DNA of 29,687 bases, from the IMG/VR virus record IMGVR_UViG_3300042868_000984, positions 1 to 29,687 of that record; one strand, written 5' to 3'. Every line of letters starts with the position of its first letter. The first letter of the stretch is position 1. The DNA comes from a virus. The notes beneath the pieces are model-generated. The model ran no database searches. It worked only from the letters and a program-made list of their open reading frames with translations, and was not told the DNA's origin. Below, one piece after another: positions 1-29,687 of the stretch. The position numbers were made by a program, and so were the translations under genes.

Positions 1-20
1 GGATAACGTAAAGGATTTGG

Positions 21-272
21 ATGACGATGTTCCGTTCTGAACTACAGGCCAAAACACGCCCAGAATTGCCAACCCGCTCTAGGAATATTCCGCCACCATC
101 TGAATATCTGGAGCATCGCTATAGGCAGAGCAACCAGGCAATCGCGGATAGTTCTGCTGCATTGCTGAAGGCGCAGCTAAAGGCTGGTCATCATACGCTA
201 ACACCAGAAAGCCTAAGATTGATCATCAAAAAGTATGACTGGCAATTCTGCATACATCCTACATTATTCTAA
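21..272 (+). CDS. Hypothetical small phage protein (83 aa)
   Basis: I do not recognise this protein. It is short, hydrophilic and mildly basic, with no membrane segment or cysteine motif, and a C-terminal half (LIIKKYDWQF) that could form a small helical domain. An AAGGA Shine-Dalgarno at 11-15 sits 5 bases before the ATG. A second in-frame ATG at 27 is possible but less well spaced. It is the last gene of a plus-strand unit entering from the left, because a strong terminator begins 6 bases after its stop. Its place beside the early mini-gene operon suggests an early or middle function; that is inference only. Confidence 0.6.
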   Translation: MTMFRSELQAKTRPELPTRSRNIPPPSEYLEHRYRQSNQAIADSSAALLKAQLKAGHHTLTPESLRLIIKKYDWQFCIHPTLF

Positions 273-277
273 GCCAG

Positions 278-315
278 ATGGCGGGTGGCAATGTGCTTCC
301 CGCCATTATTTTTTT
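278..315 (+). terminator. Intrinsic terminator after the leftmost gene
   Basis: An 8-bp perfect stem pairs ATGGCGGG (278-285) with CCCGCCAT (299-306) around a 13-base loop. It is followed by TTATTTTTTT on the plus strand. This is a textbook Rho-independent terminator. It closes the upstream unit and separates it from the promoter at 334-362. Confidence 0.85.
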
Positions 316-333
316 CTGTTATGAAAAAAGTGC

Positions 334-362
334 TTTACACATTAAAAGGCTCTTTTTATAAG
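334..362 (+). promoter_or_regulatory. Sigma70-like promoter for the plus-strand mini-gene operon
   Basis: The -35 candidate TTTACA (334-339) and the -10 candidate TATAAG (357-362) are separated by exactly 17 bases. Each hexamer matches the bacterial consensus at five of six positions. It lies between the terminator at 278-315 and the first gene of the operon at 408, which is where a host-polymerase early promoter would be expected. Confidence 0.7.
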
Positions 363-376
363 AGGGCATCAACCAA

Positions 377-389
377 GGGGCCATGCCCC
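377..389 (+). promoter_or_regulatory. Short leader hairpin upstream of the early operon
   Basis: GGGGC (377-381), a three-base loop CAT, and GCCCC (385-389) form a compact hairpin in the expected 5' leader, about 10 bases before the GGAG of the first gene. It could stabilise the transcript's 5' end or modulate initiation. There is no T-tract, so it is not a terminator. Confidence 0.4.
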
Positions 390-407
390 GCCATTATGGA
401 GTGAGTT

Positions 408-596
408 ATGATAACTGATAATCTAACCGAAGAAGAACGGGTTCAGCGCCGCATAGAATTTTACAGGGAAGTCGCAAAAGGACTTGCTAAAAGGCTCAAG
501 GCATATCCGCTGCAAGAGGATGTAGCTACACCGCACCCAGACGATTACGATGGCGGACGCTTTGATTATTATACATCACGGGGAGTTTCGAAATGA
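408..596 (+). CDS. Hypothetical early protein (62 aa)
   Basis: This is the first gene of the plus-strand mini-gene operon, with GGAG six bases before the ATG. The protein is charged and probably helical: a repeated Glu/Arg pattern in the first 30 residues (TEEERVQRRIEFYREVAKGL) is followed by an acidic Asp/Tyr-rich tail. There is no recognised domain. Its stop overlaps the next start as ATGA at 593-596, which suggests translational coupling. Confidence 0.6.
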   Translation: MITDNLTEEERVQRRIEFYREVAKGLAKRLKAYPLQEDVATPHPDDYDGGRFDYYTSRGVSK

Positions 597-688
597 AGAA
601 AATATCACCAGTTCAGTTTTGGCTGTTCGCAATTTGGCTCACCATAACAATCACTATGTTTCTTACAGAAAGGCCAGAGTGGTCATGA
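593..688 (+). CDS. Tiny single-pass membrane protein (31 aa)
   Basis: The ORF is short enough that annotation pipelines would normally miss it, but it is well supported. GGGGAG lies seven bases before its ATG, its start overlaps the upstream stop (ATGA), and its stop overlaps the next start (ATGA at 685-688). The product starts MKKISPVQ and has one hydrophobic helix at about residues 8-24 (FWLFAIWLTITITMFL), then a short charged tail. Lys-Lys before the helix predicts a cytoplasmic N-terminus. Small membrane proteins of this type in early phage operons can act in superinfection exclusion or envelope modulation, but nothing here identifies the role. Confidence 0.55.
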   Translation: MKKISPVQFWLFAIWLTITITMFLTERPEWS

Positions 689-822
689 TCAAAGCACAGC
701 AAGCCGCGCCTATGGGACGCAAGCATCGCATATCTTCAGATAGCGCATGGCCTCTTAGGGGCTTAGATGGAAAGACTTTCGCGGAACGTCGCGCAGAGCG
801 TGAAAAGGAACAAAGCAAATGA
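685..822 (+). CDS. Hypothetical basic early protein (45 aa)
   Basis: The frame is open upstream to 550. I choose the ATG at 685 because it overlaps the stop of the 31-aa gene as ATGA and keeps the spacing of the operon. The protein is strongly basic, with an Arg/Lys/Glu-rich C-terminus (FAERRAEREKEQSK). The motif RISSDSAWPLRGLDGKT is the only patterned part. No domain is recognised. Its stop overlaps the next gene as ATGA at 819-822. The longer version (90 aa from 550) would be translated over the 31-aa gene and is less likely. Confidence 0.5.
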   Translation: MIKAQQAAPMGRKHRISSDSAWPLRGLDGKTFAERRAEREKEQSK

Positions 823-1004
823 GCCGTCCAATGACCTATCCAATGGGAACTCTAGAAGTTGGAGAAGCTGGAACCATGCCAGCACCAAACAAGGGTGATC
901 CAAAGCGCATTAGCCGCAACGTGAGCCAGTACGGAATCCGTAACGGCAAGTGCTTCAAGTGCCGCACTGTGGAAGGCGTCACGTTCATCACTAGGTTAGG
1001 ATAG
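819..1004 (+). CDS. Hypothetical small protein with a CxxC pair (61 aa)
   Basis: The ATG at 819 overlaps the previous stop and has AAGGA nine bases upstream. Internal ATGs at 831, 843 and 876 are possible alternative starts. The N-terminal 20 residues look unstructured. The conserved-looking part is the C-terminal 40 residues, basic and ending with a CFKC pair and the segment VEGVTFITRLG. The CxxC could be half of a metal site completed by a partner or a dimer. Function unknown. Confidence 0.5.
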   Translation: MSRPMTYPMGTLEVGEAGTMPAPNKGDPKRISRNVSQYGIRNGKCFKCRTVEGVTFITRLG

Positions 1005-1008
1005 AACA

Positions 1009-1275
1009 ATGATTAAAACACAACACTGCCCCAACTGCGAAGCCACCGAGCAAAAGCTTAGTGCCTTTAAGCAAGAGGTGAGCGATGCGGTAGCAAAGGC
1101 GATTGACCATATCAAAGATGGACGGTCTGCTTCTGCGGCAGGCGCTATAGGCGCTTTCGTTATACGCAAGCCCAAGCCTGACCCGCTGGTGGAGGTGTTG
1201 GGGGCAGTAGACGCAGACCGCCTCCGCGCTGCACTGAAAGCGCGTGGGCTGGAGATACGGGAAAAGGGGCAATGA
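1009..1275 (+). CDS. Hypothetical protein with N-terminal CPNC (88 aa)
   Basis: The start is an ATG with AGGA about seven bases upstream. The first ten residues carry Cys7 and Cys10 (HCPNC), a zinc-knuckle-like pair. A helical segment follows (about 14-36), then an Ala/Gly-rich stretch and a charged C-terminal helix (ADRLRAALKARGLEIREKG). The family is not recognised. The stop overlaps the next gene as ATGA at 1272-1275. It lies directly upstream of a Lar-like zinc-ribbon gene, so it may belong to the same anti-host set, but this is inference. Confidence 0.55.
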   Translation: MIKTQHCPNCEATEQKLSAFKQEVSDAVAKAIDHIKDGRSASAAGAIGAFVIRKPKPDPLVEVLGAVDADRLRAALKARGLEIREKGQ

Positions 1276-1409
1276 CCAACCCAATTCAAACTAAGCGTAT
1301 TGAGATGGCTGACAAACGCAAAGGCAGAAGCTGCTTCTACTTTTCGGGGAGCAGGTCTGGCCGCATTTCGTGGGCTGACTGGTTTTATATACGGGAAAAG
1401 CGCAAATGA
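1272..1409 (+). CDS. Small basic protein (45 aa)
   Basis: The gene is delimited by ATGA overlaps on both sides (1272-1275 and 1406-1409), with AAAGGGG just ahead of its ATG. The 45-residue product is very basic and rich in Ser, Trp and Phe (KGRSCFYFSGSRSGRISWAD). There is no membrane segment and no recognised domain. The double coupling to its neighbours is the strongest sign that it is translated. Confidence 0.45.
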   Translation: MTNPIQTKRIEMADKRKGRSCFYFSGSRSGRISWADWFYIREKRK

Positions 1410-1813
1410 CAGACGATGCAAAGAAGGAACGCGAGGCTGTGCTACTGCCATGCCCACTATGCAACGCCCCCGCTGACATTATTTTCAACAAGGTGGGTGG
1501 GGCGTTTTCGTCAGGTATGGAAACACCGCAGCCGTCCGCAGAATGCACCTCTTGCAAACTTCGCACCCCTATCTTTCGGTGCGACGATTGGCCATCCGGT
1601 AGAAAATCAGGAACACCCACACAAAAAGAAGCTGTGGCCGCAGTCACGGCGCTGTGGAACAACCGCCAACCCCAGACCGATGCGCTCAAGGTGGCGCGGG
1701 ATGCTGCTATTGAGGAGTGCGCGCTGCTCGTCGAAGGTATGGGAACGAGCCACGATAGCCACGCTGGTGAACGCTTTGCCAAATCTATACGCGCACTAAA
1801 GGAAAGCAAATGA
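1406..1813 (+). CDS. Lar-like restriction alleviation zinc-ribbon protein (135 aa)
   Basis: Residues 14-22 (LPCPLCNAP) and the later pair C47/C50 (CTSC) form a four-cysteine zinc ribbon. This is followed by an AVAAVTALWNNR segment (79-87). CPxC, then CxxC, then A...WN.R is the hallmark of the Lar family (Rac prophage Lar modulates type I restriction, reducing cutting of unmodified DNA). The C-terminal part (about 93-135) is an added helical tail, which makes the protein longer than the minimal family domain. It sits in the early operon, as expected for a protein acting on incoming DNA, and the phage also encodes a methyltransferase at 28401-29138. The family call is good; the anti-restriction role is inferred. 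Confidence 0.7.
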   Translation: MTDDAKKEREAVLLPCPLCNAPADIIFNKVGGAFSSGMETPQPSAECTSCKLRTPIFRCDDWPSGRKSGTPTQKEAVAAVTALWNNRQPQTDALKVARDAAIEECALLVEGMGTSHDSHAGERFAKSIRALKESK

Positions 1814-2004
1814 CAGACGAATGGCGAGATATTTATATTGACCAATTAAATGCGCTTCATCAGGCTTGCTCTGATATGCTTGGCTATTTGTCCGACAATT
1901 CATGTAGCGACCCAGACTGCTGTGGTGGCCCATATTATGAAAAGGAAGATTTTGATCGTGGGCAAGATACCTTGCGGACGCTTGGTTTGCGCTTCGTTGA
2001 GTAA
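1810..2004 (+). CDS. Small acidic Cys-rich protein (64 aa)
   Basis: Last gene of the plus-strand operon, coupled by ATGA at 1810-1813. The product is acidic. A helical N-terminus (WRDIYIDQLNALHQACSDML) is followed by a Cys/Asp/Gly cluster (SCSDPDCCGGPYY) and a final helix. The three closely spaced cysteines could bind metal, but the family is not recognised. Only two bases (2005-2006) separate its stop from the stop of the convergent minus-strand gene, and there is no terminator hairpin between them. Confidence 0.55.
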   Translation: MTDEWRDIYIDQLNALHQACSDMLGYLSDNSCSDPDCCGGPYYEKEDFDRGQDTLRTLGLRFVE

Positions 2005-2006
2005 AT

Positions 2007-3185
2007 CTAGTCTGCTTCAAGCATTTCGGTGGTTATCATAACCCTACCAACGGCTCCGTACTTTTTATGGTACGTTATTGCCCAGGCCGCTCGATCAGCA
2101 ATCCAGCCACCACGCGCAGCATAAGCATCTCTAGCGGCAAGAGTAGGGTGTTGCACAACTGTCACACCATTATATTCTTTCTCGTCCCTGTGGTGGCGAT
2201 GTCCACAGTGTATCTCACGCCTAGTAGTCCTGCCCCATTGCTGCGGGAACTGCGCCGCAAACAGAAGCGGTAGGCTCTCGTTCTTGACCTTATGACCATG
2301 ATGGATGCCCAGCATAGTGCTGCCCCATTCAAACACATAGAATGGTAGGACGCTATCGTTGACAGTGACGCGGGGTTCTTCTTCGTAATGCACAGAAAAC
2401 AAGTCAGCCAGCCACCCACTGCTTTCTTCGTCGTGATTACCTTCTGCTATAACCAAGTGGACTTCTTGATGGCGCAGCAAAGACATTGCGACCATTGATC
2501 GAATGACACGGATTGCAGACTTGCGTATCTTAGGAAAACGGCTGTCAGCATCCAGAACGTGCTTTGATGCTGGTGTTACTGGTGTCTTGCCATCCGTATG
2601 CAGAAAGTCGCCCTGGATGTTAATAACTGCAGTGTGAGCCTTTGGGCTTTGTTCTATCATTTGTTGCAGTGCAGCAATGATGGTGCGCTCTGCGATAGAT
2701 ATGTTCCAATCGCTTCCGCCCTCTTGATGCCATGCCAGCATTCCAAGGTGGTAATCAGTGAACGTATAAAGGTTGCACAGATGCTCCTCAGAAGCCGCTG
2801 GAGCAACGATTGATACCACAGGCGGTATCTCGTCCTTAAAGCCCTCTACTGCCTCTCTCATGGCATCCACAAGAGCCTCATGGCTAAGTGATGCCTTTAC
2901 CCATTGCCCCGCTGGTTTGCCTTCAGCGTTGTAGTAGGTGCTGACGCCTTTAGCGATATAGCCATCAGGAACAGGTCGAGTGAAGTCATGCTCAGGCGAA
3001 TAGCCGAATTTTGCAGCCTTGCGCTTTACAGCAAGATAAGTCTCGCTTGCGCCGCCAATGTTCATGCCTAATTCAGTGGCCGCTGCCCTAGCACTTCCAA
3101 GGCGCTCTATGGCCTCAAGAATTTGCTTCTGACGAAGCGTGCAATACCTGTACAGATTTTCGTCTATCGTTATGGTCGATGGCAT
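2007..3185 (-). CDS. HTH-metallophosphoesterase fusion (392 aa)
   Basis: Residues about 17-65 form a helix-turn-helix-like domain (TLRQKQILEAIERLGS, AAATELGM). Residues 138-390 carry calcineurin-like phosphoesterase motifs in order: D144-x-H146, G192-D193, G249-N250-H251-D252, H296-G-H298, and G328-H329-x-H331. All metal ligands appear present, so it should be an active two-metal phosphodiesterase or nuclease. Phages often carry this HTH plus phosphoesterase fusion; its substrate is not established to my knowledge. It is the last gene of the minus-strand operon, and its ATG directly follows the TAA of the outer spanin. Being downstream of lysis genes makes a virion role unlikely; processing of nucleic acid late in infection is one guess. 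Confidence 0.75.
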   Translation of the reverse strand: MPSTITIDENLYRYCTLRQKQILEAIERLGSARAAATELGMNIGGASETYLAVKRKAAKFGYSPEHDFTRPVPDGYIAKGVSTYYNAEGKPAGQWVKASLSHEALVDAMREAVEGFKDEIPPVVSIVAPAASEEHLCNLYTFTDYHLGMLAWHQEGGSDWNISIAERTIIAALQQMIEQSPKAHTAVINIQGDFLHTDGKTPVTPASKHVLDADSRFPKIRKSAIRVIRSMVAMSLLRHQEVHLVIAEGNHDEESSGWLADLFSVHYEEEPRVTVNDSVLPFYVFEWGSTMLGIHHGHKVKNESLPLLFAAQFPQQWGRTTRREIHCGHRHHRDEKEYNGVTVVQHPTLAARDAYAARGGWIADRAAWAITYHKKYGAVGRVMITTEMLEAD

Positions 3186-3422
3186 TTACTTGCCTTTCGG
3201 ACAATCATCCTCGCATAGACAAACAAAGACGCCATTGTGTAGCTCTATCTCCGCCACAGTTTCAGGCGTGTCTTGCTTTGCGTCATAGCTGATGGGTTTC
3301 GCAATAGCGCAATAGCTATTTACGGGAACGGTCGAAACGGTCGCGCAGCCGCTCAGTGCGCTCAGGATCAGGAATAATGATGGCTGCTTCACCCAATGCA
3401 ATTTGCTCATTGATGGCCTCAT
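3186..3422 (-). CDS. Outer-membrane spanin lipoprotein, Rz1-like (78 aa)
   Basis: A short N-terminal signal (SLFLILSALSGC) ends with a lipobox at Leu23-Ser-Gly-Cys26. The mature part has a Pro/Val linker and a Cys-rich C-terminus (CLCEDDCP). The YCAIAKPISY...DT..TV..I..HN pattern is familiar from Rz1-like proteins of phages infecting Gram-negative hosts. AAGGA precedes the ATG at 3422; a second start at 3410 has GAGG six bases upstream and is nearly as good. The first 107 bases overlap the inner spanin gene in another frame, a typical Rz/Rz1 arrangement. With the inner spanin it would fuse the inner and outer membranes at the end of lysis. Confidence 0.75.
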   Translation of the reverse strand: MRPSMSKLHWVKQPSLFLILSALSGCATVSTVPVNSYCAIAKPISYDAKQDTPETVAEIELHNGVFVCLCEDDCPKGK

Positions 3423-3528
3423 TTATTTCCTTGACAGTTTCCTGGCGACCTTGCCGCTTCCAACGATGCTCTGTCCAAAATCCCAACAATTTGTTGAGAA
3501 CACCCAGCAAGGTCGCCAAGAATTGCAT
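3316..3528 (-). CDS. Inner-membrane spanin, Rz-like (70 aa)
   Basis: The frame is open to 3606, but the ATG at 3528 overlaps the upstream TAA as TAATG and places a hydrophobic segment at the very N-terminus (residues 2-17, QFLATLLGVLNKLLGF). That is the right topology for an inner-membrane spanin. A basic turn (HRWKRQGRQ) and a charged periplasmic helix follow, with the Arg-rich end LRDRFDRSRK. It overlaps the lipoprotein gene by 107 bases. It is short for an i-spanin, so the match is by architecture and position rather than by strong sequence motif. Confidence 0.65.
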   Translation of the reverse strand: MQFLATLLGVLNKLLGFWTEHRWKRQGRQETVKEINEAINEQIALGEAAIIIPDPERTERLRDRFDRSRK

Positions 3529-3710
3529 TATCCAGCTAGATATTGCGCTAGTGCTGTTGCTACCGCGCCGATAATGGCAAGCACACCAGCAAGTTTGGCT
3601 TTCCAACCAATTGCAGGCTTTGAATCAGATTCCATAGGCAGAATTTTGCCTGCGGCTTGCTTGACAATTAGTTTTTCAGCTTCTTTCTTCAATACGCTTT
3701 TCAAGTCCAT
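3528..3710 (-). CDS. Single-pass membrane protein, holin or antiholin candidate (60 aa)
   Basis: The ATG at 3710 is chosen because AAGGAG lies seven bases upstream and it starts 11 bases after the endolysin stop. An ATG at 3716 is too close to that site. A basic amphipathic N-terminal half (LKSVLKKEAEKLIVKQAAGK) is followed by a single C-terminal helix (about 41-58, LAGVLAIIGAVATALAQYL). One-helix holins exist (class III), and position between endolysin and spanins fits. The two-helix proteins at 4330-5089 are alternative holins, in which case this one may be a regulator. Confidence 0.55.
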   Translation of the reverse strand: MDLKSVLKKEAEKLIVKQAAGKILPMESDSKPAIGWKAKLAGVLAIIGAVATALAQYLAG

Positions 3711-3721
3711 TGTCATTCTCC

Positions 3722-4333
3722 TTAAAGCCAAGAAGCATATTTCTTGGTTTTCAGTTTACGGTCATCGAGGCCATGTGTACCACCATTGATCCGTTTTGTC
3801 AGCGCAAGGATTGCAGCATCATTGATGCCTTGGTCACAGATGCCCCATAGTTTGTTACGATCGAAGAACCACAAGGCGCTTTCAATAGCTAATTCACCAG
3901 CGACCAGATCAGGATTGTCCATGATGTCTGGGCGATTGATGTACTGCGACAAAGCTTTGTAGTTGTCATGCCCAGTAAGCTGGAGGAATCCGCGACCACG
4001 AAACTTCCAGCCATCGCCGCTGCTCTCTGGGCCATTGCCCATGCGGTTAGCATACACGCGGTTAGCAATCTTTTCAGGCTTACGCTCATAGGCACTAGCT
4101 AGCGCGTCAGTCGGGAAATACTTTCTAAAGATTCCACGCAAACCTTTTGCGCCATAGTTCAGATTCTCGCTGGTGGCTTTCCAGTTACCGCTTTCATGAG
4201 CGCACTGTGCAAAGAAGTGAGCCGCACGATTCTTGTTCAGCTTGTAATGCGCTGCCGCAGCTTTGAGTGTGCCAGGGCCAAACGCGCCATCAGCCGTTAC
4301 GCCAATCTTAGCTTGAAGTTTTGCAAGGCTCAT
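3722..4333 (-). CDS. Endolysin, GH19 (chitinase-like) muramidase with PG-binding N-terminus (203 aa)
   Basis: The ATG at 4333 overlaps the upstream TGA as ATGA. A longer frame from a TTG at 4351 is less likely. Residues 4-30 resemble a peptidoglycan-binding motif (LQAKIGVTADGAFGPGTLKA). The catalytic domain follows: CAHESGNW with the general-acid Glu47, and the GH19 signature GRGFLQLTGHDNY (113-125). There is no signal peptide, so it needs a holin to reach the cell wall. Expected reaction: hydrolysis of glycan-strand linkages in peptidoglycan. Length fits single-domain phage GH19 endolysins. The PG-binding element at the N-terminus is short, so that part is tentative. Confidence 0.85.
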   Translation of the reverse strand: MSLAKLQAKIGVTADGAFGPGTLKAAAAHYKLNKNRAAHFFAQCAHESGNWKATSENLNYGAKGLRGIFRKYFPTDALASAYERKPEKIANRVYANRMGNGPESSGDGWKFRGRGFLQLTGHDNYKALSQYINRPDIMDNPDLVAGELAIESALWFFDRNKLWGICDQGINDAAILALTKRINGGTHGLDDRKLKTKKYASWL

Positions 4334-4797
4334 TTGCCTGCACTCCGCCAATCTGGAAAGTCATCCGCGTCAACCACGCCGTCGCCGTTGAGGTCGTAGC
4401 GCAGATCGTTGCGATACTTTTCCCAAGGCTCTAGCTCATCATCGTCATCATCTTCAGGCTCGTCGATAAAGACTGTGCCTTGTGGATCGTCATATAGCTT
4501 TGGTTCAAGCGGCGCTTCTGGCTCTGGCTCTGGTTCTTTGTCACGCGCATTGGCGTTAAGGCTTAGGCCACCAAGCAAGCCGACAAACGCACCTATAATC
4601 GTCTGGAAGGCAGGGTTAATCATTTCAAGGATGGCTGCGCTTTCGATGACATCGTTAGGCATGAACAGCCCAACAGCCAGTGTCAGCACAACGACAAGGA
4701 TAACTGCTGACAGCGTGACGATCGCCACGCGCACCACAAACTCAACGGTGTCATTCACGCCATCGCTTTTGCTTTCAAAACTATTCAGGAAGCTCAT
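4330..4797 (-). CDS. Two-helix membrane protein with acidic tail and EF-hand-like loop (155 aa)
   Basis: Two membrane segments lie at about 20-45 and 58-81. The second carries INPAFQTIIGAFVGLLGG, which matches a motif in the neighbouring gene at 4781-5089, so the two look like paralogues. The C-terminal half is soluble: a Pro/Glu repeat (84-100), an Asp/Glu cluster (112-124), then D135-x-N137-x-D139-G140-x-V142-D143-x-x-D146, a complete EF-hand or dockerin-type calcium loop. AAGGAG lies six bases ahead of the ATG. Place and topology suggest a holin-like lysis function; the calcium loop is unusual for that and its role is unknown. Confidence 0.65.
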   Translation of the reverse strand: MSFLNSFESKSDGVNDTVEFVVRVAIVTLSAVILVVVLTLAVGLFMPNDVIESAAILEMINPAFQTIIGAFVGLLGGLSLNANARDKEPEPEPEAPLEPKLYDDPQGTVFIDEPEDDDDDELEPWEKYRNDLRYDLNGDGVVDADDFPDWRSAGK

Positions 4798-5089
4798 TAT
4801 CTTCTCCTTCGTCTGGCTTCTTGGGTTTAATAGAGCCGCTGCCCTGCCCCGCCATCAGTCCTGCCAATGCCCCAACAATAAACGTAGCTATGGGGTTAAT
4901 CAGCTTAAAAAACTCAGCGTCATTCGGGGACTGCCCCTCCATTGGCTGCGATACAAATATCAGCGAATATAGCACAGTTGCCACGATAAACATTAACGTG
5001 AACGACAGAACAACGCCGACGATGAAACGCAGCAGCTCCTCTGGCGACCAGTATTTAACCTTCTTCGACAACTTCTTCACCCGTATCAA
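4781..5089 (-). CDS. Two-helix membrane protein, holin-like (about 102 aa)
   Basis: Membrane segments lie at about 22-46 and 64-81; the second carries INPIATFIVGALAGLMAG, shared in pattern with the next gene (4330-4797). The N-terminus is basic and the tail short and charged (KKPDEGEDNELPE). The start is uncertain: there is no ATG, and the choices are TTG 5089, GTG 5080 and TTG 5071, none with a clear Shine-Dalgarno. All overlap the end of the lipoprotein gene, so translation is probably coupled to it. Small two-helix proteins next to an endolysin are classic class II holin candidates. No direct evidence separates it from its paralogue. Confidence 0.6.
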   Translation of the reverse strand: MIRVKKLSKKVKYWSPEELLRFIVGVVLSFTLMFIVATVLYSLIFVSQPMEGQSPNDAEFFKLINPIATFIVGALAGLMAGQGSGSIKPKKPDEGEDNELPE

Positions 5090-5246
5090 TCAGCCATTCG
5101 GTGCAGTAGCCCATAGCTACACATTTGGGTTTCTTGCAAATGTCCTCCTGCCAGTTAGCAGGGTCTTGGCAGTCATAGCGGTAGCGATCTTCACAAGCAG
5201 CAAGCACTAGCAAAGACGCAACGATTGCGGCACGCAGAAAACGCAT
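5055..5246 (-). CDS. Small Cys-rich lipoprotein (63 aa)
   Basis: A signal peptide (RAAIVASLLVLAAC) ends in a lipobox Leu15-Ala-Ala-Cys18. The mature part (about 45 residues) has four more cysteines and the pattern CEDRYRYDCQDPANW, which I associate with small lipoproteins in lysis regions of podoviruses. The perfect AAGGAGG ahead of the ATG overlaps the upstream stop. Asp at +2 is absent (Glu is present), so localisation should be the outer membrane by the enterobacterial rule, if that rule applies in this host. Function unknown; it could be a second spanin-like or envelope-modifying lipoprotein. Confidence 0.7.
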   Translation of the reverse strand: MRFLRAAIVASLLVLAACEDRYRYDCQDPANWQEDICKKPKCVAMGYCTEWLIDTGEEVVEEG

Positions 5247-5255
5247 ACGCCCTCC

Positions 5256-5435
5256 TTAGCCGCCCTTTTGCAGCACGCTTACTAGTATGCCAATCAGCAA
5301 TACAATAATTGTGCCGCAAGCAGATATGCCAAGGCTTTCGATTCGCTTCATCCGCGCACAGATACTCTCGTATCGAAATGCACAGACTTGTTCGTGCGTG
5401 TTAAGCTGCGCCTGTGTTTCGTCAATGCTAGCCAT
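5256..5435 (-). CDS. Small tail-anchored membrane protein, XhlA-like (59 aa)
   Basis: Just under common length cut-offs. GGTGAG precedes the ATG. The soluble N-terminal part (about 1-33) is helical and predicted coiled-coil (ETQAQLNTHEQVCAFRYESI, then ARMKRIESLG). One C-terminal membrane helix follows (about 38-55, GTIIVLLIGILVSVL) with a Lys-Gly-Gly end. This N-coil plus C-helix layout is that of the haemolysin XhlA family of phage lysis proteins, and the genomic place fits. Its stop overlaps the Shine-Dalgarno of the lipoprotein gene. The family call rests on architecture only. Confidence 0.6.
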   Translation of the reverse strand: MASIDETQAQLNTHEQVCAFRYESICARMKRIESLGISACGTIIVLLIGILVSVLQKGG

Positions 5436-5462
5436 TTGATCTCACCAATTTGGTTGCAGTGA

Positions 5463-5735
5463 TTAAGCTTCTGCTTCTGGCAGTGCTGCTGGTGCGTTCT
5501 TAGCTTGCTCTGCGGCATACGCAGCTACTACGTCAGCAGTATGCGTTGCAGCGCATATTGCCTGCACGCGAGCATCTTCTGCGCTGTAGTCATCGCCGGG
5601 GGCGACAACGTGACGGTGGAATGTGCCGCTGATCTGTTCGCCGTCTTCGAGGATGGCGGTCTTAGTGCGTACTTGCACTGTGCCGTTCTCAAGAACTTCG
5701 ATGTTATCGACTACTACGTTTTTCTCTAAAGCCAT
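5463..5735 (-). CDS. Hypothetical phage protein between tailspike and lysis genes (90 aa)
   Basis: AGGAG lies well placed before the ATG. The N-terminal 45 residues alternate hydrophobic and polar residues (NVVVDNIEVLENGTVQVRTKT), suggesting a small beta-domain. The C-terminal half is Ala/Glu-rich and helical. Proteins of this shape are common downstream of tail fibre genes and could be fibre accessories or chaperones, but I cannot assign a family. Confidence 0.55.
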   Translation of the reverse strand: MALEKNVVVDNIEVLENGTVQVRTKTAILEDGEQISGTFHRHVVAPGDDYSAEDARVQAICAATHTADVVAAYAAEQAKNAPAALPEAEA

Positions 5736-5780
5736 TTTTATTCTCCTGTTTCCAGACCAGCTATCCCGCTGGACATTAGG

Positions 5781-7598
5781 TTAACCGATAAACATTACCG
5801 TAAATACATAACTGCCGCCAAGACGATTTTTGACGTTCAAGATGCCGCTGTTGTACCAAAGGTTGATTTTTCCATCTACGTCAGGGTTCGACCCTGTTGT
5901 GGAGACTTGGAACACGTTTGAGCCGTGCGCGGCTATAGTGTGTATCTGATTGCTTCCAGTGGCAAATACGCCTTGCGACGTATAATCAAAACTGGCGCTC
6001 ATGCAGAATAAACCACGGCTGGTAAAAAAGAACCTTGCGTCAAAAGCGTGGGAAGCATCGTCCGCTAACGATACGGATTGAACCGACGCTGCTCCGCCAG
6101 CGTTCCCAAATGGATCAGCAAGTGCGCCACCCGCTAACATAGGAGCTTTGTCTGTATCCGAACTGACTGCGTATGAAGCAGTGAACCCTTGGTTCATGCC
6201 ACCCAGCAAAATTCCACCATAAACAACAGGTGTAAAAGTGCTAGATAACACAAAAGGTTTAATGTTTGCTGGCGTTGCAACACCGTCGATGTTGACGACA
6301 TTCGTGGCTACAATATCAAAATTGATGTCCGCTGAGTTCGTTGTCACCGCGCAATAGTTTAGTTTTGGCACAACGATATTGTCCATGCGGAGCGTGCCGT
6401 AAGTCGTAGCTTCGTATCCTATATTCACAATAGCATCGACAGTCTGCGCGTTTACCGAAACGTTGCTGACAGTAATCAGAGGCCTTACAGGTGTTGCCAC
6501 CCCTGCGCCGACAGTTGCCTGCACAATCGAGTCTATCTCTCCGCCAGTAGCAATAGAGTTAAAAACTTGGAGGCCATTAACGATGGCGGAGCCAGTGTCT
6601 TCAGTGTAATCGCTGCCTTGGTAAAACCCAACTAGGACAATGGACGTTTGGAGCGGCGATACGCCACCATAAGGGCTGTATATGAACTGACAGTTTGACA
6701 CAAAGCCAACGCCGTATTGAAAGTTAATTTCAACGCTGCCGCCAAATATTGTGTAGTCCGCATCGCGCACAATAGTTTCATCGCTAACAGTGCCAATAGC
6801 CTGAATTTTTATGGCCCTGCCGCGACAGTTGCGGTATGTGTTGGCGTAAGAATTAACGGTCGAAGGTGCGTATTGACCACCAAAGTTTGTCGGATCAGGC
6901 GCGAAAAACTTGAACCCGTCATAGTCTACGTTATTTGCAGAACCGACAGCATCGCCGCCTGTTATGTCTACGTAAGCGTTTCCATAATGGATGCACTCAC
7001 GAACAAACTTTGTCGCGTCATAGTTTGTTACCGAAATACCTTCAGTCCCTGAAGACCCCGGTGTGCCTGTGCCAGCAGCGCGTGTAATCTTCCGAACGCG
7101 GTTATTAGATATGGTAACAAGCTGGAATGACCCAGAAATAAACGCGCCTTGGTTCCATATCCCCGCGACATTCATGCGGAACTGGAAGAATGTGCAAGCG
7201 TTGACCGTGCAATTTGGAAGTGTATTCAACACAACAGCGGCGGTGTTATAGACGCGCAATCCAGATGCAATCTTGTCAGCGCCATCAAACGACAACCCGT
7301 CAACCGTGAATGAATAGCCAGCAGTTTCAACCGTCATAAGCGGCAGGGTGTTATTGGTTGCTCCGGTATACAAGATTTTTCCGGGGCCGTGAAAAACAAC
7401 GCTTGAAACAAGGGTGGCGCTTAAATTTGACGCCAGCGCATAAGTCCCTGACGGAACATATACTTCGCCGGCGCCAGATTGTAATGCTGCAACAAATGCT
7501 GCCGTGCTGTCCGTTGCCCCATCACCAACAGCGCCAAAATCCAGCACGTTTGCTGGAGCGCCATCGATCATCGAATATGTGGCTTTCGTCAGGCTCAT
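5781..7598 (-). CDS. Second tailspike or depolymerase, pectate-lyase beta-helix (605 aa)
   Basis: The protein opens almost at once with VLDFGAVGDGATDSTAAF (residues 18-35), the start signature of the pectate-lyase-type right-handed beta-helix of phage tailspikes. Asn- and Val-rich rungs run through the middle; the C-terminal part (from about 460) looks like a separate beta-rich trimerisation or binding domain. There is no head-binding domain, unlike the first tailspike at 8566-10926. It may therefore attach through that protein or the fibre at 7614-8552. Expected role: binding or degrading host surface polysaccharide. AAAGG lies ahead of the ATG. Confidence 0.7.
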   Translation of the reverse strand: MSLTKATYSMIDGAPANVLDFGAVGDGATDSTAAFVAALQSGAGEVYVPSGTYALASNLSATLVSSVVFHGPGKILYTGATNNTLPLMTVETAGYSFTVDGLSFDGADKIASGLRVYNTAAVVLNTLPNCTVNACTFFQFRMNVAGIWNQGAFISGSFQLVTISNNRVRKITRAAGTGTPGSSGTEGISVTNYDATKFVRECIHYGNAYVDITGGDAVGSANNVDYDGFKFFAPDPTNFGGQYAPSTVNSYANTYRNCRGRAIKIQAIGTVSDETIVRDADYTIFGGSVEINFQYGVGFVSNCQFIYSPYGGVSPLQTSIVLVGFYQGSDYTEDTGSAIVNGLQVFNSIATGGEIDSIVQATVGAGVATPVRPLITVSNVSVNAQTVDAIVNIGYEATTYGTLRMDNIVVPKLNYCAVTTNSADINFDIVATNVVNIDGVATPANIKPFVLSSTFTPVVYGGILLGGMNQGFTASYAVSSDTDKAPMLAGGALADPFGNAGGAASVQSVSLADDASHAFDARFFFTSRGLFCMSASFDYTSQGVFATGSNQIHTIAAHGSNVFQVSTTGSNPDVDGKINLWYNSGILNVKNRLGGSYVFTVMFIG

Positions 7599-7613
7599 TT
7601 TATGTACCTTTTA

Positions 7614-8552
7614 TCAAACAAAATATGTGATGGTAAAACTTATGCCTGCCGCTGGTGTTATAGCTGTCATCGCATATACTTGAACATTAAAGGCAAGCAC
7701 AACAGAACCTTGGTTTACGTTTCCAGTTCCGGCTGCTCCTTCGCCCGTGGTGCTTACCGTAAAAGGTAAGTTTGAAACAATTATACCCCCAGACGTTACA
7801 GAGATTGAAGTTGCTCCAGATACGCTACCCCTTACGGTTACAGCGCGGCCAATTTTTGTATATGTTCCGCTTGAACTGAACGCACCAACAACAGTTAGCC
7901 CCGGCCCTTGGTTTGGTGTCCAAGTGCCTTCTTCATAGTCATTCAGCAATTCGCTGGTCATGCCAGCCCCATGCGTAGACGCGCTGAAGTCGATACCTTT
8001 GCCAGCAGTGCCAATTACGAGGTTACCCGCAGAAACAGTGACATTTCCGCCAGAGGCAAAATACATACGATATGTTGCCGCGCTACCTGCGGAAATATAC
8101 AAATCGGTACTATTGTTGGGTGACCCCATATACCAGTTTTCATAGCCTGTACGGAGAAACTGAATGTTGGGGCTAGCAGCGGCTGCAATTAGCCTTAAGT
8201 TAGACCCAACCGCGCCAGTTCCTGTAGAGGTAATATTTCCCGTAGCCGCAATGGATGATGTTTCTAAACCTGAAGCAACTATACGCAGGCGCTCCGTCCC
8301 GCCTTGGCTAAACGCAATTAAGTCCGCCCCCGGCGACCACATACCTGTATTGGTGTCACCAGTAAATGTGTAAGAAGGTAACGCTGCCGTGCCTAAGCCG
8401 TTGGCTACGCTGCTAGAGCTTACAGATCGCCCCGCCGTAAGATCGGCAACCGAAACCTTGACGGTGCTACCTCCCTGCACAATCGGTAAAACTTCCGTCC
8501 CCGCTAAGGGGGTAGCAGATGCGGTTAATGCAGAAATTTTCTTGTCGGCCAT
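7614..8552 (-). CDS. Tail fibre-like protein (312 aa)
   Basis: The N-terminus (KKISALTASATPLAGTEVLP) is a common opening of phage fibre proteins. A Ser/Thr/Gly-rich repetitive body follows, including TGDTNTGMWSPGADLIAFSQ-type rungs, which I know from fibre shafts. Then comes ELLNDYEEGTWTP (about 205-217), another frequent fibre element, and a beta-rich C-terminal domain. It lies between the two tailspikes, so it may be a linker or third adsorption protein. AAAGGA precedes the ATG. Structural role is confident; receptor is unknown. Confidence 0.65.
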   Translation of the reverse strand: MADKKISALTASATPLAGTEVLPIVQGGSTVKVSVADLTAGRSVSSSSVANGLGTAALPSYTFTGDTNTGMWSPGADLIAFSQGGTERLRIVASGLETSSIAATGNITSTGTGAVGSNLRLIAAAASPNIQFLRTGYENWYMGSPNNSTDLYISAGSAATYRMYFASGGNVTVSAGNLVIGTAGKGIDFSASTHGAGMTSELLNDYEEGTWTPNQGPGLTVVGAFSSSGTYTKIGRAVTVRGSVSGATSISVTSGGIIVSNLPFTVSTTGEGAAGTGNVNQGSVVLAFNVQVYAMTAITPAAGISFTITYFV

Positions 8553-8565
8553 TTATTAAAATCCT

Positions 8566-10926
8566 TTATAGATTGCCAGTACTTACCCATGTTCCGGGGG
8601 TTCCCGCTACCGTACACATCCAACCTTTAGGTTGACCAACCGCAGGTGTGCTGTTCGCAGACTGATCTCCGACATCCCATGCGCCCGTTGCGGGAGCAGC
8701 AGTAGTTTGCCATGTGAACTTATCACCTAGTCGAGTCACAATTCGTCCAACAGTAGCGCCGCCCAGAGCAGCTCCTGACACTTGTGTCGTGACATTAATG
8801 AAGCGGTTGTCTACAAGCGGGATAGTGTGGTTTCCAGTAGTTCCCGAAATCATAAACCCAGTGTTGCAATCGCGGAACGTATTGCGTTCGTATATATAGT
8901 TAGGTGATCGTCCGGTAGTATAATATTGGGCTGCATAGAAGCCGTAGTAGAAATTATCTATTTCGTTATCAATTATGCGGGCATTTTCAGTTTGCGATGA
9001 AATTCTAATTCCGGCGTTTTGATCGCTCACCGTTGTGTTGTCATTTCCAGTAATCCGATTTCCTTTGACAACCAAAGTGCGCGTTGAAGCCTGCATATCT
9101 ATTGCAATACCGGTAACGGCGCTACCAGACGTGCGAACAATACGATTACGAACAATGTTATGCCCTGCAATGTTTGCGTTTCCAGCATTTGGGACCACAC
9201 TAATGTCATTACCGACATTGCTCAAGAATGTGTTGTCCGCAACTTCTACAAAAGCACTGTTGGTCGTAAGCACTAAGCCTTTGCCAAGTGACCCTTGGAC
9301 AGTGTTGCTGCGTATTGACGCGGAGATAACAGGAGCAGTAGTAGCATTAACAGTGATGCCGCCTGTGTTTACGTTTGTATTTTGAAAGCGCGATATATAA
9401 TTTCCGACAACTTCTTCGTAGCCAGACTGGACAAAATAGATTCCGCCAGAAAGAGTATTGGCCGTGTCATAGCCGTTTAGATCGCAAATGTTATTAGCAA
9501 TGATAACGGGACCAGACGAAACGCCTTGCTTATAAATGCCTGTCCAGCGTGTGTTGCGGCAAACATTTCCTGACACAACGGTGCGGGGGCCGGAAACTGT
9601 GCTTGAGTTATAACCGATAACAATCCCATGCCGCCTGTTTCCGCCGGTTGCGGCCAACGCCCACGTCCCTGTTTCCGTGCAGGTTGTAGTGTCAAGCGTT
9701 ACACAAGTATTGTTGGATACCAAAATGTCGCCGTCATACCCAAGAGCGTCAATAAAAATGCCTTGGCTGTTATTAGACAGGCAGAAATTGCCGTCTATGA
9801 TGTGGCGTTCCGATGCTCCTGATGAGTAGAGCAAAATATCGGCGGCTGAAGCTGCGGGGCCAGCGCCTGACGTATATTTTCCGCCATATATGCGGTTGCC
9901 GCGGACTACGCTGTTTTGAACATTGCGGATGTGAACGCCGACGCCGCCGAGATCGCCTAGTTCTAGAAAGCAATCCAAAACAGACAGGTTATTTACAGCG
10001 GACGCATATACGCAGTTTACAAAATCAGTATCATTGCCGTCCGCGACTTTCAGACGAAGCGCGCGAAATGTATTGCTGTTGCCAGCAATAAACACGTCTT
10101 TGTTTAGTGTAACTTGCTGGATAAGACTATCCCAGCCATCGCCATAAACCGTGACGCCGTTTGGTACGGTTATGTCGTCAGTAATTTTGTAATATGTTGT
10201 TGTCGCAGGGACATATACAGCCGCCACGCCGTTGTTAACCGCAGCTTGAATAGCTACCGTGTCATCTGTTACACCATCACCAACAGCACCGAAGTCCTTG
10301 ACCGAAACATATTGCTCCAGTTTGGTCTGAACAGTCTGTAGTGTCGCTCCAGCGGCAGTCAGGGTGTAACTGATGTCATTGGCATTACCACTGTTAATGA
10401 TGCCCGTTTCGTTCGTCATAATCTCAATGCTGGAACTCAGCGGTGGAGCAATTGAGAACGTAATGGTGTTGCCAGATAGGGTATAGCTATCCTTTTCCTG
10501 ATAGACGCCATTGATAAAGATATTGGTTGCTAGGATAGTGCTAGGCGATGCCGATAGAACGAAGGCCACTTGAACACCATTACCAACAAAGTCGTTTTTG
10601 ACAACAGACGCAGAGACAGCAGCAGGATCGAAGCCATAGCCTACAGGACTGTAGAGAACGAACTCCTCACGCTTGTTGCGGATTGTAATTGAGAACTCGC
10701 CACCAGTGTAAAGCAGTGCAGGCGTGCCGTTACGATAGGCATAGCCGTTGCTTGTGCGGATTGGCTGAGTAGCTGGAATGGTAAGGTTAGCGTCCCAAAA
10801 TACCTGAATCGGATTCTGTTCAGGGTCTTGGTTAATCTCACCGATATACAGGTAGCCGTCATCCAGCGGCGTGCCGTCTAGATCAGTGAATATTGGGTAA
10901 GGGCCAGTAACTTGAGTAAGTGCCAT
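8566..10926 (-). CDS. Tailspike with P22-type head-binding domain (786 aa)
   Basis: Residues about 8-105 match the P22 tailspike head-binding domain pattern: a DGYLYIGEINQDP core, QPIRTSNGYAYRNGTPALLY, and the end SPVGYGFDPAAV. A small beta-domain (about 108-172, with IFINGVYQEKDSYTL) follows. The beta-helix begins at residues 207-220 (VSVKDFGAVGDGVTDD) and continues with many parallel beta-helix rungs (for example NSVVRGNRIYGG, DNEIDNFYYG). The end is a short domain with GWMCTVAGTPGTWVS. The protein should dock to the P22-type tail hub and bind or cleave host polysaccharide. Catalytic residues cannot be named by eye. Confidence 0.85.
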   Translation of the reverse strand: MALTQVTGPYPIFTDLDGTPLDDGYLYIGEINQDPEQNPIQVFWDANLTIPATQPIRTSNGYAYRNGTPALLYTGGEFSITIRNKREEFVLYSPVGYGFDPAAVSASVVKNDFVGNGVQVAFVLSASPSTILATNIFINGVYQEKDSYTLSGNTITFSIAPPLSSSIEIMTNETGIINSGNANDISYTLTAAGATLQTVQTKLEQYVSVKDFGAVGDGVTDDTVAIQAAVNNGVAAVYVPATTTYYKITDDITVPNGVTVYGDGWDSLIQQVTLNKDVFIAGNSNTFRALRLKVADGNDTDFVNCVYASAVNNLSVLDCFLELGDLGGVGVHIRNVQNSVVRGNRIYGGKYTSGAGPAASAADILLYSSGASERHIIDGNFCLSNNSQGIFIDALGYDGDILVSNNTCVTLDTTTCTETGTWALAATGGNRRHGIVIGYNSSTVSGPRTVVSGNVCRNTRWTGIYKQGVSSGPVIIANNICDLNGYDTANTLSGGIYFVQSGYEEVVGNYISRFQNTNVNTGGITVNATTAPVISASIRSNTVQGSLGKGLVLTTNSAFVEVADNTFLSNVGNDISVVPNAGNANIAGHNIVRNRIVRTSGSAVTGIAIDMQASTRTLVVKGNRITGNDNTTVSDQNAGIRISSQTENARIIDNEIDNFYYGFYAAQYYTTGRSPNYIYERNTFRDCNTGFMISGTTGNHTIPLVDNRFINVTTQVSGAALGGATVGRIVTRLGDKFTWQTTAAPATGAWDVGDQSANSTPAVGQPKGWMCTVAGTPGTWVSTGNL

Positions 10927-10984
10927 TAGAACTTAATCCCTTGCGTCGTTAGGCTTATAGCCGAAATTATGTTGCAGCGAAAGG

Positions 10985-13900
10985 TCATTGTGGCATTTCT
11001 ACTGTTGGCGCACCGGATGGTGATTCAGGCTGTTGCTGCCCATCCATTTGCGGAGCTGCTGCGCTCAATGTAGAATTTAACCAAACCTTTGGATCATCGC
11101 TGATTCCAAATGCTTTTGCGTATGAACGGAAGCGTTGGTTCATTGATAATTTATTTACAGCAGCTTTAGATGGAGCGCCTTGTGATGCGCTTTGCTCTAA
11201 GGCGTCCAAAAATGCTGGGTCTTTAAAGAGCTGTTGTGCGGCATCTAATTTATTTTTGCCAAGCTTGCTCATCCAATCAATTATGTCTGGAACAAACATA
11301 TTAACCCCAGGAGTGCTTCCAGCAACAAATCCAACGCCACGTTTTACCATACTTGAATTGAGGAAGTTTTGCAGCTTTCCTTGCGCCGCAAGTGACTTAC
11401 GCAGCGTGGCTTGTGTTGTTGCTCCAGTTCCCAAGCCTGAGACTGATCTAGCCTCAGTCATTCTTTTGGAAACGGTCAACAATGAATTCATGGCCTTTAC
11501 CCAGTCAGGCCCCATCTCTTTAGCAATCTGCCCAAAGACTTCAGGATTGGCGCGTAATGCAGGGTAAAAATCACGGAACTCTGCAAAGCCAAATCCTTGC
11601 GACGCCTTAGAACGTGTTGCTGATGCAATCGCGGTAGCCAAAGCTTCCTTGCGATATTCCTCAGGAACAGTTTTCATCAATTTATTGAATTTGCGTGCGC
11701 CACCCGTTTTGGATTCGCTTATCGCGCCAAGAAGAAGTGAATTTAAATCGCCCTCAAGGTCACGCCCAAAAGCCGAAACCATACGCTTGCCCAAAGCTGA
11801 TTGCTTTGCATACAACAAGTTTGCAGCACGCAGATTCCGGCGCGTTTCTTCGCCTGCAATGCGCTCAACATTGTCTAATTGATCTTTTGCAAGAGCACCC
11901 TCAAGACGCGTCAATGAAGCCTCATCCAGTGAACCATAAGGGCTTTCTTTACCTTCTTTGGCTCTTCGAATAAGGTTCTTTTCCCGTATCAATCGACCAT
12001 AGGTAATGTCGCCTGCACCAGCTTCGCCAGTTTGGAAAAGGTCAAGCAGCTTTTTTTCCTGCTGATTCAAACCACCTTCGCCAACTTCTGCCACAACATC
12101 TTGCAAGGTTGTAAATAAATTATCGAGATTAACAGGGACGTTTGCAGAAACGCCTTCATCAACCTTTTTATACAACGCTGAAGCTTGGCTCTTCAAAGCA
12201 TTTTTAGATTGCTCAAGACCAGTTTTGATTTTCTGAGAAACCGCTCCAGTTGCTGGAACGCCCTCAATAAACAAAGCATCAAACTGCTGCGAAATATTAT
12301 CCGCGTTATCAATAGCGTTGCGAAGGGTAACGTCCCATTCACCCTGTGCAGGGGTTCCAAATTGCGAACGCTCTAACCCAAGTGCGGCCCTGATCTGGGG
12401 GTTGTCAGCATACACATCGATCGGAAGCTCAAAGCCTAAGCTTTCAGCAGCAGCTTTAGCTTCAGGATTGATTTCGGCTAACTCAATGATTTTTTGCTGT
12501 GCCGCTTTACCCTGAGCACCTTTTTTGGTTGCTGTGGAAATGAGGTTATCAAGTTCTTCTGTAGGAATAAAGCGAGATGGCGCAGCGGCTTCAGTAACAA
12601 CTTCTTCTGCAACTCCAGCTACTGGTGCTGCCATTGGTGCAGCTTGTGTAGGCATAATGGGAGCTTCAGGGACTATTGCAGCAGGAGAAGGCATTCCCAT
12701 TCCAGATGGCACTTCTGGAGCCGATGGAACAGGTATAGCTTCTGGCAATGCTCCGGCTGGGCCTCTACGCAAATTGCGAACACCAGAAACAACAAGAGGA
12801 ATAGCTTCTGCAAGAAGTTGACCGCCAGCGCCACCAGCACCAGCAAGAGCAATTTCGCTAGGGTCAAATGTACCGCCAGCAGCAGCTTGTGTTGCCTCAA
12901 TACCAGCTTGCGTTAATGCAGCACCACCAGCAGCGCCTGCAACCGTCCTAGCGGCCCCAGCAGGCGTGAACGCAAAAATACCACCAGCAGCACGAGGAAC
13001 ATCGCTAAAGCGGAAGCCAGGTTTAATTCCGTACTCTTTACCATTTTGCGATCGAAGGATGTAGTTACCCTTGGCATCCTGACGCACTTCAACACCAGGA
13101 TAATTGGCTTGAATAATCTTAACGGATTCTTCTGGGCTTGTGAACATTGTACCAAGAGCAGTTCCCGCACTAGCAAGAGAAAGCTCATTTAGCTCAGGCA
13201 TGGTTGTCCAGTCAGGAGCAGCCTCAATCTCAGGCGTGCTGCGTTCTGAGCCAGTTATCGTTTCAGCAACGCCTTCAAAAAAGCCCATGTCTTTTGTGAC
13301 ATCTTCCATTGGGGCGAGGTATGGAACGAACTGTAGTTGACGTTTGGTATCTTCTTGAAGCTTTGCGATAGTTTCAGGCGTTAATGCTGAACCGACATTT
13401 CTCATTGAAATGGCGCTTAGTTCTTCAATGGATTTACCGCTTTGCCACGCCGCCTGCAATTCTCTTGCATTTCGAAGATCTCTGTCCGCAACAACACGTT
13501 CACCTGGACGCGCTGCCGCTAAACCAGCTACAGGAGCCTCAGCCGCCCCCGCTGCAGGTGGAATGATTGGATTTCCCTGAGCATCAATAAACCCAAGGCT
13601 CTGCAAATTCTTATTAGCCTGCTCAAGACCATAAGGCCCAGCCGCGCTACCAAGTCCAAGTATGCTTAAATCCCGCTGCCTTTTAAGAGTTTCCCGCTCT
13701 TTTGCATCAGCACCTGCACCTGGAAAAAATATAGATATTTGGTTTGTAATTTCCTCAGGCGTAATTGCTGCACCACTTTCACGACGCAATGTCGCCATGG
13801 CAAAATTCTTTGCAGCCGAACGATAAAGGCGACGGTCAGTATCAGAAAATCTATTAGCTAAACTAGTAGGAAGAACCTCTTGAGTAGCAAGTGCAATAAG

Positions 13901-14182
13901 ATCATCAGGAGTTAAATTTAAACGCTCAAGCTCAATCTGCGAACTGCGTGCACGTTGATAAAAATCAAGAGCTTTAGACTGACCTTCTGTCAACTCTGCG
14001 GATGACTTTTTGAATTTTGCTTCTTCGCGCTCTTCCGAGCGTTTTTTGATGTCAAGCTCCTCTGCCTGACGCTCTTCCTCAGCTATTTCCGCTCGTGACT
14101 TGGGTATAACTACCCCTCTAGGCGCACTAGATGTGCCTTGCGGAGAAGCAACAGGAAGTTCCCAAGGATTAGTTTGCGCCAT
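10985..14182 (-). CDS. Large DNA-ejection (internal virion) protein (1065 aa)
   Basis: I use the ATG at 14182, one base after the stop of the M15 peptidase gene. A TTG at 14194 would add four residues. A highly charged helical N-terminus (about 27-90, Glu/Lys/Arg) is followed by a domain with the pattern RRESGAAITPEEI...FFPGAGAD (about 133-160) that I associate with phage injection proteins. Next is a long Gly/Ala-rich hydrophobic stretch (about 398-468) that could insert in membranes, then Pro/Ala linkers and long helices. By position it corresponds to P22 gp16/gp20 or T7 gp16. Expected role: forming the trans-envelope DNA channel. Confidence 0.7.
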   Translation of the reverse strand: MAQTNPWELPVASPQGTSSAPRGVVIPKSRAEIAEEERQAEELDIKKRSEEREEAKFKKSSAELTEGQSKALDFYQRARSSQIELERLNLTPDDLIALATQEVLPTSLANRFSDTDRRLYRSAAKNFAMATLRRESGAAITPEEITNQISIFFPGAGADAKERETLKRQRDLSILGLGSAAGPYGLEQANKNLQSLGFIDAQGNPIIPPAAGAAEAPVAGLAAARPGERVVADRDLRNARELQAAWQSGKSIEELSAISMRNVGSALTPETIAKLQEDTKRQLQFVPYLAPMEDVTKDMGFFEGVAETITGSERSTPEIEAAPDWTTMPELNELSLASAGTALGTMFTSPEESVKIIQANYPGVEVRQDAKGNYILRSQNGKEYGIKPGFRFSDVPRAAGGIFAFTPAGAARTVAGAAGGAALTQAGIEATQAAAGGTFDPSEIALAGAGGAGGQLLAEAIPLVVSGVRNLRRGPAGALPEAIPVPSAPEVPSGMGMPSPAAIVPEAPIMPTQAAPMAAPVAGVAEEVVTEAAAPSRFIPTEELDNLISTATKKGAQGKAAQQKIIELAEINPEAKAAAESLGFELPIDVYADNPQIRAALGLERSQFGTPAQGEWDVTLRNAIDNADNISQQFDALFIEGVPATGAVSQKIKTGLEQSKNALKSQASALYKKVDEGVSANVPVNLDNLFTTLQDVVAEVGEGGLNQQEKKLLDLFQTGEAGAGDITYGRLIREKNLIRRAKEGKESPYGSLDEASLTRLEGALAKDQLDNVERIAGEETRRNLRAANLLYAKQSALGKRMVSAFGRDLEGDLNSLLLGAISESKTGGARKFNKLMKTVPEEYRKEALATAIASATRSKASQGFGFAEFRDFYPALRANPEVFGQIAKEMGPDWVKAMNSLLTVSKRMTEARSVSGLGTGATTQATLRKSLAAQGKLQNFLNSSMVKRGVGFVAGSTPGVNMFVPDIIDWMSKLGKNKLDAAQQLFKDPAFLDALEQSASQGAPSKAAVNKLSMNQRFRSYAKAFGISDDPKVWLNSTLSAAAPQMDGQQQPESPSGAPTVEMPQ

Positions 14183-14183
14183 A

Positions 14184-14471
14184 TTAATTTCCAATCACAA
14201 CGTGCCAGTGAGGGCCAGTAGCAAATCTTGATGGGTTTTTCACCTCATCGCGTGCCTCAATAATTTTATAACCAGCATTTTTAATGCTAGAAATGTATTC
14301 CTTAAATGTCACACCAGGTATTGGAGCAATATCAACTGCTCCTTTCGTGCGAGCATGATATGACCTTGGATTCTTTTTCGACAACGGATCATTCGGCCCA
14401 CGGTAGCCAGATGTTATCCTTGCATTAGGAAACAGTTCACCAATCACAGCAGGGCCATCAGCGAAAGCCAC
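14184..14471 (-). CDS. Small M15-type peptidase, virion-associated (95 aa)
   Basis: The sequence has the features of a minimal Peptidase M15 domain: ITSGYRGP (19-26), SYHARTKGAVDI (37-48) with the zinc ligands His39 and Asp47, and the C-terminal GPHWHVV with the last histidines. Such domains cut D-Ala-containing or cross-link peptide bonds in peptidoglycan. It lies between two ejection protein genes and far from the lysis genes, so it probably helps local wall opening during DNA entry. The start is GTG at 14471, preceded by a 19-base hairpin and then a perfect AAGGAGGT; a GTG at 14447 is an alternative. Overlaps the upstream gene by 14 bases. Confidence 0.65.
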   Translation of the reverse strand: MAFADGPAVIGELFPNARITSGYRGPNDPLSKKNPRSYHARTKGAVDIAPIPGVTFKEYISSIKNAGYKIIEARDEVKNPSRFATGPHWHVVIGN

Positions 14472-15393
14472 CAGACGGAGCGCCCGTCTGACCTCCTTTG
14501 GGCTTTCTCCAGCTATCTGGGCTTCCAGTTACTGGCCCACCTACATATTCTTGACCGTTTACAATATCGCCCACCTTTAAGTCAGCAGGGATGGCAGTGA
14601 CATTACTGAAGACACGAGGCTTACCCGAAGGTGCAGCCTGACCGCCACCTTCCGGCGTACCGTAACGCGCAAGATAGTCCTGAAGCGTGCCAGTATATAA
14701 CTCACCATCTGGAGTTTTTGCACCAGTTAAAAGAATTTGGCCCGCCTTATAAGCAATGTTACCAAGCAGTTCGCGTCCCTTGGCGCTATATGGGTCAATC
14801 CCAGCACCACGCATTGCGGCAGCGGCATCACCAAAGCCAGTCATCTTATTGGCTGCGTCAGGGTCAACAGCGCGAACCTGAAGATCAATAATACCTTGAG
14901 CCAAGCGTGGGTCGGCATTGGGATTGCCAACCATTGTAGCCAGGTCACGCAACTGCTTTTCTAAAACTGTGTCACCACTTTCTTTAGCAGCATCAGCGCG
15001 GGTATTAAGTTCTGAAACTGCGTTTTGAACATTGACTACCTCATTTGCATCTGGAGAAAGTCCGTAATATGCTTTGCGTGCAGTTTCGAGAAAGAAATTT
15101 CTTCGACCTTCGTCGAGACCTTTCCAATATGTTTGGATGGCATTAACATCGTCAGGTAGCTCTTGAATAGCTAAGTTACGCTGCTCAATCGTTGCTCCTG
15201 GTCCAAGAAGCGTTTTAAAGATAATGGCTTTCTTTGTAGCCTTATCAATTTCTGCCTGCACCTTTTCACGCTGCGCCTGCGCCTGTAAGCGCTGCGCCTC
15301 GACCTGCTGTTGCTGCTGGCCTAGTTGGACGGCTTTAAAAAACGTTTCTCCAGGAGATGGCGTTTTCAGAGTATAATCATAAGGTTGTACCAT
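14458..15393 (-). CDS. DNA-ejection protein, Gln-rich coiled coil (311 aa)
   Basis: GAGG precedes the ATG. The N-terminal 60 residues carry a Gln-rich coiled coil (LGQQQQQVEAQRLQAQAQRE) with Lys/Glu heptads. A mainly helical middle follows, then a Pro/Gly-rich C-terminus (GGGQAAPSGKPR; GGQTGAPSGGFR). This layout and its place between the 208-aa and 1065-aa ejection genes fit the P22 gp7/gp20/gp16 block of proteins injected with the DNA. The exact P22 counterpart cannot be assigned by eye. Its last codons also contain the regulatory hairpin of the following gene. Confidence 0.6.
   Translation of the reverse strand: MVQPYDYTLKTPSPGETFFKAVQLGQQQQQVEAQRLQAQAQREKVQAEIDKATKKAIIFKTLLGPGATIEQRNLAIQELPDDVNAIQTYWKGLDEGRRNFFLETARKAYYGLSPDANEVVNVQNAVSELNTRADAAKESGDTVLEKQLRDLATMVGNPNADPRLAQGIIDLQVRAVDPDAANKMTGFGDAAAAMRGAGIDPYSAKGRELLGNIAYKAGQILLTGAKTPDGELYTGTLQDYLARYGTPEGGGQAAPSGKPRVFSNVTAIPADLKVGDIVNGQEYVGGPVTGSPDSWRKPKGGQTGAPSGGFR
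14469..14498 (-). promoter_or_regulatory. Shine-Dalgarno, bridging hairpin and GTG start of the M15 gene
   Basis: On the minus strand AAGGAGGT (14498-14491) is followed at once by a perfect 7-bp hairpin (CAGACGG / CCGTCTG, 14490-14472, loop of five) and then directly by the GTG start (14471-14469). Folded, the hairpin would bring the Shine-Dalgarno next to the start codon; unfolded, the gap of 19 bases is too long. Phage T4 gene 38 has a comparable arrangement. No other start lies within normal reach of this site. Confidence 0.5.
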
Positions 15394-15401
15394 AAGTTAC
15401 C

Positions 15402-16028
15402 TCAAAATCCTCTGCCGATTGCCAAGCCAGCGAACTGTGCTGGTAGCGATAGTGATTGCTGCCATGCGTTAGCAGCGCCTAGTTTTGCGCCAGCCCGTGC
15501 CGCTCCACCTTGAGCTAAAAGGTCTGCAATAGAACCAGCCGATTGCATACCAGCAGTTCCTACGCCAGCCGCTGATTGCTGACCAAGGGCTGTCAGCCCA
15601 CCCAATCGACCATACTGTTGCTCAAGAAACTGATTTAACAATTGAGGACGAAACTGAGCTAGTGCGCCTTGAACATTGCCACCACGAAGTCCGCCAGTTG
15701 CCGATGCGTTCTGCAAAAGAGCTTCCTCTTGCTGCCGCGCCAAAGCTTGAAACGCTGGGCTTTGCTCTTGCTGCGCTACATATGCTTGCTGCGCTTCTGG
15801 GCCAGCAAGTCCCAATGCTGCCATCTGCGCCTGAAGAGCGGGGCCACCAGCAGATACATACGGCTGCAACAACCCACGCATTTCTTCACGAGCAGCTCGT
15901 GTTTCAGCGACACCAGCTTGGCTGGCATCATACTGTAGCTGCCCAGCGCTCTTTGCCGCTTTAGAGCCAACAGCACTACTAGCTATCGAAGTGCCACCTA
16001 CAACAAGAGCCGTTACTGGATCAGGCAT
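15402..16028 (-). CDS. DNA transfer (ejection) protein, Ala/Gln-rich (208 aa)
   Basis: The N-terminus DPVTALVVGGTSIASSAVGSK has a hydrophobic, glycine-rich start. It is followed by helices rich in Ala and Gln and a segment EEALLQNASATGGLRGGNVQ (about 101-120), which I know from small phage DNA-transfer proteins of this size. No enzyme motif is present. It is the first of the ejection proteins in transcription order. The ATG overlaps the upstream stop by eight bases, indicating coupling. It probably enters the cell with the DNA and helps cross the envelope. Confidence 0.65.
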   Translation of the reverse strand: MPDPVTALVVGGTSIASSAVGSKAAKSAGQLQYDASQAGVAETRAAREEMRGLLQPYVSAGGPALQAQMAALGLAGPEAQQAYVAQQEQSPAFQALARQQEEALLQNASATGGLRGGNVQGALAQFRPQLLNQFLEQQYGRLGGLTALGQQSAAGVGTAGMQSAGSIADLLAQGGAARAGAKLGAANAWQQSLSLPAQFAGLAIGRGF

Positions 16029-16482
16029 CAGACATTTCCTTCATATATTCCTCAAGGCTTTCGCCATAAAGCTTTAGCACAACGTGACCTATTTCCATTG
16101 CCGCTTGCGTGCCGTGAACCAACTGCACTGTAGCAAGAACAATATCATAATATCCAGCACGCCAAACAAAACTGGTAGCGCACGCATTCCCAGATAACTC
16201 AACAGTGTCAGACGCCTTCCACTTTAAAATTGCAGTGCTGACAAGGGGAAGCAATACTAAGGCGTTAACTTGATAGAATGAATTTGACGGCAATCCTACC
16301 AAAGCAGCCCAAATTGCCATGTCAGCATCGTCGCGGTCTATCTTGTCGCCATCAACAATGTCATCAAAAAGCTGAACAACTTGCCATAGGTCAATTAGCC
16401 ACTCAACGGCATCTTCGGGCAAAGCTAATGCTTCCACAAAGTTCCGACGCAACCAGTATTCAGGCGTTCCGCTTTTAAGCAT
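16021..16482 (-). CDS. Hypothetical head-tail region protein (153 aa)
   Basis: AGAGAG lies six bases ahead of the ATG. The protein is acidic and helical, with a striking Asp cluster (LFDDIVDGDKIDRDDADM, about 38-55) and a moderately hydrophobic middle (about 73-85, LVLLPLVSTAILKW). The Asp cluster could bind a divalent metal, but no enzyme family is recognised. It lies between virion genes, overlapping the start of the 208-aa ejection gene, so it may be a structural or assembly protein. Confidence 0.55.
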   Translation of the reverse strand: MLKSGTPEYWLRRNFVEALALPEDAVEWLIDLWQVVQLFDDIVDGDKIDRDDADMAIWAALVGLPSNSFYQVNALVLLPLVSTAILKWKASDTVELSGNACATSFVWRAGYYDIVLATVQLVHGTQAAMEIGHVVLKLYGESLEEYMKEMSDA

Positions 16483-16547
16483 ATTAAGCTCTCTGCTATT
16501 GAGCTACAGGCTGCTCTTAAACGCTCTGTAGCCAAACCATAACACAA

Positions 16548-16949
16548 TCAATCTTCAAATTCAAACTCTCGTTCTTCCCACGCTTGACAAGCACGAAGAT
16601 CATGACAAATAAAACTGAATTTGTGACAATAGCCACGGAATCCAGCGTCAACATCCCAATCGTTCCAAGGTATCTTGTCCATCTTGGCTTGTGTCAAGGT
16701 GCTGTTGTCGTAATATTCGCAGTTGGAGCAGCGGCGGCGACGAGCTTCTTCTTCGTCTACTTGCCACGCATTAGCTAGTGCTGACCAGTATTCAGGGTTA
16801 GCGCCACGCTCATTGCTGGGATTCTCAGGGCCAAGCATCCAGTCATCAATGACCATCTTGGTGTTTTTCTTGTTCTCAGCAGTCGTGATAAATGATTCGC
16901 TTTCACGAAGCCCACCGAAACCTTCGATAATAAATGCTGGCTTTTTCAT
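16548..16949 (-). CDS. Cys-rich hypothetical protein with possible metal site (133 aa)
   Basis: Five cysteines lie in the C-terminal half: C74 and C77 (RCSNCEYY), C108 (GYCHKF), C115 and C121 (RACQAWEE). Spacing CxxC-x30-C-x12-C with a final CxxW loosely resembles small iron-sulfur or zinc-binding proteins; no family can be named safely. The N-terminal half is soluble, with IDDWMLGPENP. It is coupled to the upstream gene as TAATG at 16947-16951 and lies among virion genes. A gap of 65 bases follows before the next gene. Structural metal binding is the most cautious reading. Confidence 0.55.
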   Translation of the reverse strand: MKKPAFIIEGFGGLRESESFITTAENKKNTKMVIDDWMLGPENPSNERGANPEYWSALANAWQVDEEEARRRRCSNCEYYDNSTLTQAKMDKIPWNDWDVDAGFRGYCHKFSFICHDLRACQAWEEREFEFED

Positions 16950-17284
16950 TAGCTCACGAGCCTCCCAGATGCACGAATGTTGATGGCTGAAGCTGTGCCA
17001 GCAATCGTTGAAATGAACCCAGATGCTGGGAGAACGTGTCCGACTAATTCAGGAAACGTATAGGTTTCGGCTGGCTGAAGCGTTTTGGTCTTGACAATAA
17101 GGTTGTCGTTTCCTGTGCTTCCAGAAGGGGCAACAAGGTTTACGCTAATCGTCGCCGCGCTTGCGCTGTAATTAGTAGCCGTAAACTTATCGATGATCGT
17201 CTGCACGCCAGGGGACGTATATTGCGTTGTCTGGCTGTTCTCTGCTGTCTTAGCAGGAATGATGTTACTAATGGATACGGCCAT
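16949..17284 (-). CDS. Small beta-rich virion protein, hypothetical (111 aa)
   Basis: AAGGA is placed nine bases before the ATG. The sequence is Ser/Thr/Ala-rich with alternating hydrophobics (SAATISVNLVAPSG, then LIVKTKTLQPAETYTFPELVGH), suggesting a compact beta-sandwich like phage decoration or tail-tip domains. Cysteine-free, no signal peptide. It follows the 440-aa needle or fibre-like gene and is coupled by TAATG to the next gene. Role inferred only from composition and place. Confidence 0.55.
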   Translation of the reverse strand: MAVSISNIIPAKTAENSQTTQYTSPGVQTIIDKFTATNYSASAATISVNLVAPSGSTGNDNLIVKTKTLQPAETYTFPELVGHVLPASGFISTIAGTASAINIRASGRLVS

Positions 17285-17294
17285 ATCTTATTCC

Positions 17295-18617
17295 TTAATA
17301 CAGCAAGTTGTTAAACGAAGCGGCTTGCATTATAACCCAATTTGTGCCGTTTGACACTAGTGTTGCCCAATTACCAGAAACATTAGTCAAAATCGCTGTT
17401 CCTGCCGAGCCACCGCCTTGCGGAATTACGTTGCTGGAAGCCGAAACAAGGTTCTGATCTTGATTGTTCTGGAACGTAAGATAACGCCCAGGAAATGTCG
17501 CAGCGGACGGAAGTGTCACAGTGCAAGTCGATCCAGACTTGTTATTGATAATCCATGTCTCGCCAAGGCCTACCGTGAAGTCGGCTGTCTTGGTGACAGG
17601 GATTCCGCCACCGCCAGCAATAACAGAAGACGCAGGAACGTTTTCCCAACGCAACTGAGTGCTGTCATACTGAAGCAAGTCGCCATTCGCTAATCCAGTA
17701 ATCTCAACGTTGCTGTCGGTAGCGCCAAGAGCGGAGCCAAATGTCGGACGCACAAACAAGATGCCGTTGGTTGCCGCATTAACAACAGACGCGACAATCA
17801 CTTTAGGATTTGGCGCTGTAGGTACATTCTTGGTCAAACCGCCAGCAACGGCTGGGTTATAATATAGTATCTGCCCGTCAACCCAAGCTTCAACGCCGCC
17901 TGTTGTGTTGACGCCTTTTACTTCACCGAACCAAGTTACATATCCCCAGCCGTTGTTGGCTATGTTTTGTGTAGCTACACCCATGATGTATTCGCTTTGG
18001 GTGGACGTTAAGCCAGTAGCGGGAGCGGCACGCAGTCCGCCGGATGCCCCGACAGTGCCAGTAAACATTACGACTTGGCCTTCAGTGATAGCGGCTGAAG
18101 CCTTGACGCGGTAATATGTTTCTTCGCCAACGTGCTGGATGACTGCGCCACTATCTTCCATGACAATGTTGAGCGTCTTGATAGCGTCAGCATCATCCCA
18201 ATAGACTGTTCCATTTGCAGCGGGGCCAGTAGGATAGCCGCTAGGCTGCGTGTTGAACTGAAGCCAAGGAATATTGTCCTGCTGAAGCGGGGCCATCGTG
18301 CCTAGTTCGGCGCGGGGTTGTACAGCAAAGCCCTGCGCTAGATTGTCAACCTTTGCATCGAGTGAGGCAACGCCAGAGTTGGCATCCGATGCCGTGTTGA
18401 TTAGCGCAACAAGTTCAGCAAGCGCAACGATTTGAGCAAGAGCGTCATTAGCCGCCTGACCGGAATTGCCAGCAGCGAACTCAACGCCTGGGATAATATC
18501 GTTCGTATTTGAATCAACAGTCGCAAACAGCCTTTCGAACTGCTTTATCTGCTCATGATCCTGTAAGAAGGACGCAAGCTGATCGCGTGTTAGGCTTAGC
18601 CTTGTCCGCGTTGCCAT
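17295..18617 (-). CDS. Tail needle- or fibre-like virion protein (440 aa)
   Basis: Residues 1-35 form a conserved-looking helical start (LTRDQLASFLQDHEQIKQFE), then helices of about 50-95 rich in Ala/Leu/Asn that could trimerise. The body from about 110 is beta-rich (WLQFNTQPSGYPTG, GTVYWDDADAIKTLNIVM). The end, about 345-440, resembles fibre C-terminal domains with repeated IINNKSGSTCTVTLPS-type strands. It directly follows the gp10-like gene, the place of the P22 gp26 tail needle, and is coupled by TAATG. It is much longer than gp26, so a fibre role is equally possible. Confidence 0.6.
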   Translation of the reverse strand: MATRTRLSLTRDQLASFLQDHEQIKQFERLFATVDSNTNDIIPGVEFAAGNSGQAANDALAQIVALAELVALINTASDANSGVASLDAKVDNLAQGFAVQPRAELGTMAPLQQDNIPWLQFNTQPSGYPTGPAANGTVYWDDADAIKTLNIVMEDSGAVIQHVGEETYYRVKASAAITEGQVVMFTGTVGASGGLRAAPATGLTSTQSEYIMGVATQNIANNGWGYVTWFGEVKGVNTTGGVEAWVDGQILYYNPAVAGGLTKNVPTAPNPKVIVASVVNAATNGILFVRPTFGSALGATDSNVEITGLANGDLLQYDSTQLRWENVPASSVIAGGGGIPVTKTADFTVGLGETWIINNKSGSTCTVTLPSAATFPGRYLTFQNNQDQNLVSASSNVIPQGGGSAGTAILTNVSGNWATLVSNGTNWVIMQAASFNNLLY

Positions 18618-20026
18618 TAGTACGCTAACGGCTCGATCGCCGCCTCTAGTCTAGCAAACGACATATGCGCGTCTGACGTTCCTTGGAATCGCTGTATGCG
18701 CCAGTTACGCATCCAACCCTGCTGGAACCACACCAAACGCTTTGCACGCTGTCCTGTCTTGCCAGCCTTGATAAACTTTTGCTGACTCCACGTTTCGCCA
18801 TCAGTCGAATAGCTGGTGTTAATTGTTGGGTCGATACCATACGCAGCAGCACCAGTCAGGCCAACCAACTCAAGATTCTGAATGATTGCGCCACGACCTT
18901 CATTGTAAACAATCGTTGTGCCAAACTCCCAGCGTACCTTTTGCCCGTAATGGGTCGAGATGTTGCTGACCATATAGCCTACAGATGTATTTGTTGGGTC
19001 GCCTACCAGCCACTTGTCATAGCAATACACAAGGTTTTGTGCGCGATACTTTGAGAAATCCACCAAGCTGCTTGTCAGAGTAAACCAAACTGGCTGGCCC
19101 AAGTCCTGCGTTGCAGCAGCGTCAAATACAAGCGTGCGATCGGGCAAGTGAATATATAGATGCTCGTGCGCCTTATCGTTACGCGCCTCTAGCTTGACCG
19201 TAGACAGTTGTGCTTCAGTGAACTCAAGCAGGATTTGGTCTATCTCTTGCGTGCTAATCTTATTCGTTTTGGCATTACCGCCAAGATAAATGCCTGGGGC
19301 TTCATTGAATCCGCTACCAAGAAATGCGATGCTCTCTAGATAGACGCAGCAAGCATGAGTGCCGACAACACCCTTTTCAATCTGAGCGCCATCAATGCGC
19401 TGGAACGGGAATAGGTCACCGCCTACGTTGTCATAGACTTCAATGGTGTTCCGATTCAGCGCGTATATCTCATTGCGTAGCTTGAGCAGTGCGACAACGG
19501 GATCAGGGTCAATTTCAGACGAACCATACTTCAGGGGATTAACCTGCGTTGGGTCACTTAGTTCCGTGACAATAAGAAACTCACCATCAGTGGTCATGAA
19601 GTAGCCATCTACCCAAACCACATCCAGAACGATGCCAAGGTCAGGGTCGGTTACTTGCACAAGGCCAAGGCTAGGCGACCAGTAAAAAAGGTCTTCGTTA
19701 GATGCGATAGCCAAGCGATCAAAGCTGTAGTCCATCGTCACTAGTTGACCGTTGTTCCCAACGTCACCCAGAATCGTTACTGCACCTGTGATGGACACTG
19801 TGACAAGCTTAGAACCCATCACGCGATAGCAGACACCATTCCAGTTAATGCCGCCACGATCGATGCCAGGGCCAGTGCCGTTAGCCACCAAGCCATCAGC
19901 AGGACGCAAGAAGCCTTCGCTAATACCATTACTCTTTGGCACTGGAATCATATTGACAGGATAGGACGTACGAAAGTCCGGCCCATTGTCCGTGTAGATT
20001 CCATTGACTATCGGAATTTGAACCAT
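18617..20026 (-). CDS. P22 gp10-like tail hub / packaged DNA stabilization protein (469 aa)
   Basis: Length (469) is close to P22 gp10 (472). The order of landmarks agrees: an N-terminal YPVNMIPVPK segment, a middle EKGVVGTHACC (compare KGIAGTYC in P22), and HLYIHLPDRTLVFDA (compare LLIIHLPRHVLVYDA), with beta-propeller-like repeats throughout. In P22 gp10 hexamers close the tail below gp4 and bind the tailspikes and needle. Here the neighbours (gp4-like upstream, needle or fibre downstream, tailspike with matching head-binding domain) support the same role. Confidence 0.85.
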   Translation of the reverse strand: MVQIPIVNGIYTDNGPDFRTSYPVNMIPVPKSNGISEGFLRPADGLVANGTGPGIDRGGINWNGVCYRVMGSKLVTVSITGAVTILGDVGNNGQLVTMDYSFDRLAIASNEDLFYWSPSLGLVQVTDPDLGIVLDVVWVDGYFMTTDGEFLIVTELSDPTQVNPLKYGSSEIDPDPVVALLKLRNEIYALNRNTIEVYDNVGGDLFPFQRIDGAQIEKGVVGTHACCVYLESIAFLGSGFNEAPGIYLGGNAKTNKISTQEIDQILLEFTEAQLSTVKLEARNDKAHEHLYIHLPDRTLVFDAAATQDLGQPVWFTLTSSLVDFSKYRAQNLVYCYDKWLVGDPTNTSVGYMVSNISTHYGQKVRWEFGTTIVYNEGRGAIIQNLELVGLTGAAAYGIDPTINTSYSTDGETWSQQKFIKAGKTGQRAKRLVWFQQGWMRNWRIQRFQGTSDAHMSFARLEAAIEPLAY

Positions 20027-20042
20027 GTTTTATCCGACAAAG

Positions 20043-20174
20043 TTAGAGGAGGATGTAGCCGCCATCCTCAAGTAATAGAAAGTCGCCGTTTTCCTGAAGC
20101 AAAGCGCCTAGCACTGGGCCACCGCCTGTATTGAAATAACGGAGGCGTGAGCGCAAACGCGTCAGCAGGAACAT
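20043..20174 (-). CDS. Tiny virion-region protein (43 aa)
   Basis: The ATG at 20174 overlaps the TAA of the upstream gene as TAATG, with GAGG about seven bases upstream. The product has a basic start (FLLTRLRSRLRYF), a Gly-rich turn, and a beta-like end (DFLLLEDGGYILL). Similar LLLEDG..ILLE endings are common in phage fibre and tail proteins. Short, but the coupling and ribosome site make translation likely. Function unknown. Confidence 0.5.
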   Translation of the reverse strand: MFLLTRLRSRLRYFNTGGGPVLGALLQENGDFLLLEDGGYILL

Positions 20175-20473
20175 TAGAAGCCCTCGCCTGGAATGATGTG
20201 AAGCGAACCACCGCCAGCAGGGGCAATGTACGCAATCTTATCATAGTCGCGGTTCTTCGAGATTGTTACCTGACCATTAGGTGGAACCAGATAGTCAGCG
20301 GTAGTTGCTGCAACCGTGCCAGTGCCGACGCGAACAAAGCATTCAACCGAGTTACGGCTGGTGATGCAAAGCGTAAGCGTGTTGACGCCAATTTCAGTGC
20401 TTGCAGTCGTTGAGCCTGGGGTAACAGAAAAGCCACGGCCATAAGCTGGGGCAAAGGTTTCAATATCAGCCAT
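20174..20473 (-). CDS. Small hypothetical virion protein (99 aa)
   Basis: AAAGGAG lies well placed before the ATG. Beta-rich, Thr/Gly-rich composition with strands such as VNTLTLCITSRN and ECFVRVGTGTVAAT, then PPNGQVTISKNRDYDKIAYI and a Gly-rich end. This looks like a small beta-sandwich accessory protein. It lies between the DUF5872-like gene and gp10-like gene, so it is probably a virion or tail accessory. Family not recognised. Confidence 0.55.
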   Translation of the reverse strand: MADIETFAPAYGRGFSVTPGSTTASTEIGVNTLTLCITSRNSVECFVRVGTGTVAATTADYLVPPNGQVTISKNRDYDKIAYIAPAGGGSLHIIPGEGF

Positions 20474-20516
20474 AAATAAACTCCTTTAATTTCCTTAGCG
20501 TAAATTGCGCTATCTG

Positions 20517-20801
20517 TCACCACTTAGTCTTGTCAGCCCAATATGCCGCAGACATCTTGCCCTTGGCTATGTTCTTTGCGTGACGGGCCTTAAAGCTTGC
20601 ACGCTTTTTCTTCATCGCTTCAGACTCGTCCTTCTTTGGCGATCCAGCGGTGTTAGCGCCTTGCTCTCCAAATCGAATAGTCTTGATTTTATCACCCACC
20701 TTGGCGACAACAACGTGCGACTTCTTCGGATGCGATGGTGTGCGCTTTGGCTTGTTATAGCCAGCAACGCCCACACGAGTAAGGCGAGAATCCTTTTTCA
20801 T
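20517..20801 (-). CDS. DUF5872-like basic protein (94 aa)
   Basis: Very basic, with the patterns RVGVAGYNKPKRTPSHPKKS, VGDKIKTIRFGEQG and the end SFKARHAKNIAKGKMSAAYW. I associate these with a small phage protein family (DUF5872) of unknown function found among head genes. The family resembles a basic nucleic-acid-binding protein. AAAGG precedes the ATG. Together with the basic mini-proteins nearby it may bind packaged DNA; this is inference. Confidence 0.65.
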   Translation of the reverse strand: MKKDSRLTRVGVAGYNKPKRTPSHPKKSHVVVAKVGDKIKTIRFGEQGANTAGSPKKDESEAMKKKRASFKARHAKNIAKGKMSAAYWADKTKW

Positions 20802-20819
20802 GTGAGCGCCTTTGCTATC

Positions 20820-20939
20820 TTACTTCTTTTTCTTCTTTGCTTTGGTCATCATCATTGACTTACCAGCCTTAGCTGGAGCCTTCTTCGACATTGACATAGC
20901 CTTTGAGCCGTAGCTCATCTTTCCGCCGCCCATTTTCAT
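20820..20939 (-). CDS. Lys/Met-rich mini-protein (39 aa)
   Basis: GGAG lies seven bases before the ATG. The product is almost only Lys, Met, Ser, Gly and Ala, for example KMSYGSKAMSMSKKAPAK and the end MMMTKAKKKKK, with a strong positive charge and no acidic residue. It is too short for usual gene callers. Position between two virion genes, and a ribosome site as good as its neighbours, support that it is real. A DNA-condensing or packaged peptide is a possible role. Confidence 0.5.
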   Translation of the reverse strand: MKMGGGKMSYGSKAMSMSKKAPAKAGKSMMMTKAKKKKK

Positions 20940-20966
20940 TTCAATTCTCCATTAACTAAGTTTAAC

Positions 20967-21293
20967 TTATCCAACACGCCAGATAATGCCGTCGCTGAAT
21001 ACGGGGATTTGGTTCGATCCACCACCAGCAGCGGCAGCGTTGAAAGTTGTCGTGTTGCAGTTCGTGATGAATGCACGCGCACCAGCATTGCCAACAGCAT
21101 TAGGAAGTTGGTCAAAGCGCACAGGGATTGTCTGAACCGAAGTACAAACAACAGCGCCAAAGTTTTGCTCAATAAACTGAGTGAATGTTGTGATCGAGGC
21201 ACGACGCGAGTCGCCTTGATTTGGAACATAAAGGACGAGGTTGTCGCCCATTGAAAGCTGCGTGATAAGCGGAAGCTGATTGATAGTAGGCAT
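20967..21293 (-). CDS. Small virion protein, hypothetical (108 aa)
   Basis: GGAG precedes the ATG. The N-terminus (INQLPLITQLSMGDNLVLYV) and the middle (GDSRRASITTFTQFIEQNF) form a pattern I know from small tail-associated proteins. The C-terminus (GARAFITNCNTTTFNAAAAG, then PVFSDGIIWRVG) resembles the last domain of some fibre proteins. It lies directly after the gp4-like gene. Likely a tail or adaptor accessory; the exact role is not known. Confidence 0.55.
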   Translation of the reverse strand: MPTINQLPLITQLSMGDNLVLYVPNQGDSRRASITTFTQFIEQNFGAVVCTSVQTIPVRFDQLPNAVGNAGARAFITNCNTTTFNAAAAGGGSNQIPVFSDGIIWRVG

Positions 21294-21296
21294 TGA

Positions 21297-21776
21297 TTAA
21301 CTCCATTCAAGAGGGCCATCAGGCCCAGCATTTACAGGGTCATAAGGGCGATTGACGTAAGGGTTATCCCAACGCCAAGGCTTGTTGCCCTGACCGATTG
21401 GCATTGTTGAAGGCAACTGCTGTTCTAGCGGATAGGTTGCGCGTTGCAGCAAGACATTGAAAGCGCCCTTAGCTGATACCTTGGTGTCAGGAGCTACGGC
21501 CTTGCCGTACCCTGGGGCAATACGAATGGCTAGGTTTGTAATGATGGCTTCCCACGCGCTGTCAGGCACATTGGTTTGTTCGTCTAGATCGCTGTCTTGT
21601 GGACTGCTTGGCATTGCGTAGCCAAGGCGGATGCCCATTGCGTTCCATTCAGCAATCATGGAATCTAAGCGCCGCAAAGCAGCCTCTAGCTGTTCAGGCT
21701 GAAGGTCAAAGACGTAATCTGCCAAGCCTATTTCTTCAAAGGCTGACGTTACGAATTGGCGCTTTGTATATCCCAT
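21297..21776 (-). CDS. P22 gp4-like portal adaptor / tail accessory protein (159 aa)
   Basis: Length and pattern agree with P22 gp4 (166 aa): a helical start (KRQFVTSAFEEIGLADY), LRRLDSMIAEWNAMGIRLGY (compare LEAMMAEWYQDGI in P22), ITNLAIRIAPGYGKAV (compare FHNLACRIAPDYALEA), and PSTMPIGQGNK (compare PSRMPTGSGN). In P22, gp4 binds the portal as the first tail ring after packaging; P22 gp4 has also been described with a lytic activity, which I cannot test here. GGAAG precedes the ATG. Confidence 0.8.
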   Translation of the reverse strand: MGYTKRQFVTSAFEEIGLADYVFDLQPEQLEAALRRLDSMIAEWNAMGIRLGYAMPSSPQDSDLDEQTNVPDSAWEAIITNLAIRIAPGYGKAVAPDTKVSAKGAFNVLLQRATYPLEQQLPSTMPIGQGNKPWRWDNPYVNRPYDPVNAGPDGPLEWS

Positions 21777-21777
21777 T

Positions 21778-22098
21778 TCAGACTTCCAATGCTGACGTTA
21801 TACGTTCTGACAGCGTTATATCAGAAGTTCGCGCATTAAACGATACCCCTAATTCTTTCGCTTTAATTTCCAGTTCCTCACGGGTTGGGCCGGAGACTTC
21901 ATCAATCTCAACAGCCTCAACCTTTGGCTTCAGTGGTTGCGCCGCAATCGCGGCATCTTCATAAGACGCAGACCAGCCTTTAGCGATCAATGCGTCGAAA
22001 GCTTCTTTATCCGCAGCGGGGCGAGTAGCATATGTGCCACCACGAGGCTTCTTAAATGGCCCAGGAACGCGATAAAGAATGGTTGGGAAGTCAGTCAT
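21778..22098 (-). CDS. Hypothetical head-region protein with C-terminal HeH/LEM-like end (106 aa)
   Basis: The start overlaps the previous stop as ATGA at 22095-22098. The N-terminal half (FPTILYRVPGP...GTYATRPAADKEAFDALIAKGWS) is a pattern found in small phage head-region proteins. The C-terminal third (TREELEIKAKELGVSFNART) looks like the small HeH/LEM-type helical domain that is added to many phage structural proteins. Function unknown; it lies between basic mini-genes and the gp4-like gene. Confidence 0.6.
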   Translation of the reverse strand: MTDFPTILYRVPGPFKKPRGGTYATRPAADKEAFDALIAKGWSASYEDAAIAAQPLKPKVEAVEIDEVSGPTREELEIKAKELGVSFNARTSDITLSERITSALEV

Positions 22099-22271
22099 TT
22101 CTTTTTGCCCTTCATTGGCTTTGCAGTCTTTGCTGATGCGATGAAGTCAGCCTTTGTCGGCGCTCCCTTGCTACCAGGCTTCTTCATGCGCTCTGGTGTC
22201 TTGCCAGCAGCCTTCTGCGCTTTTATGCGCTTACGCTTCGCATTGATATTTGCGTACAGGCCCATCTTCAT
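22095..22271 (-). CDS. Small basic phage protein with YANIN motif (58 aa)
   Basis: ATGA overlaps on both sides (22268-22271 and 22095-22098) mark it as a coupled gene. The protein is very basic, begins MKMGLYANINAKRKRIK and ends KPMKGKKK, with KPGSKGAPTKADF in the middle. A YANIN..K+ opening occurs in a family of small podovirus proteins of unknown function. Composition suggests DNA or RNA binding inside the capsid, but that is inference. Confidence 0.6.
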   Translation of the reverse strand: MKMGLYANINAKRKRIKAQKAAGKTPERMKKPGSKGAPTKADFIASAKTAKPMKGKKK

Positions 22272-22441
22272 TTCTTTGCCTTCCGCTTAGGAGCCTTCGA
22301 TGGCTTCCCTGCTTTCATTGCTGCATCGCGTGCTACATTGAGCGCAATGGCAATGGCTTGCTTTCTGGGGCGACCAGCCTTTTCTTCCATCTTGATATTC
22401 TTGCCGATGCTTGCGCGGCTAAAACCTTTTTTCAATGGCAT
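22268..22441 (-). CDS. Small basic protein, DUF6496-like (57 aa)
   Basis: AAGGAG lies seven bases ahead of the ATG, just after the terminator hairpin that follows the coat gene. The product is basic, with the pattern KKGFSRASIGKNI...KAGRPRKQAIAIAL, which I associate with the small DUF6496 family seen in phage head regions. The Lys-rich tail (KAPKRKAKK) is likely disordered. Role unknown; probably a packaged or head-associated basic protein. Confidence 0.6.
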   Translation of the reverse strand: MPLKKGFSRASIGKNIKMEEKAGRPRKQAIAIALNVARDAAMKAGKPSKAPKRKAKK

Positions 22442-22455
22442 TGGTTCGCTCCTTG

Positions 22456-22486
22456 AAGAAAAGAGGGGGAAGCCGAAGCTCCCCCC
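22456..22486 (-). terminator. Intrinsic terminator with TTCG tetraloop after the coat gene
   Basis: On the minus strand GGGGGAGC, the loop TTCG, then GCTTCCCCC form a strong stem with one bulged base, closed by a stable UUCG tetraloop, followed by TCTTTTCTT. It begins eight bases after the coat stop. The downstream head and tail genes have no separate visible promoter, so it probably terminates only partly. Confidence 0.75.
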
Positions 22487-22493
22487 ATCCCTA

Positions 22494-23771
22494 TTACGTT
22501 TGGTTGAAAAGCAGGATGCCTGCCATTTCTGGGTTCGTCATGACCACACCATACAGTGTGTCCAGCGTGTAAAGCGTCTGGAAGGTCAGTGGATCGAACT
22601 TCTTGGTCATGACCAATTCGATACCCTGATCTGTCGATGCACGAAGAACGTCAACGCCAGCGCCATCTGGAACAGCATAGCGACCTGGGAGGAGTTCGAT
22701 CGAATCCTTGCGCCAGAATGGGTTGATGTTCGAAGCAGCAACGTTCAAGAAGTTGAGCGGAGCAGCCGAAGCAGCTGCAACCAATTCAACGTTCTTGTAC
22801 TGCAATTCAGCATCAGTTGCTGGAGCAGTCGCTGCGATGATTGGAGGGCTGATTACCAACGTAGTGCCGCCAGCAGGGACGTCAATTACGCGGAAGGTCT
22901 TCAGTTCGCCAGTCGAACGCTTCGTGATGTGGTGGACTGCTTCGATGCCGTCGATGGTGAACGCGTCACCAGCAACAACGCCAGTTGACGATGAAACAGT
23001 TACAGTCTGGTAACGGTTGTCAACGTTTAGGATGCCGCCAGTGCTGGTCGTTGTCGCCTGTGGAACATACTGAGCTTGAGCGCCAGTGGTGTTGATGGTG
23101 ACAGTTGCAGAGTTAGCAGCGCAACGGTTTGCATAGTCAAGCTTGTAGGTCTGGAAGCTTGCGACTTCACCGACGAACGAACGCTCATATGCGTTAGCCG
23201 ACTTGTTACCAGTGAACGAACGAGTCGCTACTGCCAAGTTGCCAGCCATGCCGTTGTAATCGCGGCTCGACAAAGCGAGGTAACGATCGCCAGCCATAAC
23301 ACCCTGCTCGTTCATGATGCTGTCGCAAAGCGCGATGTCATCATAATCGCCAGCAGCAGTAGCTACGTCAACAACCAGCGTACCTTGAGCAGCAGCCAAA
23401 TCCATAACGGAAAGGTTGATGTCAGAAGCAAGCTTTTGCTTTGCCGAATCGCCCAAGCGACCTTCCTGCAACGCATCACGCAGTTCCAGTGCGTTCATCT
23501 GCCAAGCAGAGCACTTGTTGAAACCGAGGGTCGATGGAACAGAAAGCTGAGTCATTGTCGAAACGTCGCTGGCGATTGATGTGCCAACAACGCGGTCGAA
23601 CGACTGAGCGATGTAAGGTTGTGGACGCCAGATGGTGTCACGAGCGCGTTCCATCGTTACGCCATTGGTGTTGTATACGTTGATGTTCTTTGACAGGATC
23701 AAAGCATCGTTGAAGCCTTCGAGGATGTCCTCAAAAGCAACAATTTCTTCTTTTGAAAAAGCGTTAGCCAT
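22494..23771 (-). CDS. Major coat protein, P22 gp5-like (425 aa)
   Basis: Length (425) is close to P22 gp5 (430). ILNVDNRYQTVTVSSSTGVV (compare VNVDNRFATVTLSATTGM) marks the inserted I-domain. LNFLNVAASNINPFWRKDSI (compare [20 protein letters not shown]) follows. MERARDTIWRPQPY near residue 40 matches MQRSSNTIWMPVE. These are landmarks of the HK97-fold P22 coat with insertion domain. CGGAG precedes the ATG. It is followed by a strong terminator, which would keep coat transcript levels above those of the genes after it. Confidence 0.9.
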   Translation of the reverse strand: MANAFSKEEIVAFEDILEGFNDALILSKNINVYNTNGVTMERARDTIWRPQPYIAQSFDRVVGTSIASDVSTMTQLSVPSTLGFNKCSAWQMNALELRDALQEGRLGDSAKQKLASDINLSVMDLAAAQGTLVVDVATAAGDYDDIALCDSIMNEQGVMAGDRYLALSSRDYNGMAGNLAVATRSFTGNKSANAYERSFVGEVASFQTYKLDYANRCAANSATVTINTTGAQAQYVPQATTTSTGGILNVDNRYQTVTVSSSTGVVAGDAFTIDGIEAVHHITKRSTGELKTFRVIDVPAGGTTLVISPPIIAATAPATDAELQYKNVELVAAASAAPLNFLNVAASNINPFWRKDSIELLPGRYAVPDGAGVDVLRASTDQGIELVMTKKFDPLTFQTLYTLDTLYGVVMTNPEMAGILLFNQT

Positions 23772-23795
23772 TATATTAACTCCGAAAAATTAGGT

Positions 23796-24647
23796 TTATT
23801 TCTTACGACGCTTGTATTCCATGACCTTTGACAAGTCTCCGGTCTTCAGAGCTTCAGCGCGTAAGCGTTCAAGTTGTGAATCAATGGAACCAGACACACG
23901 CCCACCGCTTGTGGTGATTGTACGTTCTGGCGCGGTTGCTGCCCTACGGTTAGTTACTTTCAACTGAGTCTCCAGTTTTGCTACCGCAAAGGCAAACTTC
24001 ACGGGGTCGGTGATTGCTGCAAGTTCCTTTGCACGCTTGGCGCTTTTGCCAATTGCGTAGATAAGCAAAGCAGGGTTGTCAGAGCCTTGTAGAACTATCC
24101 CTTGTTGCGTTACGTCAAACGTATCTAAAGCCGTAGCTTCAGCTTCGTCATAGTCCCGCACCTTTAACGAGGCTCTCGCCTTCGCATAGGAATCAAGCTT
24201 GTCCTGCCATGCTTTAGACTCAGCATCTCGCTGCGCTGCAACATTGGCTTCGGCTGCATCGTATTCGCGTTTATGCTCATACCATTCAGCTAGCTTTTGT
24301 TCGTACTCGTCGGAATCATAGTCGCAACTTTCAAGCGTTGGCTTAGATACTAGTGCAACTGGCTTGGTCTCAGTTGCTGTCGTATTTAGCTTTGCTTCCA
24401 GTTCGCGTATCTTCCGCTCTTTTTCCCGATTTGATTTACGCAATTCACGCACCCAAGCAGGCGCACGAACTTCTTCATCTTGAGGTGGCGATTCCTCTCC
24501 GATAGATATTACGACTTCATCTTCGTCATCTTCGTCTTCTTGATCATCGTCGATGGCATTGGTCTCATCATCCGATTGCTCGTCAAAGTCTGTGTCGATG
24601 TCGATTGTTTCGATATTGTCGTTATTATCCAATTCTGCCGTTTTCAT
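23796..24647 (-). CDS. Scaffolding protein, P22 gp8-like (283 aa)
   Basis: Located between portal and coat, as in P22 (gp8, 303 aa). An extremely acidic N-terminus (residues 1-60, including DDDQEDEDDEDEVV) is followed by charged coiled-coil segments (68-90, 110-165). The C-terminus is basic and helical (LERLRAEALKTGDLSKVMEY then KRRKK). In P22 the basic C-terminal helix-turn-helix binds the coat protein, and this one has the same kind of ending. GGGG precedes the ATG. The call rests on order, charge and length. Confidence 0.75.
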   Translation of the reverse strand: MKTAELDNNDNIETIDIDTDFDEQSDDETNAIDDDQEDEDDEDEVVISIGEESPPQDEEVRAPAWVRELRKSNREKERKIRELEAKLNTTATETKPVALVSKPTLESCDYDSDEYEQKLAEWYEHKREYDAAEANVAAQRDAESKAWQDKLDSYAKARASLKVRDYDEAEATALDTFDVTQQGIVLQGSDNPALLIYAIGKSAKRAKELAAITDPVKFAFAVAKLETQLKVTNRRAATAPERTITTSGGRVSGSIDSQLERLRAEALKTGDLSKVMEYKRRKK

Positions 24648-24664
24648 GTTTTAACCCCATTAAC

Positions 24665-26737
24665 TCACCCTAATTGTGTGGAGGGTGGAACCACATTCGT
24701 ACTGGGTCGCAATGCTTCCCCAATCTTTTCAGCAGTCTCAATTGCCGACTTGCGCTGGTCAATGTCGATGTTTGAGATGGTCTCTGCTGTCTTGGCCTTC
24801 GTTTCTTCCGAACGTGCCAATGTATATTCAGTGTTAGCTTGTGCTTGGATAGCTTGAGCCTGTGACTTAGCGGCTTCAGCAAGCAAGTAAGTGGTCTGTG
24901 CGTCTTGCTGCACGTTTGCTTGCGCTTCCATCATCTGCTGTTGTTCTTCTTCCGTTGGCTTCACAACGCCCATCTGGACTAGCTGCTTACGGAAGTATTC
25001 CTTGATGTCGCCAATGCCTTCACCTTCCATGTTCATGATAGCCATAGCTTGCAGAACCTGTTGGGTTGTTGGATCGGTGGTAACTTGCATCATGCCTGTA
25101 AGCGCACGCACTGTTGCATCGCGGCGGCTGCTAAACGATGGGCCAACGTCTACGGCAACATCAAACAAGGCATCGCCCAGGTTGTTCTCGTAAATCACTT
25201 CGCCTGTTTCTTCGTCGATCTGTGGCTTCATCAGTTCGATCGAACCAACTTCCTCCATAGAGCCAACAGTCTTCATCTTGCGCTTTTCTTCAACGTAGAT
25301 GTCTTTCGCCATTGAAAGCCATATCTCACCACAGCGCCGCACAGCCTTAGCCATGTTGCTCATGTAGATGAACGTCTGCATATCAAGGCGTGTCTGGATT
25401 AGCTCAACAGCCTTGCCACTGATATTGCTAACCATCTTGTCTGATTGCTGGTTGTTACCCAGTATTTCAGCCATGTCTGATTCTGTAATCTGCAACAGCG
25501 CAGCCATCGCTGGTGGAATCTGTGGCGACTTGGTGTATGCAACAGGCCCAGAAGCTTGAGTCTCGCCATTAGGGCCTGTGATTGGATTGACCAGAAGATA
25601 AGGATAGTTGCGGAGGTTATCTTCAGCCCACATCACTTGGTGACCAGAAACTTGCTCAGGAAGCAGGATTGGCTTTTCAACAGAGGAAAGCGCACTGATC
25701 TCACCCAGCTTCGATAGCTGCATATTCTTCAGGCGCTGCGGGTCTTTCGCTAGGCGCACTTGGCCCATGCAACGCTCGACGTTATCAACAAACCAACGCT
25801 TGCCATAGACAGGAACGATCGGAATGTTCTTGCCAGCAATGTAGCCCATATCGTCAAGGATGCCACCACCGCTCATAATGTACTTGCGGACGCGCTTACG
25901 CTTAGTACGCTTCTGGCGCACTTCTACAGTGCCAATAGCAGCAAGCGTTTCCTCTAGCGTTTCGTCTGCGTCGAAGTCTGCTTGCGTGTAGCGTTCTTCC
26001 TCGCCTTGAATCGTCAGGAAGATACGGACTGTCTCACGCACTTCTTCAACGCGATAGTATTCAGCGACGAACACAACGTCAGGCGTATCCCAATCGAATT
26101 CGTATTGATGAATCTCTTTAGGCCATGTCGTTGGGTCATCATTCCATTCAGCTTTGTAAGCGTCATAGGTCATGGAATATAGAACGAAGCAATACTTAGC
26201 GTCGGCTTTGTCCTGGCGCTTAGAGTCAAGATCGAAGAACACAGAGCTATCAGCGTCATAGATTGGCTCTATGCGGATGCGCTGGCGTTCATCCTCGTCG
26301 TTCTCATCATCTTCATACGCAGTGCGTAAGCGCCATGCGCCAATGCCACCGCCAACAGCTTCCTCAAAAGCGTTGTCGTATGCTTCTTCTGCGCCGCTGT
26401 CCCGTTCGTCTGCACGATAAAGGCCATTGCAAGTCTCAGCTAGTTTTTCATCCGTGTCGCCATCTTTGCTTACAAAGTCTACAGCGATGCGGTTATTTCG
26501 ATATTCGTTGATGATACGAATGACGCTAAGGTGAATCTTGTTTACCTCGAAGCGCGGCTTGTTTTCGTATTGCTCACCTAATGGGCCTTCCCATTGTGCG
26601 CCAGCGATTGAATAGAAACGTCTGTCCTGAAGGCACTGCAGGCGCTCATCACGGACTGAGGATTGAACACGATCGAACTCCGTCATCGCCTGTTGATGGA
26701 TGTTCGCAAACCTTTGTTCTCTATTCAGTCGAGCCAT
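24665..26737 (-). CDS. Portal protein, P22 gp1-like (690 aa)
   Basis: The size (690; P22 gp1 is 725) and the order terminase-portal-scaffold-coat identify it. The N-terminal helical region includes IHLSVIRIINEYRNNR (about 79-94) and VDFVSKDGDTDEKLAE, a pattern of P22-type portals. The C-terminal 110 residues are a long Gln/Ala-rich helix, matching the helical barrel of P22 portals. Its ATG immediately follows the terL stop. The twelve-subunit ring is the DNA channel, packaging motor base and tail attachment site. Confidence 0.85.
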   Translation of the reverse strand: MARLNREQRFANIHQQAMTEFDRVQSSVRDERLQCLQDRRFYSIAGAQWEGPLGEQYENKPRFEVNKIHLSVIRIINEYRNNRIAVDFVSKDGDTDEKLAETCNGLYRADERDSGAEEAYDNAFEEAVGGGIGAWRLRTAYEDDENDEDERQRIRIEPIYDADSSVFFDLDSKRQDKADAKYCFVLYSMTYDAYKAEWNDDPTTWPKEIHQYEFDWDTPDVVFVAEYYRVEEVRETVRIFLTIQGEEERYTQADFDADETLEETLAAIGTVEVRQKRTKRKRVRKYIMSGGGILDDMGYIAGKNIPIVPVYGKRWFVDNVERCMGQVRLAKDPQRLKNMQLSKLGEISALSSVEKPILLPEQVSGHQVMWAEDNLRNYPYLLVNPITGPNGETQASGPVAYTKSPQIPPAMAALLQITESDMAEILGNNQQSDKMVSNISGKAVELIQTRLDMQTFIYMSNMAKAVRRCGEIWLSMAKDIYVEEKRKMKTVGSMEEVGSIELMKPQIDEETGEVIYENNLGDALFDVAVDVGPSFSSRRDATVRALTGMMQVTTDPTTQQVLQAMAIMNMEGEGIGDIKEYFRKQLVQMGVVKPTEEEQQQMMEAQANVQQDAQTTYLLAEAAKSQAQAIQAQANTEYTLARSEETKAKTAETISNIDIDQRKSAIETAEKIGEALRPSTNVVPPSTQLG

Positions 26738-27961
26738 TTACCACCTACTCACAGTTGCCAAAGGTTGCACATCGAAAGTCTTTGGAGGGACTGCTCGACG
26801 TATGGCCTCGCACGCATAACGTAGCGCATCTATAAGGTGATTATCACGATCCGCAAGGATTGGCAAGATTTGTCCTGTCAAGGGGTCAGTTTTATAACTA
26901 TAGCACGTTAATTCGTCGATCGTGTGCTGGCAGCGAGGGTGGACAACGATGTCATATGACTTCAACCATTCGACGCCTTCCTCTACAGACTTAGGCCCTT
27001 TTACTGCAGCCATAATCTTTGGGAAGCCATGTTTACGCATATGGCTAATCGTTTCAGGTCTGGCGCTATCAGCAACGATGGGCCACTTCTCAGACTCAGG
27101 AATGGTGAAGAACAGGTCAGGCGTGTCCATAATCTCGCAGCCAACGCGATAGGCTTCGTGATCGACATAGATTGTGCGGCCAACAACATGGCAGCGGATT
27201 AGAACAGTCGGGTCAGATGCAAAGCCCCAGTCAGCGCCGAAGCGATGTGTTGCGTCCTCTGGCGTTTCAAAGTCTTCTATCTTCCAGTTGCGGAATACAC
27301 GGGCTTCGCTGTTCGATGCGTAGCTTCCCAGCCAAACGTGCTTGTATTTGTCAGGGTCGCGCTCTCGATCGTATTCCATCTCCGCTTTAAGCACATCAGG
27401 GAACCAAGGATTGTCTCGATAGTTTACCTGAGAAACCACAGCATCAGGTGGTGGCGTTTCACCACGCAGCAACATATCGATCGGGTCACTGCTGTTCAAT
27501 GGGTTCCATGTAAACCACAGTTCGCTGTCTGGCTTACGGATTGTCGGACGCAATAGATCGAGCGAGCGTTGCGATAGCGTCTGGGCTTCTTCTACCCAAG
27601 CGCAGTCGTAACCTTCCAGCGACTTGATTGAATCAGCAGTGTGGTTCTGCATCCCCTGGAAGATGATTAGGCCATCGCCATGCAGGGATTTTATCTGAGT
27701 CTCTTGAATCTCAAAGTAATCCTGAACGCCAAGTTGCTCAATCTTTATCTCAAGCAAACGCTTGACGGACTGCGATAGCGACTTCTGAATCTCACGAACG
27801 CAAACGGTTCTGCGCCGCTGATCCATAACGTGCGCTTCGATAACCATTTCAGCAAAGGCATGGCTCTTACCCGATCCACGACCACCATGTGCGCCTTTAT
27901 AGCGGCTAGGCTTTAGGAATGGCTTGAACCATCGCGGTGTTTTAATCTTCAGCGTTGTCAT
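26738..27961 (-). CDS. terL: Terminase large subunit, PBSX-type (407 aa)
   Basis: Walker A at residues 26-33 (GGRGSGKS), Walker B CAWVEEA (120-126, with catalytic Glu), and the coupling motif TWNP (151-154). The nuclease domain shows D244 (GADWGF), D298 (VADSARPE) and DRDNHLIDALRYA (371-383). All motor and nuclease residues appear intact. The start overlaps the terS gene by 20 bases. It packages DNA into procapsids through the portal and cuts the concatemer. The packaging mode (headful or cos) cannot be decided from sequence alone; the P22-type portal makes headful plausible. Confidence 0.92.
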   Translation of the reverse strand: MTTLKIKTPRWFKPFLKPSRYKGAHGGRGSGKSHAFAEMVIEAHVMDQRRRTVCVREIQKSLSQSVKRLLEIKIEQLGVQDYFEIQETQIKSLHGDGLIIFQGMQNHTADSIKSLEGYDCAWVEEAQTLSQRSLDLLRPTIRKPDSELWFTWNPLNSSDPIDMLLRGETPPPDAVVSQVNYRDNPWFPDVLKAEMEYDRERDPDKYKHVWLGSYASNSEARVFRNWKIEDFETPEDATHRFGADWGFASDPTVLIRCHVVGRTIYVDHEAYRVGCEIMDTPDLFFTIPESEKWPIVADSARPETISHMRKHGFPKIMAAVKGPKSVEEGVEWLKSYDIVVHPRCQHTIDELTCYSYKTDPLTGQILPILADRDNHLIDALRYACEAIRRAVPPKTFDVQPLATVSRW

Positions 27962-28346
27962 CGATCACTTCACGCTGGATGTGTGTAACCAGATTGCCTG
28001 TGAGATTCAACTTGGATGGAGCGTCAAGGCCAATCATTGCGTTGATAGCTTTTACAGCGTTCACTTTGTCGCTTGGCTTTGCGTCAGAGTCCAATCCCTT
28101 GGCTATCGTAGACAGAACATCAAGGCTATCTGCCATCGTCCAAACAACACGTTCAGCAACGGCTGCTCGTAATTCAGCAACCCTTGTTGAAACGTCAGTA
28201 TTACTCATTAGCTTTGATGCGTTAGCTTGGCACGTTTCAGGCTTAGTTGTCGGCTTAACGTCAAAGGCGGCTCTGTAAGCGTCTGCCTGTGTTTTACCTG
28301 ATGCTACTTCGTGAGCGAATCGCTCTTGTTTTGGTGTTAACGCCAT
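27942..28346 (-). CDS. terS: Terminase small subunit (134 aa)
   Basis: LTPKQERFAHEVASGKTQAD (residues 3-22) is the classic opening of the Terminase_2 small subunit family: an HTH for DNA recognition. A helical middle and a C-terminal tail for terL binding follow. GGAAG precedes the ATG, and a promoter-like pair lies at 28381-28409. It should recognise the packaging start site and stimulate terL. Its C-terminus overlaps terL. Confidence 0.85.
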   Translation of the reverse strand: MALTPKQERFAHEVASGKTQADAYRAAFDVKPTTKPETCQANASKLMSNTDVSTRVAELRAAVAERVVWTMADSLDVLSTIAKGLDSDAKPSDKVNAVKAINAMIGLDAPSKLNLTGNLVTHIQREVIDDNAED

Positions 28347-28380
28347 TTGTCTCAGCTTCCATAAAAGGTCTGGTGCTGCC

Positions 28381-28409
28381 AGTATAGAGACTATGGTTCA
28401 TTAGGGCAA
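28381..28409 (-). promoter_or_regulatory. Possible late promoter ahead of terS
   Basis: On the minus strand TTGCCC (28409-28404), a 17-base spacer, and TATACT (28386-28381) lie across the end of the methyltransferase gene, 35 bases before the terS start. The -10 is five of six to consensus, the -35 four of six. It is the only such pair I noticed at the start of the long late operon; a phage-specific promoter type cannot be excluded. Confidence 0.4.
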
Positions 28410-29138
28410 GGCTTGGATAAACATATCGCCTTGTCGCTGCGCTTTATCTAATCGTTCACAAGCAAGTTGGAAATAGGCTTCGTTCTGTTCAACGCCGATA
28501 AACTTGCGGCCTGCCATAACGGCGGCAACGCCTGTTGTTCCCGAACCCATAAATGGATCTAAAATTGTCTGCCCCGCATTTGTGAAGTCTGCAATTATTT
28601 CGGACATTAAGCGACGCGGCTTTTCAGTAGGATGCCTACCAGTGCGTTCAGCGTTGTTAACCAAGTGCGTATAAACACCACGCTTGCCACCAGCATTCCA
28701 TTTAGCGTGGCCTGTACCTGCCCATGCACAAACAAAATTTTCAGCGCCTTGTGCTGGCCCCTGCCCATTAAGCTGTGGCGTAGAGTCTGGCTTTACCCAA
28801 ACACAAGCTCGTTTGTATTTCATAGGGCTAGCATTAATGTGTTCAGCCCATTGCCATACTCCCTCAACAGTGCAGAAAGCAATAAACCATCCTTGGCAAA
28901 TGTCAGATGACGTAGCTACAAAAGGCTCACGAATATCGTCAATTGCGTCAAAGTTTATTTCTTTTAATTCCGGCCCCGAGTCTTTCCGCAAATTGGAAAG
29001 ATGAGCCTTAGCTGCGTGTAGTGATGCTTCATAAGGCGGATCACAGATAATGTGGTCAACAACGCCAATCTCTGGCATGATGTCCAAGCAGTTGCCAAAA
29101 TAAAGCGTGGCGTTGCCAATGATGACAGGCTCAACCAT
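28401..29138 (-). CDS. DNA methyltransferase, beta class, probably N6-adenine (245 aa)
   Basis: Catalytic motif DPPY at 33-36 comes before the SAM-binding motif DPFMGSGTTG at 194-203, with HPTEKP at 169-174. This order is the beta class of amino-methyltransferases. DPPY (rather than SPPY) favours N6-adenine over N4-cytosine; target sequence unknown. No restriction endonuclease is next to it, so it is probably an orphan enzyme that protects phage DNA or regulates packaging or gene expression. The start overlaps the DUF3310 gene by eight bases. Length is normal for an orphan phage enzyme. Confidence 0.85.
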   Translation of the reverse strand: MVEPVIIGNATLYFGNCLDIMPEIGVVDHIICDPPYEASLHAAKAHLSNLRKDSGPELKEINFDAIDDIREPFVATSSDICQGWFIAFCTVEGVWQWAEHINASPMKYKRACVWVKPDSTPQLNGQGPAQGAENFVCAWAGTGHAKWNAGGKRGVYTHLVNNAERTGRHPTEKPRRLMSEIIADFTNAGQTILDPFMGSGTTGVAAVMAGRKFIGVEQNEAYFQLACERLDKAQRQGDMFIQALP

Positions 29139-29355
29139 TCTCTAACTCAATCAGCTTTGACAGATAGTGCTGCGCCTTCATTAAATCCTCAATGCCGTTC
29201 TTGTCACGATAGCGTGCAAGGTACTTTATGCAGTTCCCTTGCAGAAATCCTGAGAAAGCTTCTGCCGACATCCAGGACTCCATTGCTTGCCAGGGCTGAA
29301 CGCTCTTTGAGGCGTAATGATTTCCACCTACTTGATGTGAATTAATATTCTCCAT
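29131..29355 (-). CDS. DUF3310 (SaV-like) protein (74 aa)
   Basis: Contains the family pattern QVGGNHYASKSVQPWQAMES and FSGFLQGNCIKYLARYRDK, ending DLMKAQHYLSKLIE. Phage DUF3310 proteins are small, often in replication regions, and sometimes annotated as nucleotide-kinase-like without proof. I choose the ATG at 29355 because AGGAGG lies six bases before it. ATGs at 29358 and 29388 are alternatives. Overlaps the upstream HTH gene by 14 bases and the methyltransferase gene by eight. Confidence 0.75.
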   Translation of the reverse strand: MENINSHQVGGNHYASKSVQPWQAMESWMSAEAFSGFLQGNCIKYLARYRDKNGIEDLMKAQHYLSKLIELENG

Positions 29356-29566
29356 CATCTTCCTCCTCGTCGTAATCAAACGGATCATAGCCCTTCAGCA
29401 TTGCATCTACTGCAACCATGATAGGCCCAGTGATACGCACCTTGCCAGCTTCCATCTTGCGAATGGTTGTGCCGCCATTGTCAGGCGATAGGCGGAGAGC
29501 GTCCGCCATCTCGTTTACGCTATAGCCCATGAACGCTCTGGCTAGTTTAAGCTTTGCTGGCGTCAT
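29342..29566 (-). CDS. Small HTH protein with acidic tail (74 aa)
   Basis: The frame is open to 29683. I choose the ATG at 29566, which overlaps the upstream stop as ATGA and has GGAAG upstream. Residues 4-50 (LKLARAFMGYSVNEMADALR, then TTIRKMEAGKVRIT) fit an Xre-type helix-turn-helix. The tail is very acidic (FDYDEEEDDGEY). It could be a small transcription regulator of the early or middle genes. The extra 39 residues of the longer frame are read over the neighbouring HTH gene and are probably not translated. Confidence 0.6.
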   Translation of the reverse strand: MTPAKLKLARAFMGYSVNEMADALRLSPDNGGTTIRKMEAGKVRITGPIMVAVDAMLKGYDPFDYDEEEDDGEY

Positions 29567-29687
29567 GCTTCTTCCATCTCTGCTGCCGCTGCCATCTTCT
29601 GCAGTGAGTGAACAATGGTGCTGTGATCGCGGTTCATAATTCTTCCAATCTCTGTGGTTGAATAGCCCTTGCCTCTCATCCACACAA
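29563..29687 (-). CDS. Partial protein with DnaA domain IV-like HTH (last 40 aa)
   Basis: Only the C-terminal end is inside the window; the gene continues beyond 29687. GYSTTEIGRIMNRDHSTIVH followed by SLQKM aligns by eye with the DnaA domain IV signature (RDHTTVLHACRKI in E. coli DnaA), the part that binds DnaA boxes. An Ala/Glu-rich tail ends it. Possible roles are a DnaA-box-binding replication or regulatory protein, or a small HTH regulator of this type. The stop overlaps the next gene as ATGA. Confidence 0.6.
   Translation of the reverse strand, partial: VWMRGKGYSTTEIGRIMNRDHSTIVHSLQKMAAAAEMEEA

Follow-up and report, generated by a model that had tools for sequence, protein, structure and literature searches.

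Programmed +1 ribosomal frameshifting at a UUU_Y site, stimulated by an internal Shine-Dalgarno (SD) sequence and a hairpin that lie behind the ribosome, very probably joins a P22 gp20-like ejection protein of phages to exchangeable peptidoglycan hydrolases of M15-like and SLT types. This reading rests on sequence comparison, in which the element, its RNA pairing and the +1 relation of the enzyme are conserved, start codons are not conserved, and natural in-frame fusions of the two proteins occur. The element was studied in the window, that is, the whole stretch of 29,687 nt of the IMG/VR virus record IMGVR_UViG_3300042868_000984, and by comparison it is common to more than 100 phage sequences.

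In the window, the element lies at the end of a 311-amino-acid ORF (Table 1); the final codons of this ORF contain the element and specify a Gly/Ser/Pro linker (GGQTGAPSGGFR). This ORF spans the SD, the hairpin and a GTG that had been proposed as the start of the peptidase gene, and the peptidase frame is +1 relative to it. The SD, the perfect 7-bp hairpin and the GTG adjoin on the minus strand just as the preliminary description had reported. The predicted frameshift product is 402 amino acids long (310 + 92). Folded by itself, the hairpin has a free energy of -10.3 kcal/mol. Perfect 7-bp hairpins with loops of 3-8 nt are found at 16 of 59,374 window positions. A covariance model of the element matched the window at this site only (E 1.6e-7), a score that is partly by construction because the window sequence was included in the model. 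The fold of 81 nt of the window gave a z of -0.41, and folding strength alone is a poor guide. An Rfam scan of the element returned nothing at the gathering score. The hairpin in the window is more than a chance occurrence.

Table 1. Features of the junction between the ejection protein and the peptidase in the window.
Feature	Position	Strand	Basis
Upstream zero-frame ORF, 311 aa, ejection protein in the P22 gp20 position	15393-14458	minus	gene order, gp7-like gene upstream
Internal Shine-Dalgarno (SD) AAGGAGGT	14498-14491	minus	
Hairpin, 7-bp stem CAGACGG (14490-14484)/CCGTCTG (14478-14472), loop GCGCT (14483-14479)	14490-14472	minus	
5-nt spacer GTGGC from stem to shift site, including the GTG of the preliminary description (14471-14469)	14471-14467	minus	
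Proposed +1 shift site TTT_C	14466-14463	minus	
Zero-frame stop TGA, 2 codons past TTT	14460-14458	minus	
+1-frame extension, M15-like zinc peptidase domain FADGPAV...GPHWHVVIGN, stop TAA 14186-14184	14465-14184	minus	

Thirty-one IMG/VR loci were gathered by their peptidase protein alone, with no requirement for TTTY, and all 31 retain the SD, the stem and the downstream TTTCGCT. A pattern search that required TTTY and left the middle stem pair free gave at least 119 IMG/VR stretches, where this pair is A-T, T-A, G-C, C-G or T-G. Since loci chosen by a pattern could bias the result, four sets were chosen by protein similarity, which yielded 175 distinct junctions; these sequences have common ancestry, and the junction counts are not independent events. 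At 146 of the 175 junctions, the SD, the hairpin and TTTY are present and the domain follows in +1, and at one further junction (L311) the covariance model found the element further upstream, bringing the +1 cases to 147. An element whose domain is in -1 occurs at none of the 175. Of the remaining junctions, 8 have the element and a domain in frame 0, 15 lack the element and have the two parts fused in frame, one (L342) has the enzyme as a separate gene that starts at its own ATG, and four have an apparent -1 heptamer, C_CCT_TTC, instead of the element. The four -1 cases count against the +1 reading. In L311 (1643-2249), about 110 residues of other sequence stand ahead of the M15_3 domain in the +1 extension, suggesting that the element can carry a two-part tail. 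In L281, L295, L298 and L315, the enzyme domain is in the -1 frame at the tandem-slip-like heptamer C_CCT_TTC (around position 2000), with GGAGG upstream and a hairpin that is weak or absent. There, -1 frameshifting may have replaced the +1 shift in this gene pair.

Neither the 31 loci nor the 146 elements show a conserved start codon for the downstream ORF. The GTG that was proposed as the peptidase start is GTG in 14 of the 31 relatives, GTA in 16 and ATA in one. The fallback GTG at 14447 is GTA in two of them (L015 and L020), which have no peptidase-frame start codon near the junction or in the early domain; in L020, such codons occur only far upstream, within the upstream gene. Despite this loss of start codons, peptidase-frame coding in the relatives is conserved from the TTC onward, and the upstream ORF ends at the identical place in all 31 loci. 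In 30 of the 146 elements, there is no ATG, GTG or TTG in the domain frame from about 20 codons before the site to 10 after it. No close relative was found that keeps the peptidase and lacks both stem and SD; it is the start codon that goes missing. Initiation at the window GTG is therefore very unlikely by this comparison, as the start codon is not conserved, but TTTY about 5 nt past the hairpin with the domain in +1 is.

A free-standing peptidase whose GTG is bridged to the SD by the hairpin, in the style of T4 genes 38 and 25, has the precedent of T4 (PMC3014915) and the adjoining SD, hairpin and GTG of the window on its side. It is nevertheless highly improbable, given the replacement of the GTG in 17 of 31 close relatives, the 30 elements without any nearby start codon and the existence of in-frame fusions. 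Bridged initiation would also need neither the +1 relation (147 junctions compared with none in -1) nor a close upstream stop. More improbable yet is termination at the TGA followed by reinitiation at the overlapping ATG or at GTG 14447. A TGATG or TAATG overlap is found in the window and many window-type relatives, and GTG 14447 is kept in 29 of the 31, but the overlapping ATG opens a wrong frame, in which the ORF is over after 4 codons, and this ATG is absent in Pseudanabaena phage Pam1 and most other elements. The change of GTG 14447 to GTA in L015 and L020 also counts against reinitiation, which leaves the hairpin, the spacing and TTTY unexplained.

The SD and hairpin are, on the comparative evidence, a conserved RNA element in which pairing is kept while the stem sequence varies. 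The stems differ wholly between groups (CAGACGG/CCGTCTG; CGGTAGTG/CACTACCG; CCGGCG/CGCCGG; GCGGGGT/GCCCCGC). Two classes of hairpin were scored apart, as a single fixed register mixes them and understates pairing. In the class with a 7-bp stem and a 5-nt loop (n = 32), 96.0% of cells are paired, compared with 62.6% in shuffles, and the covariation score is 0.754 compared with 0.172. The corresponding values for the class with an 8-bp stem and a 4-nt loop (n = 21) are 98.2% against 71.6% and 0.888 against 0.348. In both classes, the pairing and covariation signal was lost when the register was slid. When only the SD and TTTY served as anchors of the alignment, pairing extended over all 7 positions in 50 of 64 distinct stems. 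Tetraloops are GNRA in 30 of 35 cases and UNCG in 4. GGAGG, which was not a search requirement, stands just 5' of 121 of 123 hairpins. Across 376 kb of phage stretches, the covariance model gave one match per stretch, at the junction, and no other strong match. The preliminary description had looked to homologues for compensatory stem changes and constant placement, and indeed the stem covaries and the distance is constant. Its proposal that the hairpin and SD matter at the mRNA level was borne out, the pairing of this RNA element being kept by compensatory change.

A hop of the ribosome over the hairpin, from one GGT to the GGT beyond, as in T4 gene 60 bypassing, is as improbable as reinitiation. 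The hairpin is indeed flanked by GGT or GGC on both sides in the window and in many of its relatives. However, such a hop is in frame and gives no entry to the +1 frame, the second GGN is absent in L015 and others (where the spacer is ATCCC or similar), and zero-frame coding through the hairpin is open in all. The least probable alternative is a role at the DNA level, as a recombination site for domain swapping or a sequence kept just for its encoded linker peptide: domains are swapped behind the element and the GGAGGTCAGACGG form recurs in many phages, but the stem sequence is free yet paired, GNRA and UNCG loops predominate, the encoded residues differ, and such a role would not fix the SD, the spacing, TTTY and the +1 offset. 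A recombination or linker role could coexist with frameshifting.

The proposed shift site is TTTC in 141 of the 146 elements and TTTT in 5; TTTY was demanded when these 146 were collected, and the 31 loci gathered without it agree. Alternatives without TTTY were inspected among the junctions, and these either agree or were recorded as exceptions. Between the stem and TTT there are 5 nt in most elements, and between GGAGG and TTT 25 nt in 108 of 132. A zero-frame stop follows 1-5 codons past TTT in 138 of the 146. In the zero frame, the A site mostly holds CGC, CAA or CCC and only seldom a stop, and the shift would therefore not usually be caused by a stop codon. A sense codon in the A site, without an evident cause for the ribosome to wait, counts against the +1 reading. 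Transcriptional slippage was set aside, as the site is only TTT or TTTT with no long run.

In the eight frame-0 junctions (L216, L220, L222, L227, L296, L307, L326 and L356), the +1 frame stops after 2-10 codons, within 4 in seven of them. L049 is a ninth frame-0 case, with a +1 stop after one codon. This inverted layout would still yield a long and a short product, the shift giving the short one. The background rate of a stop within 3 codons is 27%, and L296, L307 and L326 have a common coding sequence in which the +1 stop is incidental. The frame-0 stops are therefore supporting and not decisive. These cases reveal that the element can exist where the enzyme needs no shift, which counts against the +1 reading.

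Several kinds of tail follow the element in the +1 frame: window-type M15-like domains, type B domains, Pfam M15_3 (PF08291), Pfam SLT (PF01464) and others without a family. Across 28 sequences, the SYH, AVD and HWH positions of the M15 motif SxH...AxD...HxH are invariant or nearly so. A Pfam search of the window domain gave no match, and comparison with PHROG gave a weak match to endolysin (E 0.0038). The structure model of the domain has a pLDDT of 94.7, and its best matches by VIA-align, all weak, were zinc DD-peptidase 1lbu (Z 5.9), VldE 9flk (Z 5.9) and the Hedgehog N domain (about 4.5). Foldseek with the same model found nothing below E 0.001 and no M15 protein, an absence that is not evidence. 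The motif and the weak fold matches suggest that the window domain is an M15-like peptidase. In profile comparison, the window type matched type C weakly and type B matched type C well. Among the phage records searched, the M15_3-type tail is nearest to gut microvirus peptidases, with about 34-43% identity (H3-H16), hinting at an exchange of this tail between very different phages. A further tail family (TNNPGALRVPGS...), without a Pfam match, occurs once in the +1 frame and once in frame 0 (L146 and L049). In Caulobacter phage SR18, a related SLT domain lies within one long ORF.

A profile search for gp20 homology of the upstream protein gave no significant match, and a search of phage records with it gave no match. 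The gene order and the depositors' annotation of VSN-002 and Pam1 support a P22 gp20-like protein. In the window, the neighbouring genes are a gp7-like gene upstream and a 1069-amino-acid ORF downstream, and from these neighbours the hydrolase would act on the cell wall during DNA entry. In Sphingopyxis phage VSN-002, the upstream protein and the enzyme form one ORF without the element, and the covariance model found no match in this in-frame fusion. The element with an M15_3-like domain also occurs in two Sphingopyxis genomes (L368, Sphingopyxis sp. H073; L369, S. bauzanensis), where it is probably carried by prophages, as these are bacterial genomes and that of S. bauzanensis is an 851-kb contig. 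In the element of phage Pam1 (L033, ON014753), the middle stem pair is G-C and the shift site is TTTT. The annotation gives its enzyme, Pam1_15, only 49 amino acids, starting at an internal ATG. The conserved domain comprises 102 amino acids (L033 3934-4279) and starts in the +1 frame of Pam1_14 directly past the element, with no start codon at the junction.

By established decoding rules, UUU_C lets tRNA-Phe (anticodon GAA) slip from UUU to UUC. We infer the slip itself, and the parts that the SD and hairpin would take in it, as follows. Ribosomes on the ejection-protein gene would traverse the SD AAGGAGGT and the hairpin and arrive with UUU in the P site. The base of the stem would then lie 5 nt upstream, in the mRNA exit region. 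The hairpin would refold behind the ribosome, reducing the effective spacing between the SD and UUU to about 6 nt. Probably together with SD:anti-SD pairing, it would crowd the exit side of the mRNA and drive tRNA-Phe forward from UUU to UUC. Shifted ribosomes would make the 402-amino-acid protein with its C-terminal M15-like peptidase, and unshifted ribosomes would terminate 2 codons on, giving the 311-amino-acid protein. The phage would make a mixture of two forms of the ejection protein, only one of which ends in a wall-cutting tail. The enzyme domain would then be made only where the upstream ejection gene is translated, a point on which the preliminary description appears to have been right.

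Each part of this mechanism has a precedent. In release factor RF2 (prfB), an SD stimulates a +1 slip (PMC5009743). As in RF2, an internal SD lies upstream of the +1 site, the P-site tRNA would move one base forward, and the product would be fused (PMC5009743). In the RF2 signal, which RF2 itself regulates, a bare SD stands near CUU and the A site holds UGA, whereas the present element has a hairpin between the SD and the shift site, UUU_Y and mostly a sense A-site codon. The Listeria phages PSA, A118 and A500 likewise have structural proteins with a +1 C-terminal extension (PMC5009743), but they use CCC proline codons and a 3' pseudoknot or stop, have no 5' hairpin, and do not add an enzyme to the protein. 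In T4 gene 38, a hairpin cuts the SD spacing from 22 to 5 nt (PMC3014915). The likeness to this gene drawn in the preliminary description holds for the geometry, as the hairpin would shorten the effective SD spacing as in T4 genes 38 and 25 (PMC3014915), and fails for initiation, which takes place at AUG in these T4 genes, whereas the start codon proposed here is not conserved. In yeast, a hairpin 5' of the shift site stimulated +1 frameshifting, and it influenced -1 shifting less the farther it lay from the site (PMC3639245). This hairpin, the refolding 5' hairpin of the SARS coronavirus, resembles the present one in that a close 5' hairpin stimulates +1 shifting and stem pairing is needed (PMC3639245); that case was a synthetic +1 test in yeast without an SD, and the natural role of the hairpin is damping of -1 shifting. 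In T4 gene 60 bypassing, too, recoding is helped by an SD-like sequence and by a stem loop on the 5' side, close to the mRNA exit channel (PMC5009743), but here there is no gap. By analogy, the element would combine the effects of T4 gene 38, RF2 and 5' hairpins. No description of the SD-hairpin-UUU_Y layout was found in the open-access literature searched. To our knowledge, the signals for frameshifting in bacteria depend on a structure 3' of the site, on a codon that is rare or a stop, or on a bare SD.

It is rather likely that the element is a widespread phage cassette, in which the SD and hairpin would push an efficient +1 slip on UUU_Y and neither a rare or stop codon nor a 3' structure would be needed, and that it serves as a portable socket by which the ejection protein is fitted with exchangeable wall-degrading enzymes. 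If this is true, the conserved 5' hairpin that separates the SD from the shift site would be the natural equivalent of the +1 effect known so far from synthetic tests of refolding hairpins, an effect that would become testable in Escherichia coli with a 40-nt insert. It would also account for enzyme ORFs that are start-less or truncated in phage annotations, such as Pam1_15. Finally, it would show how phages can equip just a fraction of their ejection proteins with a hydrolase, one of several interchangeable kinds.
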